A stretch of DNA of 64,000 bases from a bacterium (lineage in GTDB: Bacteria > Vulcanimicrobiota > Vulcanimicrobiia > Vulcanimicrobiales > Vulcanimicrobiaceae). The position numbers were made by a program, and so were the translations under genes. Positions 1 to 64,000 of the stretch are shown piece after piece. A model generated the notes under the pieces. It was not told the DNA's origin. It worked only from the letters and a program-made list of their open reading frames with translations, and searched no databases. How positions within the stretch are numbered: the first letter of the stretch is position 1; each line of letters begins with the position of its first letter. Location of the stretch: positions 62,001 through 126,000 of the forward strand of contig JAGWSR010000074.1 of assembly GCA_028869385.1 (NCBI GenBank), given 5' to 3'.

Positions 1-1
1 G

Positions 2-538
2 TACTTAGATCGTGTAGCGCGCGAGACCGCGATCGCGAGCGCCGCGCGGGGCGGCGTGCGCGAGAATATTTTCGTCAATTTTCTTCCCTCGGCGATCTAC
101 GATCCCCGCACCTGCCTCGCGACGACGGTGCGCGCGCTCGCCGAGCACAATATCGCCTCCGACCGCATCGTCTTCGAGGTCGTGGAGAGCGATCGGATCC
201 ACGATCCGAACCATCTGAGCCGCATCATCGATTCTTACCGCGCGCAAGGCTTTCGCGTCGCGCTCGACGATCTCGGCGCCGGATACTCCTCGTTCACGCT
301 ACTCAACCACTTGCGTCCGGACTTCGTAAAGCTCGACATGGAATTGATTCGCGACGTTGATCGCGACCCGTTCAAATCGGTTCTCGCATCCAAACTGATC
401 GACGCCGCGACGGATCTCGGCATCGCGATCATCGCCGAAGGGATCGAGCGAGAAGAAGAACTCGCGTGGGTGCGCGAGCGAAAGGTCGGCTACGTCCAAG
501 GCTACCTGCTCGGACGCCCGGAGTTGCTCGCGGGCTAA
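2..538 (+). CDS. EAL-domain c-di-GMP phosphodiesterase, 5'-truncated by window edge
   Basis: C-terminal about 178 residues of an EAL domain, open to the left edge of the window. EAL enzymes hydrolyse c-di-GMP to pGpG. Visible motifs: N in FVNFLPSAIY, E in VFEVVESD, the metal-binding pair LDDLGAGYSS, the KLD segment, AEGIE and the final GYVQGYLLGRP. Every catalytic residue that should lie in this part is present, so the domain looks active. The E-A-L signature itself and any N-terminal sensor or GGDEF domain lie outside the window. The stop codon overlaps the stop of the convergent NFACT gene by 4 nt. Family identification is firm; the full architecture is unknown. Confidence 0.93.
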   Translation, partial: YLDRVARETAIASAARGGVRENIFVNFLPSAIYDPRTCLATTVRALAEHNIASDRIVFEVVESDRIHDPNHLSRIIDSYRAQGFRVALDDLGAGYSSFTLLNHLRPDFVKLDMELIRDVDRDPFKSVLASKLIDAATDLGIAIIAEGIEREEELAWVRERKVGYVQGYLLGRPELLAG

Positions 539-2025
539 TCGCTCCCGCGCGGCGCGACGACGAGCGTGCGCGGATGGGTGTACCACACGAGACCCGGCGG
601 CGCGCTGCGCTGCGCGCGCACGAACTTGCGCTCGGTGAAATCGATCGGCACCTTCGTACTCGCCTTCGCTTTGGAATAGAACGCCGCAAGTTCGGCCGCG
701 CGTTCGAGATCCGCTTCGGGTGGTTCGGACCGGTCGTCGCGCTGCAGGATGACGTGCGCGCCCGGAATGTTCTGCGCGTGGAACCACAGATCGTGCGGAC
801 GCGCGACGTGAAAGGTGAGTTCGGCGTTCTCGACCGGAGAGCGCCCAACCAAGATCCGCGACCCGTGCGCGGTCCGCACCTCGAGCGGCGCGCGCTTGCG
901 TCGTTTCACGCCATCGCGCCGGGCGCGCGTTTGGCGCGTTTCAAGCGTTTCCAACGCGCTCTCCACGTCGTCGAGATCAGCGTCCTCGGCGCGCTCGGCC
1001 TCCCAACGCAACTCCTCGACCGCGTGCAGCGCCGTGCGCAGCGTCGCCTCGCGTTCGTCGAGATGCGCGCGCGAAGCGCCGAGCTTCTTGTAGCGCGCGA
1101 AGAGCTTCGCGGCGCGATCCTTCGCCTCGTCACGAGCCGCGTCGTCGGGCAACTCATAGAGCGTCGCGAAGATGGCGTCACCCTCGACACGCAGCGTTTC
1201 GCGTGCGTCGGCCTCGCGGCGCTTCGCCGCGATGGATGCGAGTTCGCCGCGCACCTTGCGTTCGCGCTCGTCGAGGCGTTTGACGAACGCACGACGGCGC
1301 TGCTCCGCGCGCCGATGCGCGGCGCCGCCGACCTGCGCGGCGCGCACCTCACCGAGCAGCGCGAGCAGCGACGGTTCGCGCGTGAGGTCGCCATCGTCGA
1401 ACCCGGCGAGCGGTGACGGATAGACCTGGAGGATGGCGCCGTCGCGCCGGTAGGCGTAGAGCGGTTCGCGCATCGCCGCCTCGCTCTCGGCGAGCACTTC
1501 GGCTTCTGCGCCGCCGAGCGACGGGCGCGCCGCGAGCGGCGGAAGCTGGTAGGCAAGCCCGGCCGCAACGGCGCGCGTGCCGTTCTCGGCGAGCGAGAAC
1601 TCCTTGGCGGCAGCGACGACCGTGTCGCGCTTGACGAGCACGGCGTTGCCGAATCGCGGCACGAGTTCGAGAAAGAGATCGACTTCATCGCCGACGCCGA
1701 AGCGCGAGCGCACGCCGAAGGTCAGCCGCAGCAATCGGTCGCCCTTGCGCGCGCGCACCGCGAGCAGCGCCATGCCGCGCAGCGCGGCGCCGGTCGCGCG
1801 CACGAAGCCGGGCTCCGCCGCGATCGGCAACTCGCCGTCCTCGACGCTGACGAGCGGCGGTGTTCCGAAGAGATCGATGCACAGGAGCGACGTCTGGCCG
1901 CGCGACCAGAGCGCGATCGCCGTGCGCCCGTCGGGCAGCACGCCGACGTCGCGCACCTTCGCCCCGCGAAATCGCGTATCGAGCTCGAAGGCGAGCCGCC
2001 GGATCAAGAGCGCGTCGGTGCGCAT
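535..2025 (-). CDS. rqcH: NFACT/RqcH family ribosome quality control protein
   Basis: 496 residues with an NFACT-N domain (about 1-170), a helical/coiled-coil middle rich in charged residues (about 240-370) and a C-terminal NFACT-R (DUF814) domain with DLWFHAQNIPGAHVIL. RqcH (bacterial Rqc2) binds obstructed 50S subunits and recruits tRNA-Ala to build C-terminal alanine tails. An Asp-Arg pair is visible at residues 96-97 (KGDRLLRLTF), matching the DR motif needed for tailing in Bacillus subtilis RqcH, so an active tailing protein is likely. Somewhat shorter than the usual 550-580 residues. It lies 12 nt downstream of the acyl-CoA ligase gene on the same strand, probably co-transcribed. Confidence 0.9.
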   Translation of the reverse strand: MRTDALLIRRLAFELDTRFRGAKVRDVGVLPDGRTAIALWSRGQTSLLCIDLFGTPPLVSVEDGELPIAAEPGFVRATGAALRGMALLAVRARKGDRLLRLTFGVRSRFGVGDEVDLFLELVPRFGNAVLVKRDTVVAAAKEFSLAENGTRAVAAGLAYQLPPLAARPSLGGAEAEVLAESEAAMREPLYAYRRDGAILQVYPSPLAGFDDGDLTREPSLLALLGEVRAAQVGGAAHRRAEQRRRAFVKRLDERERKVRGELASIAAKRREADARETLRVEGDAIFATLYELPDDAARDEAKDRAAKLFARYKKLGASRAHLDEREATLRTALHAVEELRWEAERAEDADLDDVESALETLETRQTRARRDGVKRRKRAPLEVRTAHGSRILVGRSPVENAELTFHVARPHDLWFHAQNIPGAHVILQRDDRSEPPEADLERAAELAAFYSKAKASTKVPIDFTERKFVRAQRSAPPGLVWYTHPRTLVVAPRGSD

Positions 2026-2037
2026 CGGCTCGCGCGC

Positions 2038-3534
2038 TTAGGTGGGGGTGACGAGCGTGCGCTTGAGTTCGCGCTTGAGCACCTTGCCGCTCGGCCCGAG
2101 CGGCATCGCCTCGACGAAGTGCACGTGGCGCGGATACTTGTAGCGGCCGAGATGCTCTTGCGACCACGCGATCACCGCTTCGCTCGTCACCTCACCGGCC
2201 GTTTCCGTGCGCACGATGACCGCGACGATCTCTTCGCCATGCGTATCGTGCGGAACGCCGATCACCGCGACTTGCTTGACGGCGGGGTGGCGCATCAACA
2301 CTTCCTCGACCTCGCGGGGATACACGTTGAATCCACCGCGCAGGATCATATCTTTTTTACGATCCACGATCGTAATGAAGCCGTCGGCATCCTTGGTACC
2401 GAGATCGCCCGAACGAAACCACCCGTCCACGATGGCCTCGCGCGTCGCTTCGGGCTTATTCAGATAGCCCTTGAAGACGCAGTGCCCGCGAATCACGATC
2501 TCGCCGAGCTCGCCCGGCGGGAGCAGTTCGATGCGGTCGTCCACCTCGGCGCGCGCGATCCCCAGGTCCACGCCCCAGACGCCGCAGCCGACGGTTCCGG
2601 GTCGGCGGCCGAACTCACGCTGGTTGAAGCTCGCGACCGGCGAGGTCTCCGAGAGGCCATACCCCTCGTAGATCTCGACGCCGTACATCTGCTCGAAGGC
2701 TTCGATCACGGCGAGCGGCAGCGAGGCGCCGCCGGAGACGGCATGGCGCAATGGCGGGCGCCCCGCGTTCGCCTTGGCGGCATCGAGCAGGCCGATATAC
2801 ATCGTCGGAACGCCGGCGAAGACGGTCACGCCGTGGCCGAGCATCAGGTCGAGGGCACCCGGACCGTCGAAGCGCGGCTGGAGTACGACCGAGGCCCCGA
2901 CGCGAAAGGCCGCGTTCATCACGCAGGTCTGCCCGAACGAATGGAAGAGCGGGAGGCAGCCCAGGAACACGTCGTCGGCGCTGACGTCGAAGAGGTCGAA
3001 GGCGCTCACGTTGGCGTTCCAAAGCATGTTGCTCTGGCTCAGCACCGCGCCCTTGGGCTTGCCGGTCGTGCCGCTCGTGTAGAGGATCACCGCGTCGTCG
3101 TCCACCTCGCGCTGGACGAGCATGGGCACCGGCTCGTCGGCCGGGACCGCCGACTCGACGCAAGGAACGCCCGCGCGCTCGGCGCCGGCGGCCCCGGCCG
3201 CAAGGAGCAGCGGATGGGCGACCAGCACCTTCGCGCCCGAGTCTTGGAGCACGTAGGCAATCTCATCGGCCGTGAGGAGCGCGTGCACCGGCACGACCAC
3301 CGCACCGATCGCGAGCGCGCCGTAGTACGCGCGCGGAAAGTCCGGGACGTTCGGGAGCAGGATCGCGACGCGGTCGCCCGGGCCCACGCCGTAGCGACGG
3401 AAGAGCGCCCCGTACCGGCGCGCTTCGTCCCATAATTGCGCGTACGTGATCCGCTCGGTCCCACAGATGAGGGCCGTGCGACCGGGGCGCCGGAGCGCGC
3501 TCTCTGCGAGAATGGAGGCAAGTGCTAGCGCCAT
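2038..3534 (-). CDS. Long-chain fatty-acid/acyl-CoA ligase (AMP-forming)
   Basis: 498-residue ANL-superfamily adenylating enzyme that activates a carboxylic acid to acyl-AMP and then acyl-CoA. Motifs: P-loop YTSGTTGKPKGA, GYGLSETSPV, the hinge/A8 region GWFRSGDLG followed by DRKKDMILRGGFNVYP, and the catalytic lysine segment GKVLKRELK near the C-terminus. Length and motifs fit FadD/long-chain acyl-CoA synthetases, but chain-length preference cannot be read from sequence. The ATG has a purine-rich GGAGAGGAAA about 10 nt upstream. It is divergent from gmk, sharing an 81-nt promoter interval, and is followed closely by rqcH. Confidence 0.9.
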   Translation of the reverse strand: MALALASILAESALRRPGRTALICGTERITYAQLWDEARRYGALFRRYGVGPGDRVAILLPNVPDFPRAYYGALAIGAVVVPVHALLTADEIAYVLQDSGAKVLVAHPLLLAAGAAGAERAGVPCVESAVPADEPVPMLVQREVDDDAVILYTSGTTGKPKGAVLSQSNMLWNANVSAFDLFDVSADDVFLGCLPLFHSFGQTCVMNAAFRVGASVVLQPRFDGPGALDLMLGHGVTVFAGVPTMYIGLLDAAKANAGRPPLRHAVSGGASLPLAVIEAFEQMYGVEIYEGYGLSETSPVASFNQREFGRRPGTVGCGVWGVDLGIARAEVDDRIELLPPGELGEIVIRGHCVFKGYLNKPEATREAIVDGWFRSGDLGTKDADGFITIVDRKKDMILRGGFNVYPREVEEVLMRHPAVKQVAVIGVPHDTHGEEIVAVIVRTETAGEVTSEAVIAWSQEHLGRYKYPRHVHFVEAMPLGPSGKVLKRELKRTLVTPT

Positions 3535-3615
3535 AAACGAGGTTTCCTCTCCGTCGGCTCGGAACTCTTCATGCTTTGCCCGCCATCGTCGCGCGCGTTC
3601 GCTAGGGGAGTTCGT

Positions 3616-4236
3616 TTGATCACCGGCCCAGGGTTGCTCTTCGTCGTCTCCGGCCCTTCCGGGGCAGGCAAGGACACACTGGTCGAAGCGTTACGAGCCC
3701 ACCTGCCGCGGCTACGGTACTCCGTCTCGGCGACGACGCGTGCGCCGCGCCCCGGCGAATGCGAGGGCGAGCATTACTTCTTTCTCACGCGAGAGGCCTT
3801 CGAAGCGCGCCGCGCGCACGACGGTTTTCTCGAGTGGCGAGAGTACAACGGACAGCTCTACGGCACGCCGCGCGACTACGTCGAGCGGACGCTCGCCGAA
3901 GGGTACGATCTGATCGTGAAGCCCGAGGTGCACGGGGCGCTCGCGATCAAGTCGGCCTACCCCGACGCGGTGCTGATCTTTCTCGTACCGGACCGGTTTT
4001 CGCATCTGCGCGAGCGCTTGCTCGCCCGGAGAACCGAAACGAACGAAGAGATCGCTCGCCGCCTCGAGATCGCGCGCGAGGAGATGCGGTTCATCCGCAA
4101 CTTCGACTACCTCGTGATCAACGAGCAGGGGAACTCCGAGACCGCGATGCGCGATCTCGGCGCGATCCTCCACGCGGAACGTTTCCGCATCCATCGCTTC
4201 GGCGATGAATCACTCGGCACCATCGTACGTACGTAA
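3616..4236 (+). CDS. gmk: Guanylate kinase
   Basis: Transfers phosphate from ATP to GMP, giving GDP for nucleotide pools and (p)ppGpp control. P-loop SGPSGAGKD at about residues 12-20, then SATTRAPRPGECEGEHYFF (GMP-binding), the lid arginines and a C-terminal YLVIN segment. I start at TTG 3616 because an AGGGGAG Shine-Dalgarno ends 5 nt before it and the resulting 206 residues match the family. An in-frame ATG at 3571 would add 15 residues with no homology. The P-loop has Asp rather than Ser/Thr after the lysine, which is unusual for Gmk. The gmk-rpoZ order is widely conserved. Confidence 0.95.
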   Translation: MITGPGLLFVVSGPSGAGKDTLVEALRAHLPRLRYSVSATTRAPRPGECEGEHYFFLTREAFEARRAHDGFLEWREYNGQLYGTPRDYVERTLAEGYDLIVKPEVHGALAIKSAYPDAVLIFLVPDRFSHLRERLLARRTETNEEIARRLEIAREEMRFIRNFDYLVINEQGNSETAMRDLGAILHAERFRIHRFGDESLGTIVRT

Positions 4237-4254
4237 GCAAGGAACACATTTCAG

Positions 4255-4527
4255 GTGAGTAAGACCGTTTTCGGCGACCTCGACGCGCTGCTCAAGCACG
4301 CCGATTCGAAGTTTAGCCTCGTCAACATCGTGACCAAGCGCGCCCGCCAGCTCAACAACTGGATCCGCGTGCAGCAGCTTCCGGCGTCGGATCGCCGCGA
4401 GTTCTTCGCGAGCGAGCCGCTCGTCGATAAAGAAGACATCAATCCGAACAAGCCGGTCTCGATCGCCCTCGATGAGATCGCCGAAGGCCAGATCGAGTAC
4501 CATCGCACGAAAGAGGGAATCAAATAG
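4255..4527 (+). CDS. rpoZ: RNA polymerase omega subunit
   Basis: 90-residue omega chain, which helps fold and retain the beta-prime subunit. Recognisable core: SKFSLVNIVTKRARQLN and the conserved NKPVSIALDEIAEGQI block. Starts at GTG 4255 with AAGGA about 11 nt upstream, 18 nt after the gmk stop. The gmk-rpoZ neighbourhood supports the call. The last codons and the stop form the left arm of a perfect inverted repeat (see 4515-4557). Confidence 0.93.
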   Translation: MSKTVFGDLDALLKHADSKFSLVNIVTKRARQLNNWIRVQQLPASDRREFFASEPLVDKEDINPNKPVSIALDEIAEGQIEYHRTKEGIK

Positions 4528-4557
4528 TTTCGCCTGCGGCGAAACTATTTGATTCCC
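4515..4557. repeat. Perfect 20-bp inverted repeat spanning the rpoZ stop codon
   Basis: Left arm 4515-4534, 3-nt loop TGC, right arm 4538-4557. All 20 positions pair. The centre is TTTCGCC-TGC-GGCGAAA, and the outer part of the right arm is an exact reverse complement of the last rpoZ codons including TAG. There is no T-tract, so this is not a textbook intrinsic terminator, although such a stem would form in mRNA. Confidence 0.95.
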
Positions 4558-4562
4558 GTCAC

Positions 4563-4585
4563 GCTTTGGCGCTTCGCGCCAAAGC
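4563..4585. repeat. Second palindromic hairpin between rpoZ and glmS
   Basis: GCTTTGGCGC-TTC-GCGCCAAAGC, a 10-bp perfect stem with a 3-nt loop, starting 5 nt after the rpoZ inverted repeat. It has the same layout (short TTTxG arms around a trinucleotide loop) as the elements at 4515 and 36644. It may attenuate transcription into glmS or be a REP-like element. Confidence 0.85.
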
Positions 4586-4620
4586 CGTGGGTTAGCACAA
4601 CATCTTTCTAGGGCATCAAC

Positions 4621-6462
<1,842 letters not shown>

Positions 6463-6463
6463 C

Positions 6464-7213
6464 ATGATGCGATCCGATGGACGACAGCCCGACCAATTGC
6501 GCCCGATTTCGATCGAACCGGGCTACCTGAAGTACGCCGAAGGAAGCGCGCTGATCACGATCGGCAACACGCGCGTGCTCTGCGCGGCGACGCTCGAAGA
6601 GCGGGTGCCGCAGTGGCTCAAGGGCAAAGGCACCGGCTGGGTGACCGCCGAGTACTCCATGCTCCCCCGGGCGACGCACGAACGCACCGCACGCGAGTCC
6701 GCGAAGGGTAAGGTCGGCGGGCGCACGCACGAGATCCAACGCATCATCGGACGCGCGCTGCGCGCCGTGACCGACTTCGGCAAGCTCGGCGAGCGCACGA
6801 TCTGGGTCGATTGCGACGTGCTTCAGGCCGACGGCGGCACGCGAACCGCATCGGTCACCGGCGCCTACGTCGCGCTCGCGCTCGCACTCGCGAAGGTGCC
6901 CGACTTGCGCGGCGCGCGCTGGCCGCTGCACGGCATGGTCGCGGCGACGAGCGTCGGCATCGTGAAGGGCATGCCGATGCTCGATCTCGCCTACGACGAA
7001 GATTCGAACGCGCACACCGATATGAACGTGTTCATGACCGATGCCGGCAAGTACGTCGAGATTCAAGGTACGGCCGAGGCCGAGCCCTTCGACCGCTCCG
7101 AGCTCGACAGTCTGCTCGCGCTCGCCGAGGGCGGCATTCGCGATCTCTTTGTCGCGCAGCGTTCGGCGCTCGCATCGGCCGGCGTGAGCGTGGGTGCCGC
7201 GGCGCATGTCTGA
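6464..7213 (+). CDS. rph: Ribonuclease PH
   Basis: Phosphorolytic 3'-5' exoribonuclease that trims tRNA 3' ends. Family features: the N-terminal [10 protein letters not shown] motif, [50 protein letters not shown] and [17 protein letters not shown]. 249 residues, normal length. It starts one nucleotide after the glmS stop and its 3' end overlaps the next gene by 8 nt, so glmS, rph and the downstream mla genes read as one operon. Confidence 0.96.
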
Positions 7214-7541
7214 CGAAGCTCTCGCGGCGCTCGTCGCACGCGTCGGCGCGTTTCACATCACCGACCGCGCGATGAAGCAGGCACAGACGCGGATGGAAGA
7301 AGCTCTGCGCGATGGGCGGATCGACGCCGAGCGCGAAGCCTATCTGCGCGCGGTGCGTAGCTACTTCACCGGCTTCGAACGCGAGGCGCGCACGCATCTG
7401 CGCGACGTGGATCGGCGGCTCGAACAGATCAACCAGGTGCATTTCAACCTGAGTGCGGAACGCGGCGTCGCCGTGAAGCGCATCGAGGCAACGCAAGGCG
7501 TGCTCGCCGAGATCGAGCGCATCGAGGCTCCGACGGCGTGA
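7206..7541 (+). CDS. Small helical/coiled-coil protein of unknown function
   Basis: 111 residues, not assigned to a family. Start chosen at ATG 7206 (MSDEALAAL), overlapping the rph stop by 8 nt, and its stop overlaps the mlaE GTG (GTGA), so translation is probably coupled on both sides. The sequence is charged and almost entirely helical by composition, with heptad-like stretches ([16 protein letters not shown]) and no signal peptide or membrane segment. Its place directly before mlaE suggests an accessory role to the Mla complex or a structural coiled coil, but this is context only. Confidence 0.75.
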
Positions 7542-8314
7542 AGATGCTCGACCGGGTGGGCCGGGCCACGACCGACCTGCTCGAGTACGCAGGCGGTATC
7601 GCGATGCTCGCCGGCGAGTCCGGTTCGTTTCTGCTGCGGATGCGCATTCGCTTCGTCGAGACGATCGAGCAGTGTTACTTCCTCGGCGTGCAGTCGGTGA
7701 TGATCGTCATCCTCACCTCGCTCTTCACGGGCATGGTGATCTCGCTCGAATCCGCCGTGCAAGCGGTGCAGTTCGGCGTCGGCAGCCTCGTCGGCGGCGC
7801 GGTCACGTTCGCGAGCGTGCGCGAACTCGGTCCGATGCTCACCGCGGTCGTCGTCGCGGGGCGCGTGGGTTCGGCGATCGCCGCGGAGCTCGGGTCGATG
7901 GTCGTCACCGAACAGATCGAGGCGCTCACCTCGATGGGGCTCGAGCCGGTCCGCTTTCTCGTGGTTCCGCGCCTGCTCTCGATGGTCGTGATGCTGCCGC
8001 TCCTGACCGTCTTCGCCGACGTCGTCTCGATCCTCGGCGGCATGTGGATCGCGCAGACCTACGCGCATATCTCGACCGATTCGTTCATCGCCTCGGCGCG
8101 CCAGGCGATCGGTTTCGAAGACGTGCTCAAAGGCATCGTCAAGTCGATCGTCTTCGCGATCGTGATCGCGCTCGTCGGCGCCTATCAGGGCCTCTCGACG
8201 CGCGGCGGCGCCGCCGGCGTCGGCAAGGCGACGACCGGGGCCGTCGTCATCTCGATCATCATGATCTTCGTCTCAAACTTCGTGCTCTCGTTCGTCCTGT
8301 TCGGTGGCAATTGA
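7538..8314 (+). CDS. mlaE: MlaE/YrbE-family ABC permease (phospholipid transport)
   Basis: 258-residue inner-membrane permease of the MCE/Mla lipid transporter. An amphipathic N-terminus precedes about five hydrophobic segments. Conserved family pieces include SVRELGPMLTAVVVAGRVGSA followed by the ELGSM...TEQIEAL loop that contacts the ATPase, and GAYQGLSTRGGAAGVG near the end. Starts at GTG overlapping the previous stop and ends in a TGATG overlap with mlaF, as usual for MlaEF pairs. Partners are mlaF next to it and mlaD 1.9 kb downstream, beyond an intervening toxin-antitoxin pair. Confidence 0.94.
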   Translation: MKMLDRVGRATTDLLEYAGGIAMLAGESGSFLLRMRIRFVETIEQCYFLGVQSVMIVILTSLFTGMVISLESAVQAVQFGVGSLVGGAVTFASVRELGPMLTAVVVAGRVGSAIAAELGSMVVTEQIEALTSMGLEPVRFLVVPRLLSMVVMLPLLTVFADVVSILGGMWIAQTYAHISTDSFIASARQAIGFEDVLKGIVKSIVFAIVIALVGAYQGLSTRGGAAGVGKATTGAVVISIIMIFVSNFVLSFVLFGGN

Positions 8315-9069
8315 TGCCGAACGTCATCGCGCGTTTAGATGACGTTTCGCTCAGCTACGGCGACCGCGTGATCCTCCGCAACTGCAGCCTCGACATCGTC
8401 GAAGGCGCGATCACGTGCATCATCGGCCTCTCCGGCGCGGGAAAATCCACGATCCTGCGCCTGCTCGACGGCCTGCGCAAGCCCGACGCCGGGCACGTGT
8501 ACGTGCGCGACCACGACGTCTGCCATATGCCCGAGAGCGCGCTGAACGAAGTGCGTCGCCGCATCAGTCTCTCGTTTCAATTCGCCGCGCTGCTCGACAG
8601 CCTCACCGTGGGCGCGAACGTCTCGCTCCCGTTGCGCGAACACACGCAGCTCTCCGACGCCGAGATCCGCAAGATCGTCCTCGACGCGCTCGAAAGCGTC
8701 GGCCTGGGACACACCTTCGACAGTATGCCGAGCGAGCTCTCGGGCGGCATGCTCAAGCGCGCGGGGTTCGCGCGCGCCATCGTGACGCGTCCCGAACTCG
8801 TCCTCTACGACGAGCCGACGACGGGTCTCGACCCGATCGTGACGCATCTGATCACCGATACCATCGTGCGCCTGCGGCAGAAATTGAACGGCACCGCCGT
8901 CGTGATCTCGCACGATCTGCAATCCATCTACATGATGGCCGATTACGTCGCGATGCTCTTCGAGGGCGCGATCATCGCCTACGGGACCGTTGACGAGATC
9001 AAGCGTTCGATCAACCCGATCGTCCAACAGTTCATCCAGGGCTCGGAAGTAGGCCCTATACCCATTTGA
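8314..9069 (+). CDS. mlaF: MlaF-family ABC transporter ATP-binding protein
   Basis: 251-residue ABC ATPase that powers the Mla permease. Walker A GLSGAGKST at residues 38-46, a Q-loop (SLSFQFAALLDSLTV), signature ELSGGMLKR, Walker B VLYDEPTTGLDP and the switch His (VVISHDLQS). The Q-loop form with FAALLDSLTV is typical of MCE-associated ATPases. Start ATG 8314 overlaps the mlaE stop. A long upstream reading frame exists but has no homology before this ATG. Confidence 0.95.
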   Translation: MPNVIARLDDVSLSYGDRVILRNCSLDIVEGAITCIIGLSGAGKSTILRLLDGLRKPDAGHVYVRDHDVCHMPESALNEVRRRISLSFQFAALLDSLTVGANVSLPLREHTQLSDAEIRKIVLDALESVGLGHTFDSMPSELSGGMLKRAGFARAIVTRPELVLYDEPTTGLDPIVTHLITDTIVRLRQKLNGTAVVISHDLQSIYMMADYVAMLFEGAIIAYGTVDEIKRSINPIVQQFIQGSEVGPIPI

Positions 9070-9168
9070 GCTTCGCTCATGATGGCTTCGCCGGTCCTGG
9101 CCGTAAGGCCCCGAAGGGCAGGAACGAAACGAGGGGTCGCCTGGAAACGGGCGGCCTTTGCTCTTGCC

Positions 9169-9206
9169 TTGACCGATGCTTTTCGTGTGCGTACAATGTG
9201 CATACA
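9169..9206 (+). promoter_or_regulatory. Sigma-70 promoter with overlapping direct-repeat operator for the TA pair
   Basis: TTGACC (9169-9174), a 17-nt spacer and TACAAT (9192-9197), a near-consensus housekeeping promoter. Two copies of TGTGCRTACA (9186-9195 and 9197-9206) lie 11 bp apart, one helical turn, overlapping the -10 box. The second copy abuts the AGGAG ribosome site. This layout fits autorepression by the ribbon-helix-helix-type DUF1778 antitoxin. The boxes are seen directly; the repressor role is inferred. Confidence 0.75.
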
Positions 9207-9218
9207 GGAGAGATGAGC

Positions 9219-9536
9219 ATGGCCCTACCAGGACTCCAGCCAACCGGCGATCGCGGGCGAAGCCCGAAGCGCGAACGAATCGCCATCCGCGCCAATAGCG
9301 AGGAGAAGGCATTGTTTCAGCGCGCCGCCGACCTGGAGACCAAAGGGGACCTCTCGGCGTTCATCCTCGCGTCCGCGGAGGCCCGCGCCAAGCTCGTGCT
9401 GCGATCCTACGAAGAGACGGAGCTACACGAGGCGGAACGCGAGCGCTTCTATGCGTTCCTCGCGAATCCGCCGGAGCCGAGCGAGGCGCTCGTAGCGCTC
9501 TTTGCGGAATCGCCTTCGTTCAAGGTCGTCTCGTAG
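9219..9536 (+). CDS. DUF1778 (TacA-like) antitoxin
   Basis: 105-residue protein of the DUF1778 family. It has an N-terminal ribbon-helix-helix-like segment (RERIAIRANSEEKALFQRAADLETKGDLSAFI is split across about residues 20-55), then a helix and a C-terminal tail that in this family blocks the toxin active site. Start chosen at ATG 9219, 8 nt after AGGAG; an in-frame ATG at 9213 is too close to that site. It has its own promoter (9169-9197) and is followed 18 nt later by a GNAT toxin, the standard antitoxin-toxin order. The pair interrupts the mla operon. Confidence 0.87.
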   Translation: MALPGLQPTGDRGRSPKRERIAIRANSEEKALFQRAADLETKGDLSAFILASAEARAKLVLRSYEETELHEAERERFYAFLANPPEPSEALVALFAESPSFKVVS

Positions 9537-9554
9537 CTGGTTGAGATACGCATC

Positions 9555-10100
9555 GTGCCGCTCGATGAGTCGCATGATCGAGCGGCATTTTCATGCGGCG
9601 AGCCTGACGTCGATGACTTTCTTCACTCGAAAGCGATCGATCGAGGCTCGCGCTTCTTGTCGGGAACGAAGGTTGCCGTTCCGGCAGAACCGGGACGCGA
9701 GCGAGAGATCGTCGGCTACTTCACCTTGCTGCAGCACGAATACCGCGACCGGGAACTGCCGAACAAGACGGCGCGCGGTTTAAAGGTCATGGGACTCAAG
9801 CGTGTGCCCGTGATTCTGCTCGCGCAGCTCGGCGTGCGCTCCGATCTACAACATAGCGGCCTCGGGAGCGTTTTGATGCGTCACGCGCTCGAACTCTGTC
9901 TCGTACTATCGCGCGAACTCGGCAGCGTTGCGGTAATCACCGACCAAATGAGTGATCGGCTTGTCGAATACTATTGCCGGAAGTTCGGATTCGCAGACAT
10001 CGGCCTCGCGCACCCAGTCACGGGTCGTCCCCGTCTCTTCTTGGCGACGAAGACGATCGAGCGCGCCTATATCGAGGCGAAGCAAGAGAAACCTGCGTGA
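9555..10100 (+). CDS. GNAT-family acetyltransferase toxin (TacT-like)
   Basis: 181 residues, GNAT fold. The N-terminal signature PLDESHDRAAFSCGEPDVDDFL is typical (in parts) of DUF1778-linked GNAT toxins, which acetylate the amino group of charged aminoacyl-tRNAs and stop translation. The acetyl-CoA pocket is LAQLGVRSDLQHSGLGSVLM (motif A, V/I-x-x-x-x-Q-x-x-G-x-G/A), and YYCRKFGF provides the usual late tyrosine. Starts at GTG 9555; no strong ribosome site is seen, which suggests coupling to the antitoxin gene. Substrate tRNA cannot be told from sequence. Confidence 0.85.
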   Translation: MPLDESHDRAAFSCGEPDVDDFLHSKAIDRGSRFLSGTKVAVPAEPGREREIVGYFTLLQHEYRDRELPNKTARGLKVMGLKRVPVILLAQLGVRSDLQHSGLGSVLMRHALELCLVLSRELGSVAVITDQMSDRLVEYYCRKFGFADIGLAHPVTGRPRLFLATKTIERAYIEAKQEKPA

Positions 10101-10206
10101 CGATGCCGCACTCTTCGGGATCGTCGGCACTGTGCTCGGCTTCGACTTCGCAGGGAAAAACGTCCTTGGCGGGGCTCGTGCGGTGGGGCGGAGTATGTAG
10201 CGGGCA

Positions 10207-11769
10207 ATGAGTAGGCAGGCACAGGTTGGGGCGTTCGCGCTGGTGGCGCTCTTGCTGCTCTTCGGCGTCTTCTACGTGATCACGGACTTTGGAACGCGCC
10301 ACACGGGCTATCGCACGGGCATCCACTTTCGCTCGGCCGCCGGCCTGCACTCCGGAGCGCTCGTCTACTTCAGCGGCGTCACCGTGGGCACGGTCGATTC
10401 GATCGTCCTCTTGCCCGACAACAGCGTGGACGTGATCCTCGCGGTCAATCGCGACGTCAACATCCCGCGCGACTCGCGCTTCCTCATCCAGGCGCCGCTC
10501 ACCGGCGATCCCAACCTGCTGATCGTGCCGCCCGTGATGAAGACCGGACCGAACGGCGAAGTGCCTCAACTCGCGATGCTCGAAAAGCGCGTGCTTCCGG
10601 TCGAGGATCAACCGAACGGCACGAATAGCGCGACCATCGCCGACCTGTTAGAAGAAGGCCAGGGCGAGATCCGGCGCCTCGACGCGATGCTCGCGCAGTT
10701 GCAGGTGAGCGAGCCGAAGCTGCTCGCGACGATGCAGCAGACGCTCGACAACGCGAACGCGGTAACCGGCGAGGCGCGCAGCACGCTCGCCTCGATGTCC
10801 TCGGAATTGCAGACGAGCCTCGCGCAGGCGAGCGCGAACATCGTGGCGATGACCGGGACGCTGAACGAAACGACGCAGTTCAACTCCAAACGCATCACGA
10901 GCATCCTCGCGCAGTTCGATCAGACCTCGCAGGCGCTCAACCAATCGGTCGCTTCGCTCAAGAGCATGGCGACCGACCCGACCCTCAAGAGCAACATCCT
11001 CGGTACCGCGCAGAACATCGCCGATACCACCAAGAACATCGCCGACATCACGCACGACCTGCAATCGCTCACCGGCGACCCGCAGACGCAAGCGCAGTTG
11101 AAGAATACCGTCGCGAATCTGAACGCCACCATGCAGCGCGCCAACTCGCTGCTCGGAGCACTCGGCGGCACGAGCAGCGTGTACGGTGTGGATCCGGATG
11201 CGCGTCCCTATCCGACCGGCAGCGCCGTTCCGAGCGGTCAACCGTCGGGCGCGGGCGCTCCATCGAGCGGCGCGACGCCGTCGCCGGCGCAGCGTCGACT
11301 CGATATCAACCGGCGCCTCGCGAGCGTGGCGAGCAATCTCATCGCGATCCAAGTGCGCATCAGCGGGCTCTCGCGCGAGCAGCATTGCTGCCTGGACGCG
11401 CTCTACGGAGCCGATCGCGGACCGCAGACCGACCTCAACGCATTGATCTTCCCCCACGGCTCGACGAGCCTCTTCGTCGGAGCGAACGACATCGGCTATC
11501 ACACCACGACGAATCTCGCGGTGCTCGAGCGTATGAGCGCGAACGTGCGACTCGGCGGCGGCATTCTGTACTCGCAACTCGGCGTCATGGGACGGTACGA
11601 CGATCGCCTCTTCGGCATCGACGGTCGCCTTTACGATCCACGTCGGCCGCAGCTCGATCTCTACGGCAACATCCATCTCGGCAAAGGGCTCGATCTCTTC
11701 GCCGGCGAGCGCGCGCTCAACCATCAAGAGCGCCGCTTCACCTACGGCATCCAAGCGCAATTTCCGTAA
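10207..11769 (+). CDS. mlaD: MlaD/MCE-domain lipid-transfer protein with extended C-terminus
   Basis: 520 residues. One N-terminal membrane anchor (about 8-28), one MCE domain (about 38-120, YFSGVTVGTVDSI core), then a long helical region rich in Ala/Gln/Thr (about 145-300). A Pro/Ser/Gly linker (about 320-365) follows, and a final segment of about 120 residues alternates aromatic and polar residues like short beta-strands (ANVRLGGGILYS, LDLYGNIHLG) and ends in QAQFP. The helices would form the periplasmic tunnel, and the end could be an outer-membrane barrel-like domain, as known for MlaD of diderm Firmicutes such as Veillonella. Starts at ATG 10207; separated from mlaF by the TA pair. Confidence 0.88.
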   Translation: MSRQAQVGAFALVALLLLFGVFYVITDFGTRHTGYRTGIHFRSAAGLHSGALVYFSGVTVGTVDSIVLLPDNSVDVILAVNRDVNIPRDSRFLIQAPLTGDPNLLIVPPVMKTGPNGEVPQLAMLEKRVLPVEDQPNGTNSATIADLLEEGQGEIRRLDAMLAQLQVSEPKLLATMQQTLDNANAVTGEARSTLASMSSELQTSLAQASANIVAMTGTLNETTQFNSKRITSILAQFDQTSQALNQSVASLKSMATDPTLKSNILGTAQNIADTTKNIADITHDLQSLTGDPQTQAQLKNTVANLNATMQRANSLLGALGGTSSVYGVDPDARPYPTGSAVPSGQPSGAGAPSSGATPSPAQRRLDINRRLASVASNLIAIQVRISGLSREQHCCLDALYGADRGPQTDLNALIFPHGSTSLFVGANDIGYHTTTNLAVLERMSANVRLGGGILYSQLGVMGRYDDRLFGIDGRLYDPRRPQLDLYGNIHLGKGLDLFAGERALNHQERRFTYGIQAQFP

Positions 11770-11778
11770 CGAGGCAAG

Positions 11779-12711
11779 ATGAGCGAGGGACGACTCAAGG
11801 TAGGCATCATCGGAGCGGGATCGATGGGAACGCTCTTCGGGTATCATCTCGCGCAGACGTGCGACGTGACGATGCTCGACACCAACGCCGCGACGACCGC
11901 GGTGATCGCCCGCGACGGCCTCGCGGTCAACGACGCGCCGCCGCGCGCGGTGCGCGTCACGTCGCACGCGCGGGATCTCTACGGCTCGCAGGTACTCTTT
12001 CTCTTCGTCAAAGCGGTGGACACGCTGCGGGCGCTGCGGCCGTTCGCGGGTGAACTCAACCCGTCCACGCCGATCGTCTCGCTCCAGAACGGCGTCGGCA
12101 ACGAGGACGCGATCAAGACGGCGCTCGGCGGTGCCGTACCGGTCGTGCTCGGCATCACGACGGAGTCCTCGCTCACGACGACCGCCGGACGCGTGCGCAG
12201 TTCCGAGACGGGCAACACGATTCTCGGGTCGTCGAGCGCCGCGCCCGCGACCGCTCGCACGATCGCCGATCTCCTCACGCGCTCGGGATTGCGAACGGCG
12301 GTGGTGTACGACATTCGCCCGCACCTGTGGGGCAAACTCGTCGCCAACGCCGCGATCAACGCGATCTCGGCGCTCCTCGACTGCGAGGCGGGCATGATCC
12401 CGCAAGAATCGAACGCCGCCCGTTTGGCCGAGTCGCTCGCCGACGAAGCGGCCGCCGTTGCGGCGGCCCTCAAGATCAACTTACCGTTTGCGAATCCGTG
12501 GCAGTACGTGATGCAGGTGATCGAGATCGGCGCGGACTCGAAGAGTTCGATGGCCTTCGACCTCGAGTCCGGCCACCCGACCGAGATCGACCACATCAAC
12601 GGGGCGGTCGCGGCGTTCGGCCGGCGTGCGGGCGTTGCGACCCCGTGCAACGAGACCGTGGTGCGCTTGATCAAAGCCAAAGAGGCGCTGCTCGCACGCG
12701 CACGCGCGTGA
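11779..12711 (+). CDS. panE: 2-dehydropantoate 2-reductase
   Basis: 310-residue ApbA/PanE-family enzyme reducing ketopantoate to pantoate with NADPH in pantothenate/CoA synthesis. Rossmann motif GIIGAGSMGT near the N-terminus, FVKAVDT with the family lysine, LQNGVGNED, and the C-terminal catalytic-lysine helix GKLVANAAINAISALL. A late HPTEIDHINGAV loop matches the substrate region. Begins 9 nt after mlaD, and its stop overlaps the next gene (GTGA). Many PanE paralogs act on other 2-oxo acids, so substrate is likely but not certain. Confidence 0.88.
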   Translation: MSEGRLKVGIIGAGSMGTLFGYHLAQTCDVTMLDTNAATTAVIARDGLAVNDAPPRAVRVTSHARDLYGSQVLFLFVKAVDTLRALRPFAGELNPSTPIVSLQNGVGNEDAIKTALGGAVPVVLGITTESSLTTTAGRVRSSETGNTILGSSSAAPATARTIADLLTRSGLRTAVVYDIRPHLWGKLVANAAINAISALLDCEAGMIPQESNAARLAESLADEAAAVAAALKINLPFANPWQYVMQVIEIGADSKSSMAFDLESGHPTEIDHINGAVAAFGRRAGVATPCNETVVRLIKAKEALLARARA

Positions 12712-14093
12712 CCGACGCGTTTCTCCCGGCGCTCGCCGGGATCGTCGACGATGCCGGGCTCGTCACCGATCGCGCGCGCATGGCCTCGTACCTCACCGAT
12801 TGGCGCGGCGTCTTCACCGGAGACGCACTCGCCGTCGTGCGTCCGCGGACGACCGACGAGGTGGCGCGTGTCGTGCAAGCGTGCGCGCATCACGGCGTCG
12901 CAATCGTACCGCAGGGCGGCAACACGGGACTCGCCGCCGGCGCCACGCCGCTCGGACTCGAGCGCGCGATCGTGCTTGCCCTCGAGCGCATGCGCGCGAT
13001 TCGAACGCTCGACCGCGAAGGATTCACCATCGGCGTCGATGCGGGATGCGTGCTCGCCGACGTTCAACGCGCGGCGGAAGAAGCGGGACGGCTCTTTCCC
13101 CTCGCGCTCGCCGCGGAGGGCTCCGCGCAGATCGGCGGACTCATCGCGACGAACGCCGGCGGCACCGCGGTGCTGCGCTACGGCTCGATGCGCGCGCTCG
13201 TGCTCGGCCTCGAAGCGGTCTTGCCCGACGGACGTGTGGTGGACGGCCTGCGCGCGCTGCGTAAAGACAACGCGGGCTACGATTGGAAGCAACTCTTCGT
13301 TGGATCCGAAGGCACGCTCGGCGTCATCACCGCCGCGGTGCTGCGGCTCTTTCCGCGCAATCGCGCGACCGCGACCGCGCTCGTCGCGCTCGACGACCTC
13401 GACGCCGCCCTCGCGCTCTTCGGGATGCTGCAAGACGCGCTCGGAGAGACGCTCGCCGCGTGCGAGCTCTTCTCGGAGCGCTGCCTCGAACTGCAACTCG
13501 CGCATGCGCCGCAGCGCGAGCGTCCGTTGCCGCGGCATCCCTGGTATCTGCTGATCGAAGCGGGCTCGTCGCTGCCGGGCCTACGCGACGCGCTCGAAGC
13601 CGCACTCGCCGAGGCGCTCGAGCGCGAGATCGCCGCCGAGGCCGTGCTCGCCGAAAGCTCGGCGCAGCGCGACGCGCTCTGGCTCTGGCGAGAATCCATC
13701 ACCGAGAGCGAGCGCCGCGAGGGAGCGAGCGCGAAGCACGACGTGAGCGTCGCGCTCTCGTCGATCCCCGCGTTCGTGCGCGAAGCGACGAGCGCGGTCG
13801 AAGCGTCGTTCGCCGGCGCGCGCGTGCTCGCGTTCGGCCACGTCGGCGACGGGAACGTTCACTTCAACGTGCTGCTGCCGCCCGACGGCTCGGCGTCGAG
13901 CGAAGAGATCAACGCGCTCGTGCACGGCATCGTGCGGCGTTTTCGCGGCAGCATCACGGCCGAACACGGCATCGGCCGCTACCGGCGCGACGAACTCTCC
14001 TCCCACCGCAGCGAGAGCGAGCTTTCGCTGATGCGCGCGATAAAGACGGCCGTCGATCCCGACGGCCGCATGAATCCCGGCGCGCTCTTCTAG
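12708..14093 (+). CDS. FAD-linked oxidase, GlcD/D-lactate dehydrogenase type
   Basis: 461 residues. N-terminal PCMH/VAO FAD-binding domain with VVRPRTTDEV, the pyrophosphate loop PQGGNTGLAAGATP, IGGLIATNAGGTAVLRYGS and VGSEGTLGVITAAVL. The C-terminal cap has the metal/substrate histidines in FGHVGDGNVHFN and EHGIGR. These enzymes oxidise D-2-hydroxyacids (glycolate, D-lactate, D-2-hydroxyglutarate). Start GTG 12708 overlaps the panE stop; sequence before it in the same frame is not homologous. A GlcF-like Fe-S partner is encoded 15 kb away at 28893. Exact substrate unknown. Confidence 0.9.
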   Translation: MTDAFLPALAGIVDDAGLVTDRARMASYLTDWRGVFTGDALAVVRPRTTDEVARVVQACAHHGVAIVPQGGNTGLAAGATPLGLERAIVLALERMRAIRTLDREGFTIGVDAGCVLADVQRAAEEAGRLFPLALAAEGSAQIGGLIATNAGGTAVLRYGSMRALVLGLEAVLPDGRVVDGLRALRKDNAGYDWKQLFVGSEGTLGVITAAVLRLFPRNRATATALVALDDLDAALALFGMLQDALGETLAACELFSERCLELQLAHAPQRERPLPRHPWYLLIEAGSSLPGLRDALEAALAEALEREIAAEAVLAESSAQRDALWLWRESITESERREGASAKHDVSVALSSIPAFVREATSAVEASFAGARVLAFGHVGDGNVHFNVLLPPDGSASSEEINALVHGIVRRFRGSITAEHGIGRYRRDELSSHRSESELSLMRAIKTAVDPDGRMNPGALF

Positions 14094-14097
14094 CGCG

Positions 14098-14805
14098 TTA
14101 GGCTTGGGGTGTGAGTTCGAGCAGGCGAATCGAGCCCTTATGCGTCACGATATCGATCGCCGCGTGACCGCCGCCGTTCACCGCACCGTCGATCGTCTCC
14201 GCATTCCCTTGCGAGGTGCCGCGCAGGCCGAAATCGGTGAAGAGCGTGCCGTCGTCGGTGTGCAGGTGCACTCGGAACTTGGCGATCTGCTTGACGTAGA
14301 CTTCGATGTCGCCCGATCCGGTCGTGAACGAGAGCGTTCCGGGCCAGGTCGTCGCACCGAACGTGACGTTGAGGTCGCCCTTCTCGGCTGAGGCTTGCGC
14401 GAAGCCGGGCACCATGATGCGCACGTTGCCGGTGCCGGCCGCGGCGGTGACGTTGCCGGTAACGTCGGTGACGTTGATGTCGCCCGTGCTCGAACGAACG
14501 ACGAGGTTGACGCGATCGGGGACGCGCACGAGCAGCGTCTTAACGCCGTCGGGAGCGCTCACCGAGATGCCGTTTCCGGCGCGCCGGATCGTCGGCGCGG
14601 CGAGCGAGGCGAGCTTCGAGGTGGCCGCGATGGTGAAGCGATCGCTCGGGTCGCCGATCTTCGGCTTATAGGCGTTGATCGTTCCGCTCTGCGCGGTGAC
14701 GGAGATCGTCGCCCCCGGTTCGAGGAGGCCGATACTCGTCGCATAGGGCGTCGGCGACGCGCACGCGGCGAGCGCGAGGAGAAGAAGTGCGGCGATTCGT
14801 TTCAC
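14098..14805 (-). CDS. DUF4097-family lipoprotein
   Basis: 235 residues. Lipoprotein signal with lipobox LALAAC (Cys about residue 15). The mature part is a right-handed beta repeat of the DUF4097 'putative adhesin' type: short strands with SSTGDINVTDVTGNV, GTGNVRI, EKGDLNV and GSGDIEVYV at regular spacing. No enzymatic motif. Starts at GTG just after the Xer recombinase stop and is the last gene of the minus-strand set DGC-xer-DUF4097. Function of the family is unknown. Confidence 0.85.
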   Translation of the reverse strand: MKRIAALLLLALAACASPTPYATSIGLLEPGATISVTAQSGTINAYKPKIGDPSDRFTIAATSKLASLAAPTIRRAGNGISVSAPDGVKTLLVRVPDRVNLVVRSSTGDINVTDVTGNVTAAAGTGNVRIMVPGFAQASAEKGDLNVTFGATTWPGTLSFTTGSGDIEVYVKQIAKFRVHLHTDDGTLFTDFGLRGTSQGNAETIDGAVNGGGHAAIDIVTHKGSIRLLELTPQA

Positions 14806-14806
14806 G

Positions 14807-15736
14807 CTAGCGTTCTTCGGTGCGGTCGCGCGGGTGGGCCTCTTCGTAGCTTCGGCGCATGTGCTCGAGCGAGACGTTCGTGTAGATCTGCGTGGTCGAG
14901 AGACTCTCGTGTCCGAGCAACTCCTTGATCGTCACCAGGTCCGCGCCGTTCTCGAGCAGATGCGTGGCGAACGAGTGGCGCATCACGTGCGGCGTGACGT
15001 GTTTGGTGAGGCCCGAAAGCTCGGCGAATTGTCGAAAGATGACCCAGGCTTGCCGATGCGAGAGCCGCGACTTGCGCTTCGAGAGAAAGAGCGCCTCGTC
15101 GGGGGTGCGCGGCCGTACGCCGAGGTACGCACGGATGGCGTCGGCGGCGGCCTGATTCATGAACACGGTGCGCTGTTTGTTGCCCTTACCGATCACGCGC
15201 ATGAGGCGCCGGTCGAGATCCACGTCGCTGATGTTGAGCCCGACCAGTTCGGCCCGACGGATGCCGCTCGCGTAGAGGAGCTCCATCATCGCGGCATCGC
15301 GTAGGCGCTGAAAATCCGACTTCCCCGCGATCCGCGTGCGCAAGAGCTTTGCGACCTCGGGTTCGGACATCACGTGCGGCAGGCGCTTCGCCGCCTTGGG
15401 CGGCGGCACGTCTTGCGCGGGGTTGTCCACGCGGCGCCCCTCGCGCTTTTGGAGAGCGAAGTACGAGCGCAGCGCCGCGATCTTGCGCCGGACCGAGGTC
15501 GGCGTGTACTTGCGCGGACCCATGAGCTCCATGACGAAGCGCCGCACGTCCGACGTCGTCGCTTCCCCGAGCTTCAGAAACGGCGCCGTCTTGGGGTGCC
15601 CGGGCTCGAGAAAGACCCCGAAGAGCTCCACGTCGCGCGCGTACTCCTCGGAGGTGCGTGGCGACTGGCCCCGCTCGAGGCGCAGGTAGGCGGCGAACTC
15701 AGCGATCGTGGGATCGGCCGGGATATAGGAGCTCAT
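14807..15736 (-). CDS. xerD: Tyrosine recombinase XerC/XerD
   Basis: 309 residues. N-terminal SAM-like core-binding domain (about 8-97), then the catalytic domain. The full active set is visible: R160 (SGIRRAEL), K184 (GKGNKQR), H250 and R253 (HVMRHSFATH), H276 (LLGHESLSTTQIYT) and nucleophile Y285. Length and motifs match the Xer proteins that resolve chromosome dimers at dif. XerC and XerD cannot be separated from this window, so the symbol is tentative. ATG with GGAG 9 nt upstream, 6 nt after the diguanylate cyclase gene. Confidence 0.88.
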   Translation of the reverse strand: MSSYIPADPTIAEFAAYLRLERGQSPRTSEEYARDVELFGVFLEPGHPKTAPFLKLGEATTSDVRRFVMELMGPRKYTPTSVRRKIAALRSYFALQKREGRRVDNPAQDVPPPKAAKRLPHVMSEPEVAKLLRTRIAGKSDFQRLRDAAMMELLYASGIRRAELVGLNISDVDLDRRLMRVIGKGNKQRTVFMNQAAADAIRAYLGVRPRTPDEALFLSKRKSRLSHRQAWVIFRQFAELSGLTKHVTPHVMRHSFATHLLENGADLVTIKELLGHESLSTTQIYTNVSLEHMRRSYEEAHPRDRTEER

Positions 15737-15742
15737 GGTCGT

Positions 15743-17068
15743 TCACTCCGTATCCTCGCCCCTATCACCATAGACCTGGTTGCGACCCGCCGCTTTCGCG
15801 AGATAGCAGGCATGATCGGCTCGCCGAACGAGCACGTCCATGGACTCACCCGGTCGAATCGCCACCACGCCGATGCTCACGGTCACGCCGGCCCGATCCG
15901 GTGCTCCGGCGAGCGCCTCGGTCATCGCCCGCGCGCTCTTGAGCGCATTCTCGAAGGTGCAGTGGAAGAGCAGCGCCGCGAACTCATCGCCGCCCCAGCG
16001 TGCGAGCACGTCGGTCTGAAAGAGCACGCTCGAAAACGCCTTCGCGGCGGTCGCGAGTACGCGGTCACCCGCCGTATGACCCAAGCGGTCGTTCACATCC
16101 TTGAAGCCGTCGAGATCGGCGAAGAGCAGCGCGTGCGTGGGGCGCGTTCGCGTCATCGCGATCGCCGTCTCGAGGTTGCGCTCGAGAAAGCGACGGTTGT
16201 AGAGTCCGGTGAGCGCGTCGTGTTCGGCTTCGAAGAGCAGCGCCTGTTCGCGCTGGCGGATCGAGGTCACGTCACGAAAGAGCGCGACGATCGAGCTCGA
16301 TGCGCCCGTCACCGGATCGCGGATCGGCTGAACCTGCAGATCAAAGATCCCCGAGCGTCCGTCCTTCGTGCGAAACGAGAGTTCGGTGCGAACTTGCTGC
16401 CCCTCGAAGAGCGCCGCGCGAATATCGAGCAGCCGCACGCGGTCGCGGGGATCGGCGACGAGAAAGTCCCACGGCTTCCCGATCACCTCTTCGGGTAGGT
16501 ACCCGGTGACCCGCGTGAACGCCTCATTCACGTAGGCGAACGGCCAGCGCTCGCCCTCCGGCACGCTGATGACGATCGGATCGAACCCCTGTTCGAAAGC
16601 GGTCGCGAGCTGCACGATGCGGTCGTGCTGCAGCTTTTCACGCGTGACGTCGCGGCTGATAAACATCCAGCTCACGCCGTGCGCATTCGGAACCCGCTGG
16701 ACGTGCACTTCGAGCCAGATGGTTGACCCGTCGGGGCGCTCGAACGCGCGGCGAACGCGAAACGGCTCGTCGCCGTCGAGCGACGCCATGATCCGCGCGT
16801 AGTCCGCATCGCCGCTGCGACCGCGCACGAACGGCTCGATCGGCATGCCGAGCACGTCGTCGCGCGAGGCGAGGTACACGCGCTCGAACGTTCGGTTCAC
16901 ATAGAGAAACCGAAACAGATCCTCGTCGTCCGCGCGCTGCATGATGCCGACCGCATCCGGCGCCGCATCGAGCATCTCGGCCAACAGCTCCGGCGACGGA
17001 CCTCCGGTCAACCGCCGCTCACCAGCCCTCATAAGAATGACGTAGCACACTATCCTGACGATTGTCAT
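15743..17068 (-). CDS. PAS-PAS-GGDEF diguanylate cyclase
   Basis: 441 residues, no membrane segment. PAS domains at about 30-145 and 155-270, then a GGDEF domain (about 280-435) with intact GGDEF at 359-363 and FADLDGFKDVND upstream. It should make c-di-GMP from two GTP. The inhibitory I-site RxxD is absent (FQTD at the expected place), so classical product feedback is not expected. Start taken at ATG 17066-17068 with AGG upstream; another ATG 12 codons later is possible. Signal sensed by the PAS domains is unknown. Confidence 0.92.
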   Translation of the reverse strand: MTIVRIVCYVILMRAGERRLTGGPSPELLAEMLDAAPDAVGIMQRADDEDLFRFLYVNRTFERVYLASRDDVLGMPIEPFVRGRSGDADYARIMASLDGDEPFRVRRAFERPDGSTIWLEVHVQRVPNAHGVSWMFISRDVTREKLQHDRIVQLATAFEQGFDPIVISVPEGERWPFAYVNEAFTRVTGYLPEEVIGKPWDFLVADPRDRVRLLDIRAALFEGQQVRTELSFRTKDGRSGIFDLQVQPIRDPVTGASSSIVALFRDVTSIRQREQALLFEAEHDALTGLYNRRFLERNLETAIAMTRTRPTHALLFADLDGFKDVNDRLGHTAGDRVLATAAKAFSSVLFQTDVLARWGGDEFAALLFHCTFENALKSARAMTEALAGAPDRAGVTVSIGVVAIRPGESMDVLVRRADHACYLAKAAGRNQVYGDRGEDTE

Positions 17069-17208
17069 GAGCCTGCCAAGAAGTTTTCCACATGCTATTC
17101 ATATCACCAAATCATTGTTTGTGGATATAACTTCGGGTGTGGATAGCGTGGGGATCGGACGCGGCGCCGCGATGGGCGCCGCGCTTCTTTACGAAGTCGG
17201 TAGCGAGA

Positions 17209-18975
17209 TTAGGGCGTGGGGATCGCGCTTGCGATCGGGATCGGCGTCTGCGAGGACTTGTTGGCCGTGTACTGATTGGCGCTCGGAACGACGGTCACGT
17301 TGGTCGGGCCGGGCACGGAGAGCGTGCCGGTAGGCGAGCCGCCTGAATCGAACACGGTGAGCGCCGGCGTCGCGGCACCGTTGGCCGCATAGATGTTGCC
17401 CGCGCCGTCGAGGGCCAGATCGGTCGCTGCCGCCCCGACGCCGGTGGTGATCGTTTGCGCGCCGAAAGTGCCGCTCGCGATCGCATCGATCTCTCCGACG
17501 CCGCTGACGCTCCCGATGTCCCAGAGCTGCCCGGCGGTTCCCGGGGTGCTCTGCATGCCGATCGCGATGGCGCTCGCGGCGATCGGGAGGCTGATCCCGC
17601 TGGGAATGCTCGTGAGCTGCGGATAGTACGAAACGCTCGACGCGCCGGAGCCGAGCGTGTAGAGGCCGCCCTGCTGGTCCACCGAGATCGAGACGGCCTC
17701 CGACGGCAGCGCGAGGGTCGAGGCCGGGCTCCCGAACGCGGCGGGGTCGTACACTTGCACCGCGTAGCTCGGGCTCGTGCCGCACGACAGGCAGTTCTCG
17801 ACATACACGTGCGCCCCGTCGTCCACGGTGAGCGCGGCCGGGATGACGCCGGAAATGGTGCCGACGGGCGACGGCGTCGTGTCCGGCGCGGGCGCGTACT
17901 CCGTGACCGTCCCCGCCGTCGCGTCGCCCACGTACAGGTTTCCGTAGAGATCGGTTGCGAGCGGCAACTCGCTGTTGCCGCGCATCGTCGCGGTCGCGAA
18001 GGTCATGCCCGGGGTGGTATTGCCGTCGAAGAATCCGTATACCGCGGTGCACGTGCTCGAGCAGCTCGCCGCATAGACCGCGCTATGCGCGACGCGAACG
18101 GAGAGCGGCACGCTCATGGCGGTCGAGCCGACGATCTGGGGCTGCGTGACGCTCAGCGTTACCGTGTACGTGCCCGTTTGCACGACGGGGCCTTCTGCCG
18201 AGGTCGTCGTTCCCGGCGTCAGCGTCAGCGTATAGACGCCGCCGCTCTCGCCGACGGTCGCAGCGAGCGAACCCGCCGGCGTCACGCTAACGCTCGCCTG
18301 CGGGGCGCCCGGATCGGTGATGATCTCTTGGTGCGCATCGAGCAGCTCGAAGATGCCGCTGACCTTGCCCGTACCATACATGGTGAAACCGTTGGTCGAG
18401 CTGGGCGACGCGTTACCGCTCGAAAGTCCGGTGAGCGCGACCGGTTGAAAGTACACCGGGATCCCGCCGAGGGTCACCGACACCGGAACCGGCGAGCCGA
18501 CGGTAATCTGCTTGGGAAGATTCGAGAGCGAGATCAACGTGCCGCTGCACGCCGGGGTGGCCTCGGGAACGCACGACGCGCTCTGGGCGGCGTCGTAAGC
18601 GGCGACGGTGACGGTGTAGGAACCGCTGCTCGTGATGGCCGCGGGAACGTTGATGTTGCACGTCGTCGCCGCCGGGCTCGCGACGCAGTCCGGGCTGGTC
18701 GCGACGTTCGTGAAATTCGGTCCCTCGACGAGATTCGCGCCGGTAACGCTCGCGATCGTATAGACGATGGACTTGGTCGACGCCGGAACGAACTGTGCCC
18801 GCTTCGCCGCCGGCGCGCCGGCGGAGCTCGCCGGGATGACGATGCGCAGCGCCATCGCCGGTGCCCCGTGCGCTCCGCCCGGCGAGGCGGGCAACGAGCT
18901 CCCGCCTCCGCCGCCGCCGCACGCGGCAAGGCCAGCGCCTACAAAAAGTGCGATTGCGATCCGAGCGGTGCGCAT
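17209..18975 (-). CDS. Lipoprotein with Ig-like N-terminal part and beta-propeller C-terminal part
   Basis: 588 residues. Start at ATG 18975, with GGAGGAAG 6 nt upstream, gives a clean lipoprotein signal and lipobox LAACGGGGGG. The N-terminal half is rich in Thr/Ser/Val with cysteine pairs (CVASPAATTCN, CVPEATPACSG) like bacterial Ig-type folds. The second half has blade-like repeats around DLYGNLYVGD, VDDGAHVYVEN and DGAGNIYAAN, typical of NHL/SMP-30-like propellers. No enzymatic residues recognised. Composition resembles the Vgb-like lipoprotein at 22756. Probably exported and anchored in a membrane; function unknown. Confidence 0.8.
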   Translation of the reverse strand: MRTARIAIALFVGAGLAACGGGGGGSSLPASPGGAHGAPAMALRIVIPASSAGAPAAKRAQFVPASTKSIVYTIASVTGANLVEGPNFTNVATSPDCVASPAATTCNINVPAAITSSGSYTVTVAAYDAAQSASCVPEATPACSGTLISLSNLPKQITVGSPVPVSVTLGGIPVYFQPVALTGLSSGNASPSSTNGFTMYGTGKVSGIFELLDAHQEIITDPGAPQASVSVTPAGSLAATVGESGGVYTLTLTPGTTTSAEGPVVQTGTYTVTLSVTQPQIVGSTAMSVPLSVRVAHSAVYAASCSSTCTAVYGFFDGNTTPGMTFATATMRGNSELPLATDLYGNLYVGDATAGTVTEYAPAPDTTPSPVGTISGVIPAALTVDDGAHVYVENCLSCGTSPSYAVQVYDPAAFGSPASTLALPSEAVSISVDQQGGLYTLGSGASSVSYYPQLTSIPSGISLPIAASAIAIGMQSTPGTAGQLWDIGSVSGVGEIDAIASGTFGAQTITTGVGAAATDLALDGAGNIYAANGAATPALTVFDSGGSPTGTLSVPGPTNVTVVPSANQYTANKSSQTPIPIASAIPTP

Positions 18976-19004
18976 GTGCAGCTTCCTCCGGGTACACTCA
19001 AGCG

Positions 19005-20255
19005 ATGTCGTGGACGTTGAGTGGGGTTCTCCTCGTGTCCTGTTCGCTGCTCGCAATCGGGGGCATGCTTCTTCGCCCCTTCGGGAGCAAAGAATGGATG
19101 TGGAGTCTCGGCGGCGCGGCGCTGCTGGTCGCGAGCGGGCTTCTTCCCTGGCGCGACGCGTTCGGCGCGGTGGCCCGCGGAGGCGATGTGTACGCCTTCT
19201 TGATCGGGATCATGGCGCTCGCCGAACTCGCGCGACATCAGGGGCTCTTCGCCTGGCTCGCGACGCACCTGCTGCGCGCCGGGCGCGGCTCGCGCGCGCG
19301 CCTCTTTTCCCTCGTCTATCTCCTCGGGACGCTCGTGACGATCGTCCTCTCGAACGACACGACGGCCGTGGTGCTGACGCCCGCGGTCTTCGCCGCGCTC
19401 GCGCGAACGGACGGCGACCCGCTGCCTTACCTCTACGCGTGCGCGTTCGTCGCTAACGCCGCGTCGTTCGTGCTGCCGATCTCGAACCCGGCGAACCTCG
19501 TGATCTTCGGGCACGCGATGCCGAGCGCGATTCCGTGGCTCGGCGCATTCGGACTCGCCTCGCTCGCGGCCATCGCGCTCACCTATCTCTCGCTCTTCTT
19601 CTGGCATCGTCGCGGACTCGCGCGCACCTATCGCTTCGACGATGGCGAGGCCGCGCTCGCTCCCGCGCAGATGCGCGCCGCCGTCGCGATCGCCGCGGCG
19701 ACGCTCGGTTTGATCGCCGCAGCGACCTTCGGCTACAACGTCGGCTACGCCGCGCTCGCGCTGGCCGCCGCGGCGCTCGCCGCGATCGCGCTACGCGATC
19801 GCGACGCCGCGGGATTCGTCGCGAAGCATCTCGCTTGGCACGTCGTACCGCTCGTCGCGGGGCTCTTCATCATCGTTGCGGCGCTGGATCGCGCCGGCGT
19901 GCTCGATCTCGCGCGCGCGGCGATCGTGCATGCGCAGAGCTACGGCACCATTGTCGGCAACCTCGCGCTCGGTGCGAGCGTCGCGCTCGCGAGCAACGTC
20001 TTCAACAATCTTCCCGTGGCGCTCGCGAGCGGCTATGCCCTTCAAACGATGCACGCGCTCCCGCACTCGGTCAACGCGACGCTCGTGGCCGTGGACCTCG
20101 GTCCGAATCTCTCGATCACCGGTTCGCTCGCCACGCTGCTGTGGATCATCGCACTCCGGCGCGACGGCATCGAAGTGACGGCGTGGCAGTTTCTCCGTCT
20201 CGGATTCGTCGTCGTCGTGCCGGCGCTCGTCGTCGCGCTCGCGCTCGTGCGCTGA
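19005..20255 (+). CDS. ArsB/NhaD (SLC13-like) family ion transporter
   Basis: 416 residues with about 11 hydrophobic segments, ion-transporter superfamily (ArsB/CitM/NhaD). Characteristic re-entrant loop sequences appear twice: SNDTTAVVLTPAVFAAL with PISNPANLVIFG, and SNVFNNLPVALASGYAL with DLGPNLSITGS. These inverted-repeat Asn/Asp loops bind the substrate and ion. The paralogs include arsenite efflux pumps and Na+/H+ antiporters; no arsR or arsC lies nearby, so arsenite is only one option. Start ATG 19005; the 5' end is divergent from the lipoprotein with only 29 nt between. Ends 3 nt from the convergent phosphatase. Confidence 0.85.
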   Translation: MSWTLSGVLLVSCSLLAIGGMLLRPFGSKEWMWSLGGAALLVASGLLPWRDAFGAVARGGDVYAFLIGIMALAELARHQGLFAWLATHLLRAGRGSRARLFSLVYLLGTLVTIVLSNDTTAVVLTPAVFAALARTDGDPLPYLYACAFVANAASFVLPISNPANLVIFGHAMPSAIPWLGAFGLASLAAIALTYLSLFFWHRRGLARTYRFDDGEAALAPAQMRAAVAIAAATLGLIAAATFGYNVGYAALALAAAALAAIALRDRDAAGFVAKHLAWHVVPLVAGLFIIVAALDRAGVLDLARAAIVHAQSYGTIVGNLALGASVALASNVFNNLPVALASGYALQTMHALPHSVNATLVAVDLGPNLSITGSLATLLWIIALRRDGIEVTAWQFLRLGFVVVVPALVVALALVR

Positions 20256-20258
20256 TCG

Positions 20259-22646
20259 CTAGCGCCGCCGACGCACCGGCAAGCGCACCCGCACGTGATT
20301 TCCGCGACCGGGAAGCGGCCGCACGCGCAAGTCGTCGCCGAGCGTCCGCACGATGAAGAGACCGCGCCCATTCTCGCTCAGCACGTCCTCGGGGAGCGTC
20401 GGCTTCAATGCGAAGCGCGCGCCACGATCCAGCACGTGGAGGATCGGCTGCTCGTCGCTCCACTCGAGATCGATGTCGATCGGCCCGGGCGAGTAGCGCA
20501 CCACGTTGCCGGTCAACTCGCCGAAGATCACCTCGGCACCCGCGTAATCGGAATCCTCCGAGCCTTCTTCTCGCAGGTGGCGCACGAACGAGCTGCGCGC
20601 GCCCTGCGCGCGATTCGCGTCCCGCGCGTCGAAGCTCCAATGCCGGCTGCGCCCGAAGGTGATCGCCAAGATCGCAACATCGTCGCGCGCGCCGCAGTCG
20701 AGGACCGTATCGTGCACGAGCCGCGCGGGATTCGGCGTGTGGAGCATCGCTTCGGACGCGAGCACCTCGCGCAGACGCGCTCCGCCTTCGAGCACGTCGC
20801 GCGTGGCTTCGATCAGGCCGTCGGTGTAGCAGAGCAAGAGGCAATCTTCGTCGAGCACGATCTCGCCGATCTCGTCGTCGCGCGTCGGCGCGATTCCGAG
20901 CGGCAGGTTCGTGTGCTGCAGTTCGCAGACGCTCGCGTCGCCGCAGCGAACCAGCGCGGGCGGATGTCCGGCGTTCACGTAGCGGCACGTTCGCGTGCGC
21001 AGGTCGATCGCCATCACGAGCGCGGAGGCGACGTGTCCGGGATATTCGAGTTGCAGCGCCTTGTCGGCAGCGCGCACGACGCGGGCACAGTCGAAGCCCT
21101 CGAGCGCGGCCACGCGGATGGATTGCCGGATGGTGCCCATCAGCACGGCGGCTTCGAGTCCTTTGCCAGAGACGTCGCCGATCGAGACGATCAGGTGGTC
21201 GTCGCCGACGAGAAAGGCGTCGTACCAGTCGCCGCCGATCTCGGCCTCGCTCTCGGCGGGATTGTACACCGCCGAGAGACTCAATCCGGGAATCTCGGGG
21301 AGCGCGCGCGGGAGCGCGGCATGCTGGAACGTGCTCGCGACGCGGCGCTCGCGTTCGTACACGCGCGCGTTGTCGAGCGCGACGGAGATACGCTTGGCGA
21401 GGATCTCGACCAACTGCAAGTCTTGCTCGTCGAAGATGCGTCCGGAGGTGCCGTTGACGATCTGCACGATGCCGAAATGCTGATCGTTCGCGACCAGCGG
21501 CACTTGAATCATGGAACGCATTTGGAGTTCGCGCATGAGCGCGAGGTGCGCGTCGTCCACCGCCGCACGCGCGAGCGCCTCGTCGGGAACCACGCGTAAG
21601 AGGCTCGAGCGACCCGTGCGGAACATCTCGCGCGCGGCGGGGGTCATGTGCGGCGGATAGCGGCGCATGATCTCGTGCGCCAAGTGCAGACGATCGGCAT
21701 CGCCGTGCGCGACGGCGACCGGGTCGAACGTCTCGTCGGCACGCAAGAGATAGATGCCGCACCAATCGGCGATCTCCGGTACCGCGAGGGTGGCCACGTG
21801 CACGAGCCGCTGCTCGACCTCGAATGACTCCGCGAGCGACTCGCTCGCTTCGGCAAGATATTGGAGGTGCGCTTCGCGCCGCTTCTGATCGTCGATATCC
21901 GTGGCGACGCCGATCCAGCGCACGATCGCGCCGTTCTCATCGAGGATCGGGCGCGAGGTAACGGTGTGCCACCGGTAGCTTCCGTCCACCGCGGCGCGGA
22001 TGCGGTACTCGGCGGAGTACGGCGCTCCCGAAGACTTGCTCTGCGACCAAATGGCGATGAGTCCAGCGAGGTCGTCGGGATGAATGACCTGCTGCCATCC
22101 GACGCCCAGCGCTTCGCTTTCGCTCTGCCCGGTAAGGTCGTACCAGCGCTTGTTGTAGTAGTCCACGCCCGCGCTCGGATGCGAGGTGAAGACGATCTCG
22201 GGAACCGACTCCATCATCGCGCGCATCTGATCCGCGCCGCGCTTCTGCTCGTCGATGTCGATGGCGGTTCCGAGCCACTGCACGACCCGCCCACCCTCGT
22301 CGCGCAGCGGTACCACGCTCGCTAAGACCCAACGGAATCCGCCGTCGCGCGTGCGCAGGCGATACTCGATCTCGATCCACCCGGAGCCGTCGGCGACGCG
22401 ATGCCATGCATCGCGCACCCGCTGGACGTCGTCGGGATGAAAGAGGCGCTCGCCGAGCTCGCGCGGCTCGAGATCGGCGATCTCGATTCCGGTAAAGTCC
22501 GCCCATCGGCGGTTCGCGTAAAGCACGCGACCGTCGGCGTCGGAGAGCCAGATGAGCGCGGGGATCGCTTCGGCGAGCTTCCGATAGTCGAGTCCGCGCA
22601 CGTAGTGCCGGGTCGGATTGAGCACGATCCTCCCGAGCGTACCCAC
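20259..22646 (-). CDS. PAS-PAS-GAF-PP2C(SpoIIE/RsbU)-HATPase partner-switching regulator
   Basis: 795 residues, soluble. Two PAS/PAC domains (about 18-140, 145-265), GAF (about 280-430), a SpoIIE/RsbU-type PPM phosphatase (about 450-645, metal ligands in GGDWYDAF, GDVSGKG and DDVAILAI) and an RsbW/SpoIIAB-like HATPase (about 670-790, with GELTGNVVRYSPG, LDRGARF and NGRGLFIVRTL). The phosphatase would dephosphorylate STAS anti-anti-sigma factors; the kinase-like module would phosphorylate them or bind sigma. A candidate STAS partner is at 30131. Start GTG 22646, or GTG seven codons in, next to GGGAGG. Confidence 0.92.
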   Translation of the reverse strand: MGTLGRIVLNPTRHYVRGLDYRKLAEAIPALIWLSDADGRVLYANRRWADFTGIEIADLEPRELGERLFHPDDVQRVRDAWHRVADGSGWIEIEYRLRTRDGGFRWVLASVVPLRDEGGRVVQWLGTAIDIDEQKRGADQMRAMMESVPEIVFTSHPSAGVDYYNKRWYDLTGQSESEALGVGWQQVIHPDDLAGLIAIWSQSKSSGAPYSAEYRIRAAVDGSYRWHTVTSRPILDENGAIVRWIGVATDIDDQKRREAHLQYLAEASESLAESFEVEQRLVHVATLAVPEIADWCGIYLLRADETFDPVAVAHGDADRLHLAHEIMRRYPPHMTPAAREMFRTGRSSLLRVVPDEALARAAVDDAHLALMRELQMRSMIQVPLVANDQHFGIVQIVNGTSGRIFDEQDLQLVEILAKRISVALDNARVYERERRVASTFQHAALPRALPEIPGLSLSAVYNPAESEAEIGGDWYDAFLVGDDHLIVSIGDVSGKGLEAAVLMGTIRQSIRVAALEGFDCARVVRAADKALQLEYPGHVASALVMAIDLRTRTCRYVNAGHPPALVRCGDASVCELQHTNLPLGIAPTRDDEIGEIVLDEDCLLLCYTDGLIEATRDVLEGGARLREVLASEAMLHTPNPARLVHDTVLDCGARDDVAILAITFGRSRHWSFDARDANRAQGARSSFVRHLREEGSEDSDYAGAEVIFGELTGNVVRYSPGPIDIDLEWSDEQPILHVLDRGARFALKPTLPEDVLSENGRGLFIVRTLGDDLRVRPLPGRGNHVRVRLPVRRRR

Positions 22647-22682
22647 CCGAGCGACAAGACAAACCGCCCCGACCGTACGGCG

Positions 22683-22717
22683 ATTCGGACGGTATTCGGA
22701 CGGTGGCCCGCTACGCT
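22683..22717 (+). promoter_or_regulatory. 11-bp tandem repeat with -10-like box, candidate SARP operator
   Basis: ATTCGGACGGT occurs twice head-to-tail (22683-22693, 22694-22704). Seven bases after the second copy is TACGCT (22712-22717), a plausible -10. SARP regulators are known to bind heptamer direct repeats 11 bp apart just upstream of a -10 and replace a -35 box. The downstream gene is the lipoprotein at 22756, and a BTAD (SARP-type) regulator is the next gene. The repeat is seen; the binding is inferred. Confidence 0.6.
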
Positions 22718-22755
22718 CGTGGGACCCAAGTCAACATTTTCGGAGGATCGTTTTC

Positions 22756-24501
22756 ATGCAGAGGTATCTTCGTACGTGGAGCGTCGCGCTGCTAGCAGCG
22801 GCGTCGCTCGCGGCGTGCGGCGGGAAAAGCAGCTCCACGCTCCCATCGGTCGCCCCCACCACCGCTCCCACGGCAACGCCCGTCGCGCTGCCGACCCCCG
22901 CGGCACAGACGCAGAGCGCGAGCATCACGCCATCATCGAGTGCCGCGGTCAGTACCGCCATTCCCGCGGTCGGCGGGATCGCCGCGACCGTAACCCTCGG
23001 CACGCTCACGAGCGGCAGCGGCAACGTTGCTGTCACCGCATCGAGCGGCGCCGACGCGACCATGGCGATTCGAACGAGCGCGATGCGCGCATTCGCCCGC
23101 GCGCCGCAGAACATGCCGGCCGGACCCTATCTTCTTCAGCTCGATTTCGTGCCGTCGAGTGACGTCACGTTCGGCGCGGCACCAGGCTTCTCACTCGACG
23201 TCACGCAATACGTGACGGCTTCCGGTCTGACCATCGCGCAAGCTGCGGCGTACCTGCAGACGACCACGCTCTACGCGGGCATCGTGGACAACTCCGGCAC
23301 CTTCTCGAGCGTCGGGCCGTTGACCGTGAACGCCACGTCGACCGCGGTCACGGTGAGTTACGCCGGCGCGGCCACATCGCTCACGATGCACGCGCAGCAG
23401 CATTACACGATCGGCATCCATCTCGGACCGATCGCCGCGCCCAGCTCGTCGCCGAGTGCCTCTCCGAGCGCATCGCCGAGTGCCTCTCCGAGTGCATCGC
23501 CCAGCGCATCACCGAGCGTCGCTCCGACGAGCACCCCGACACCGACGCCAACGCCGACGCCGACGCCGCTTCCCACCGCGACGCCCACGGTGACGTATTA
23601 CAAGATTCCCACCGCATCGAGCGGTCTCGGCGGTATGGCCTACGGACCCGACGGGAACGTCTGGTTTGCCGAGTACAACGGCAACAGCATCGGACGCATC
23701 ACTCCCGATGGCACGATCACCGAGTTTAGCGCCAACATGCCGAGCAACAGCACGCCGACCGACATCGTCAGCGGGCCCGACGGGAAACTCTATTTCACCG
23801 GCTACGGGAACGGCTGCGCGTGCGTCGGTTCGATCACGACCACGGGTACGATCGCGACCTACACCATCCCCCAGACCAGCTGTCAGCCCTATCCGACGTA
23901 CCTCACGGTCGGGCCCGACGGGCAGATCTGGGCGACCGATCCCGGCTGCAGCACCGTGTGGAACTTCGGCGTGACGAGCCACACCTACGCCGGTCACGGC
24001 AACCTCAACGGCAATCCGACGGTCGCGACCAGCGGCTCGGACGGCAAGCTCTGGTTCGGCGATCAAGCGCGCGAACAAGTCGAGTCGCTCGCGACGACGG
24101 GCACAACGGTCACCGCCTACAACATCTCCGGCGCCCTCAACTGCTCCCTGAATGTCGCCACCGGCATCGTCGCCGGTCCCGACCAGAATCTCTGGGCGAG
24201 CGGATGCGGCGGCATCTACAAGATCACGACCGCCGGCGCAGTCACCCGCTATCCCCTGAGTAGCGGCGAGAGCGCACACGCGATCACGGTCGGCGCCGAC
24301 GGCAATCTGTGGTTCGCGGCGAGCAACGGCACGCAGAGCGAGATCGGGAAAATCACCACGAGCGGAACGATGACCGAGTATCCGATTCCGAACGTTTCGG
24401 GCAGCGCGTACTCGATGCCCGAGGCGATCGTGGGAGACCCGGCCGGGAACCTCTGGTTCGCCGACACCGACGGCAACGCGATCGGCAAGTTCACGCCGTA
24501 G
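22756..24501 (+). CDS. Lipoprotein with Ser/Pro/Thr linker and Vgb-like beta-propeller
   Basis: 581 residues. ATG 22756 has GGAGGA 8 nt upstream. Lipoprotein signal with SLAACGGK, then a Thr/Ala/Pro-rich stretch, a globular region of about 150 residues, a low-complexity linker of SPSA and TP repeats (about 229-277), and a propeller (about 285-581). Its blades, with GPDGNVWFAEYNG, GPDGKLYFTG, GPDGQIWATD and GADGNLWFAA, match the streptogramin B lyase (Vgb)/NHL-like fold. Resistance function is unlikely given the lipoprotein form; such proteins are common orphans. Probably envelope-anchored with the propeller held away by the linker. Confidence 0.83.
   Translation: MQRYLRTWSVALLAAASLAACGGKSSSTLPSVAPTTAPTATPVALPTPAAQTQSASITPSSSAAVSTAIPAVGGIAATVTLGTLTSGSGNVAVTASSGADATMAIRTSAMRAFARAPQNMPAGPYLLQLDFVPSSDVTFGAAPGFSLDVTQYVTASGLTIAQAAAYLQTTTLYAGIVDNSGTFSSVGPLTVNATSTAVTVSYAGAATSLTMHAQQHYTIGIHLGPIAAPSSSPSASPSASPSASPSASPSASPSVAPTSTPTPTPTPTPTPLPTATPTVTYYKIPTASSGLGGMAYGPDGNVWFAEYNGNSIGRITPDGTITEFSANMPSNSTPTDIVSGPDGKLYFTGYGNGCACVGSITTTGTIATYTIPQTSCQPYPTYLTVGPDGQIWATDPGCSTVWNFGVTSHTYAGHGNLNGNPTVATSGSDGKLWFGDQAREQVESLATTGTTVTAYNISGALNCSLNVATGIVAGPDQNLWASGCGGIYKITTAGAVTRYPLSSGESAHAITVGADGNLWFAASNGTQSEIGKITTSGTMTEYPIPNVSGSAYSMPEAIVGDPAGNLWFADTDGNAIGKFTP
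23440..23585 (+). repeat. Coding tandem repeat (SPSA/TP linker)
   Basis: Imperfect 12- and 24-nt units of TCGCCGAGTGCC and CCGAGCGCA type encode repeated Ser-Pro-Ser-Ala, followed by ACGCCGACG-type hexamers encoding Thr-Pro. It is inside the Vgb-like lipoprotein and is prone to length change by slippage. Confidence 0.85.
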
Positions 24502-24525
24502 CGCGAACGCGCACAACCTGTCGCA

Positions 24526-24588
24526 CGGCGGAGCGCTCCGCCGCACGGCACGGACGGCTCGCGGCAACCTCTGCCCGCGAGCCGTCCG
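24526..24588 (+). terminator. Two hairpins after the Vgb-like lipoprotein gene
   Basis: An 18-bp palindrome centred between 24534 and 24535 (CGGCGGAGC/GCTCCGCCG), then a perfect 14-bp stem, 24551-24564 with 24575-24588, around a 10-nt loop. No T-tract follows, so termination may be Rho-assisted or the stems may only stabilise the mRNA end. They separate the lipoprotein gene from the regulator gene. Confidence 0.55.
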
Positions 24589-24642
24589 CCTCCCGACGCG
24601 TGCGCGAGGAGCGGGCAGCACGCGGCGGTAATCGTTGCCCTC

Positions 24643-27498
24643 ATGACGCGTCTGTGTCTCTTCGGGCATCCACTCATCGTTTACGGAGAGCAACGCGCGC
24701 GTCTCTCGCTCCCGCCGAAAGCCGTCGCACTCATCGCGCTGCTGCTCGCTAACGCCGAACGCCCGGTCGCGCGCGAATGGCTCGCCGCGACGCTCTGGCC
24801 AGATACGGCGATCGACGACGCACGGGCGAATCTCCGGCGACACATCCACCTGGCACTCAAGGCGCTCGGCGACGATACGTTGCTCGTCGAGCGCCACGCC
24901 GTGCAATGGAATGCGGCGTGCGGGGTGGAGGCCGACATCATCGCATTCGACGCAACGCGCGTGAGCGACCCGGAGGCCGCCGCGGCCGCCTATGCGGGCG
25001 ATCTCGCCACCGGCATCGCCGATGATGCGCTCGACGATCTGCGCGTTCGCTACCGCTCGCGATACGAACACCTGCTTCGCTCGCAGGTCGAACGCGCGCG
25101 CGACTCCGGCGAGTCGTCGCTCGAGCGCACGTGGCTCGGTCGCCTCATCGCGTTCGATCCGCTCGATGAAGAGGCGGTCTGCGCGATCATGCGCCTGCGC
25201 GCAGCGGCGGGCGACCGCGCGGGTGCGCTCCGCGATTTCGCCGCGCTGCAGGCACGCCTCCAGAGCGAGATCGGCGTCGAGCCGCGCGTCGATACGCTCG
25301 CGACCTTTGCGGCGATCGTCGCCGACGATGGTGCGTCGGCGACCCCGAATAATCTTCCGACCCCGACGACCACCTTCGTGGGGCGTGAGGCGGAGCTCGG
25401 ATCGATCGTGGACGCGCTAACCGGCTCCTCGCACGTCGCCATCGTCGGACCAGCCGGCAGCGGCAAGTCGCGCCTCGCGGTACGCGCGGCGCACGAACTC
25501 TGCTCGCGCTTTCCCGACGGCGTGTGGCTCATCGCGCTCGATCACCGCGAGAACGAGGCGGCGCTGTGGGAGGGGATTCGCGACGCCGCGCACCTTTCCA
25601 CGAGCGCCGCGGATCCGGCCGATACCGTGCTCGCTGCCCTGGCCGACAAACGCGTGCTCATCGTCCTCGACACGTGCGAGCGGCTCCTGCCCGCGGTGAC
25701 GCGAGCGATCGAACGGATTGGAAGTGACGGAACGCTGCGCATCCTCGCGACGAGCCGCCGCCCGATTCGCGCGCGCGGAACCCTCGAACTCGCAGTCGGC
25801 GGTCTCGCCGCGCCGCCGCGCGTTCTCGCGCCGGACGAGTCGCCGTTGCGATACTCCGCGTATCGGCTCTTCGTGGAGCGCGCCGCACTTGCCAACCCCG
25901 CCTTTCGCATCGCGGGCGATGATGTCGCAGAAGCGATCGAAATCGTGCATGCCCTGGATGCACTGCCGTTCCCGATCGAACTCGCGGCATCTCGCGTCCG
26001 CGCGCTCGGGCTCGCGGATGTACGCAAACGGCTGCATCGCGCCCTTCGGAGCGACGCGCGCGGCGACGGCGCGCGCAGCACGCTCGAGAGCATGCTCGCC
26101 TGGAGTTACGACGTACTGCCGCCGCACGCGGCGAGGGCCTTTCGCGCGATCGGCACGTTCGCCGGATCCTTCGCGATCGATGATGTCGAGGCGCTGCTCG
26201 CGCACGATGACGAGTGCGACGATGCGCTCGTGACGCTCGTGGACGCCTCGCTCGTCGGCGTCGTCGCCGATGGGAGCGACGTCCGCTACCGACTGCTCGA
26301 AACGACGCGCACGTTCGCGCGCGAGCGCCTCGACGCATCGGCCGAGCGCGAAGCGGTGCTGCGCGCGTATGCCGAGCTCGCCGCGCGTCGCGCCGACGAA
26401 CTCGCCGCGACCTCGGAGGATCGTTTCGCGGCGATTCTCCACTGCGTGCTCGCGGCGATGCCCGACCACCTCGCGGCGTTGCGCCTGTGCGGAAACGAAG
26501 GCTGGGGCGATCTTGGGGTTCGCATCCTCACCGGTCTCTATCGTTTCGGTTTACGGCACCACTCGACGTCCGAGATGCTTGCGGCGGCGCGCACGCTCAT
26601 CGCGAACGACCGCATCGCGTCCGATCGCCGCGCGCGCGCCATGCGCCTTGCGGCGACGATCGCCGATAACGAGGAGGCTTCCGATCTCTTCGCGGGCGCG
26701 ATCGCACACTATCGAACATCGGGAGACCGCGTTGCGCTCGGCGATGCACTCAGCGGTGCGGCGGCTACCGAATATCATCTCGGACGCCGCGAGGTCTGCC
26801 GCGCGCAGCTCCTCGAGGCCGCCGCCTTGTTAGAAGGGACGGCCGAGCGTCGGCTTCTCCTAAAGACGAACGTTCGGCTGGCGTCCCTCGCCACGAGTTA
26901 CGACGAGGCGTCGCGGCTACTCCGCCCCGCGATCGAAGAGCTCCTCGACATCGGCGAAGTTCGTGAAGCGGTCATGCAACTGCGCAATATCGCGTCGCGC
27001 GCATATTTTGAAGGGCATTTCTCCGAAACGATTCGGCTCGTGCGACGGGCACTCGAGTTCGCATCGGTCACGGCCGAACTGGGCATCGGTGTCATCCTTC
27101 GCTCGATGGAGGCGCGTGCGCACGCGGAGCTGGGAGAGACGGACGACGCGTTGCGCGAGCACCTGCGCGCACTCGATCTCGCCGGGCCGATCGGCGCGAC
27201 GATCGACGCGGCCGAATCATTGGAGGACAGCGCGATGACGCTCGCAGCGCTCGGCGCGTGCGAGGATGCGGCGAGAATCTATGGATTCGCAAGCGAGGTT
27301 CGCCGCGCGCTGGACTGGCCGATCCACGAACAGGAACGCAGTTCCTACGATCGCTACGCGGCGTTGATGCGCGCGCAGCTCGGCGGGCGCTTCGACGCGG
27401 CATATCGCAACGGCTCGCAGGACGCGCTGGAGAACGTGCGACGTCGGACGCGAGCCGCGCTGGAGCGCGCGCTCGAATCCAACGCGCGACCGCGCTAG
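24643..27498 (+). CDS. SARP/AfsR-type transcriptional regulator (wHTH-BTAD-NB-ARC-TPR)
   Basis: 951 residues. N-terminal OmpR-type winged helix (about 1-90) and BTAD domain (about 95-235, ending LQSEIGVEPRVDTL). Then an NB-ARC/STAND ATPase with FVGREAEL, Walker A GPAGSGKS at 269-276, VLIVLDTCE (Walker B) and ILATSRRPI. A winged-helix region and a TPR-like helical C-terminus (about 600-930) follow. Such proteins are signal-gated activators: nucleotide binding and TPR ligand control DNA binding. Starts at ATG 24643 without a clear ribosome site. Candidate target is the lipoprotein promoter at 22683. Confidence 0.9.
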   Translation: MTRLCLFGHPLIVYGEQRARLSLPPKAVALIALLLANAERPVAREWLAATLWPDTAIDDARANLRRHIHLALKALGDDTLLVERHAVQWNAACGVEADIIAFDATRVSDPEAAAAAYAGDLATGIADDALDDLRVRYRSRYEHLLRSQVERARDSGESSLERTWLGRLIAFDPLDEEAVCAIMRLRAAAGDRAGALRDFAALQARLQSEIGVEPRVDTLATFAAIVADDGASATPNNLPTPTTTFVGREAELGSIVDALTGSSHVAIVGPAGSGKSRLAVRAAHELCSRFPDGVWLIALDHRENEAALWEGIRDAAHLSTSAADPADTVLAALADKRVLIVLDTCERLLPAVTRAIERIGSDGTLRILATSRRPIRARGTLELAVGGLAAPPRVLAPDESPLRYSAYRLFVERAALANPAFRIAGDDVAEAIEIVHALDALPFPIELAASRVRALGLADVRKRLHRALRSDARGDGARSTLESMLAWSYDVLPPHAARAFRAIGTFAGSFAIDDVEALLAHDDECDDALVTLVDASLVGVVADGSDVRYRLLETTRTFARERLDASAEREAVLRAYAELAARRADELAATSEDRFAAILHCVLAAMPDHLAALRLCGNEGWGDLGVRILTGLYRFGLRHHSTSEMLAAARTLIANDRIASDRRARAMRLAATIADNEEASDLFAGAIAHYRTSGDRVALGDALSGAAATEYHLGRREVCRAQLLEAAALLEGTAERRLLLKTNVRLASLATSYDEASRLLRPAIEELLDIGEVREAVMQLRNIASRAYFEGHFSETIRLVRRALEFASVTAELGIGVILRSMEARAHAELGETDDALREHLRALDLAGPIGATIDAAESLEDSAMTLAALGACEDAARIYGFASEVRRALDWPIHEQERSSYDRYAALMRAQLGGRFDAAYRNGSQDALENVRRRTRAALERALESNARPR

Positions 27499-27512
27499 TT
27501 CCAGAGCGGCAT

Positions 27513-28376
27513 TCACGTCCACTCCTGCGTGAGATAGAGCCAGAAGGCGAGCCCGGCGTAGCGTCCGTAGCGGGCGAAGGCGCGTCGCATCGTGGCGTCG
27601 CTCGCGCGCTTCTTTCCCGCGATGCGCAGATAGTTCGGGCGCGTCCACGAATCGAGAATCAAGCGATGGTGGCGGCCGAGGAGTTGCATGATGTGCGCCG
27701 CGGCATACGGACCGACGCCCGCAAGCGCCAGGAGACGCGCCTCGACCTCGTCATCGTCGAACCCGCGCGACGGTACGAGCGCATCGAGATCGAGGCGACC
27801 CGCATCGACCTCGCGCGCGAGCGCGCGGATGTAGGGACCACGATACCCCATGCGCGCGCGCTCCGCGAACCAGCGCTCGGGTGTGCGAGCGAGGAGCGCG
27901 GCGTCGGGAAAGGCGCCGCCGCCGAGTTCGACGAGGGCGTCGTTCATGCGAATGGTCGCGGACCACGCGCAATTCGTCGTGCAGATGGTCTTCACGACGT
28001 CTTCGAAGATGCTCGGACTCGCGAGGAGACGTCCCGCGCCGTGCGCCGCCCAACCGAGGCGTGCGTCGTTCGCAATCGCCGCGTAGAACGGCTGTAAGTC
28101 GTCGTCGAGGCGGAAGATCCGACGCGCGATCGCGCGCACGTGCGTCGCTTCGGCCGTCCGCAGGCGCGGTCCCGAAGCGGACACGTGCAGTTCGTCGCCG
28201 CGCGCTTCGAAGCGAAGCGTGCGCACGCGTGTGCCGATACGGACGTCGCGCTCGTAGGCCGAGTCGAGGATACGCGCGGGCGCGAGGGCGGCAAGGCCGT
28301 GCGAGGTGATGGTGCGGCGGAAGTCGATCGGCTCGTCACCCGCGCCGCGCAGCGCGAGTACGATCGTCGCGCTCAA
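27513..28376 (-). CDS. HhH-GPD superfamily DNA glycosylase
   Basis: 287 residues from TTG 28376, which overlaps the stop of the upstream gene (TTGA), implying coupled translation. N-terminal beta domain like AlkA/OGG1, then the helix-hairpin-helix LLALAGVGPYAAAHIM (about 215-230) and the catalytic Asp242 in LILDSWTRPNYL. The lysine used by bifunctional OGG1/Nth lyases is not present in the hairpin (PYAAA), so a monofunctional base excision enzyme for alkylated or oxidised bases is the best reading. Sequence upstream of the TTG in this frame is not homologous. Convergent with the BTAD regulator. Confidence 0.83.
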   Translation of the reverse strand: MSATIVLALRGAGDEPIDFRRTITSHGLAALAPARILDSAYERDVRIGTRVRTLRFEARGDELHVSASGPRLRTAEATHVRAIARRIFRLDDDLQPFYAAIANDARLGWAAHGAGRLLASPSIFEDVVKTICTTNCAWSATIRMNDALVELGGGAFPDAALLARTPERWFAERARMGYRGPYIRALAREVDAGRLDLDALVPSRGFDDDEVEARLLALAGVGPYAAAHIMQLLGRHHRLILDSWTRPNYLRIAGKKRASDATMRRAFARYGRYAGLAFWLYLTQEWT

Positions 28377-28834
28377 GCGACGTACGAAACGTTGACCGCG
28401 AACCCGGCGGCTTCGGCCCGCATGATGACGCCGTACACTCGATCGAGCTCTTCTTCGATCGAGGTGATCTCGAACGCGCTCACGTGTACCCGCGCGGCAT
28501 TCGTCCATAGCAGCGTTCGCGCGCGCTCGAAGGCACTACGCAGGCGCTGCGGCGTCGCTTCGAGGACCGGCCAGTCGAGGTCGTGCTGCGCGGGCACCAC
28601 CCGCCATCCCGCACCGGAGAGCATGCCGAGCTCATCGTTCGCATCGAAGGCATGCGGCACCGCGGAGAGCACGTCGAGCGCCTCACGATCCTCGCCCCCG
28701 AGCGGCAATCCGAGCTCGCCGAGGCGGAGGATGTAACGAAAGAACGATGCGTTCCCGACCGTATAGGCGCCGGCGGGCGAAGCGACGTTGACGTGGATCT
28801 GATCGAGGTCGGGGGCCTCCCCGTGCGGATGCAT
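28373..28834 (-). CDS. Hypothetical protein coupled to the glycosylase
   Basis: 153 residues, not recognised. Mixed alpha/beta composition with several conserved-looking acidic and aromatic patches (NASFFRYILRLGELGLPLGGED, in pieces; HDLDWPVLEATPQRLR), no signal peptide, no membrane segment and no cysteine. Begins at ATG 28834 and overlaps the downstream glycosylase start by 4 nt, so the two are expected to be made together. A repair accessory role is possible from context only. Confidence 0.65.
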   Translation of the reverse strand: MHPHGEAPDLDQIHVNVASPAGAYTVGNASFFRYILRLGELGLPLGGEDREALDVLSAVPHAFDANDELGMLSGAGWRVVPAQHDLDWPVLEATPQRLRSAFERARTLLWTNAARVHVSAFEITSIEEELDRVYGVIMRAEAAGFAVNVSYVA

Positions 28835-28892
28835 ACCTCGGCTCTATTCGCGCGGGAGAAGTTCCGCTCTTGCAGAGCGAAAGCTCGGCCGC

Positions 28893-30158
28893 ATGATCGA
28901 GGCGGTGTACAACGCGTGCGTCCGGTGCGGGCTCTGCCTGCCGACCTGCCCGACCTATCTCGAGACGATGACCGAGACCTCGGGGCCCAGGGGCCGGATC
29001 AGCCTCATCGCCGATGTGGACCAGGGGCGCCTCGAATTGCTCAGCCCCGGCTTCGTCGAACAGATGTCGCAGTGCCTCGACTGCCGCGCGTGCGAGGCCG
29101 CCTGTCCGTCGGGCGTCCGGTACGGCAGCCTGCTCGAAGAGATGCGAGCGCGCATCGAGCGCGCGCAGGCGCCGAACCGCTCCGCCGGACGCCGCCGCGT
29201 CCGCGAGCTGCTCTTGCACCGCCTCTTCCGCTCCGGGCGCCTGATGCGGGCGGCCGCGGCCGTCGTGCGCGCGGGGCAGCGAACCGGGCTGCACGTCGCG
29301 GCGGCACGGCTGCTAGGGCTCGGGGATGCGGCCGCGCTCGCACCGGAGATTCCCGAGCGCGCGTTCGTGCCGAACGATCAACGTTACGAGGTCGCGGGAG
29401 CGGCGGGCACCGCTTTTTTGCATGCCGGTTGCGTGATGAGCGTCGCATTCGCGCCGGTGCACGAGGCGACGATCCGCATGCTCAATCGCGCGCGCATGAA
29501 CGTCGTCGTTCCGCGCGATCAAGGCTGCTGCGGAGCGATCGCCGTGCACGCCGGCGAGCCCGACTTCGCGCGCGAACTCGCCAAGCGCAACATCGTCGCG
29601 TTCGAACGCAGCGGCGCGGACGTCTATGTCGTGAACGCCGCGGGGTGTGGTTCGGCGCTCAAAGAGACCGATCGCCTCTTCGCCGACGACCCCGAGTGGA
29701 GCGAACGCGCCGCGCGCTTTTCCGCGCGCGTCCGAGACGCGATCGAGGTACTGGATGCGATGGACCTCGATCCGCGCATCGGCGCGCTGGACGTGGAGGT
29801 TACCTACCAAGAGCCGTGCCATCTCGTGCACGCGCAGCGCGTGAGCGCCGCTCCGCGTCGTCTCCTCGCGCAGATTCCCGGCTTGCGCCTGATCGAGATG
29901 GAGGAGCGAACGATCTGTTGCGGCGGCGCGGGGATTTACAACCTCACGCAGCCCGAGATGGCGAAGCGCCTCCAGCGCCGCAAAGTGGAGCACATTCGCG
30001 CGACCGGTGCCGCGATCGTCGTGACGGCGAATCCGGGGTGCGCGATGCAAGTGGCGTCGGGCCTGCGTTCCGACGGCTCCCGCGTCGAGGTCAAACACCT
30101 CGTCGAGCTCCTAGACGAGGCCTACGCGCGTTACGGAGCCGCGGTCAACCGCGCCTGA
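28893..30158 (+). CDS. GlcF-type (Fe-S)-binding oxidoreductase subunit
   Basis: 421 residues. Two N-terminal 4Fe-4S ferredoxin motifs (CVRCGLCLPTCP; CLDCRACEAACPSG), then two CCG domains (DQGCCGAIAVHAG; TICCGGAGIYN) that bind further Fe-S or heme-reductase partners. Family members carry electrons from FAD oxidases such as GlcD to the membrane pool in glycolate or D-lactate oxidation. The likely partner flavoprotein at 12708 is not adjacent, which is unusual. ATG start 28893; the 3' end overlaps the convergent STAS gene by 28 nt. Confidence 0.92.
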   Translation: MIEAVYNACVRCGLCLPTCPTYLETMTETSGPRGRISLIADVDQGRLELLSPGFVEQMSQCLDCRACEAACPSGVRYGSLLEEMRARIERAQAPNRSAGRRRVRELLLHRLFRSGRLMRAAAAVVRAGQRTGLHVAAARLLGLGDAAALAPEIPERAFVPNDQRYEVAGAAGTAFLHAGCVMSVAFAPVHEATIRMLNRARMNVVVPRDQGCCGAIAVHAGEPDFARELAKRNIVAFERSGADVYVVNAAGCGSALKETDRLFADDPEWSERAARFSARVRDAIEVLDAMDLDPRIGALDVEVTYQEPCHLVHAQRVSAAPRRLLAQIPGLRLIEMEERTICCGGAGIYNLTQPEMAKRLQRRKVEHIRATGAAIVVTANPGCAMQVASGLRSDGSRVEVKHLVELLDEAYARYGAAVNRA

Positions 30159-30505
30159 CCCTCGATCGCGTCGGCAAGCGAGGCGTACACCGGGAAGACG
30201 CGCATGAGCCCGGTGATGTTGAGCAGGCGCGATATCGGACCGTCGTGGACGACGAGGCGCACCTGGCCGCCGTGTTCGAGCGCCCGGCGATGCGCGCCGA
30301 TCAGCGCGCCGAGTCCCGTCGAATCGAGGAATTCGAGCTTGGTGAGGTCGACGATGATGTCGTGGCTGCCCGCACCCGCCGCTTCGACGAGCGCCGCGCG
30401 CACCGACGGAGCGGTCGCGATGTCGAGGCTGCCGCGCAGCTTGTAGATCAGCGTCTCGCCGTGGTTCTCGGTCTTGATGTCGATGCTCAGCTCTTCGTGC
30501 GACAT
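30131..30505 (-). CDS. STAS-domain anti-anti-sigma factor (RsbV/SpoIIAA type)
   Basis: 124 residues, a single STAS domain with LRGSLDIATAP and DLTKLEFLDSTGLGALIG. Ser62 is the position phosphorylated by RsbW-type kinases and dephosphorylated by PP2C phosphatases. In partner switching the unphosphorylated form frees a sigma factor. No kinase or sigma gene adjoins it; candidates in the window are the PP2C-HATPase protein (20259) and the sigma factor (58794). ATG with AGGAG 10 nt upstream. First of three head-to-tail minus-strand genes is upstream at 30863. Confidence 0.92.
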   Translation of the reverse strand: MSHEELSIDIKTENHGETLIYKLRGSLDIATAPSVRAALVEAAGAGSHDIIVDLTKLEFLDSTGLGALIGAHRRALEHGGQVRLVVHDGPISRLLNITGLMRVFPVYASLADAIEGQARLTAAP

Positions 30506-30520
30506 GTCGATCGTTCTCCT

Positions 30521-30862
30521 TCAGCCTTGGTACTCGCGCCACTCGATGAGCAGTCCGCCTTCACGATGCGCGAGCGCGCACCCTGCGCTCGTTCGCCACT
30601 GCCCATCCTGCGCGCGCAGAGCGAAGCGATAGGCGATCGCCGCGCGCTCTCCTTCGACGACGCTCGTTTCGAGGTCGAACCGCCACGGCGGCCCGTCGCG
30701 AAAGAAGCGTTGAAAGTGCTCGCGGATCGCTTCGCGGCCGACGATCGGCTCGCGGCCCGCTTCGTGATAGCGCCCATCGGGTGCGAAGAATGCGCTCGCG
30801 CGTAGAGCGTCGCCCGCCTGCCACGCGGCGACGAGCTCTTCGATAAGGGCTCGCATCGTCAT
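30521..30862 (-). CDS. SnoaL/NTF2-like domain protein
   Basis: 113 residues, cone-shaped alpha+beta NTF2-like fold. ALIEELVAAWQAGDALRASAFFAPDGRYHE and GREAIREHFQRFF (in pieces) are typical of SnoaL_2/DUF4440-like proteins, which act as small isomerases/hydrolases or ligand-binding modules. No catalytic pair can be named with confidence. ATG lies directly at the DUF1835 stop and the STAS gene follows 15 nt later, so the three genes look co-transcribed. Confidence 0.8.
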   Translation of the reverse strand: MTMRALIEELVAAWQAGDALRASAFFAPDGRYHEAGREPIVGREAIREHFQRFFRDGPPWRFDLETSVVEGERAAIAYRFALRAQDGQWRTSAGCALAHREGGLLIEWREYQG

Positions 30863-31810
30863 CTACTGTACCGCCGCTTCGCGCGAGTTAAACGTGCGCA
30901 GGAGTTCGTCCCAGCGAACGGGTGCGCTTCCGGTCAGGTGGACGCCGCCGATCCAGCGATCGCACGGCGCGAACGCGAGCCAGTCCGCGTCGCCCGCGAG
31001 CACGCGACGTCCGAGCACGCTCGGAACGAGCGCATCTTCTTCTCCTTCGAGGAGCGGCGCCGGACCGCTCGCGAGATCGCGCACGATCGCCGCGAAGGAC
31101 GCATCACCGAGAAACGGTGCCTCCTCGCGCGCTTGCGCGCGCCGAAAGAGTTCGTCGCTCCGCGCGGGTCCCGTCGAGACGGCGGCGAGGGCCGCGCGCT
31201 GCGAGCGCGAGAGTCCGTCGTGCATCCACGGATACTCTTCGCACAGACGCGCGAAGCCCGCTCGCAGATGCGGAAGCTGCGGCGCATCCTCGCGCGCGAA
31301 CGGCAGCAGCGCCATCGGGTCGTCGGAAACGAACGCATCCCACGCCCGTCGCGCGTAGGCGAACGACGATTCGGTCACGGTGCGACGCTTCGGATAGAGC
31401 GCATCCAATTCGGCGATCGTGAGCGCCGTAAGATAGACGTCGGTCTGCACGAGCGAGACACGTCCGGCCTCGATGCCGTCGGCGCGCAGCTGCGTGAGAA
31501 TCTGCAGGATCTGCAGTTGATCGTAGAGATCGTGTTCGAACCACAACACGATCTCCTCAAAATCGCGCGCCCGGCGCACGACCGCATCGCGCTTGGCGAA
31601 GTCGTGGCGCAATTTGATCGCGTTTCCGAAACCTCGCGAGGCGAGATAATCGGCTCGCACGGCGCTCTGCGCCTCGAGTGCGAGCCCCGCGGGGACGGGC
31701 CCCTCGTGCAGCACGTCGCGCCACGCGAGATGCGTGCCGAGCACCCCCGCTTTCTTGAGCAAGGAGAGGGCGGCATCGCCGTTCGTCATCTGCAGGGTGT
31801 TCAAACTCAT
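30863..31810 (-). CDS. DUF1835 domain protein
   Basis: 315 residues. The N-terminal TNGDAALSLLKKAG and WRDVLHEGPVP match the DUF1835 signature. The central VLWFEHDLYDQLQILQIL and RVSLVQTDVYL fit the same family, and a C-terminal helical domain follows. Function unknown in the family. Start at ATG 31810; a much longer reading frame upstream has no homology. Divergent from the papain-like peptidase, about 93 nt between them, where the promoters must lie. Confidence 0.8.
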   Translation of the reverse strand: MSLNTLQMTNGDAALSLLKKAGVLGTHLAWRDVLHEGPVPAGLALEAQSAVRADYLASRGFGNAIKLRHDFAKRDAVVRRARDFEEIVLWFEHDLYDQLQILQILTQLRADGIEAGRVSLVQTDVYLTALTIAELDALYPKRRTVTESSFAYARRAWDAFVSDDPMALLPFAREDAPQLPHLRAGFARLCEEYPWMHDGLSRSQRAALAAVSTGPARSDELFRRAQAREEAPFLGDASFAAIVRDLASGPAPLLEGEEDALVPSVLGRRVLAGDADWLAFAPCDRWIGGVHLTGSAPVRWDELLRTFNSREAAVQ

Positions 31811-31903
31811 AATGGTACGGGCAGCGTACTTCCGACGGGCCCTCTGCGGGACCTTGAAGCGTGCGAGCGGGAGCTCGGTGCGGACCCGCCAATCGTTCGC
31901 ACG

Positions 31904-32656
31904 ATGTCCATGCCAACCGCAACGCACTACGGCACCAAGCACGACACACCGGACGACCGCGACCATCGCTACGAAGCGCCGCCGGCCGAGCTCCCGCCGA
32001 GCGTGGACCTGCGCTCCGCGTGCGGTGCGGTGTACACCCAAGGCATGATCCGGAGTTGCAGCGCGCACGCGCTCGCATCGGCGCTCACGTTTCTCGAGCG
32101 CAAGCGCGGCGGTCCGGTCGTCCTTCCCTCGCGGCTCTTCATGTATTACAACGCGCGCGCCATCACCAAGCAGACCGCGGACGACAGCGGCGCGACGATT
32201 CGCGACGCGATCAAGGCGCTCCATGCCTCCGGTGCGTGTGACGAGAGCCTCTGGCCCTACGACGCGGCCAACGTCACCGTGGCCCCACCGTCGACCTGTT
32301 ACGAGAACGCGACCATGCACGCGCTGCAATACGCGCGCATCGCGCAGGACGACGTTTCGCACGCGCGTGCGTGCCTCGCCGAAGGCTATACGTTCGTGCT
32401 CGGCATCGAGATCTACCACGACGCGCTGCACGCGCTCGATCAGAGCGGCCACCTCGCGCCGCCGACGAGCACCGATACGTTCCTCGCCGGCCACGCGGTC
32501 ATGGCCGTCGGCTACGACGCGAACGCGCGTACCTTCACCGCGCTCAACTCCGAAGGCCCATCCTGGGGCGACGGCGGCTACTTCACCTTCGACGAGGCCT
32601 ACGTCACCGACCCGAAACTCGCGTTCGACCTCTGGACAATCCGCAAGGTCGGCTAG
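31904..32656 (+). CDS. Papain-like (C1A) cysteine peptidase
   Basis: 250 residues. The papain catalytic set is complete: oxyanion Gln46 (YTQGMIRSC), nucleophile Cys52, His197 (GHAVMAVGYD) and Asn215 (ALNSEGPSWGDGGYF). Opens with SVDLRSAC like bacterial C1A enzymes. There is no signal peptide and only about 30 residues before the mature domain, too short for an inhibitory propeptide, so it appears to be cytoplasmic or non-classically released. ATG 31904 is the only start near the homology and lacks a clear ribosome site. Convergent with the Tricorn-type protease, 9 nt apart. Confidence 0.88.
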   Translation: MSMPTATHYGTKHDTPDDRDHRYEAPPAELPPSVDLRSACGAVYTQGMIRSCSAHALASALTFLERKRGGPVVLPSRLFMYYNARAITKQTADDSGATIRDAIKALHASGACDESLWPYDAANVTVAPPSTCYENATMHALQYARIAQDDVSHARACLAEGYTFVLGIEIYHDALHALDQSGHLAPPTSTDTFLAGHAVMAVGYDANARTFTALNSEGPSWGDGGYFTFDEAYVTDPKLAFDLWTIRKVG

Positions 32657-32665
32657 GTGCTGCCG

Positions 32666-35600
32666 CTACTGCGGCGGCAGCACCGGATGGTGATTCGGAT
32701 ACGGCGGCGGCAGATAGTGCGGCAGCGGATGCGCGCGCAGTTCGTCCATCGCCGTGCGGACCGCCGCTTCGAGTTGCGGATCGTGTCCTTCGCGTACGAG
32801 CTTGGGATCCTGTACGACCGTGACGTCGGGGGCGATCCCGTGGCCCTCGACCTCCCAGTGTCCGTGGAGCCCGCCGATCGCCACGCGCGGCGCCATCACC
32901 GCACCGCCGTCCATCAATGACGGATAGCCGCCGATGCCGACCAGGCCGCCCCACGTGCGCACGCCGACGAGTTTGCCGATGCCCGCTTTGCGGAAGAGCC
33001 ACGGCATCGCGTCACCGCCCGAGCCCGCGTACTGGTTGATCACCATGACCTTCGGTCCGTAGATCGCGAGCGGCGGATCGAGATAGGTATCGCCGTCGCG
33101 GCCCTTGATGATCGCGTGCGCCTTACGCCCGAGCAAATCGATCACGTAGTCGGCGATTTGACCGCCGTGATTGTAGCGCTCGTCGAGGATCACGCCCTCG
33201 CGATTGACCTGCGCGAAGAAGTAGCGATTGAAGTTCGTGAACCCGCCGAACGCCGTGTCGGGCATATACACGTAGGCGAGTTTGCCGCCGCTCAACCGAT
33301 CGACGAGACGCCGGTTATCTTCGATCCACGCGAGTTTGCGCAGATTCGCTTCGCTCGCGAGCGGCACGACGGTGACGTCGCGCGCGCCGCTGCCGTCCGC
33401 GTGCGGTCCGACGCGAATGATCGTCTGCTTACCGGCGGTCTCCTCGAAGTACGCATACACTTCGCGCCCGGTCGTGACCGGCGTGCCGTTGACGGCGAGC
33501 AGATACTCGCCCGGCTTCACGTTGACGCCCGGCTGCGTAAGCGGCGCGTGCAGTTGCGGATTCCAATTTTCGCCGTCGTAGATTTTTGCGAACCGGTAAT
33601 GCCCGTCGCTGATCTCATAGTCCGCGCCGAGCAGGCCGATGTGCACGTCGTGCATGGGCGGCGGCGAGCCGCCGTACACCCAGAGATGGCCGACCGAGAG
33701 ATAGCTGATCATCTCGTGCGTCAAGTAGGTGAAATCGTCGCGCGATGCGAGGCCCGGCAAGAAGACCGCGAAGCGCCGCTCCGCCGCGGCGATATCCAAG
33801 CCGTGATGGTGCGGATCGTAGAAATAGTCGCGCTCGATGCGCCACGTCTCGCGATACATCTGCGCCCATTGCGCGGGCGGATCGACGCGCATCTCCATCG
33901 CGCCCGTCGCGAGCGTGCCTTCATTCGCCTTCGGCGGCGTGGCCGTCGAGACGATCGCCCACGCGGCCGTGCCGTAGGGGGCGGCGCGCCCGAGCAAGAG
34001 CTTCTTGCCGTCCGCGCTCACGACGAATCCGGAGATGCCGCCGGCCCACGGCAGCACGCGGCGAGAGGTGAGATCGAAGCGGAGCAGCGACTGCGCCTCG
34101 GCGCCCTCGCCGAGCGCGACGACCGGTGCTTGCGCGAGGAAGATCGTGCCGGGTTCGGCCGCCTGGAGCGACGTGTAGTTGCCGTCGGGAATCGGCAGCG
34201 AGACGATGCGCTGACCGATGCCCGCGAAGTCGATCGGATGCGAGGTCGGAGCGGGTTTCGCCGCCGGCTTTGCGGCGGCGGGCTTCGGTGCGGCGGCTTC
34301 GGGCTCGTCGCTCGTCACGCGCTCCTCGTCGCTCACGGGTGCGATCGGCGAGGCATCGGATGCGTGCAGCACCGCCGCGTACACGCTGCTCGTCACCGGG
34401 CGGTTATCGCTCTCCATGTCGAGGCCATAGGCCGCAAGCGCGGTGTTGGTGCTCGAGAGAAAGTAGAGATACTTTCCGGTACGGTCGAACGCGGGGTTCG
34501 TCGCATCGCTCATGCCGTCGGTCACCTGGTGCGCCTGCCGCTCGAGCGTATCGTACACGACGATCGCGTGCTCGAAGTTCGTGAGTTGCTGCGTGTAGGC
34601 GAAGTAGCGCCCGTCGGGCGACCACGCACCGTCGAGTCGGTTCGCGCCGAACGACTCGAAGGGCTGTGAGGCGATCTTCACCGCGTGCGGATGCTCCGCG
34701 CTCACGTCGATGTAGTATACGCCGAGATGCTTATCGGTGTAGGCGATCTTCTTGCTGTCGGGCGACCAGATCGGCGAATAGTAGAACGACGGCCGCGGCT
34801 CGAGTTCGTACACCTTCTCCGGCTGCAGCGCACGCTGATCGCGTAGATGCAGCGCGTATTCGCCGCCGGCATCGGAGAAGTACGCGATCCACTTGCCGTC
34901 GGGCGACCAGGCCGGATCGCGCTCCTCAACGCCCGGGGAGCGCGTGATATCGCGAATGTCGCCGTGCTGCGCGGGCACCGTAAAGATGTCGCCGTGCGCT
35001 TCGAAGACGGCGCGGACGCCGCTCGGCGAGATGCCGCCGTTCTGAATCTGCGATCCGACCGATTCCCAGTGCGGGCGTACCTCCGCGAGATCGGCGTGAA
35101 TGGCGATCGGAATGTTCCGATCGGTGTGCGACGCCGGATCGTACACGTGGATCGCGTCGAATTGCGAGTACACGATCTCGCCGTCGTTCGCGGAGGCCGA
35201 GACGATGTCGAACCCGTGATGGTTCTCAACCAGCTGCCGCACGGTTCGCGCGTGCGTGTCGTACGCGAAGAGCGTATAGTTGCCGTTGCGATCGGAGACG
35301 AAGTAGATCGTCGAACCGATCCACATCGGATAGCGATCGTTCGAGTTGTTGCGCGGAATCGCGGTCACCGACGAATCGGCCATGTTCGCGATCCAGATCG
35401 GCGTCGTCTGTCCGCCGCGATACCCTTGCCAGAACGGCTCCCATTGGCCGTTCGGCACGTAGGCAAAGTGCGATTGGTCGGCCGAGAACGAGCCCGCGTT
35501 CGCATCCGGCAGCGGAAGTTCGCTCGCCTCGCCTCCACGCGGTGCGATCTCGTACACCTGCATCGCATCGGTCGGGCTATTGCGCGCCGATCGGAAGAGG

Positions 35601-35968
35601 ATGCGTTTGCCGTCGGGCGTCCAGCCGATCACGATGTCGGGCGCCGGATGGTAGGTGACGCGCGTCGGTTCGCCGCCGATCGCCGGCACGGTATAGACGT
35701 CCACGTTGCCGTCGTAATTTGCGCTGAACGCGATCGTCGATCCGTCGGGCGAAAAGTACGGCGCACTCGCGAGCCCATATCCGGTGACGAGACGGCGCGC
35801 GTCGCCGCCCGAGCGCGGTACGGTCCAGATGTCGCCCGCGTACACGAACGCGACCTGCGTGCGACTGATGGTGGGAGACTGCAAGAGCAGCGGCGTGGCC
35901 GCGAGGGCCGACGAAACGCAAGCGCACACGAAAGCGCCGGCGATGAGCAGCGAGCGAACGATCGTCAT
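32666..35968 (-). CDS. Tricorn-type protease (S41 family, TolB-like propeller, PDZ)
   Basis: 1100 residues with an N-terminal Sec signal (SLLIAGAFVCACVSSALA). WD40/TolB-like beta-propeller repeats occupy about 25-620 (SPDGSTIAFSANYD, SPDGKWIAYFSD, SPDGRYFAYTQQ). The C1 region has the catalytic His in SVGHLWVYGG, then a PDZ domain (about 860-930) and the C2 peptidase core with the nucleophile Ser near 982 in YAGSGGDAMPW. Tricorn degrades peptides released by other proteases. The signal peptide implies a periplasmic or secreted enzyme. ATG chosen at 35968, behind GGGAGG; upstream sequence is non-homologous. An Ala/Pro-rich insert is at about 555-580. Confidence 0.9.
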   Translation of the reverse strand: MTIVRSLLIAGAFVCACVSSALAATPLLLQSPTISRTQVAFVYAGDIWTVPRSGGDARRLVTGYGLASAPYFSPDGSTIAFSANYDGNVDVYTVPAIGGEPTRVTYHPAPDIVIGWTPDGKRILFRSARNSPTDAMQVYEIAPRGGEASELPLPDANAGSFSADQSHFAYVPNGQWEPFWQGYRGGQTTPIWIANMADSSVTAIPRNNSNDRYPMWIGSTIYFVSDRNGNYTLFAYDTHARTVRQLVENHHGFDIVSASANDGEIVYSQFDAIHVYDPASHTDRNIPIAIHADLAEVRPHWESVGSQIQNGGISPSGVRAVFEAHGDIFTVPAQHGDIRDITRSPGVEERDPAWSPDGKWIAYFSDAGGEYALHLRDQRALQPEKVYELEPRPSFYYSPIWSPDSKKIAYTDKHLGVYYIDVSAEHPHAVKIASQPFESFGANRLDGAWSPDGRYFAYTQQLTNFEHAIVVYDTLERQAHQVTDGMSDATNPAFDRTGKYLYFLSSTNTALAAYGLDMESDNRPVTSSVYAAVLHASDASPIAPVSDEERVTSDEPEAAAPKPAAAKPAAKPAPTSHPIDFAGIGQRIVSLPIPDGNYTSLQAAEPGTIFLAQAPVVALGEGAEAQSLLRFDLTSRRVLPWAGGISGFVVSADGKKLLLGRAAPYGTAAWAIVSTATPPKANEGTLATGAMEMRVDPPAQWAQMYRETWRIERDYFYDPHHHGLDIAAAERRFAVFLPGLASRDDFTYLTHEMISYLSVGHLWVYGGSPPPMHDVHIGLLGADYEISDGHYRFAKIYDGENWNPQLHAPLTQPGVNVKPGEYLLAVNGTPVTTGREVYAYFEETAGKQTIIRVGPHADGSGARDVTVVPLASEANLRKLAWIEDNRRLVDRLSGGKLAYVYMPDTAFGGFTNFNRYFFAQVNREGVILDERYNHGGQIADYVIDLLGRKAHAIIKGRDGDTYLDPPLAIYGPKVMVINQYAGSGGDAMPWLFRKAGIGKLVGVRTWGGLVGIGGYPSLMDGGAVMAPRVAIGGLHGHWEVEGHGIAPDVTVVQDPKLVREGHDPQLEAAVRTAMDELRAHPLPHYLPPPYPNHHPVLPPQ

Positions 35969-36046
35969 TCGCCTCCCGTTAGTCGGCGGGGGGACGCTCC
36001 CTGCAGACGCCTCGGCTGCGTGCCGCGAAGCTGGCAACGAACGCGT

Positions 36047-36490
36047 TCAACACGCGCCGAGGTTGTACACGGAGCTCGCTTGCGATGCATCGGGACGGAA
36101 GCTGCGATCGTAGATCAGGCGCGCCGCGCCCACCGAAGGATCGCGCATAGATCCATCGAGCGTGACGCTTATGAATCGCATCTCGCTCGCGTGAACGCAG
36201 ACGATTGCGCGCCACGGATTGAGCCCCAGGATCTCGACGTTGAGTTCGTAGCGCCCCGGCGCAAGACCGAAGGCAATGAAGCGCCCGTGCGCATCCGTGC
36301 GCCCTTCCCACACCGACGACGGTCCGACGATCGAGACTCGCGCACCGCTCACAACGGGCATCGGATCGCGCATCACGTCGAGCACGACGCCGCGGAGGCC
36401 GCCATCGGCATCCTGCGCCGATCCCGCGAGCGGGAGGACGGCACCGACCACCGCGGCGAGGACGGCGCTCCAGATGCGATGCTTGACCAT
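36047..36490 (-). CDS. Secreted protein with carboxypeptidase regulatory-like (CarboxypepD_reg) domain
   Basis: 147 residues. Signal peptide (HRIWSAVLAAVVGAVLPLAGSAQ) then one transthyretin-like domain: LRGVVLDVMRDPMPVVSGARVSI, TDAHGRFIAFGLAPGRYELNVE (in pieces) and a strand-rich end, with cysteines in IVCVHASE and the C-terminal LGAC. Such domains are structural beta-sandwiches found on exported proteins. Start ATG 36490; the frame upstream overlaps the tRNA gene and cannot be coding. No partner is obvious. Confidence 0.75.
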   Translation of the reverse strand: MVKHRIWSAVLAAVVGAVLPLAGSAQDADGGLRGVVLDVMRDPMPVVSGARVSIVGPSSVWEGRTDAHGRFIAFGLAPGRYELNVEILGLNPWRAIVCVHASEMRFISVTLDGSMRDPSVGAARLIYDRSFRPDASQASSVYNLGAC

Positions 36491-36539
36491 GTCTGCGAAG
36501 CCTTCGAAACGTGCCGAGCGTGACCTCGCGACGCAAATG

Positions 36540-36566
36540 AAAACGCACCGAGCATTGCCCGGTGCG
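36540..36566 (-). terminator. Intrinsic terminator after tRNA-Gln
   Basis: On the minus strand: CGCACCG, a 9-nt loop, CGGTGCG, then TTTT. The 7-bp stem ends right before the T-run, downstream of the tRNA 3' end, and it separates the tRNA from the secreted-protein gene. Confidence 0.8.
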
Positions 36567-36574
36567 CTTCTCTC

Positions 36575-36649
36575 TGGCTGGGGTGGCTGGATTCGAACCA
36601 ACGCATGGCGGAGTCAAAGTCCGCTGCCTTACCGCTTGGCTACACCCCA
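36575..36649 (-). tRNA. tRNA-Gln (anticodon UUG)
   Basis: 75 nt including an encoded CCA. Acceptor TGGGGTG pairs fully with CACCCCA, discriminator G. D-arm AGCCAAGCGGTAAGGC, anticodon stem GCGGA/TCCGC with loop CTTTGAC (anticodon TTG at 36615-36617), and T-arm with GGTTCGAATCC. The 5' terminal bases form the start of a repeated element (36644-36690). An intrinsic terminator follows. Confidence 0.97.
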
Positions 36650-36764
36650 TCGGCTTTCGGCTGCGCCGAAAGTCGCGACATCCGGTCGCTCCGATTCTGT
36701 CGCCGCTTCCTGCGGCGACCCCATCGGCTTTCGGCTGCGCCGAACGTCGCGACATCCTGTCGCT
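36644..36764. repeat. Pair of 47-bp direct repeats containing palindromes, abutting tRNA-Gln
   Basis: Copies at 36644-36690 and 36718-36764 differ at two positions. Each holds CTTTCGGC-TGC-GCCGAAAG (one pair is broken in copy 2) and GTCGCGAC. Between them is another hairpin, GTCGCCGC, 5-nt loop, GCGGCGAC (36699-36719). Copy 1 overlaps the first six bases of the tRNA, and copy 2 repeats those six bases away from the tRNA. Confidence 0.9.
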
Positions 36765-36811
36765 GAAAATCGCGACGGGCGAGATTACGGCGTGGGTTCG
36801 GGGGTCCCTTT

Positions 36812-37201
36812 TTAGGTTGGGGTGCTCCACCGGTTGGTGATGCGGGCGACCCACGGGACGTCGAAGAGCTCGCCTCGGCTCGCTCGCTGACTGTAGCGCA
36901 TCGCGAGCACGACCCATATGACGAAGAGCACAAGATCCAGGGTGGCTGCGAGGGCGTAGATCGAGATGGTCGCGCCGATGTTCCCGACGAGTATGCTCGC
37001 GACGAGCGGCCACACGAAAGCGGCAAGCCCGATCAGCGTGCTCAAGACGCCGAACCAGAGAGCTTGCCGCATGTGAAAGCGGTACCAGGCGGATGCTTCG
37101 TCGCGAGGAACGATGCGATCGTAGATCGCGACGAACCAGATGAGATACGCGAGGGAGACGAGCCGCGATTCCTCGGCGACTCGCTCGGGCGGCGTAGCTA
37201 T
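36812..37201 (-). CDS. Tic20-like/DUF4870 small membrane protein
   Basis: Up to 129 residues. Three hydrophobic segments and the family motif YRFHMRQALWFGV. The first ATG (37070-37072) falls inside that motif, so a protein starting there (86 residues) would lack the first helix. The homologous frame runs upstream through VSLAYLIWFVAIYDR to the nlpC stop. The only start-like codon at the right place is ATA (37199-37201), followed by Ala-Thr-Pro-Pro-Glu, overlapping the nlpC TAG; no ATG, GTG or TTG exists in between. Coupled translation with nlpC is likely. Family function unknown; the true start is uncertain. Confidence 0.7.
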   Translation of the reverse strand: MATPPERVAEESRLVSLAYLIWFVAIYDRIVPRDEASAWYRFHMRQALWFGVLSTLIGLAAFVWPLVASILVGNIGATISIYALAATLDLVLFVIWVVLAMRYSQRASRGELFDVPWVARITNRWSTPT

Positions 37202-37818
37202 CGCGTCGCGATCAGCCGCTTGGCGCCGATGTAGCGCGCGGCCCAGTACGAGTCGGTGAGCTTCGAGATCATCACGCCGTGGCTCGAGCTCGCGTGTGCG
37301 AAGCGTCCGTTGCCAAGGTAGATGCCGACGTGCGACGGACCCGGCTCGTACGTCTGGAAGAACACGAGATCGCCCGGCCGCATGCCGCCGACGATCTTTT
37401 TGCCGGCGTAGTACTGCGCGTCCGCGGTACGCGGCACGCTAATACCGAGCATCGCGAAAACGTGCTGCACGTAGCCGGAGCAATCGAAACCGCTCGTCGA
37501 CGTGCCGCCGAAGACGTAGGGAACGCCGAGAAACTTGAGCGCGCTCTTGGTGAGCTCTTGAGCGATCTTCGAGGTGCGCGCGAGGACGCCGCCGGCGAAC
37601 GAGCGCATCTCGCCGTTCTTCGCGCCATGATTCGAGGCGACGATCAGATGCGCCGTCCATTCGGCAACATCGGGGCTCTGGGCAGCAGAATCGGCCAACG
37701 AGTGTGATGCACTTGCGGCGGCGACGGTGCTATGAGCGGCGGACGGCTTGGCATCCGCGACGGAGAACGATCCAACGAGCAGCAGGGCGAAGGCCCCGGC
37801 AGCTAACGCTTGACGCAA
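37198..37818 (-). CDS. NlpC/P60 cell-wall endopeptidase under c-di-AMP riboswitch control
   Basis: 206 residues from TTG 37818, which sits 6 nt after AGAGGAG; the GTG at 37836 lies inside the riboswitch stem. Signal peptide (QALAAGAFALLLVGSFSVADA), an Ala/Ser-rich spacer, then the NlpC/P60 domain with Cys113 (GFDCSGYVQHVF), His163 (SHVGIYLG) and His175 (RFAHASS). It cleaves stem-peptide bonds such as D-Glu-diaminopimelate in peptidoglycan. Wall hydrolases are the classic targets of the ydaO/yuaA riboswitch, found here directly upstream. Next gene is the DUF4870 protein. Confidence 0.95.
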   Translation of the reverse strand: MRQALAAGAFALLLVGSFSVADAKPSAAHSTVAAASASHSLADSAAQSPDVAEWTAHLIVASNHGAKNGEMRSFAGGVLARTSKIAQELTKSALKFLGVPYVFGGTSTSGFDCSGYVQHVFAMLGISVPRTADAQYYAGKKIVGGMRPGDLVFFQTYEPGPSHVGIYLGNGRFAHASSSHGVMISKLTDSYWAARYIGAKRLIATR

Positions 37819-37833
37819 GAAAAACTCCTCTTT

Positions 37834-37960
37834 CACAACACTTGCGAGGTTAGTTGACGGGTTCGGACGGGAAAGATCGCCCTAGGACCGACCGGCCCAT
37901 TCACCCCTATTCCTGGGAGTCCCCCGCTCCGGCGGCCAAGCCGGATTCAGTGATCTTGTG
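37834..37960 (-). promoter_or_regulatory. c-di-AMP riboswitch (ydaO/yuaA class)
   Basis: Read on the minus strand, the conserved blocks appear in order: CTGAATCCGGC, GAGCGGGGGA, GGGGTGAAT, TAGGGCGA, CCGAACCCGTCA and CTAACCTCGCAAG. The terminal P1 helix pairs CACAA...CACT (37949-37960) with AGTGTTGTG (37834-37842). The 3' side of P1 ends about 3 nt before the nlpC ribosome site. Known members bind two c-di-AMP and switch the gene off. Both the match and the downstream gene are typical. Upstream 37961-38052 holds another GC hairpin. Confidence 0.95.
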
Positions 37961-38052
37961 CAGGCGTAGGTGCCACGGGGTCGGAGCCCCGCGACTGGGT
38001 ACAAAGGTTTAGCCCGCTGCGGTTGGTCTCCTTCCTCGGCTTATCGGATTCG

Positions 38053-39402
38053 TTACAAACGGGCAGCGGTCTGCTCGATCTCCTTGGCAAGGCTAGCGGC
38101 TATCGCCTCGATCTGCCCCCGGTCGTCGCCCTCGGTCATGACTCGGATGAGCGGCTCGGTTCCGGAGGGGCGAATCAGCACGCGCCCGCTGCCGCGTAGC
38201 GCTTCTTCCGCTCGCGCGATGGCCGCACGTACGCCCTCGTCGTCGAGCACGTGCTTGTGCGGCGTGCGCACGTTCAGCAGAATCTGCGGCGCGACGACCA
38301 CTTCGCGCACGAGATCGTGCAGACGCACGCCGCTCGCGCGAACGATGCCGAAGAGCGTCACCGCCGTCATCGGACCGTCGCCGGTCGTGTTGCGGCGAAG
38401 ATCGATGATGTGCCCCGACTGCTCGCCGCCGAGCGTGAAGCCGCCGGCGCGCATGCGTTCGAGCACGTAGCGGTCGCCGACGGCCGCGCGAATCAGCGCG
38501 ATCCCGTGACGCTCCAGCGCGCGCTCGAAGCCGATGTTGCTCATCACCGTGCCGACGATCGTCGCGCCCGCGAGTTCGCCGCGCTCGTGCAGCGCGCGAC
38601 CGATGGCGAACATCACGTGATCGCCGGAGACCACCGCTCCGGTTTCGTCGACGAAGAGCGCGCGATCCGCGTCGCCGTCGAACGCGACGCCGACCACGTG
38701 TTCTTCTCCCGCCGCGATCAATTCGCGGACCTTCGCCTGCAGCGGTTCGAGATGCGTGGCGCCGCAGTTGACGTTGATCCGTGCGCCGTCGCTCTCGCAA
38801 TTGATCTCGGTGACGTCCGCCCCGAGTTTGCGCAGCGCGTACGGCGCGATCGCATAGGCTGCGCCGCACGCGCCGTCGACGACGACGTGCAGCCCGCGAA
38901 GATCGACGCCGGTTCCGTAGAGCTCTTCGTAATAGTGCTTGCCGAGATTCTGCGCGACGCGGGCCACGCCAATCTCCGTTCCGACGGGACGCGGCAAGCT
39001 CTCGCTGCCGACGAGCGATTCGATCTCGCGCTCGATCTCGTCGGAGAGTTTGAATCCGTCGGGGCCGAAGAATTTAATGCCGTTATCGGCGATCGGATTG
39101 TGCGAAGCGCTGATCATGACGCCCGCGGCCGCACCCTCGGCGACCGTCACGCGCGCGACCGCCGGGGTCGGCACCACGCCGATCGCGACCACGTCGCGGC
39201 CGACCGAGGTGATACCGGCCACCATCGCGGCTTCGAGCATCGTTCCCGATAGGCGCGTATCGCGTCCCACGATCACGGGCAAGTGTCGATCGCTCGAATG
39301 CGCGAGCACGGTCGCGCCCGCGCGGCCGACGGCAAAGGCGAGTTCCGGCGTTAAGTCGGCGTTGGCCACGCCGCGGACGCCGTCGGTTCCAAAAAGTCCC
39401 AC
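38053..39402 (-). CDS. glmM: Phosphoglucosamine mutase
   Basis: 449 residues. Converts glucosamine-6-phosphate to glucosamine-1-phosphate for UDP-GlcNAc synthesis. Starts MGLFGTDGVRG, catalytic Ser100 in ISASHNPIADNG, Mg site DGDADR, sugar loop GEQSGH and phosphate loop RPSGTEPLIRV. It follows ybbR by 6 nt in the usual cdaA-ybbR-glmM order. In Firmicutes GlmM binds and inhibits CdaA, linking wall-precursor supply to c-di-AMP. Confidence 0.97.
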   Translation of the reverse strand: MGLFGTDGVRGVANADLTPELAFAVGRAGATVLAHSSDRHLPVIVGRDTRLSGTMLEAAMVAGITSVGRDVVAIGVVPTPAVARVTVAEGAAAGVMISASHNPIADNGIKFFGPDGFKLSDEIEREIESLVGSESLPRPVGTEIGVARVAQNLGKHYYEELYGTGVDLRGLHVVVDGACGAAYAIAPYALRKLGADVTEINCESDGARINVNCGATHLEPLQAKVRELIAAGEEHVVGVAFDGDADRALFVDETGAVVSGDHVMFAIGRALHERGELAGATIVGTVMSNIGFERALERHGIALIRAAVGDRYVLERMRAGGFTLGGEQSGHIIDLRRNTTGDGPMTAVTLFGIVRASGVRLHDLVREVVVAPQILLNVRTPHKHVLDDEGVRAAIARAEEALRGSGRVLIRPSGTEPLIRVMTEGDDRGQIEAIAASLAKEIEQTAARL

Positions 39403-39408
39403 GCGACG

Positions 39409-40074
39409 TTACTTCGCTCCCGTTCCCTGGACGAACTGCGCTTGCACGCGCACGAGATCCGGTGCGACCTCGAGGCCGACGATCTCCTGGCCGAGCGAGT
39501 CCACGGGCACCGGGCGCACCATCGAATCGTACGCGGTCGGAGCGGTCGGAATCGGCACGTCCACGCGCACCGCCGCGACCTGCGAGAGGAGACTCGTCGG
39601 CCCGTGCACCGTGACGCCGGTCGGATTGAGCGTCGCGCTCGCCACGACGATCTGCTTCTGCTGCTGCCCCGCATAGTGCAGCGCGAGTGGAAACGCGCGC
39701 GCGTCGATGTGCTCGATGGTGAGGCTCACCGATGCCGGACTCAAGCTCTGCACCGCGATCTCCGGCGCGACGAGTTGCACCGGCACGTTGTACACGCCCG
39801 CCGTCTTGTTCGAGAGGTCGAGCACGGCCTTGAGCTCGTCGGGTTTGATCGGCGGCTGATTGCGCTTGCTCGCGATCGTCACGACCGCCTCTTTGTCGGT
39901 GAAGTGCGCGACGTAGCCGACCGGCAAATTTGCGGCGACGATCGGCACCGAGAGTTGCTGATCGAAGCGAGCGGCGATGACGGGATTGGAGGCGAAGCGA
40001 AAGTACGCCCATCCCGTGATCGCGAGCACGAGCGAGAGAACCTTAAGTCCGAAGTTCTTTCGGATGATCTGCAC
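39409..40074 (-). CDS. cdaR: YbbR-domain protein (CdaR), regulator of the diadenylate cyclase
   Basis: 221 residues. One N-terminal membrane anchor (LKVLSLVLAITGWAYFRF) and two YbbR-like extracytoplasmic beta domains (LSVPIVAANLPVGY; VDVPIPTAPTAYD). CdaR modulates CdaA activity at the membrane. The gene starts 32 nt inside the end of cdaA. Only two YbbR repeats are visible where Firmicutes often have four. Confidence 0.9.
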   Translation of the reverse strand: MQIIRKNFGLKVLSLVLAITGWAYFRFASNPVIAARFDQQLSVPIVAANLPVGYVAHFTDKEAVVTIASKRNQPPIKPDELKAVLDLSNKTAGVYNVPVQLVAPEIAVQSLSPASVSLTIEHIDARAFPLALHYAGQQQKQIVVASATLNPTGVTVHGPTSLLSQVAAVRVDVPIPTAPTAYDSMVRPVPVDSLGQEIVGLEVAPDLVRVQAQFVQGTGAK

Positions 40075-40939
40075 GGACTTGTCCTTTATCGCGGCGCGGG
40101 GCGAGGCGCGCGCGCAGCTGCGTGACGACGTCGTTGCCGGCGAAGCGGCGGCGTTCGCGCGGCGGGCGCGTCACCGCGAGCAGCATCTTCACCAAACGCG
40201 CCTCTTCCTCGACCGGGCGCGTGAGCTTGCCTTCGCGCGCGATCGAGATCGCGCCGCTCTCTTCGGAGACCACGATGACGACGGCGTCGGTCTGTTCGGT
40301 GAGGCCGAGGGCCGCGCGGTGCCGCGTTCCGACGCGTCGCTCCGCGAGCGACTGCTCGGCGAGCGGCAAAAAGCAGCCGGCGGCCTCGACGATGTTCTCG
40401 CGCACGATCACCGCGCCGTCGTGGAGCGGCGAGCGCGGCATGAAGAGCGCGAGCAGTAACTCCGCCGAGAGCTGCGCCTCGAGCACGGTTCCGCTCTCGA
40501 CGAATTCTTTGAGTCCGCTCTGCTGTTCGAGCACGATCAAGCCGCCGAGTCGATTGCGCGAGAGCAGAAATGCGGCTCGCGCGAGCGTGAGCACCGCTTG
40601 GTCCTCCGGGCGCGTCCACTCGCCGCTCTCCTCGCCGATATGCAGCAAGCCGCCGCGACCGATCTGTTCGAGCGCGCGGCGCAACTCCGGTTGGAATACG
40701 ATCGGCAACGAGACCGCGGCGCCGACGACGAGCCACTGCAGGATCGTGCCGAGCAGATAGAGCCGCAGCAAGTTCGCAAGGCCGAGCAATCCCACGAGTA
40801 CGAGGACGCCGGTGAGGATCTGCACCGCACGCGTGCCGCGAATGAGCAGCAGGACGTAGTAGATGAGCACGCTCGTCCCGAGGATGTCCACGAGATCGGT
40901 GTAGCCGAGGAAGTTGGCGAGCGTGCTAAAGAGCGACAT
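40043..40939 (-). CDS. cdaA: Membrane diadenylate cyclase CdaA
   Basis: 298 residues. Three N-terminal membrane helices (about 15-80) then a DAC domain with the catalytic DGA at 174-176 (SPLHDGAVIV) and RHR at 206-208 (VGTRHRAALGL). Makes c-di-AMP from two ATP. A charged C-terminal tail of about 40 residues follows the domain. The start overlaps the upstream hypothetical gene by 14 nt. Together with cdaR, glmM and the riboswitch-controlled nlpC, this is a complete c-di-AMP synthesis and response locus; no phosphodiesterase (GdpP/PgpH) gene is in the window. Confidence 0.97.
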   Translation of the reverse strand: MSLFSTLANFLGYTDLVDILGTSVLIYYVLLLIRGTRAVQILTGVLVLVGLLGLANLLRLYLLGTILQWLVVGAAVSLPIVFQPELRRALEQIGRGGLLHIGEESGEWTRPEDQAVLTLARAAFLLSRNRLGGLIVLEQQSGLKEFVESGTVLEAQLSAELLLALFMPRSPLHDGAVIVRENIVEAAGCFLPLAEQSLAERRVGTRHRAALGLTEQTDAVVIVVSEESGAISIAREGKLTRPVEEEARLVKMLLAVTRPPRERRRFAGNDVVTQLRARLAPRRDKGQVRADHPKELRT

Positions 40940-41471
40940 GCGCCCTCACGAGCAGATCCTCGAGCACGCGTTCCGGCCCGATCTCGGGTGCGCGCAGGCC
41001 CGCAGCGGCGATGCGCGTCCAGGCGCGAAGCGGCAGCGGAGCGAGCAACTCGGTGCGCCGTCCGGCGCGGACGCGCGCGAGTTCTACGTCTATCAGCCCG
41101 AGCACGATCTCGTGTGTCGTGCGCTCGAAATCCCACTCCACGAGCACGCCGTCGCGAAGCGGCTCGCAGGCCGTCACGCCGGCGGGGCGACCCGGCCCGC
41201 CGAGGGCATGGAGCAGCCCCGGCAAGGCTTCGGGCGAGCTAGGGAAAACTGCAAGGGCGATGACCGGACTCTCGATCACCGTCGCCGCGCCGCGCGAGCG
41301 CAACGTCGCCGCAAGCGGCGCATCCGCGCCCTCGATGAGCGCATACGTCGGTGCGTCGTCCGCGTTCCGCGCGACGGTGAGATGCGCGCCGCGCGCGCGC
41401 ACGAGCGACTCGACGGCGCCGATCTCGGCATCGTCGGGTATGGCCTGGTAGCGCAGGGTGAGGTCGAGCAC
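40926..41471 (-). CDS. Hypothetical protein, first gene of the cdaA operon
   Basis: 181 residues, not assigned to a family. Predicted soluble alpha/beta protein, rich in Ala/Leu/Arg, without cysteine in the first half, signal peptide or membrane segment. Its 3' end overlaps the cdaA start by 14 nt, so its translation probably sets that of cdaA. Divergent from rsgA, only 45 nt apart. A role in c-di-AMP control is suggested by position alone. Confidence 0.65.
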   Translation of the reverse strand: MLDLTLRYQAIPDDAEIGAVESLVRARGAHLTVARNADDAPTYALIEGADAPLAATLRSRGAATVIESPVIALAVFPSSPEALPGLLHALGGPGRPAGVTACEPLRDGVLVEWDFERTTHEIVLGLIDVELARVRAGRRTELLAPLPLRAWTRIAAAGLRAPEIGPERVLEDLLVRAHVAL

Positions 41472-41516
41472 GTTTCTCCCGGTGACGTTAGGCGCGGCGC
41501 GTCCGCAATCATTCGC

Positions 41517-42398
41517 ATGAACGAATTAGAGCGCGCTCTCGTCGTCTCGACCGGCAAGAACGCGGCCTGGGTCTCGCTCGACGGCGAGGCCGCGCCGCGC
41601 GTCGCACAGCTGCGCCGGCAAACCGGCAAGCGCTCCATGCCCGTTCCCGGCGACGTGGCCTACGTGCGCATTCTCGAAGACGACAAGACGGTCATCGAGC
41701 GACTCGAACCCCGCGTGACGGTGCTGGAGCGCCGCACCGCCGAGGGTCGCTCGAAGACGATGGCCGCAAACGTGGATCTCTTGGTGACCGTTACCGCGCT
41801 CGCCGATCCGCCGCCGCGCCTCATTACCCTCGACCAGTTGCTCGCCTTCGCCGAGTTCGAATCGCTCGAAGCACTCGTCGTCTTCACGAAGCCCGATCTC
41901 GCCGAGGCGCCGACGCGCGAAGCGCTCGTTGCGCTCTACGAAGCGCTGGGGTACCGCACGATCGTCGTCAACCCGCGCGCGGAAGAGAACGTGGAGGCGT
42001 TGCGCACCGCGATCACCGGGCGTCACGCACTGCTCTGCGGCGTCTCCGGCGTCGGGAAGAGTTCGATCTTTCGCGCCCTGGGTGGGGACGCAAGCGTCGG
42101 CGACGTCTCGCGCTTCGGCCTCGGTCGCCAAACCACCACGACGGCGCGGCTCTATCGCCTCGGGGAGGGCTTCCTTATAGATAGCCCCGGCGTCAACGAA
42201 TTCGGCCTGGGGGCACTCAAAGCGAGCGAGCTACTGCACGGATTTCGCGAGTTTGTCGAACCGGCGCGGAGGTGCCGCTTCACCGATTGCACGCACCTCA
42301 GGGAGCCGGACTGCGGGGTGAAGGCGGCCGTCGCCGAAGGCCGAATCGCCGAGAGCCGCTACCAAAGCTTTCGCAGGATTCTCCTGGAACCGACCTAA
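41517..42398 (+). CDS. rsgA: Small-subunit ribosome assembly GTPase RsgA
   Basis: 293 residues. N-terminal OB fold (about 1-75), then a circularly permuted GTPase with motifs in the order G4 (FTKPD), G1 (GVSGVGKSS), G2 region (GRQTTTTARL) and G3 (DSPGV). A C-terminal zinc motif CRFTDCTHLREPDC closes the protein. It checks late 30S maturation. Start ATG 41517; a long in-frame extension upstream is antisense to other genes and not homologous. Next gene is rpsT, also 30S. Confidence 0.95.
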   Translation: MNELERALVVSTGKNAAWVSLDGEAAPRVAQLRRQTGKRSMPVPGDVAYVRILEDDKTVIERLEPRVTVLERRTAEGRSKTMAANVDLLVTVTALADPPPRLITLDQLLAFAEFESLEALVVFTKPDLAEAPTREALVALYEALGYRTIVVNPRAEENVEALRTAITGRHALLCGVSGVGKSSIFRALGGDASVGDVSRFGLGRQTTTTARLYRLGEGFLIDSPGVNEFGLGALKASELLHGFREFVEPARRCRFTDCTHLREPDCGVKAAVAEGRIAESRYQSFRRILLEPT

Positions 42399-42427
42399 CC
42401 CGGCCGCCTACAGGCCGCCTTGGCGGC

Positions 42428-42457
42428 TTGCGCCCGAGGGAAGGCCTCTGCTATACT
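42428..42457 (+). promoter_or_regulatory. Promoter of rpsT
   Basis: TTGCGC (42428-42433), an 18-nt spacer and TATACT (42452-42457), followed by an AAGGAG ribosome site at 42476-42481 and the TTG start at 42489. The transcribed leader would be about 25 nt. Confidence 0.7.
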
Positions 42458-42488
42458 ACGGCGCGTTGCCATCCTAAGGAGTTTTTCT

Positions 42489-42797
42489 TTGCCGAACATC
42501 AAGGCCGCCGAAAAGTGGGCCCGTCAGTCCGAGAAGCGCACGGTCCGCAACAAAGATGCGAAGACCCGCTTGAAGACCATCTATAAGAAGGCCGTTTCGA
42601 CGCAGGACGCCGAGCTCACCAAGAGCGTTGAGTCCGAGTTCGACAAAGCCGCGCAGAAGGGCATCATCCATCCGAATAAGGCAGCGCGCAAGAAGTCGCG
42701 CCTGGCCAAGGCAATCGTGCGCGCCGCCGCGGCCCCCGCGCCGAAGGCCGTCGCGAAGAAGAAAGCTTCTTCGAAGAAAGCCTCCGCGAAGAAGTAG
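42489..42797 (+). CDS. rpsT: 30S ribosomal protein S20 with Lys/Ala tail
   Basis: 102 residues from TTG 42489, 7 nt after AAGGAG. Core PNIKAAEKWARQSEKR, KTRLKTIYKKAV, and KGIIHPNKAARKKSRLAK is standard S20, which binds 16S rRNA helices 9 and 44. The last about 24 residues (repeats of APK, AKKK, SSKK, SAKK) form an added basic tail. A rare initiation codon is common for S20, which is autoregulated at translation in Escherichia coli. Confidence 0.95.
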   Translation: MPNIKAAEKWARQSEKRTVRNKDAKTRLKTIYKKAVSTQDAELTKSVESEFDKAAQKGIIHPNKAARKKSRLAKAIVRAAAAPAPKAVAKKKASSKKASAKK

Positions 42798-42822
42798 CGC
42801 GTCGCGCTCGGACGGCATATTG

Positions 42823-42857
42823 GAACCCGCCTCGGCAACGAGGCGGGTTCTTCTTTT
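42823..42857 (+). terminator. Intrinsic terminator of rpsT
   Basis: 12-bp perfect stem GAACCCGCCTCG/CGAGGCGGGTTC closed by a GCAA (GNRA) tetraloop and followed by TTCTTTT. Lies 25 nt after the rpsT stop. Confidence 0.95.
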
Positions 42858-42875
42858 GGGCGTATAAGGCGAAGC

Positions 42876-44141
42876 GTGAGCGAGAGTACGAGCGACGCCA
42901 TCTCCGCCATCGCCGACGATCCCAAAGCGGTCTTCGTCGCGACGATGGCGCGCGAACTGCACCTCGCGGGACTCGCGACGGACGCACTCGAGCTCACCCT
43001 GACCGATATCGCGACCGCGATCGGCCTCACCATGCAGATATTGGCGCTTCCGACGAGCATCACGATCGCGATCGGGCCGCGCTGGAATCAAAAGCTCGTG
43101 CTGATGCGCCTCGATCCGGGCCGCGTCAACCTGCGCAAGATTTCGCTGCTCAATATGATCTACGATCAGTTGCGCGCGGGCGAGATCGACTTTCGCGAAG
43201 CGAGCGTACTCGTTGCGAACATCGACCGGCGGTGGCCGGGTATTCATCCGCTCTGGCAGATTCCGGCGCTCGCCATCGTCGCGATCGCGGTCGGCATACT
43301 CCTCGGCGCGGGCGTACGCGAACTCTTAGTCTCCGGGTGCATCGGCCTCTCGACCGGTATACTCTCGGCGATCGCGACGAAGAACAACACCGTCGCGCGC
43401 CTCTTCGAGGTGATTGCGGCGTTCGTCGGCACGCTCATCGTCGCGCTGTTCACGAAATTCGTCGGCCCGACCAACATCTACATCTCGATCGTCGCCGGTG
43501 TCGTCGTCCTCTTGCCCGGCTACTCGCTCACGCTCGCGTTGCACGAGCTCGCCAACGGCGACCTCGTGGCGGGCGTCGCTCGTTTGGGTAAGGTGCTCTC
43601 GGTGCTGCTCGCCCTCAGCTGCGGTGCGCTGCTCGGTTTCGCAATCCTCGGACCCGCGCTCTTGCAGAGCGGCGACGTGCACACGCATCCGGTACCGGGA
43701 CGCCTCTGGATGCTCGCGTCGATCTTGATGGCGATCGGCTTCTGCGTGGATCTCGACGCGCGCTTGCGCGACTTCGTGTGGGTCTTCGCATCGTGTTTCG
43801 TCGCGCTGCTCGTCTCACACGTGCTCGGCGGAACGTCGGTGCACGAAGTCTCCGCCTTCGCCTCGGCATTCATCTGCGGCATCGTCGCGAACCTGGGTGC
43901 TCGCTATCTGCGTATCCCGCAGGCGGTGATGCTCGTGCCGGCCCTCCTCGTACTCGTTCCTGGGAGCTTGAGTTACGAGAGCGTGCTCTTCGCCTTCCAG
44001 CAGAACATTTCGAGCGCGGTCACCTTCGGGATCAATGCAGCCTTCGCCGCCGTGCAGTTGGTCGCGGGCCTGTTGCTCTCGCAGTTGCTCTTCCCAACGC
44101 GCGCCCTGCAAGTAACGGTGGGCACGGGGCGCTTCCGCTAG
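42876..44141 (+). CDS. ThrE-family threonine/serine exporter
   Basis: 421 residues. Cytoplasmic N-terminal part (about 1-125) of the DUF1212 type with TDIATAIGLTM and DPGRVNLRKISLLNMI (in pieces), then about ten hydrophobic helices making the ThrE_1 and ThrE_2 (DUF3815) halves in one chain. VLLPGYSLTLALHELANGDLVAGVARLG is the family core in parts. Corynebacterial ThrE exports threonine and serine by proton motive force. Starts at GTG 42876 right after the rpsT terminator. Convergent with priA. Confidence 0.88.
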   Translation: MSESTSDAISAIADDPKAVFVATMARELHLAGLATDALELTLTDIATAIGLTMQILALPTSITIAIGPRWNQKLVLMRLDPGRVNLRKISLLNMIYDQLRAGEIDFREASVLVANIDRRWPGIHPLWQIPALAIVAIAVGILLGAGVRELLVSGCIGLSTGILSAIATKNNTVARLFEVIAAFVGTLIVALFTKFVGPTNIYISIVAGVVVLLPGYSLTLALHELANGDLVAGVARLGKVLSVLLALSCGALLGFAILGPALLQSGDVHTHPVPGRLWMLASILMAIGFCVDLDARLRDFVWVFASCFVALLVSHVLGGTSVHEVSAFASAFICGIVANLGARYLRIPQAVMLVPALLVLVPGSLSYESVLFAFQQNISSAVTFGINAAFAAVQLVAGLLLSQLLFPTRALQVTVGTGRFR

Positions 44142-44142
44142 G

Positions 44143-46536
44143 CTACGGATCCACGTTGATCGCGAGACGCGTCTCGCGATCCGCGCGAGCGAGCGGTACG
44201 ATTCGTTCGCGCAGGGCGGCGCGCATGGGCCGCGGCGTTCGCGTCTTGAGCGCGATACGAAAGCGCCACTCGTCGTTGAGCCGCGCAATCGGATACGGTG
44301 CCGGGCCGAGCACCTCACCCACGTCCGCATCGCGCAGCACCTCCGCGTAGCGCGTCGCGGCATCCCACGCCTTCGCACGGCTACGCGCGATGACTCCGAG
44401 ATAGACCAAGCGCGCGAAGGGCGGATAGCGCAACGCACGGCGTTCCGCCAACTCCTGCTCGGCGAAACCGTCGTAATCGTGCGCGGCCGCATGCACGATC
44501 GCGGGATGCGTCGGCGCGTAGGTCTGCACGATCGCTTCGCCGGGACGCGCGCGGCCGCTGCGTCCGCATACCTGTGCGACGAGGGCGAACGTGCGCTCGG
44601 CCGCACGAAAGTCCGGAAGGTGCAAGCCGACGTCCGCGGCGACCACACCCACGAGCGTGACGGTCGGAAAATCGAGCCCCTTGGCGACCATCTGCGTGCC
44701 GACGAGAATATCGCCGTCGTCTTCGTACGCCGCGAGAATGCGAGCGTGGTCGCCGATGCGGGTGGTCGTGTCGGAGTCCATGCGCAGCACCCGCGCGTGC
44801 GGGAAGAGACGCGAGACCTCGCTCGCCACCCGTTCCGTTCCGATGCCGAATTCACGAATCGCCGGCAACCCGCACTGCGCGCAGAGCGTCGGGAGCGGGA
44901 GCTGAAAATCGCAATAGTGGCAGCGTAAGAGGCCTTCGCTGCGATGCGCGACGAGCGAGACGTCGCAGCGCTCGCACTCGGGCACGAACCCGCACCCGCG
45001 GCAGAGGACGAAGCTGCCGCTCCCGCGCCGATTGACGAAGAGCACGCTCTTCTCGCCGCGCGCGAGCCGATCTTCGAGCGCCTGCACGAGTGCCGTCGAG
45101 AAGATTCGCTTGTTTCCGGCCTCGAATTCACGACCGAGGTCCACGACGCGCACGGCGGGCATCGGCTGCGCCGTCGCGCGCTCTTTGAGCACGATCAACT
45201 CGCACGCACCGCGACGCGCGGCCTCGAACGATTCGAGCGCCGGCGTCGCGCTGCCGAGGAGCAAAACGCCACCCTCGCGCCGCATGCGTTCGCGCGCGAC
45301 GGTGACGGCGTGGTAGCGCGGCGAGGTATCTTGCTTGTAGGACGTCTCGTGCGCCTCGTCCACGACGAGCAACCGTACGTGCGCGAGCGGGGCGAAGACG
45401 GCGCTACGCGCTCCAACGACCACATCGATCTCGCCCCGCATGCAGGCCTGCCACGCGTCGAATCGCTCGCGCTCGGAGAGCGCCGAATGCAGCACCGCGA
45501 CGCGCTCGCCGAAGGCCGCTTCAAATCGCCGTGCCGTCTGCGGCGTGAGCGAAATTTCGGGTACGAGCACGATGGCGCGACCGCCCTCGCGCACGACGCG
45601 CTTGATCGCCTCGACGTACACGTAGGTCTTGCCGCTCCCGGTCACGCCATGGATCACCGCCTCGCGAAAGCTTCGCGCATCGAGCCACGTCGCGATGCGC
45701 GCGAGCGCCGCGGCCTGCTCCGATGTCGCCTCGAACGGCGGCGGCGGAATCGCCGCACGCACGCGCGCGGCCGTCGGCTCGATCTCACGCTCATCGAGTG
45801 CCCCCGACTTTACCGCGCGCGCGATGACGGCGTTCGAGAAGCCCGCGAGAACCGCGTCGGCGCGCGGAACGCCGGGTTGCTCCCGGACGAACGCCACGAG
45901 CGCCTCGGCCTTCTTCCCTTTGATCGACGCGGCGCCCGGTTCGAGTACGCGCACGCGGTAGGCTTGCGTTTTTGGCGCGACGAGTCGTCGTTCGCGACGC
46001 AATTCGCCGCTCTTGACGATGGCTTGCACGTAGCGCAGCAACGCCGTGCGATCGCCCGCGCGGCGCGCGTCGGGATGGCGCAGCAACGACTCGAGCGCGA
46101 AGCCGTCGGGGAACTCATCCCAAATCGTACGCACGAGACGCGGGGGGACCGACGGATAGCGCGCGAGGTTCGGCTCCCGCACGGCGTGCGCAAAGCTATC
46201 CACGACGCGCGGAACCGCACCGGATAGCACGACGGCCCCGAGCGCCTCCCCGAGCGTGCACGCATAATACTCGCTCACGAAGCGCGCGAGGTGCAGGCCC
46301 ATCTCGTCGAAGGCACGCGGAACGTCGAGGCGCTCCGCGACGGCTTTGATCCGCGCGTCGCCTTCGATCGTGCGCGGCTCGCCCACGACGAAGGCCACCA
46401 CGTCGCGCGACCCGAGCGGCACGCGCACGACGTCGCCGACCCGAAGCTCGAGCTCGCCCGCATCGTACGTGAGCGGCAGATCGAAGCGCGAGGAGCGGAT
46501 CGCCGCGAGCGCGTCGATCCCGCGGATGCTAGCCAA
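44143..46536 (-). CDS. priA: Primosomal protein N' (replication restart helicase PriA)
   Basis: 797 residues. 3'-DNA-binding and winged-helix domains (about 1-230), then a superfamily 2 helicase core with Walker A GVTGSGKT, DEAH (VVDEAHETSYKQ) and later helicase motifs. Zinc-binding cysteines appear between the lobes (CRGCGFVPECERCD and CHYCDFQLPLPTLCAQC). Rebuilds replication forks by loading DnaB. Start TTG 46536 overlaps the aroB stop by 8 nt, so priA ends the aro operon. Confidence 0.95.
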   Translation of the reverse strand: MASIRGIDALAAIRSSRFDLPLTYDAGELELRVGDVVRVPLGSRDVVAFVVGEPRTIEGDARIKAVAERLDVPRAFDEMGLHLARFVSEYYACTLGEALGAVVLSGAVPRVVDSFAHAVREPNLARYPSVPPRLVRTIWDEFPDGFALESLLRHPDARRAGDRTALLRYVQAIVKSGELRRERRLVAPKTQAYRVRVLEPGAASIKGKKAEALVAFVREQPGVPRADAVLAGFSNAVIARAVKSGALDEREIEPTAARVRAAIPPPPFEATSEQAAALARIATWLDARSFREAVIHGVTGSGKTYVYVEAIKRVVREGGRAIVLVPEISLTPQTARRFEAAFGERVAVLHSALSERERFDAWQACMRGEIDVVVGARSAVFAPLAHVRLLVVDEAHETSYKQDTSPRYHAVTVARERMRREGGVLLLGSATPALESFEAARRGACELIVLKERATAQPMPAVRVVDLGREFEAGNKRIFSTALVQALEDRLARGEKSVLFVNRRGSGSFVLCRGCGFVPECERCDVSLVAHRSEGLLRCHYCDFQLPLPTLCAQCGLPAIREFGIGTERVASEVSRLFPHARVLRMDSDTTTRIGDHARILAAYEDDGDILVGTQMVAKGLDFPTVTLVGVVAADVGLHLPDFRAAERTFALVAQVCGRSGRARPGEAIVQTYAPTHPAIVHAAAHDYDGFAEQELAERRALRYPPFARLVYLGVIARSRAKAWDAATRYAEVLRDADVGEVLGPAPYPIARLNDEWRFRIALKTRTPRPMRAALRERIVPLARADRETRLAINVDP

Positions 46537-47644
46537 CGGAGTCCGGCGAGCGCTGCAATTGGGCGAGCACCGCCTTCACGAGCCGATCCGGAACCTGCAC
46601 GCCGTACTCCACGTCGCCGATCGCGCGCGGCAGCACGAAGCGCAGCGTACCGGCGCGACGCTTCTTATCGCTGCGCATCGCGGCGAAGGTCGCGTCTGGA
46701 TCCACGCTCGTCTGCAACGGCATGCCGAGGAGGGCGATCGTTCCGAGCAGACGCAGATACTCGCGCTGGCTGAAGCGGCGCGTTCGCAGTGCGAGCATCG
46801 AGGCGGCGCGAAGTCCGAGCGCCACGCCGACACCGTGCGTGATGCGATAGCCGCTCGCCGTTTCGAGCGCGTGACCGAAGGTATGGCCGAGATTGAGCAA
46901 CTCGCGCATTCCGCGCTCCTCGCGGTCGTCGGCCACGACCATCATCTTTACGCGTACCGACTCGGTGACGATCGAGCTCCACGGCCAACGCCAGAACGGG
47001 TGCGGCGCGAGCGTCTCCAGCGCTTCGAAAAAGTCTCCACCCTCGATCACCGCGGTCTTCACGACCTCCGCGAGCCCCTCGCGGATGTGCCGGAACGGCA
47101 AGGTCTGCAACGCATCGACGTGCGCGAACACGGCCACGGGATCGCTGAAGGTTCCGACGAGATTCTTGCCCGCGCGCAGGTCCACGCCGGTCTTTCCGCC
47201 GACGGCCGCATCGACCATCGCCACGAGCGACGTGGCGACGTGCGCGTACGGCACGCCGCGCATGTACGTCGCGGCCGCGAAGCCGAAGAGATCGCTCGCG
47301 ACGCCGCCACCGATACCGAGCACGAGCGTATCGCGTCCCGCGCCGAGCCCGAGCATCGCCTCGTGCACGCGCTCGACCGTCGCTAGGCGCTTGCGTGCTT
47401 CGCCGAGTTTGAACGCACGTACGCCCATGCAGAGCGGATCCGAAGATAGGCGCGCGGCGATCGGCGCGAGCGCGCGATGCTCGTCGGCGAGCACGACGAA
47501 CGCCTGTCCCCGTGCACGCAGAAAGTGCTGCACGAGCGGGAGGGCATCGTCGGCGACCGTCACCGGATAGCCGAGCGTGTTCGAGACGAACGGTTCGTCG
47601 GCGTCGTCGTCGATCAGAACGCGATCCTCTTCTTGTGCATCCAC
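46529..47644 (-). CDS. aroB: 3-dehydroquinate synthase
   Basis: 371 residues. NAD+- and Zn-dependent cyclisation of DAHP, second step of the shikimate pathway. Motifs: GIGGGVASDLFGF, PYAHVATSLVAMVDAAVGGKTGVD (in pieces), EVVKTAVI and the metal ligands in LGHTFGHALE and THGVGVALG. A GTG start overlaps the aroK end by 31 nt; the first about 20 acidic residues may not be part of the enzyme, and a later start is possible. Ordered aroC-aroK-aroB in transcription. Confidence 0.96.
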   Translation of the reverse strand: MDAQEEDRVLIDDDADEPFVSNTLGYPVTVADDALPLVQHFLRARGQAFVVLADEHRALAPIAARLSSDPLCMGVRAFKLGEARKRLATVERVHEAMLGLGAGRDTLVLGIGGGVASDLFGFAAATYMRGVPYAHVATSLVAMVDAAVGGKTGVDLRAGKNLVGTFSDPVAVFAHVDALQTLPFRHIREGLAEVVKTAVIEGGDFFEALETLAPHPFWRWPWSSIVTESVRVKMMVVADDREERGMRELLNLGHTFGHALETASGYRITHGVGVALGLRAASMLALRTRRFSQREYLRLLGTIALLGMPLQTSVDPDATFAAMRSDKKRRAGTLRFVLPRAIGDVEYGVQVPDRLVKAVLAQLQRSPDSVG

Positions 47645-48138
47645 TCGACGATCGCGTCCACGATCTGCGACGTGGACATGCCGTCGGCTTCGATCACGAG
47701 ATCGGCGTGCGCGTACTGCGGCATCCGCTTGAGATAGAGCTCTTTGATGCGCGAGAGCGAGGGCGTGGGGCCGAGCAGCGGGCGCACGCGGCGGCTCTTG
47801 CGCAGACGCTCCAGCACCTGCTCCGGCGTCACTTTGATGAAGACGCGATAGGTACGCTTCTTCAGCAACTTGAGCGTCGGATCGAAGGTGAGCGCGCCGC
47901 CTCCGAGCGCCATGATGCCGGGCTCGCCTTCGTCGATCACGTGCGCGATCGCGGCGTGCTCGTACTCACGAAACGCCTTCTCGCCCTCTTCGTAGAAAAT
48001 ATCGGAGACCTGGCCGTGGTCTTTGACGATCAGATCGTCGGTATCGAAAAACGCACATTTCAATTTGCGCGCGAGCTTCTTGCCGATGGTGGATTTGCCC
48101 GCGGCCATGAAGCCGACGAGCGCGATGTGTTGTTTCAT
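47614..48138 (-). CDS. aroK: Shikimate kinase
   Basis: 174 residues. Phosphorylates shikimate. Walker A GFMAAGKST near residue 9, the shikimate-binding Asp in FFDTDDLI, FREYEHAA, GGGALT and the lid arginines in RRVRPLLG. ATG overlaps the aroC stop (ATGA) with AGGAGGGCGA upstream. Confidence 0.96.
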   Translation of the reverse strand: MKQHIALVGFMAAGKSTIGKKLARKLKCAFFDTDDLIVKDHGQVSDIFYEEGEKAFREYEHAAIAHVIDEGEPGIMALGGGALTFDPTLKLLKKRTYRVFIKVTPEQVLERLRKSRRVRPLLGPTPSLSRIKELYLKRMPQYAHADLVIEADGMSTSQIVDAIVEWMHKKRIAF

Positions 48139-49298
48139 TCGCCCTCCTGTGCGGTGTCGAAGAGTGCGGCGGCGGCGGCGTTCGCGCGCGCGAGGTTATC
48201 GCGCGTCTCTTCGATCGAATCACCGCCGTATTTATCGAGAATCGGCCCTACCAGCGCTAGGCGCACCATCGCCTCGCCCACGATACCCGCAGCCGGTACC
48301 ACGCAGACGTCGCTGCGCACGATCGTCGCCGGTGCACCGGTCTTTTCGTGCAGATTGACCGACGGCAGCGCCTTCATGAGCGTCGGAATCGCTTTGACCG
48401 AGACGCGCAGCACGATCGGCTGCCCGTTGCTCATGCCGCCCTCGATCCCGCCCGCACGGTTGCTGCCGCGCACCACGTTCGTGCCGTCGAGCGCGAAGGT
48501 GTCGTGCGCTTGCGAGCCTGCGCGCGCGGCGACGTCGGCGCCGAGACCGACCTCGACGGCTTTGACGGTCTGCATGCCCATCAGCGCCCCCGCGAGCACG
48601 CCGTCGAGCCGCGTATCGGGCTGACGATTGCTGCCGATGCCAACCGGCACGCCGTCGATCTGCACGACGAAGGTGCCGCCGAGCGTATCGCCTGCGGCTT
48701 TTGCGGCGTCGATCGCCGCGATCATGCGCTGCGCGGTGGGCTCGTGCGGACAGCGCACCTCGCTCGCCTCGACCTCGTCTTGTGACCAATCCGTCAGCTC
48801 GGGCGCGGCCACGTCGCCGATGCGCTGCACGTAGCTGCGCGTGCGAACGCCGAGCGCTTCGAGGAACTGCGCGCAGATCGCGCCGAGCGCCACGCGCATC
48901 GCCGTTTCGCGCGCGCTCGCGCGCTCGAGCACGTTGCGCAGGTCCTCGTGGCGATACTTCAACGCGCCTGCATAGTCGGCGTGCCCGGGCCGCGGATTCG
49001 TGAGCGGCTTGCCGGCGCCCGTGAGCGGGTCCATCAAGGCGCGCACGTTGTCGAAATCGCGGTTGCGAATCAGGACCGCGATCGGCGAGCCGAGGGTGCG
49101 GCTGCCGCGCACACCCGAGAGAAACTCGATCTCATCGCGTTCGATCTTCATGCGACCGCCGCGACCGTAGCCGCCTTGCCGCCGCGCGAGCGTTTCGTTG
49201 ATGCGTTCGACGTCGATGTGCAGATGCGCCGGGAGTCCGTCGAGAATGCCGACCAGCGCCGGGCCGTGCGATTCGCCCGCAGTGAGGTATCGAAACAC
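48135..49298 (-). CDS. aroC: Chorismate synthase
   Basis: 387 residues. FMN-dependent elimination of phosphate from EPSP to form chorismate, last shikimate step. Family signatures GESHGPALVGILDG, GRGGRMKIE, RPGHADYAGALKY, ERASARETAMRVALG and SNRAGGIEGGMSNG are all present. GTG start with AGAGGT just upstream. First gene of aroC-aroK-aroB-priA. EPSP synthase (aroA) is not in the window. Confidence 0.97.
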   Translation of the reverse strand: MFRYLTAGESHGPALVGILDGLPAHLHIDVERINETLARRQGGYGRGGRMKIERDEIEFLSGVRGSRTLGSPIAVLIRNRDFDNVRALMDPLTGAGKPLTNPRPGHADYAGALKYRHEDLRNVLERASARETAMRVALGAICAQFLEALGVRTRSYVQRIGDVAAPELTDWSQDEVEASEVRCPHEPTAQRMIAAIDAAKAAGDTLGGTFVVQIDGVPVGIGSNRQPDTRLDGVLAGALMGMQTVKAVEVGLGADVAARAGSQAHDTFALDGTNVVRGSNRAGGIEGGMSNGQPIVLRVSVKAIPTLMKALPSVNLHEKTGAPATIVRSDVCVVPAAGIVGEAMVRLALVGPILDKYGGDSIEETRDNLARANAAAAALFDTAQEGE

Positions 49299-49340
49299 CT
49301 CTGTGACCTTAGGTTCGCGTGCGCGCGTGGCCTGCTTGCG

Positions 49341-50699
49341 TCAGCACTCGACGACGCTCACGGCCAAACCGCCGAGCGAGGTCTCCTTGTACGCAGCCTG
49401 CATGTCGAGGCCGGTACGATACATGACCGCGATCACGCGGTCGAGCGAGACGACGTGATCGCCCGCATCTTCCATCGCCATGCGGCAGGCGTGAATCGCG
49501 CGCACCGCACCCACCGCGTTGCGCTCGATGCAGGGTATCTGAACGAGCCCGCCGATTGGATCGCACGTCATGCCGAGGCTGTGCTCCATGCCGATCTCCG
49601 CAGCGTTCTCGACCTGCTCCACGCTGCCGCCGAGCGCCGCAACCAAGCCGCCCGCCGCCATCGAGCACGCCACGCCGACTTCGCCCTGGCACCCAACCTC
49701 CGCGCCCGAGATCGACGCGTTGGCCTTATAGAGCGCGCCGATCGCGCTCGCGGTGAGCAGGAGTCGACGTTCGCCATCGCGCGTCGGCGCCTGCGAGAGG
49801 CGGCGATAGTAATGGAGCACCGCCGGAATGACGCCCGCCGCGCCGTTGGTCGGCGCGGTAACCACGCGGCCGCCGGCGGCATTCTCTTCGTTGACGGCCA
49901 TCGCGCACACGTTGACGTAATCCATCATCGCGAGCGGATCGCCGGTGCGCTCGAGGTAGCGGCGATAGAGTCGCGGCGCGCGCCGTCGCACGTGGAGCCC
50001 GCCCGGCAGCACGCCTTCGGTCGCGAGGCCGCGCTCGACGCAGGCGGTCATCGTATCGAGGATGGTATCCACATACGCGAGCGTCTCGGCGCGCGGGCGC
50101 AGCGCATCCTCGTTGGCAAGCACCACGTCGGCAATCTCGCCGCCGAATTCGGCCGCGCGGCCAAGCAGTTCTGCGGCCGATCCGAAGGGGAGCGGCACCT
50201 CGCGTTCGCGTGTCAGTACCGGAGCCGCGCCTTCCACCTCCACGAAGCCGCCGCCGACCGAGTAATAGACGCGTTCGAGCAGCAGCGCATCGCCGCGCCA
50301 GGCCCGCATCCGCATGCCGTTGCTGTGCGCAGCGAGCACCTCGCTGCGATGCCACACGATCTCGCCTTCAGGATCGAACGCGATGCGGGCGCGTCCGCCG
50401 AGCAGCAGCGCGCGCTCGGCGCGGATCGCGGTAACGCGAGCCTCGGCATACGATGGCTCGATCTCGTCGGGGCGATGGGCTTCGAGCCCGAGCATGACCG
50501 CGCGGTCGGTACCGTGTCCGAGGCCGGTCAGCGCGAGCGAACCGTAGAGATCGGCTACCACCCGAACGTCCGACGCAAGCGCTCCAAGCGCGGCTAATTC
50601 GCCGACGAAGAGCGCCGCCGCGCGCATGGGGCCGACGGTGTGCGAACTCGAGGGCCCGAGTCCGATTTTAAAGAGATCGACGACCGACGTGTACGCCAC
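49341..50699 (-). CDS. sdaA: L-serine ammonia-lyase (iron-sulfur type)
   Basis: 452 residues, alpha and beta domains in one chain as in Escherichia coli SdaA/SdaB. N-terminal [18 protein letters not shown]; Fe-S ligands in [13 protein letters not shown] and [15 protein letters not shown], with the typical near-terminal cysteine (VVEC at the very end). Deaminates serine to pyruvate and ammonia using an oxygen-sensitive 4Fe-4S cluster. GTG 50699 is chosen because the alternative TTG (50717) sits in the T-tract of the hup terminator. Stands alone, 42 nt before aroC. Confidence 0.93.
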
Positions 50700-50715
50700 G
50701 GCGCGCTCTTCGGAC

Positions 50716-50747
50716 AAAGAAAACGAGCCGCCTGGTAGGCGGCTCGT
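50716..50747 (-). terminator. Intrinsic terminator of the HU gene
   Basis: Minus strand: ACGAGCCGCCT, loop ACC, AGGCGGCTCGT (11-bp stem) then TTTTCTTTG. It lies 28 nt after the hup stop and immediately upstream of sdaA. Confidence 0.92.
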
Positions 50748-50774
50748 TCGTGCGACGCGCGCACATACGGGCGA

Positions 50775-51275
50775 CTAGCGACCCTTCTTGCGACCCGCGC
50801 TCTTCTTGGCGGCGACCTTCTTGGCCGGCGCCGCTTTGCGAGCGGGAGCCTTCTTCGCAGCGGCCTTCTTGGCCGGAGCAGCCTTGCGCGCCGGAGCCTT
50901 CTTCGCTGCGGCTTTCTTGGCCGGAGCGGCTTTCTTGGCCGCCGCGGCCTTCTTGGCGGGAGCGGCCTTCTTGGCGGCCGGCTTTGCCGCGCCGCGCTTG
51001 GCCGTTCCGACGGCTTCCTTCAGCACGCGGCCGGCGATGAATTTCAGCACGCGCTTCGCGGGCACTTTGATGGGTTCGCCCGTCTTCGGATTGCGCGCAA
51101 TGCGAGCGGCGCGATCGCGAACTTTGAACTGGCCGAACGGGGTGAGTTGCACCTTATCGCCCGACTTCAGCACGTCCATCATCTTCTCGAGGATGGCCTC
51201 GATGATTTCAGCAACCTGCTTGCGCGGCAGTTCGAGCTCTTCTGCGAGCTCACGAGCTAACTCGTTCTTGGTCAT
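50775..51275 (-). CDS. hup: HU-type nucleoid protein with histone-H1-like tail
   Basis: 166 residues. A normal HU domain (about 1-92: MTKNELARELAEELELPRK is split here by its helices, GDKVQLTPFGQFKVRDRAAR, ARNPKTGEPIKVPAKRVLKF) is followed by about 74 residues made almost only of Ala, Lys, Pro and Arg in PAKKAA-type repeats. This resembles HupB of actinobacteria, where the tail aids DNA compaction and is acetylated. ATG with AAGGA 5 nt upstream; its own terminator follows, so it is monocistronic. Confidence 0.95.
   Translation of the reverse strand: MTKNELARELAEELELPRKQVAEIIEAILEKMMDVLKSGDKVQLTPFGQFKVRDRAARIARNPKTGEPIKVPAKRVLKFIAGRVLKEAVGTAKRGAAKPAAKKAAPAKKAAAAKKAAPAKKAAAKKAPARKAAPAKKAAAKKAPARKAAPAKKVAAKKSAGRKKGR
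50800..50985 (-). repeat. Coding tandem repeats in the HU tail
   Basis: Repeats of about 15-48 nt encode AAPAKKAAAKKAPARK-like units in two close copies plus shorter ones. They are likely to vary in number between strains by slippage or unequal recombination. Confidence 0.8.
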
Positions 51276-51359
51276 ACTGTCCTTTCGAACGGGGGCAGCT
51301 AATTGACGGGACGGATACGCAAAAATCGGCCTATTTCCTTGCGAAATCCCGCGCCTTAC

Positions 51360-52448
51360 CTAGTATTTTTGGGCATTCCACGGCAATTCGGCGATCAGTT
51401 CGTCGAGGGGCACGGAGTGCGCCCGGAGCTGCGCTTCGAGCAACGCTTTGGTCTCGTCCGAAAAGAGCTCCACAGAGCGGCCGTTGACGCCTGCGTTCAG
51501 GCGCGCGTGCGAGTAATCCATCTCGGTTCCGAGGATTGCATCGAGCCGAGCGGCATCCACGCGCTCCTCGCCGATTCCATGCAGAATTTCGGTGAAAAAG
51601 CGCTGCGGATCTTCCGGCAACCGCTCGTACCGTGCCCACGTCGCAACCACCTCCGGAACGCGCTTCCAAGAACAGTAAAAGCTGACATACCAAGGCAGCG
51701 CGTAGCGAATCAAAAACTCGTATCGCGCCTGCTGCGGCATCGCCACAAATGTCTGATCGTCGATAAATGCGAGCGTGCCGCTCCCGCCCTCTTTGCGGAT
51801 ATGATCGTCCATCGAAACGACGACGTCCCCGAGATTGCGCCAGGTGACGACGGTGCTCATGCGCTCGCGAAGAATGGCTTGCACGTTTTGAAAGTGCGGC
51901 ATGATGTGGAGTTGCAGCACGTATCGGCGCGCGCGCAGCGAGACGAGGACCGCCTCGCTGATGTCGGTGTTCCCCTGCCAATCGACCGCATAGAGGGGTG
52001 CTTCGACCAAATTATAGTAAGCGCGCAATACGTTGTGCACGTACGTCGAGCCGCTCTTCGGGGCCGCCGCGACGAGGATGCGCGGCATCATGAATGGGTC
52101 GGCCGGCGGATCGACGGTGAATTCGCCGTCGAACATGACCGCCTGCGCGTGGTCGCCTGTTTCGAAGAGCACCGTGAGGCGGTGCTTGCCGACCAATAAC
52201 GCCTCCGTCGAAAACGTGGCGTCGAAGCCAGCCGATACGAATTCGGGCCGTCCCGATCGAGCCAGATCGAGTCGTTTGACGGTGCGTGCGCGCATTCGGA
52301 AGGCTCCGTCGACGATCGCATACACATTCCCGCGCAGGTCGCCGCTATCTATCCAGCCCCAAATGACAAAGCTCTGTCCCGCGGCGACGCGCAGGTGCGG
52401 CTCGCCTTCCAGGTTGCCGAGGATATCGATCCTACATCGAACCTCCAT
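51360..52448 (-). CDS. Sulfotransferase-family protein
   Basis: 362 residues. An N-terminal beta-rich domain (about 1-120) precedes a P-loop sulfotransferase fold. The PAPS 5'-phosphosulfate loop is AAAPKSGSTYVHNVL at about 125-140, and TWRNLGDVVVSMDDH resembles the 3'-phosphate site. Such enzymes move sulfate from PAPS to sugars or lipids. The first domain has no match I recognise. ATG with AAGGAGA upstream. It is between hup and the pilus operon and could act on surface glycans; the substrate is unknown. Confidence 0.8.
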   Translation of the reverse strand: MEVRCRIDILGNLEGEPHLRVAAGQSFVIWGWIDSGDLRGNVYAIVDGAFRMRARTVKRLDLARSGRPEFVSAGFDATFSTEALLVGKHRLTVLFETGDHAQAVMFDGEFTVDPPADPFMMPRILVAAAPKSGSTYVHNVLRAYYNLVEAPLYAVDWQGNTDISEAVLVSLRARRYVLQLHIMPHFQNVQAILRERMSTVVTWRNLGDVVVSMDDHIRKEGGSGTLAFIDDQTFVAMPQQARYEFLIRYALPWYVSFYCSWKRVPEVVATWARYERLPEDPQRFFTEILHGIGEERVDAARLDAILGTEMDYSHARLNAGVNGRSVELFSDETKALLEAQLRAHSVPLDELIAELPWNAQKY

Positions 52449-52565
52449 CGAAGCTATCTCTCCTTCGTTCGATTGCGCAGAGGGATGCGATGCGCGACGG
52501 TATCCCTATGGTTTATTCGTCACGGCTCGTCAGCCTGCCGCTCGTTGTCCCCTTGCATCGCGATG

Positions 52566-53951
52566 CTAACGCGAGCGGTTGCTCGACGTCGGTCGAATCA
52601 CGTGCGGGGTGATGAAGAAGACGATCTCGTCGCGCTCGTGATGTGTCTGCTTGTTCTTGAAGAATGCGCCGAGCACGGGAATCTGCGAGAGCCCCGGCAC
52701 GCGCGAGATCGTTTCGCTGGTCACGTCGCGCATGAGCCCGCCGAGCACGATCGTCTCGGCGTCTCGCACGCGCAGGACGCTATCGATCTTGCGATTGGCG
52801 ATGATCGGATAGCCGCTCGACGTAAGGCCGAGCAACTCGCTGTACTCGGGATGCAGTTCGGCCGTCACGATACCATCGCTCCCGATCGTCGGCGTGAGGC
52901 GCAGCTTGACCCCGATATCGACGAACTGCACGTTCTGACCTCCGAGCACGGAAGTGTTGTACACGATCGGATAGGTCTCGCCGATCAAGAGATCGGCTTC
53001 GCGATTGTTCAGCGTCATCAGCTTTGGCGTCGCCAAGATCTGCGCGCGGCCCTGGGCGATGAGCGCGTTGAGGCGAACGTTCACCGGGATCGAGCCTCGC
53101 GCGAACGCATATGCCGTCGATCCAGCGATCGCGTCGCCGTGGAGGTCCGCTCCTCCCCACTCGAAGCCGACATTACTCTCGTCGTTCTGTGGGGTCACGT
53201 CGGCAACTTTCACCTCGAGCAGCACTTGCGGGCTCGACCGATCGATCGTTGCCAATAGCCCAGCGGCGGAGGTCTGAACGTCCTCGTCGCCTTCGACCAC
53301 GACCGCATTGTGATTCGAATCGTCAACGTAGATACCGTCCGGACGTACGAGCTTCAATTGGGCGATCGCATCCGACGCGCGCACGTACTGCATCACGTAC
53401 GCCTTGGTCGCCGGAGCGGTTGCACCCGCTCGCGCGTCGGCGTCGAGCGCGCGAACGAGGCTGCGGGCGCGCGCGATCGTCGGTGCATCGCCGGTGACGA
53501 TCACCGATGCCGTGCGCCGGTCGGCGATCAATACCGTCCCGTCCGGAAGCGCAGGCGTCAGTTCGCGGACGACATCGTCCGGCTTCGCCCGCGCGAGCGC
53601 GATCACGGCCGTCTGTGCGCCGAGTTGAGAGTTCGCGCTCGCGTATCGACGATTCATCGCATCGGCAGATCCGACGATCAGCACGTTTCCCTCGCGCCGA
53701 ACCGCGAGGCCATGCGCCTCCACCAACACGGCGAGCGCCTGCGCGAAGGTGACGTCGTGCAGATGGAGCGTGACGCGTTCGGGCTTCAACGATCCGTCGG
53801 GAACGACGTTCGTACCGCTCTCCGACGCCAGCAGCGCGATGACCGCGGAGATATCGGCATCGTGCACGTCGATCGTGATCGTTGCCGTATCGGCATGCGC
53901 GTGGCCAAGCGTAACTGCGAACGCGAGCGCGAGCGCGACGAACTGCTTCAT
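52566..53951 (-). CDS. pilQ: Type IV pilus secretin PilQ
   Basis: 461 residues, short for the family. Signal peptide, an STN/N0-like domain (DVHDADISAVIALLASESG), N1-type ring-building domains (ALARAKPDDVVRELTPAL; VMQYVRASDAIAQLKLV) and the secretin barrel (VLLEVKVADVTPQND ... LATPKLMTLNNREADLLIG ... VLGGLMRDVTSETISRVPGLSQIPVLG, in pieces). Forms the outer-membrane pore for the pilus. No AMIN or peptidoglycan-binding repeat is seen. Last gene of the pilus operon, overlapping pilP by 4 nt. Confidence 0.93.
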   Translation of the reverse strand: MKQFVALALAFAVTLGHAHADTATITIDVHDADISAVIALLASESGTNVVPDGSLKPERVTLHLHDVTFAQALAVLVEAHGLAVRREGNVLIVGSADAMNRRYASANSQLGAQTAVIALARAKPDDVVRELTPALPDGTVLIADRRTASVIVTGDAPTIARARSLVRALDADARAGATAPATKAYVMQYVRASDAIAQLKLVRPDGIYVDDSNHNAVVVEGDEDVQTSAAGLLATIDRSSPQVLLEVKVADVTPQNDESNVGFEWGGADLHGDAIAGSTAYAFARGSIPVNVRLNALIAQGRAQILATPKLMTLNNREADLLIGETYPIVYNTSVLGGQNVQFVDIGVKLRLTPTIGSDGIVTAELHPEYSELLGLTSSGYPIIANRKIDSVLRVRDAETIVLGGLMRDVTSETISRVPGLSQIPVLGAFFKNKQTHHERDEIVFFITPHVIRPTSSNRSR

Positions 53952-54457
53952 GGGTGCTCCCGACGGAGGAGCACCCGCGCCCCGCTCGCGAGCGTGATGC
54001 CGGCCGCGTCTATGCTCGCGACGCGCGTGGTACCGATTGTATCGCCGACGCCGACGACCTCGACGGAGCCGTCGACCTCGACGAGCGCGCGCGAGTAGCG
54101 ACCGAGCACGACCGCGCGAACGACGACCTGCGCGTTCGCAGCGGATGCCAAGGCGCCCGCATTCGGCGGTAACGCGATCGCGTCGTTCCCCGACGGACCG
54201 AGGCCCGAACGCGACGGCGCGCCCGGAACGTATGCGGAGACGAACGGATCGCGCCGCGGCACGACCGCGGCCCGGCTCGCATCGTGCGGCGGGACCGGCA
54301 GACCGAGGCGCACCTCGGAGCCTTCCCGCGCCGCATAGACGATCTCGCTCGGCCGCTGGGTCAACGGGAGCACGGCAAGCGATGCAACGACCAACATCGC
54401 GGAGAGCCTTCCGAGCGACGCGCGTCGCTCGTCATCGATGGCGGGCACGACGATCAT
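53948..54457 (-). CDS. PilP-like pilus assembly protein
   Basis: 169 residues. One N-terminal membrane segment (LSAMLVVASLAVLPL), a disordered Pro/Ser/Gly region with RRDPFVSA (DPF motif common in PilP/GspC-like proteins), then a small beta domain (VVRAVVLGRYSRALVEVDGSVEVVGVGDTIG, in pieces). PilP links the PilMNO inner-membrane complex to the secretin. Identity rests on domain order and its place between pilO and pilQ; direct similarity to PilP is weak. Confidence 0.7.
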   Translation of the reverse strand: MIVVPAIDDERRASLGRLSAMLVVASLAVLPLTQRPSEIVYAAREGSEVRLGLPVPPHDASRAAVVPRRDPFVSAYVPGAPSRSGLGPSGNDAIALPPNAGALASAANAQVVVRAVVLGRYSRALVEVDGSVEVVGVGDTIGTTRVASIDAAGITLASGARVLLRREHP

Positions 54458-55044
54458 TTGTCCTCCAACTCGGAGAGCGCGGGAGCGGGGTGAATCGCGA
54501 CGTGGAGCGTGGCATCGAGTTCCGGCGCACCTGCGCGTCGCGCATCGCGCACTTTGAGTTCGGCGCGTGTGACCTCGATCAGGACCCGATCCAGGGTGAG
54601 CTCGCGCGTGAAGGTCAGAATCGACCGATAGTCGCCCCGCAGGCCGATCTCGAACGGATACGGCGTCGGCCCTGCGGCGATCGAATTCGACGCAGAGGTC
54701 TGTGCATCGGGATCGAAGCTCGTCAAGCGAACGCCCGCTCCGCGCGCCCGCGCGGCGATCGTTCCGAGCGCCGCCGCGATGAGCGCACCGCTCGAAGCAC
54801 GGCCGGCGAGGCGGCGCGCATCGGCGGCGACCTGACTGCGAATCCGTTCGAGCGCACGGCTCCGGCGCACGATCGCATCGTTGCGTGCCGCGGCGTCATC
54901 GAGCGAACGCGCCCGGTCGCGAAGTGCGGCCACGCGCGCGCTCCCCGGAACCCAGATGCCTCCCACGCCGATTCCGAAAAACATGACGGCGGTGCAAAGC
55001 CACACCGCGCGAGCCAGGGCCACCGGAGAAATGCGCTCCTTCAT
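54454..55044 (-). CDS. PilO-like pilus assembly protein
   Basis: 196 residues. One N-terminal membrane helix (WLCTAVMFFGIGVGGIWV), a coiled-coil stretch (about 35-75) and a ferredoxin-like C-terminal domain (PYPFEIGLRGDYRSILTFTRELTLDRVLI, in pieces) as in PilO. Forms the alignment complex with PilN and PilM. ATGA overlaps on both sides show tight coupling. Assigned from topology and operon position. Confidence 0.75.
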   Translation of the reverse strand: MKERISPVALARAVWLCTAVMFFGIGVGGIWVPGSARVAALRDRARSLDDAAARNDAIVRRSRALERIRSQVAADARRLAGRASSGALIAAALGTIAARARGAGVRLTSFDPDAQTSASNSIAAGPTPYPFEIGLRGDYRSILTFTRELTLDRVLIEVTRAELKVRDARRAGAPELDATLHVAIHPAPALSELEDK

Positions 55045-55592
55045 CGTGCCGACGAGCCGGTGCCGAGTTCAAACTCGACGGTATCGCCACGCGCGTCCTC
55101 GGCTGCGCGCGCGAGGTGCAGTGACCCGGCGATTCCCGGCTCCGCGGCAAAGGTATGCGCCGCATCGCGCAGCGCTTCGAAATCGAGAGCAGCACCTTCG
55201 AGCGACGTCGCCTCTCGACTCGTGTCGAAAGACGTCAGCCAGGCCCGCGCGACGAGGTGATTTCCAACATCGGCGATACGATCCGCGATGCGTCCACCCG
55301 AAGCCCGGATCTCGCGCATCGTCCGATCGAGCGCGATCATCCGCTCCACATCGACGCGCTCGAGGCGCGCCCGCGCGACCGCCAGACGGCTTTGCTCGAA
55401 ACGTACGCGCGCCCGCGTCGCAGCGTCGCTTGCGCGGTCGATCCAGGAGTGCTCCAGTACGGCCCACGCACTCACCACGACGGTCGCCGTCGCGAGCGCG
55501 CAGAGCGGCGTCTTGAGACGCTCGGGTAGTCGCAGCGATCGTGCGAGTTCGAGCCAACGCCACGGTGCATCGTGAACGAAATCGAATCGCAT
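55041..55592 (-). CDS. PilN-like pilus assembly protein
   Basis: 183 residues. Short cytoplasmic N-terminus (about 30 residues), one membrane helix (PLCALATATVVVSAWAVL), coiled coil (about 60-95) and a small C-terminal domain. PilN uses its cytoplasmic N-terminus to bind PilM; the usual INLLP motif is not obvious, so the match is by layout. Start ATG 55592 overlaps the pilM stop; the frame before it is not coding. Confidence 0.72.
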   Translation of the reverse strand: MRFDFVHDAPWRWLELARSLRLPERLKTPLCALATATVVVSAWAVLEHSWIDRASDAATRARVRFEQSRLAVARARLERVDVERMIALDRTMREIRASGGRIADRIADVGNHLVARAWLTSFDTSREATSLEGAALDFEALRDAAHTFAAEPGIAGSLHLARAAEDARGDTVEFELGTGSSAR

Positions 55593-56545
55593 CACGCGCA
55601 CCCGTGGAGCGCGAGCCCGGCGGCAAGCGCCCAATCGGGCGCCGCAGCACGGACGACATCGTCGGGATAGGCTTCGCCGCGTAAGATCTCCGGCACGCGT
55701 ACCTCTGCCGCGAGACCCGTCGCGCATTCGAGCGTGCGGGTCAGTTCCGCGAGACGCGCGCCGTTGCCGGTGAGCGAGAGCACGCTCGCCGCACCGCGAG
55801 CGCGGACTCCTTCGACCACGCTGACGAGACGCGACGCGAACGCGCCGACGCTCGCGCGCCCGGCGCCGGCGGTGCCGAGGATGCGCTTGCGCTTCTCCGC
55901 GATCTCCTCACTGACGCCGAGATCGCTCGCGATCGCATCGGTGACGTCGCTTCCGCCGCTCGGTACGTGCCACGAGCGCGGCCCATCGTCGAAGAATGCG
56001 TGCAGCGTGGCGCGTCGCGTCCCGATATCGAGGACGAGCGACGCTTCGGGAAACGATCGATGCAGCGCGCATCCGTCGAAATCGACGGCGACGATGCGCA
56101 GACGCGCCGCGCGCGCGAGCGCCACTCTTCGCGCGATCGCGGACTCGCGGGCGGCGCCGAGCAGATAGCGGCCCCCACGGTCGAACGGATGCACCCGGAC
56201 GACGAGCCGCTCGCCTCCGTCCCGCAACCCGGGCGTCGACTGCAGCTCGAAGGACGCTGCGCGATGCCGCTCGATCCGGCTCATCGGCGGCATCGCGACC
56301 GCGCGTACGTACGCATCGCCGGCGCCGACGCTGAAGACGCAGCGCCGTTCGCGCGTTCCGAGTTCTTTCAGCATGTCTCCGACGAGCGCCGCGAGAGCCG
56401 CTTCGTCGCCGGCTTCTTCCGCTAGGTCGCGCGAGACCACGGCGCAGAGGCGCACCTCGCCGCCGCGCGCGCGCTCCAATTGCGCGATGCGCACGCGTGA
56501 CGCACCCACGTCGATACCGAGGGGCAGGCTGCGATACTTACGCAT
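55592..56545 (-). CDS. pilM: PilM-like actin-fold pilus assembly ATPase
   Basis: 317 residues. FtsA/actin-like fold: GIDVGASRVRIAQLE (phosphate 1), VDFDGCALHRSF, LVLDIGTRRATLHAF (phosphate 2), PSGGSDVTDAIASDLGVS and VLSLTGNGARLAEL (adenosine). Cytoplasmic platform protein that binds ATP and the PilN tail and contacts PilB/PilT. Overlaps pilD by 8 nt and pilN by 1 nt. Confidence 0.87.
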   Translation of the reverse strand: MRKYRSLPLGIDVGASRVRIAQLERARGGEVRLCAVVSRDLAEEAGDEAALAALVGDMLKELGTRERRCVFSVGAGDAYVRAVAMPPMSRIERHRAASFELQSTPGLRDGGERLVVRVHPFDRGGRYLLGAARESAIARRVALARAARLRIVAVDFDGCALHRSFPEASLVLDIGTRRATLHAFFDDGPRSWHVPSGGSDVTDAIASDLGVSEEIAEKRKRILGTAGAGRASVGAFASRLVSVVEGVRARGAASVLSLTGNGARLAELTRTLECATGLAAEVRVPEILRGEAYPDDVVRAAAPDWALAAGLALHGCA

Positions 56546-57143
56546 GCATGCGTTCCCACACGAGCACGCCGAACGCTCCCGCCGCGAGATAGGGCGCGAA
56601 GGCGAGTCGCTGTCCGAATCGCGCGCGCCCGAGCGCGAGCGCGACGAGCGAGACTACCGCGCCTAGGACGAAGGCCGCGCCGAGCGTCGCGAACGCCGAC
56701 GCACATCCGACTCCGGCGCCGATCGTACCGGCGAGCTTCACATCCCCGAGCCCGAATCCGCGCCCCCTGGTAGCCATATGGAGCAACAATGACGCGCTTC
56801 CGGCGCTCGCACATCCCAGCAATGCCGCCGGGAACGCACCGGAACACGCGGCAAGCACGAGCAGCACGCCGCACGTGCACGCGGTCGTCGCGTCGAGGAT
56901 CAGTCCGTAACCGACGTCGGTCGCCGCCGACACGACGAGCCCCGCCGCCAAACATGCGACCACGAGGGTTGCCGGACCGTCGGCAAGCGTATACGCGCCA
57001 AGTGCGGAGAACGCGAGCGCCGTCGCCACCGTATTCGACCGAAGCGGCAACCCGCGACGCCGCAGCACCAGGCCCGCAATCGTCGCTTCAACGCCGAGCG
57101 CCGCTGCATACGCGAACGCCATAGCCGTGCTCGATACGATCAC
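56538..57143 (-). CDS. pilD: Prepilin peptidase (A24), peptidase domain only
   Basis: 201 residues, about six hydrophobic helices. Catalytic aspartates Asp76 (AATDVGYGLILD) and Asp134 (GLGDVKLAG, the GxGD motif). The N-terminal N-methyltransferase domain and its CxxC zinc pairs of standard PilD are absent. Cleaves the pilin leader at Gly-Phe. GTG start overlaps the TPR gene stop (GTGA). Confidence 0.9.
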   Translation of the reverse strand: MIVSSTAMAFAYAAALGVEATIAGLVLRRRGLPLRSNTVATALAFSALGAYTLADGPATLVVACLAAGLVVSAATDVGYGLILDATTACTCGVLLVLAACSGAFPAALLGCASAGSASLLLHMATRGRGFGLGDVKLAGTIGAGVGCASAFATLGAAFVLGAVVSLVALALGRARFGQRLAFAPYLAAGAFGVLVWERMHA

Positions 57144-57679
57144 GATCCGAGCGTCCGTAGCGCACGCCGCGCGACCGTTTGCCCGACATCGAGGCGTAGT
57201 GCCGCAGTTAAGTATCGACGCGCGCGCCTGCGATCCCCGGCGTGCAAAGCATCGAGACCGGCAAAGACATACGCGCGGGTGTCACCGTCACTCGCGCCGA
57301 CGCGAGCGAAATCGGAGGAGGCCGCATCGTAGCGTTTCAGGAGCTGATAGGCGATCGCGCGATCCATGCGCACGCTCGTCGCATTCGGAACGCGGCGTAA
57401 GACGGCCGTCGCGACGGCGATCGCATCTTCGACGAGCGCGCGCCGGTGGCTCACGAACTCCCCAAACGCCAAACGATCCGCAGCCGTCACGTTCTCGGGA
57501 TCCAGCGCAAGGGCTCGCCGATAGATCGTTCGCGCATGTGCCGAATCACCGCGATAGGTCAGGTCGTCACCGCGCGTCACCAACGCCGACGAGAGCGATC
57601 CTCGCAAGACGACGCACGCGATCGCAACGGCCACGAGCACGACGGCCGCTCGCCGCGGCGCCTCCACCGCAATCGTCAT
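57140..57679 (-). CDS. Membrane-anchored TPR protein in the pilus operon
   Basis: 179 residues. One N-terminal membrane segment (RRAAVVLVAVAIACVVL) then TPR-like helices (DSAHARTIYRRALALDPENVTAADRLA in pieces; YQLLKRYDAASSDFARV; ALHAGDRRRARRYLTAALRLD). Could be a PilF/PilW-like assembly factor for secretin, but there is no lipobox. Start ATG 57679 overlaps the ccdA stop. Confidence 0.75.
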   Translation of the reverse strand: MTIAVEAPRRAAVVLVAVAIACVVLRGSLSSALVTRGDDLTYRGDSAHARTIYRRALALDPENVTAADRLAFGEFVSHRRALVEDAIAVATAVLRRVPNATSVRMDRAIAYQLLKRYDAASSDFARVGASDGDTRAYVFAGLDALHAGDRRRARRYLTAALRLDVGQTVARRALRTLGS

Positions 57680-58299
57680 GCTAGGAGTCCGTAGTAGGCG
57701 CCGAGGGCGAAGGCAAGGCCGCACGAGATCGTTGGAAGTGTCGTTCGCACGAGCGCCGACCCGAGGATGCGTTGCGTGATGCTCGACGCGCACGCGGCGA
57801 GCGCGAGCGGAGCGGCATGCCCGCACGCGAACGCCGCCAGCAGTAGCGCGCGGGCCGCCGGGTCGCGGACGAACGCGCCGACCCCTCCGAACGCGAGGAG
57901 CAGTGGGGCGCAGCACGGCGAGATTACGAGGGTGGAGGCCGCTCCGAGCAGCAACGCGCCGCCGAGCGAACGCGATGGGCGCGCGCCGTCGCAACAGCTT
58001 CCGCTGCGCTCCGCCGCGCAGAGTCCCCACAGCGACATGCCGATCAAGCTCACGCTCAGCAGCGCGTAGATCAGACGCGAGTTCGCGAGCGCGGTTGCGA
58101 GCAACAGCCCTCCGGTGCCAAGCGCGACGAACCCTCCGATCACGCCGACGACGAAGGCAGCCCCAAGACGCAAGCGCGTGCGGCGGGACCCGACGCCGAT
58201 CAATGCAGCGAGCCCGAGATATCGCGGTGCGACGCAGGGTCCGACGCTCGAGAGCAGACCGGCGGAGAAGGCACCGAGCGGCGCGAGCACGGGGTTCAC
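57676..58299 (-). CDS. CcdA/DsbD-like thiol-redox membrane protein
   Basis: 207 residues, six hydrophobic segments in two similar halves, each with a conserved cysteine before Pro: Cys22 (SSVGPCVAPRYLG) and Cys129-130 (VISPCCAPLLL). CcdA carries reducing power across the inner membrane. Extra cysteines sit in a loop (GSCCDG). GTG start overlaps the pilin stop (GTGA). Its partner here may be the pilin, which has two cysteines, rather than cytochrome c maturation; no ccm/ccs genes are near. Confidence 0.85.
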   Translation of the reverse strand: MNPVLAPLGAFSAGLLSSVGPCVAPRYLGLAALIGVGSRRTRLRLGAAFVVGVIGGFVALGTGGLLLATALANSRLIYALLSVSLIGMSLWGLCAAERSGSCCDGARPSRSLGGALLLGAASTLVISPCCAPLLLAFGGVGAFVRDPAARALLLAAFACGHAAPLALAACASSITQRILGSALVRTTLPTISCGLAFALGAYYGLLA

Positions 58300-58742
58300 T
58301 TCGATGCCGTAAGGCCGTCGGCGGATGAGTATTCGATGTGCTGGCTCCCCGCCGACCCACCGATCGCGCTCATCGTTCCGGGATCGTGCTGACCCGGACA
58401 GACGATCGTGTAGGAGGCATCGCCTGCGGTCGGGTTCGTCGTGGTGTACGTGTACTGACCGGCGGGGTTCACCGGATCCACGGGTGTCTGCTTGAGATAC
58501 GGCGCGAGATTCGCGTCGCTCGCCACGACGGGAGCGGCATTCGCGCTCGGGTAGGCTTCGTGATCGGTCTGATAGAGTTCGAGTGCGGTCGCGATCTCTT
58601 TGAGATTCGCCTCGCACGCGGCCGTCTGTGCCTGCGCGCGCGCTCGAATGAAATTCGGAACGAGTATCGCCACCAAGATTGCGATGATCGCGACGACCAC
58701 CATCATTTCGATCAGCGTGAACCCGCGTTCGCCTTCTTCCAT
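58296..58742 (-). CDS. Type IV pilin / GspG-like prepilin
   Basis: 148 residues. Very short leader MEEGERG then FTLIEMMVVVAIIAILVAIL, with Glu at mature position 5; cleavage Gly7-Phe8. N-terminal helix, then a small globular part with Cys43 and Cys115. The ELYQTDHEAYP segment resembles GspG-type pseudopilins. It is the only pilin-like gene in the operon, so probably the major subunit. GAGGAAGAG ribosome site just before ATG. Confidence 0.92.
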   Translation of the reverse strand: MEEGERGFTLIEMMVVVAIIAILVAILVPNFIRARAQAQTAACEANLKEIATALELYQTDHEAYPSANAAPVVASDANLAPYLKQTPVDPVNPAGQYTYTTTNPTAGDASYTIVCPGQHDPGTMSAIGGSAGSQHIEYSSADGLTASK

Positions 58743-58793
58743 CTCTTCCTCGCCTTCAAGGCTATCGTGCCTACGACGAGAGAGGTGCCCACA

Positions 58794-59465
58794 TCAGCCC
58801 GCGCGGTGACACGCGAACGCCGCAAGTTTTTTCAAGACCGCTCGATGCATGCGCGTGACGTGGCGTCGCGAATATCCGAGCTTGCTCGCGACTTCGCAGA
58901 TCGGCACGTCGTTTTCGTAGATCTCGCAGACGAGGGTTCGCTCCAGCATCGAGAGTCGCGCGACTGCGTGTGCGATCGCCATGCGGTCGATGGTGACGTC
59001 CAGGGTATAGGAAAGGTCGGCGTGCTCGCGGACGCCGATCGCATCGACCGAAAGGACGCGTTCGCTCTCGCGATACCGACCGATCTCGCGACACTCGCCG
59101 GGAGTCAAGTCGAGCGCTTCGGCGATTTCGCGATCGCTCGGCTCGGCGCCGCAGCGTTGTGCGAGGTCGGCATGCGCGGCGCTCCACCGCCGCGCGAGAT
59201 CGCGGAGGCGGCGTGGGGCACGCAGCAAGCGCTCCGCGTCGCGTACGTGATGCATCAATTCGCCAAGGATATAGGTCCACGCGAACGCCTCGAACGGCGT
59301 GCCGACCTGTGGATCGAATCGATCGGCGGCTTTGATCAGGCCGATTGCGGCAGTCTGCTCGAGATCTCGCCGATCCAGACCGCCGCGCATGAACTTGCGC
59401 GCGGCGCGCGCGCAGAGGTAGTGGTGCGCCTCGACGAGACGGTCGCGCTCCGAACGGTCGTTCAC
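58794..59465 (-). CDS. Alternative sigma-70 factor (SigB/SigF/WhiG-like group 3)
   Basis: 223 residues. Region 2 (RRDLEQTAAIGLIKAADRFD with TPFEAFAWTYILGELMHHVRD, in pieces), region 3 (EPSDREIAEALDLTPGE) and region 4 with the helix-turn-helix CEVASKLGYSRRHVTRMHR. Group 3 sigma layout as in SigB, SigF and FliA. Its gene overlaps pilC by 4 nt and precedes the pilin, so it is made with the pilus machine. Members of this group are commonly held by RsbW-type anti-sigma factors; none is encoded next to it. Confidence 0.9.
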   Translation of the reverse strand: MNDRSERDRLVEAHHYLCARAARKFMRGGLDRRDLEQTAAIGLIKAADRFDPQVGTPFEAFAWTYILGELMHHVRDAERLLRAPRRLRDLARRWSAAHADLAQRCGAEPSDREIAEALDLTPGECREIGRYRESERVLSVDAIGVREHADLSYTLDVTIDRMAIAHAVARLSMLERTLVCEIYENDVPICEVASKLGYSRRHVTRMHRAVLKKLAAFACHRAG

Positions 59466-60682
59466 TTGATACTCCCGATGATCGAGTAGAGTGGTACGAG
59501 GATCGCCGAAACGATCGTCGCGACGACCGCTCCGAGAATGAGCATGACGAGCGGTTCGATCGCGGCTGCCGCGCCTGCCAACGCCGCGTCGACCTCGCTA
59601 TCGTGATTCGTCGCGATCCGCAGGAGCATCGCATCGAGTTCCCCCGTCTCAACCCCGACGTGCATGAGGTGCAAGGCTACGCTCTCGAAGAGCGCGCTCG
59701 CCGCGAACGCATCGAGGAACGGCTCGCCGCGCTGCAGCGCCTCCCGCGCATCCGAGAGCGCCGCCGCATACGGTCCCCGCCCGATCACCTCGCGCGTCGC
59801 CTCGAGCGCGGACATCAACGGCACTCCCGAACGAAGCAAGGTTCCGAGCGTTCGGACCAGACGAGCCGCGTTCGCGAGCCGCACGATGTGTCCGATGACC
59901 GGTAACGCGAGCGGCACGGCGGCGACCGCATCGGCGAGGCGCGGAAGGCGGCGAAGGAGCCCCCATGCCGCCGCCGCAACGCAACCAAAGGCGCCTGCGG
60001 CGATCCATGCCGTGCCCGAACGCAGCCACGATCCGAGCGCGATGAGCACGCGCGTCGTCAGCGGAAGCGAGATCCGTTCGTCGGCAAACATCGCCGCGAA
60101 CGTTGGGAGCGTATCGGCCACGAGAAAGAGCACGAGCGCCAACGCCGCGGTCAGCACGACCAGCGGATAGATCGACGCAACGAGGGTGCGGCGCCGCAGT
60201 TCCTGGTCACATTCGAGCATGGTGGCGATGCGCTCCAAGACATCGTCTAAGCGCCCCGAGAGTTCGCCCGAACGCACGAGCGTCACCAGAAGCGAAGACC
60301 ATTCGTGGGGGCGGCGCCCGAGTGCCGTCGACAACGAACTCCCCGATTCGATATCGGCACGTACCGAGGCTAACGCTTCGCGCAGACGCGCGTCGCGGCA
60401 CTGTGCGATGCAGACGTCGAGCGCGCGGTGCAGCGCCACGCCGGCTTGCACGAGGGTCGCCAACGAGCGAAAGAGCACGACGCGTTCCCGGCGCCCCACG
60501 GGCAAGATCGTCGTGACGCCGGTCACGATGCCGCGCACGGAGCGTGCGGGTTCGAGCGAGGTGACGAGTAGGGCTCGCGCGCGCAAATGTGCGAGAGCCC
60601 GGTCGGCGGTCTCCGACGACAACGTTCCGGCGACGAACGCGCCTTCGACGGTGCGAGCGGTGTATCGGTACGCCGCGCTCAT
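59462..60682 (-). CDS. pilC: PilC/GspF inner-membrane platform protein
   Basis: 406 residues. Starts YRYTARTVEGAFVAGTL, two T2SSF domains (about 65-190 and 265-390; RSLATLVQAGVALHRALDV and RLVRTLGTLLRSGVPLMSALEA in pieces) and three membrane helices. Couples the ATPases PilB and PilT to pilin insertion or removal. Overlaps pilT and the sigma gene by 4 nt each. Confidence 0.94.
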   Translation of the reverse strand: MSAAYRYTARTVEGAFVAGTLSSETADRALAHLRARALLVTSLEPARSVRGIVTGVTTILPVGRRERVVLFRSLATLVQAGVALHRALDVCIAQCRDARLREALASVRADIESGSSLSTALGRRPHEWSSLLVTLVRSGELSGRLDDVLERIATMLECDQELRRRTLVASIYPLVVLTAALALVLFLVADTLPTFAAMFADERISLPLTTRVLIALGSWLRSGTAWIAAGAFGCVAAAAWGLLRRLPRLADAVAAVPLALPVIGHIVRLANAARLVRTLGTLLRSGVPLMSALEATREVIGRGPYAAALSDAREALQRGEPFLDAFAASALFESVALHLMHVGVETGELDAMLLRIATNHDSEVDAALAGAAAAIEPLVMLILGAVVATIVSAILVPLYSIIGSIK

Positions 60683-61719
60683 AGCCTCGCCGCGATCTCG
60701 CCGTCGATCTCGCGCCGCGCGAGCAGATCGCCCGCGTGCTGCGCGAAGGTCATCATGCCCTCGTGGCGAGCGGTCATGATCGCATTGCCGAGCTGATGCA
60801 CGCGGCCCTCGCGGATCATCGCTCGCACCGCGTCATTCGCGACCAGGACCTCCACGACCGGACGTCGCCCTCCCCCCGGAGCGCGCGCGACCAAGCGCTG
60901 GCAGACGACCGCGGCGAGCGATTGCGCGAGTTGCGCGCGCACGTACGCCCGCTCGGCTCCATCGAAGGCATCCACCACACGATCGACCGTCTGTGCGGCG
61001 GTACCGGTATGCAGCGTCGTGAGAACCAGGTGACCCGTCTCGGCCGCGACGAGCGCGGCGCGCATCGTCGCCGGATCGCGCATCTCGCCGATGGCGATGA
61101 CGTCGGGATCTGCGCGCAACGCGCCGAGTACGGCGCTCGCGAAGCTCTCGACGTCGCGCCCCACTTCGCGCTGCGTAAACATCGAGAGGTCGCTCTCGTG
61201 TCGATATTCGATCGGATCTTCAAACGTGACGATGCGGCAGGAGCGCGCGCGCGCGATTTCGGCGAGCAGCGCGGCGAGCGTCGAGGATTTTCCGCATCCC
61301 GTCGGGCCGGCGAGGACGATCAGGCCGCGTTCGCACGAAGCCAGGCGAGCCACCTCCGCGGGCAAGCCCAGTTCGTCGAGGGACGGTGCGCGAGCGCGAA
61401 GCAGGCGTAGGGCGATGCAGATGCCGTCGCTCGCGGTATAGGCGTGGACGCGCACGGCGACTCCGCTTTCGCGATCGCACCAGACGCCGGTTACGTCGTG
61501 CTCCCGCACCAGGGCGCCGCAACGGCGATCGCCGAGCAACGTACGCAGTAAGGCGGCGCTCTCCGCCGGTTCGATGGGTGCGCCTTCGAGATAGCGCAAC
61601 CTGCCATGCACGCGCGTCGCCGGTCGCGCGCCCGGAGCGATATGTATGTCCGACGCACCGTCGCGATGCGCCACGTGCAACAGATCGCGTAGACGCAAGG
61701 GCACCATCGCTTCACGCAT
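60679..61719 (-). CDS. pilT: PilT-type pilus retraction ATPase
   Basis: 346 residues. Walker A GPTGCGKSS, Asp box (IVTFEDPIEYRHES), Walker B (DPDVIAIGEMRDP), His box (LVLTTLHTGTAAQTVDR). Starts DGASDIHIAPGARP in the PAS-like N-terminal domain, and VPLRLRDLLH is typical of PilT. Ends QHAGDLLARREI-like, matching the PilT family. No zinc motif, unlike PilB. Start ATG 61719 overlaps the pilB stop by 8 nt; frame before it is not homologous. Confidence 0.9.
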   Translation of the reverse strand: MREAMVPLRLRDLLHVAHRDGASDIHIAPGARPATRVHGRLRYLEGAPIEPAESAALLRTLLGDRRCGALVREHDVTGVWCDRESGVAVRVHAYTASDGICIALRLLRARAPSLDELGLPAEVARLASCERGLIVLAGPTGCGKSSTLAALLAEIARARSCRIVTFEDPIEYRHESDLSMFTQREVGRDVESFASAVLGALRADPDVIAIGEMRDPATMRAALVAAETGHLVLTTLHTGTAAQTVDRVVDAFDGAERAYVRAQLAQSLAAVVCQRLVARAPGGGRRPVVEVLVANDAVRAMIREGRVHQLGNAIMTARHEGMMTFAQHAGDLLARREIDGEIAARL

Positions 61720-63163
61720 GCGCCATCCCCACGGCGCACACGCGCAGCACCTCGGAGAGATCGGTCGTTCCGCGCACGATTGCCGCACGCGCGGCGTCGA
61801 CCATGGGGCGATAGCCACGTTCGCGAGCGGCGCCCGCGAGAACCACCGACGAGGCGCCGGCGCCCACGAGTCGCCGCATGTCGTCATCGAAGGCCAAATA
61901 TTCGAAGATGCCGGTACGGCCAGCGTATCCGGCTCCACCGCAGGCCGCGCAGCCCGTCGCGGTATAGGCGCGACTACCGGGTTCGAGCCCGAGCAGGCGC
62001 GCCTCTTGGGGCGCGAGCGCGGTCTCACGGCGACACTCCCGGCAGAGTTTGCGCACGAGGCGTTGCGCGAGGACGCCCGAGAGCGCCGCCGCGACCGTCG
62101 CCCGTGCGACCCCGAGTTCGCTCAAGCGATCGATCGCGCGTCCGGCATCGGGCGCATGCAGCGTCGTCGCGACGAACGTTCCCGAGAGCGCCGCGCTCGC
62201 CGTTTGCGCATCGCGCATCTCCCCGACGACGATTGCATCGGGATCGTGTCGCAAGAACGAGCGTAGCGCGCTCTCGAAGGTGAGACCGGCGCGCACGTTT
62301 ACTTGCACTTGCGTCATGCCGGAAACGTACGCTTCGACCGGATCCTCAACCGAGCACAGATGCTGGCTCTCGGTGTTGCGTTCCGCAAGCGCCGCATAGA
62401 GCGTCGTCGTCTTGCCGCTGCCGGTCGGACCGCACACGACGACGAACCCATGCGCTGCCTGCGTAGCCGCGCGCAGCCGCGCGAGGATCTCGTCGGGTAT
62501 TCCGAGGGCATCGAGATGTGGAACACGAGCGTGCAGGTCGAGCAGGCGAACGACGAGTTTCTCGCCGCCGACGGTCGGCATGGACGACACGCGCGCCTCG
62601 ACGCTACGCCCCGCGTGCTCGATACGATATCGGCCGTCCTGAGGTTGACGGCGCTCCGCGATGTCCAACGCGGCGAGCACCTTGATTCGCGATACGACCT
62701 GCGCGAACAGGTCGCCGTCGAGGCGTCGACTCTTACGCAACAGTCCGTCCACGCGCAGACGAACGCGCCCGCCGGCGTGAGCCGGCTCGATATGAACGTC
62801 GGAAGCCCCACGCTCGAGCGCCTCTCCATGGATCTCGTCGAGCGCACGCACCGCCGGAGCGGCGTCATCGAACGCTTCGCTCATAGGTTCGTTCGCAGGA
62901 GCGTATGCGGCGCGGATGCGCGCATCGAGCGAGGAGGCGGCGCGCGTTGCGTGTATGCGAAGGCCCGTCTCGGCACGAAGCGCATCGAGGACGGTCGAAG
63001 CGTCGTGCTCGACCTCCACGTAAAGTTCCGCACCGTCGAGGCGATACGGCAGCACACCGAGGCGCAGCGCCGTCGCTTGCGGGACGCGCCGCAGCGCTTC
63101 CGCTGCGGTAGAATGAAACTCACCCGCGGGCAAAGATGCCCGGGGACGTAACGAGAGAGCCAC
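61712..63163 (-). CDS. pilB: PilB/GspE-type pilus extension ATPase
   Basis: 483 residues from GTG 63163, with GGAGA 6 nt upstream; TTG 63217 would lie at the expected transcription start and has no ribosome site. N-terminal MshEN-like region (about 40-100), then the ATPase with GPTGSGKTT, CSVEDPVE, DPDAIVVGEMRD and TTLHAPDAGRAIDRL. Zinc motif CRECR with CAACGGAGY marks the PilB/GspE branch. Drives pilus polymerisation. First gene of the operon. Confidence 0.93.
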   Translation of the reverse strand: MALSLRPRASLPAGEFHSTAAEALRRVPQATALRLGVLPYRLDGAELYVEVEHDASTVLDALRAETGLRIHATRAASSLDARIRAAYAPANEPMSEAFDDAAPAVRALDEIHGEALERGASDVHIEPAHAGGRVRLRVDGLLRKSRRLDGDLFAQVVSRIKVLAALDIAERRQPQDGRYRIEHAGRSVEARVSSMPTVGGEKLVVRLLDLHARVPHLDALGIPDEILARLRAATQAAHGFVVVCGPTGSGKTTTLYAALAERNTESQHLCSVEDPVEAYVSGMTQVQVNVRAGLTFESALRSFLRHDPDAIVVGEMRDAQTASAALSGTFVATTLHAPDAGRAIDRLSELGVARATVAAALSGVLAQRLVRKLCRECRRETALAPQEARLLGLEPGSRAYTATGCAACGGAGYAGRTGIFEYLAFDDDMRRLVGAGASSVVLAGAARERGYRPMVDAARAAIVRGTTDLSEVLRVCAVGMAHA

Positions 63164-63231
63164 ACCCGTTCTCCGTTCGCGTCGTTCAGTTCTTGCCGGC
63201 GCCGCTCGGTCGAGCAAGCGTCCGGAGCCCT

Positions 63232-63260
63232 GTTATCGCATATCTCCGGATTTTTGGCAA
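63232..63260 (-). promoter_or_regulatory. Promoter of the type IV pilus operon
   Basis: Minus strand: TTGCCA (63255-63260), a 17-nt spacer and GATAAC (63232-63237). The predicted transcript begins near 63225, giving a leader of about 60 nt to the pilB GTG. The repeat CCGGA flanks the -35 region on both sides. A housekeeping-type promoter, not one of evident alternative-sigma type. Confidence 0.65.
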
Positions 63261-63312
63261 CAAACCGGAAACGATCCGCGCCTTAATGTCCGCTCGAGGC
63301 CGAGCGCGGGCA

Positions 63313-64000
63313 CTACGCGCCCGCCGCGATCTCCGCTTCGATCGCCTTGCGCATCTGCACCCAGCCGCGGAAGTTCGCGTGGAATGCCGTATCGTCGTTC
63401 GGTGTCGCGACGTGTTCGAACGGGCTCAAGTGACGATCGCTTCGCAAACGCTCGCAGAGTTCGACGTCTTTCGCGACGTCGCGATTGCCGTCGTGCGTGA
63501 GATACGAGACGCGCGCGCAGCGAGCGGCGCTAATCTTCTTCAACTCCTCGATCGGCAAACCACGCTCGTCATCTTGCACGAGCGGTAAATGCCATTCGCC
63601 GATCGCAACCGGACGCGGCGTTGATGCCGCCATCGCATCGCGCATCAGTTCCGCGGCAACGCGAATCTCGGGTTGCGCATTCGGCGCGCAACGGAGCGCG
63701 AAAAAGTTCGCCCACTCGGTCGCAGTGATGATGACCGTATGCCACATGAACGGTTCGAGAAGCCGATTGATCACTTGCTTGTGGACGTTGAATTTCTGTA
63801 ATTCACGAACGTGCGCGACGGCGCTATCGCGTGCCCGCAGCCACTCCGCCTTCGCATCCTCAGCTTGCGCATCGGTGAGCGCTTCGCTCGCGGACATACC
63901 GGGTTTGTTCACGCCCCATTCCACCGGCATCGCCGGAGCATTCAGCACGCGCTCGATCATTTTGTTGGTCGGCACGGCTCTGCTGCTCGCGCTATTCCGG
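63313..64000 (-). CDS. ThyX-like FAD-dependent thymidylate synthase, 5'-truncated by window edge
   Basis: At least 229 residues, open through the right edge of the window. ThyX family features: SRNSASSRA with PTNKMIERV, MPVEWGVNKPGM, the conserved long helix with INRLLEPFMWHTVIITATEW (in pieces), SAARCARVSYL and DRHLSPFEHVA. ThyX makes dTMP from dUMP with FAD and methylene-THF. The form with SSRA and WGVNKPGM is that of a longer ThyX-like branch rather than the short canonical RHRxxSxNExSxR enzyme. A GTG at 63975 is in frame but the homology clearly continues before it. Confidence 0.88.
   Translation of the reverse strand, partial: RNSASSRAVPTNKMIERVLNAPAMPVEWGVNKPGMSASEALTDAQAEDAKAEWLRARDSAVAHVRELQKFNVHKQVINRLLEPFMWHTVIITATEWANFFALRCAPNAQPEIRVAAELMRDAMAASTPRPVAIGEWHLPLVQDDERGLPIEELKKISAARCARVSYLTHDGNRDVAKDVELCERLRSDRHLSPFEHVATPNDDTAFHANFRGWVQMRKAIEAEIAAGA

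Follow-up and report, generated by a model that had tools for sequence, protein, structure and literature searches.

The type IV pilus operon described here carries a sigma factor gene of its own, embedded between pilC and the gene for the major pilin. We consider it likely that this sigma factor reads GTC/GGGCAC promoters as part of a two-tier pilus cascade, although recognition is inferred and no transcription data are available. The operon itself, the conserved slot of the sigma gene, the GTC/GGGCAC motif, the position of that motif and the set of genes that carry it are all documented from sequence alone.

The pilus operon and its embedded sigma factor

The window, by which we mean the whole stretch of 64,000 nucleotides that was analysed, belongs to a 3.08-Mb draft genome whose closest named relatives are Candidatus Eremiobacterota. 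Its type IV pilus operon comprises 13 genes, all on the minus strand, which run from pilB to pilQ within positions 52566-63260. Adjacent genes mostly overlap, by 4-8 nt, and the sole gap, of 51 nt, separates the sigma gene from the pilin gene. An unbroken series of 13 genes over this range, with this one interruption, had been described in the first-pass annotation, and the ORF and profile checks confirm its order and range.

The machine genes at the head of the operon encode the extension ATPase PilB (61712..63163; T2SSE, 351 bits), the retraction ATPase PilT (60679..61719; TIGR01420 pilT_fam, 335.8 bits, above cut-off) and the platform protein PilC (59462..60682; T2SSF, 174.6 bits). For pilB, translation probably begins at the GTG at 63163, which is likelier than the TTG at 63217 that marks the upper limit of the ORF. 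The gene for the embedded sigma factor, a protein of 223 aa, follows at 58794..59465, and behind it are encoded the major pilin (58296..58742; 148 aa, N_methyl and T2SSG matches), a CcdA/DsbD-type membrane protein (57676..58299; DsbD_TM, 28.9 bits), a TPR protein with a possible PilW/PilF role (57140..57679; TPR_2 above cut-off and a weak TIGR02521 PilW match), the prepilin peptidase PilD (56538..57143; Peptidase_A24, 33.2 bits), PilM (55592..56545; PilM_2, 42.1 bits), PilN (55041..55601), PilO (54454..55044), PilP (53948..54457) and the secretin PilQ (52566..53951; Secretin, 151.7 bits, with Secretin_N and STN). PilN, PilO and PilP have no Pfam match and are named by position; their place and size fit, as do homologues at the equivalent place in relatives. 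Profile matches are found for all of PilB, PilC, PilD, PilM, PilQ, the major pilin and PilT, which satisfies that part of the definition of a T4aP-like system. In most relatives, too, the gene for the CcdA/DsbD-type redox protein comes after that for the pilin. The pilin contains two cysteines, and the redox protein may serve disulfide formation in it.

A putative sigma70-like promoter lies at the head of the operon (63232..63260, minus strand), where TTGCCA (63260-63255) and GATAAC (63237-63232) are separated by 17 nucleotides. Identified by eye, it looks like a housekeeping promoter and is unlike the motif found before the pilin gene. Similar sequences of the form TTGC..-N17-GATAA[CA] were recognised, again by eye, before pilB in three related loci; a strict sigma70 consensus scan upstream of pilB gave no match.

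What kind of sigma factor is embedded here? Sigma70 regions 2, 3 and 4 all score above cut-off. The best NCBIfam model is TIGR02980 (SigBFG), at 134.7 bits, which is below its curated cut-off of 234, and the FliA/WhiG model scores lower still (84.2 bits, cut-off 189.6). The earlier assignment of the protein to group 3 therefore stands, and the protein is best described as SigB/F/G-like rather than FliA-like. In a phylogenetic tree the embedded sigma factor and its Eremiobacterota relatives are split, with support of 100/100, from the SigF-type sigma factors and from a SigB/F-like paralogue (~33% identity) that is encoded in the same genome and in nearly all genomes of the family. Class-level copies of the sigma factor fall on the other side of this branch, so that the tree does not establish a single origin for all of them. 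The operon genes include no recognisable anti-sigma factor or export checkpoint, no RsiG-type anti-sigma factor was recognised among those scanned, and neither the operon nor the scanned neighbouring genes include a linked RsbW-type kinase or anti-anti-sigma gene.

Opposite the sigma gene, on the plus strand, runs a long ORF (58560-59489); its codon scores are good, and it is probably a shadow ORF of the high-GC sequence. Owing to this antisense ORF a codon-usage gene caller missed both the sigma and pilin genes, and its output was not relied on.

The slot occupied by the sigma gene is conserved, as the first-pass annotation had proposed to check in relatives. The order pilC-sigma-pilin recurs in 21 of the 30 sigma-containing loci fetched from the family, most of which continue with ccdA and the TPR gene. 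Among 48 Eremiobacterota-type loci of a second collection, tallied by hand, the sigma gene directly follows pilC in 28, lies upstream of pilB in 6, adjoins aroC without nearby pil genes in 12 and is otherwise placed in 2. Conservation in dozens of species excludes a chance arrangement. The wider neighbourhood, ftsA-ftsZ-thyX-[pil operon]-aroC-aroB-priA, is likewise common across the family, and MAGs without a close match to the sigma factor also lack PilC, with a single exception (G025). In a second type of operon, represented by six loci, the sigma gene lies upstream of pilB and pilC adjoins the pilin gene.

A promoter-like motif at pilin and helper genes

An internal promoter in the 51-nt gap or near the end of the sigma gene had been suggested at the outset, and a conserved pair of elements resembling a -35 and a -10 is located exactly there. 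The putative sigma-dependent promoter (58785..58810, minus strand) consists of GTC (58810-58808) and GGGCAC (58790-58785) with 17 nucleotides between them, and the general motif, GTC-N17-GGGCA[C/T], straddles the sigma stop codon and the gap. In an alignment of sigma-pilin junctions from some 20 species, GGGCAC or a one-base variant is found 13-64 nt before the pilin gene in most, again in most cases with GTC 17 nt further upstream. The full pattern GTC-N17-GGGCAY precedes the pilin in 14 of 24 loci, compared with a mean of 0.013 in shuffled sequences, and in the same loci it is never found upstream of sigma, pilC, ccdA or the TPR gene. The loci are related and shuffling is consequently an incomplete control; a better one is the complete absence of the pattern before neighbouring genes.

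The motif also follows the pilin gene when this is displaced. It accompanies the pilin at a separate locus, exactly in one case and as the -10 element only in two, and where the pilin gene is 515 nt from the sigma gene it is retained with GAC in place of GTC. In operons with the sigma gene upstream of pilB, it is absent before the pilin. Four further loci, from MAGs labelled Bacillota or unclassified rather than Eremiobacterota, have pilB-pilT-pilC followed by a distant homologue of the sigma factor, and one of these, Bacillota-labelled and with matching gene order, has GTCTA-N15-GGGTAT upstream of the pilin in the equivalent register. This is a single case, and MAG labels can be wrong.

SigB/F-type promoters have the form GTTT/GGGTAT, which GTC/GGGCAC resembles, and it is in that clade that the embedded sigma factor has its best match. 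The conserved sequence before the pilin, GTC-N17-GGGCA[CT], does not meet the FliA/WhiG promoter criterion of TAAA / GCCGATAA. A FliA-like -10 element in the 51-nt gap (CACGATAG) was considered and rejected, since relatives conserve GGGCAC but not this element. In a locus of the sister family (L052; 7549-8781 and 7524-7549), a CRP-like regulator gene lies between pilD and a pilM-like gene, with a second copy of the motif directly before the latter.

Prepilin genes elsewhere were then scanned with a matrix built from the major-pilin sites alone; in most of them the motif is found 13-23 nt upstream of the prepilin signature. The exact motif precedes 14 of 33 scattered minor-pilin genes (0.03 expected from shuffled sequences), and GGGYAY precedes 30 of the 33 (4.2 from shuffled sequences). 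There are 65 matches to the pattern in the 3.08 Mb of the source genome, and these include two of its three other prepilin genes; the third, which is TadE-like, has no motif. Most of the 65 lie inside genes, and a regulon list based on this genome alone was therefore dropped, only matches recurring across species being believed. Cross-species matches in pabB, leuS and a permease gene were set aside as coding coincidences. Those that remain add a lytic transglycosylase, a further pilin-like gene and a membrane protein whose GGDEF assignment was read from its sequence. For the lytic transglycosylase, GGGYAC is found 10-12 nt before the start in 10 of 11 orthologues and in none of 7 paralogues. 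For the diguanylate cyclase, 16 of 23 cases have GGGYAY no more than 20 nt from a possible start, a loose test given the choice of starts.

The short distances between motif and start imply that the minor-pilin and helper mRNAs may be leaderless or nearly so, with the start some 10-20 nt after the -10 element; the major pilin of the window retains a longer leader. In four loci a palindrome of the type ACTTTGTATCACAAAGT lies next to the -35 element of the minor-pilin promoter or overlaps it, beside an apparent divergent gene, and is possibly the operator of a local regulator. The predicted regulon is centred on the pilus. A regulon that excluded pilus and surface genes would have refuted the earlier claim that the sigma factor directs the pilin or other late genes; the motif before the pilin, the minor pilins and the helpers instead supports that claim, with recognition by the sigma factor remaining an inference.

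Sigma without pilus and motif without a detected sigma

Is the pilus the main business of this sigma factor? In a group of species the whole pil operon has been lost and the sigma gene alone is kept, between thyX and aroC. The sigma factors of these pilus-less species form one nested clade in the tree (100/99), and the region upstream of the gene resembles, by eye, the pilB promoter and start codons; apparently the operon was deleted around the sigma gene. At this old thyX-aroC site the gene is under purifying selection (dN/dS ~0.03-0.28), which implies that the sigma factor can have other work. Together with the presence of a diguanylate cyclase and a transglycosylase among the targets, its retention gives some weight to the idea that it is mainly a broader lifestyle regulator, for which pili are one output and the operon slot only secures co-expression. 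We regard this as unlikely, though it is the alternative that survives best, because every conserved target recognised so far is a pilin or a plausible helper of the pilus and the other shared matches in the source genome lie inside coding genes; moreover, no convincing common target of the pattern emerged in three pilus-less genomes among the 30 of 118 matches examined.

The converse situation is found in four MAGs (G002, G022, G027 and G058), in which the sigma factor and PilC are both undetectable although minor-pilin or helper genes still carry the motif. Three causes could each account for this, namely gaps in the assemblies, recent loss, and use of the motif by a different sigma factor; the first two are plausible because each of these MAGs has a congener with the operon. 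If the third applied, the motif would be a real promoter read by a different group 3 sigma factor, such as the SigF-like paralogue present in nearly all genomes of the family, and the embedded sigma factor would act elsewhere or redundantly. Such a division of labour seems improbable to us, given that the motif lies at the embedded sigma factor's own neighbour, that its targets are pilus genes and that the sigma factor and PilC are lost together.

It can hardly be maintained that GTC and GGGCAC are not a promoter but are bound by a DNA-binding regulator or have some role in translation, for although no transcription starts have been mapped and the GGGCAC half alone is strong at some genes, the motif has two parts at a fixed 17-nt spacing, in a single orientation and just before starts, as expected of a -35/-10 pair, it keeps its position before minor pilins of differing protein sequence, and RNA structure in the sigma-pilin gap does not exceed that of shuffled sequences.

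A proposed two-tier cascade and its precedents

We therefore return to the embedded sigma factor as the probable reader of the motif. In the first tier of the proposed cascade, housekeeping polymerase would transcribe pilB, pilT, pilC and the sigma gene from the sigma70-like promoter before pilB. In the second, polymerase carrying the embedded sigma factor would read GTC[C/T/A]-N16-GGGCA[C/T] at the major pilin and the genes downstream of it, at the scattered minor pilins, and at the genes for the lytic transglycosylase and the GGDEF diguanylate cyclase. The putative head promoter is sigma70-like and the pilin motif is different, so that their order fits expression of machine and sigma factor first and of subunits second, the timing being inferred. 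The likely benefit would be that fibre subunits are supplied late and strongly, when expression of the machine genes is already under way. The first-pass annotation had envisaged late genes switched on once the machine is built, a scheme for which gene and promoter order are the only support, no checkpoint or anti-sigma factor having been seen among the operon genes.

The cyclase would be expected to raise c-di-GMP, with a possible further link to PilB. In MshE-type ATPases c-di-GMP acts through an MshEN domain; the profile search finds only a weak MshEN match in PilB, below cut-off, and the link remains no more than a plausible lead. The most general formulation is that an operon-embedded pilus sigma factor with its own GTC/GGGCAC code, and with near-leaderless minor-pilin and helper mRNAs, is the ancestral control in Eremiobacterota, occurs in a few other MAG lineages, couples machine expression to fibre supply and c-di-GMP synthesis, and has been kept for another job in the pilus-less clade. 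To this formulation as a whole we give even chances.

The analysis offers a compact model for scaling filament subunits to the machine. For a phylum that has hardly been studied at the molecular level, it also supplies a promoter code and a list of targets that can be tested. Vulcanimicrobium alpinus, a cultured Eremiobacterota strain, shows type IV pilus phototaxis (PMC9758169), and its availability in culture makes the predicted cascade testable.

We found no description in the open-licence papers searched of a pilus operon with its own pilin sigma factor. In the flagellar FliA/FlgM hierarchy, as here, the genes of the machine come first and the filament is placed second under a dedicated sigma factor, but no FlgM-like anti-sigma factor or export checkpoint was found in the pilus operon, and the embedded sigma factor scores higher as SigB/F/G. 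The competence sigma factors ComX and SigH of Gram-positive bacteria also switch on a type IV pilus-like machine; unlike the embedded sigma factor, they are encoded outside the pilus operon.

Two functional precedents exist for pili under sigma control, cyanobacterial SigF and Rubrobacter WhiG. SigF controls pilA in Synechocystis. In Nostoc punctiforme, SigF drives pilA; its regulon comprises very few genes, with the major pilin at its centre, and the authors attribute the existence of a dedicated sigma factor to the high demand for pilin (PMC6495340). There SigF is described as acting within a cascade led by SigJ, and no SigF consensus was found (PMC6495340); the J-Box of the related SigJ, GGGaAtacT, has three G residues, as does GGGCAC. 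That work reports for SigF neither a place inside a pilus operon nor a regulon of minor pilins such as is predicted here. In Rubrobacter radiotolerans, WhiG promoters lie in type IV pilus clusters and before diguanylate cyclase and phosphodiesterase genes (PMC8325347). The WhiG-RsiG-(c-di-GMP) system thus resembles the one described here in combining a group 3 sigma factor with promoters at a type IV pilus cluster and at cyclase genes. It differs in that WhiG comes from another phylum and falls in the flagellar FliA clade, with TAAA/GCCGATAA promoters, whereas the present sigma factor is SigB/F/G-like, with a GTC/GGGCAC motif, sits between pilC and the pilin and has no known anti-sigma factor. 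Sigma control of pilus assembly would thereby extend to a third group of bacteria and to another sigma clade.
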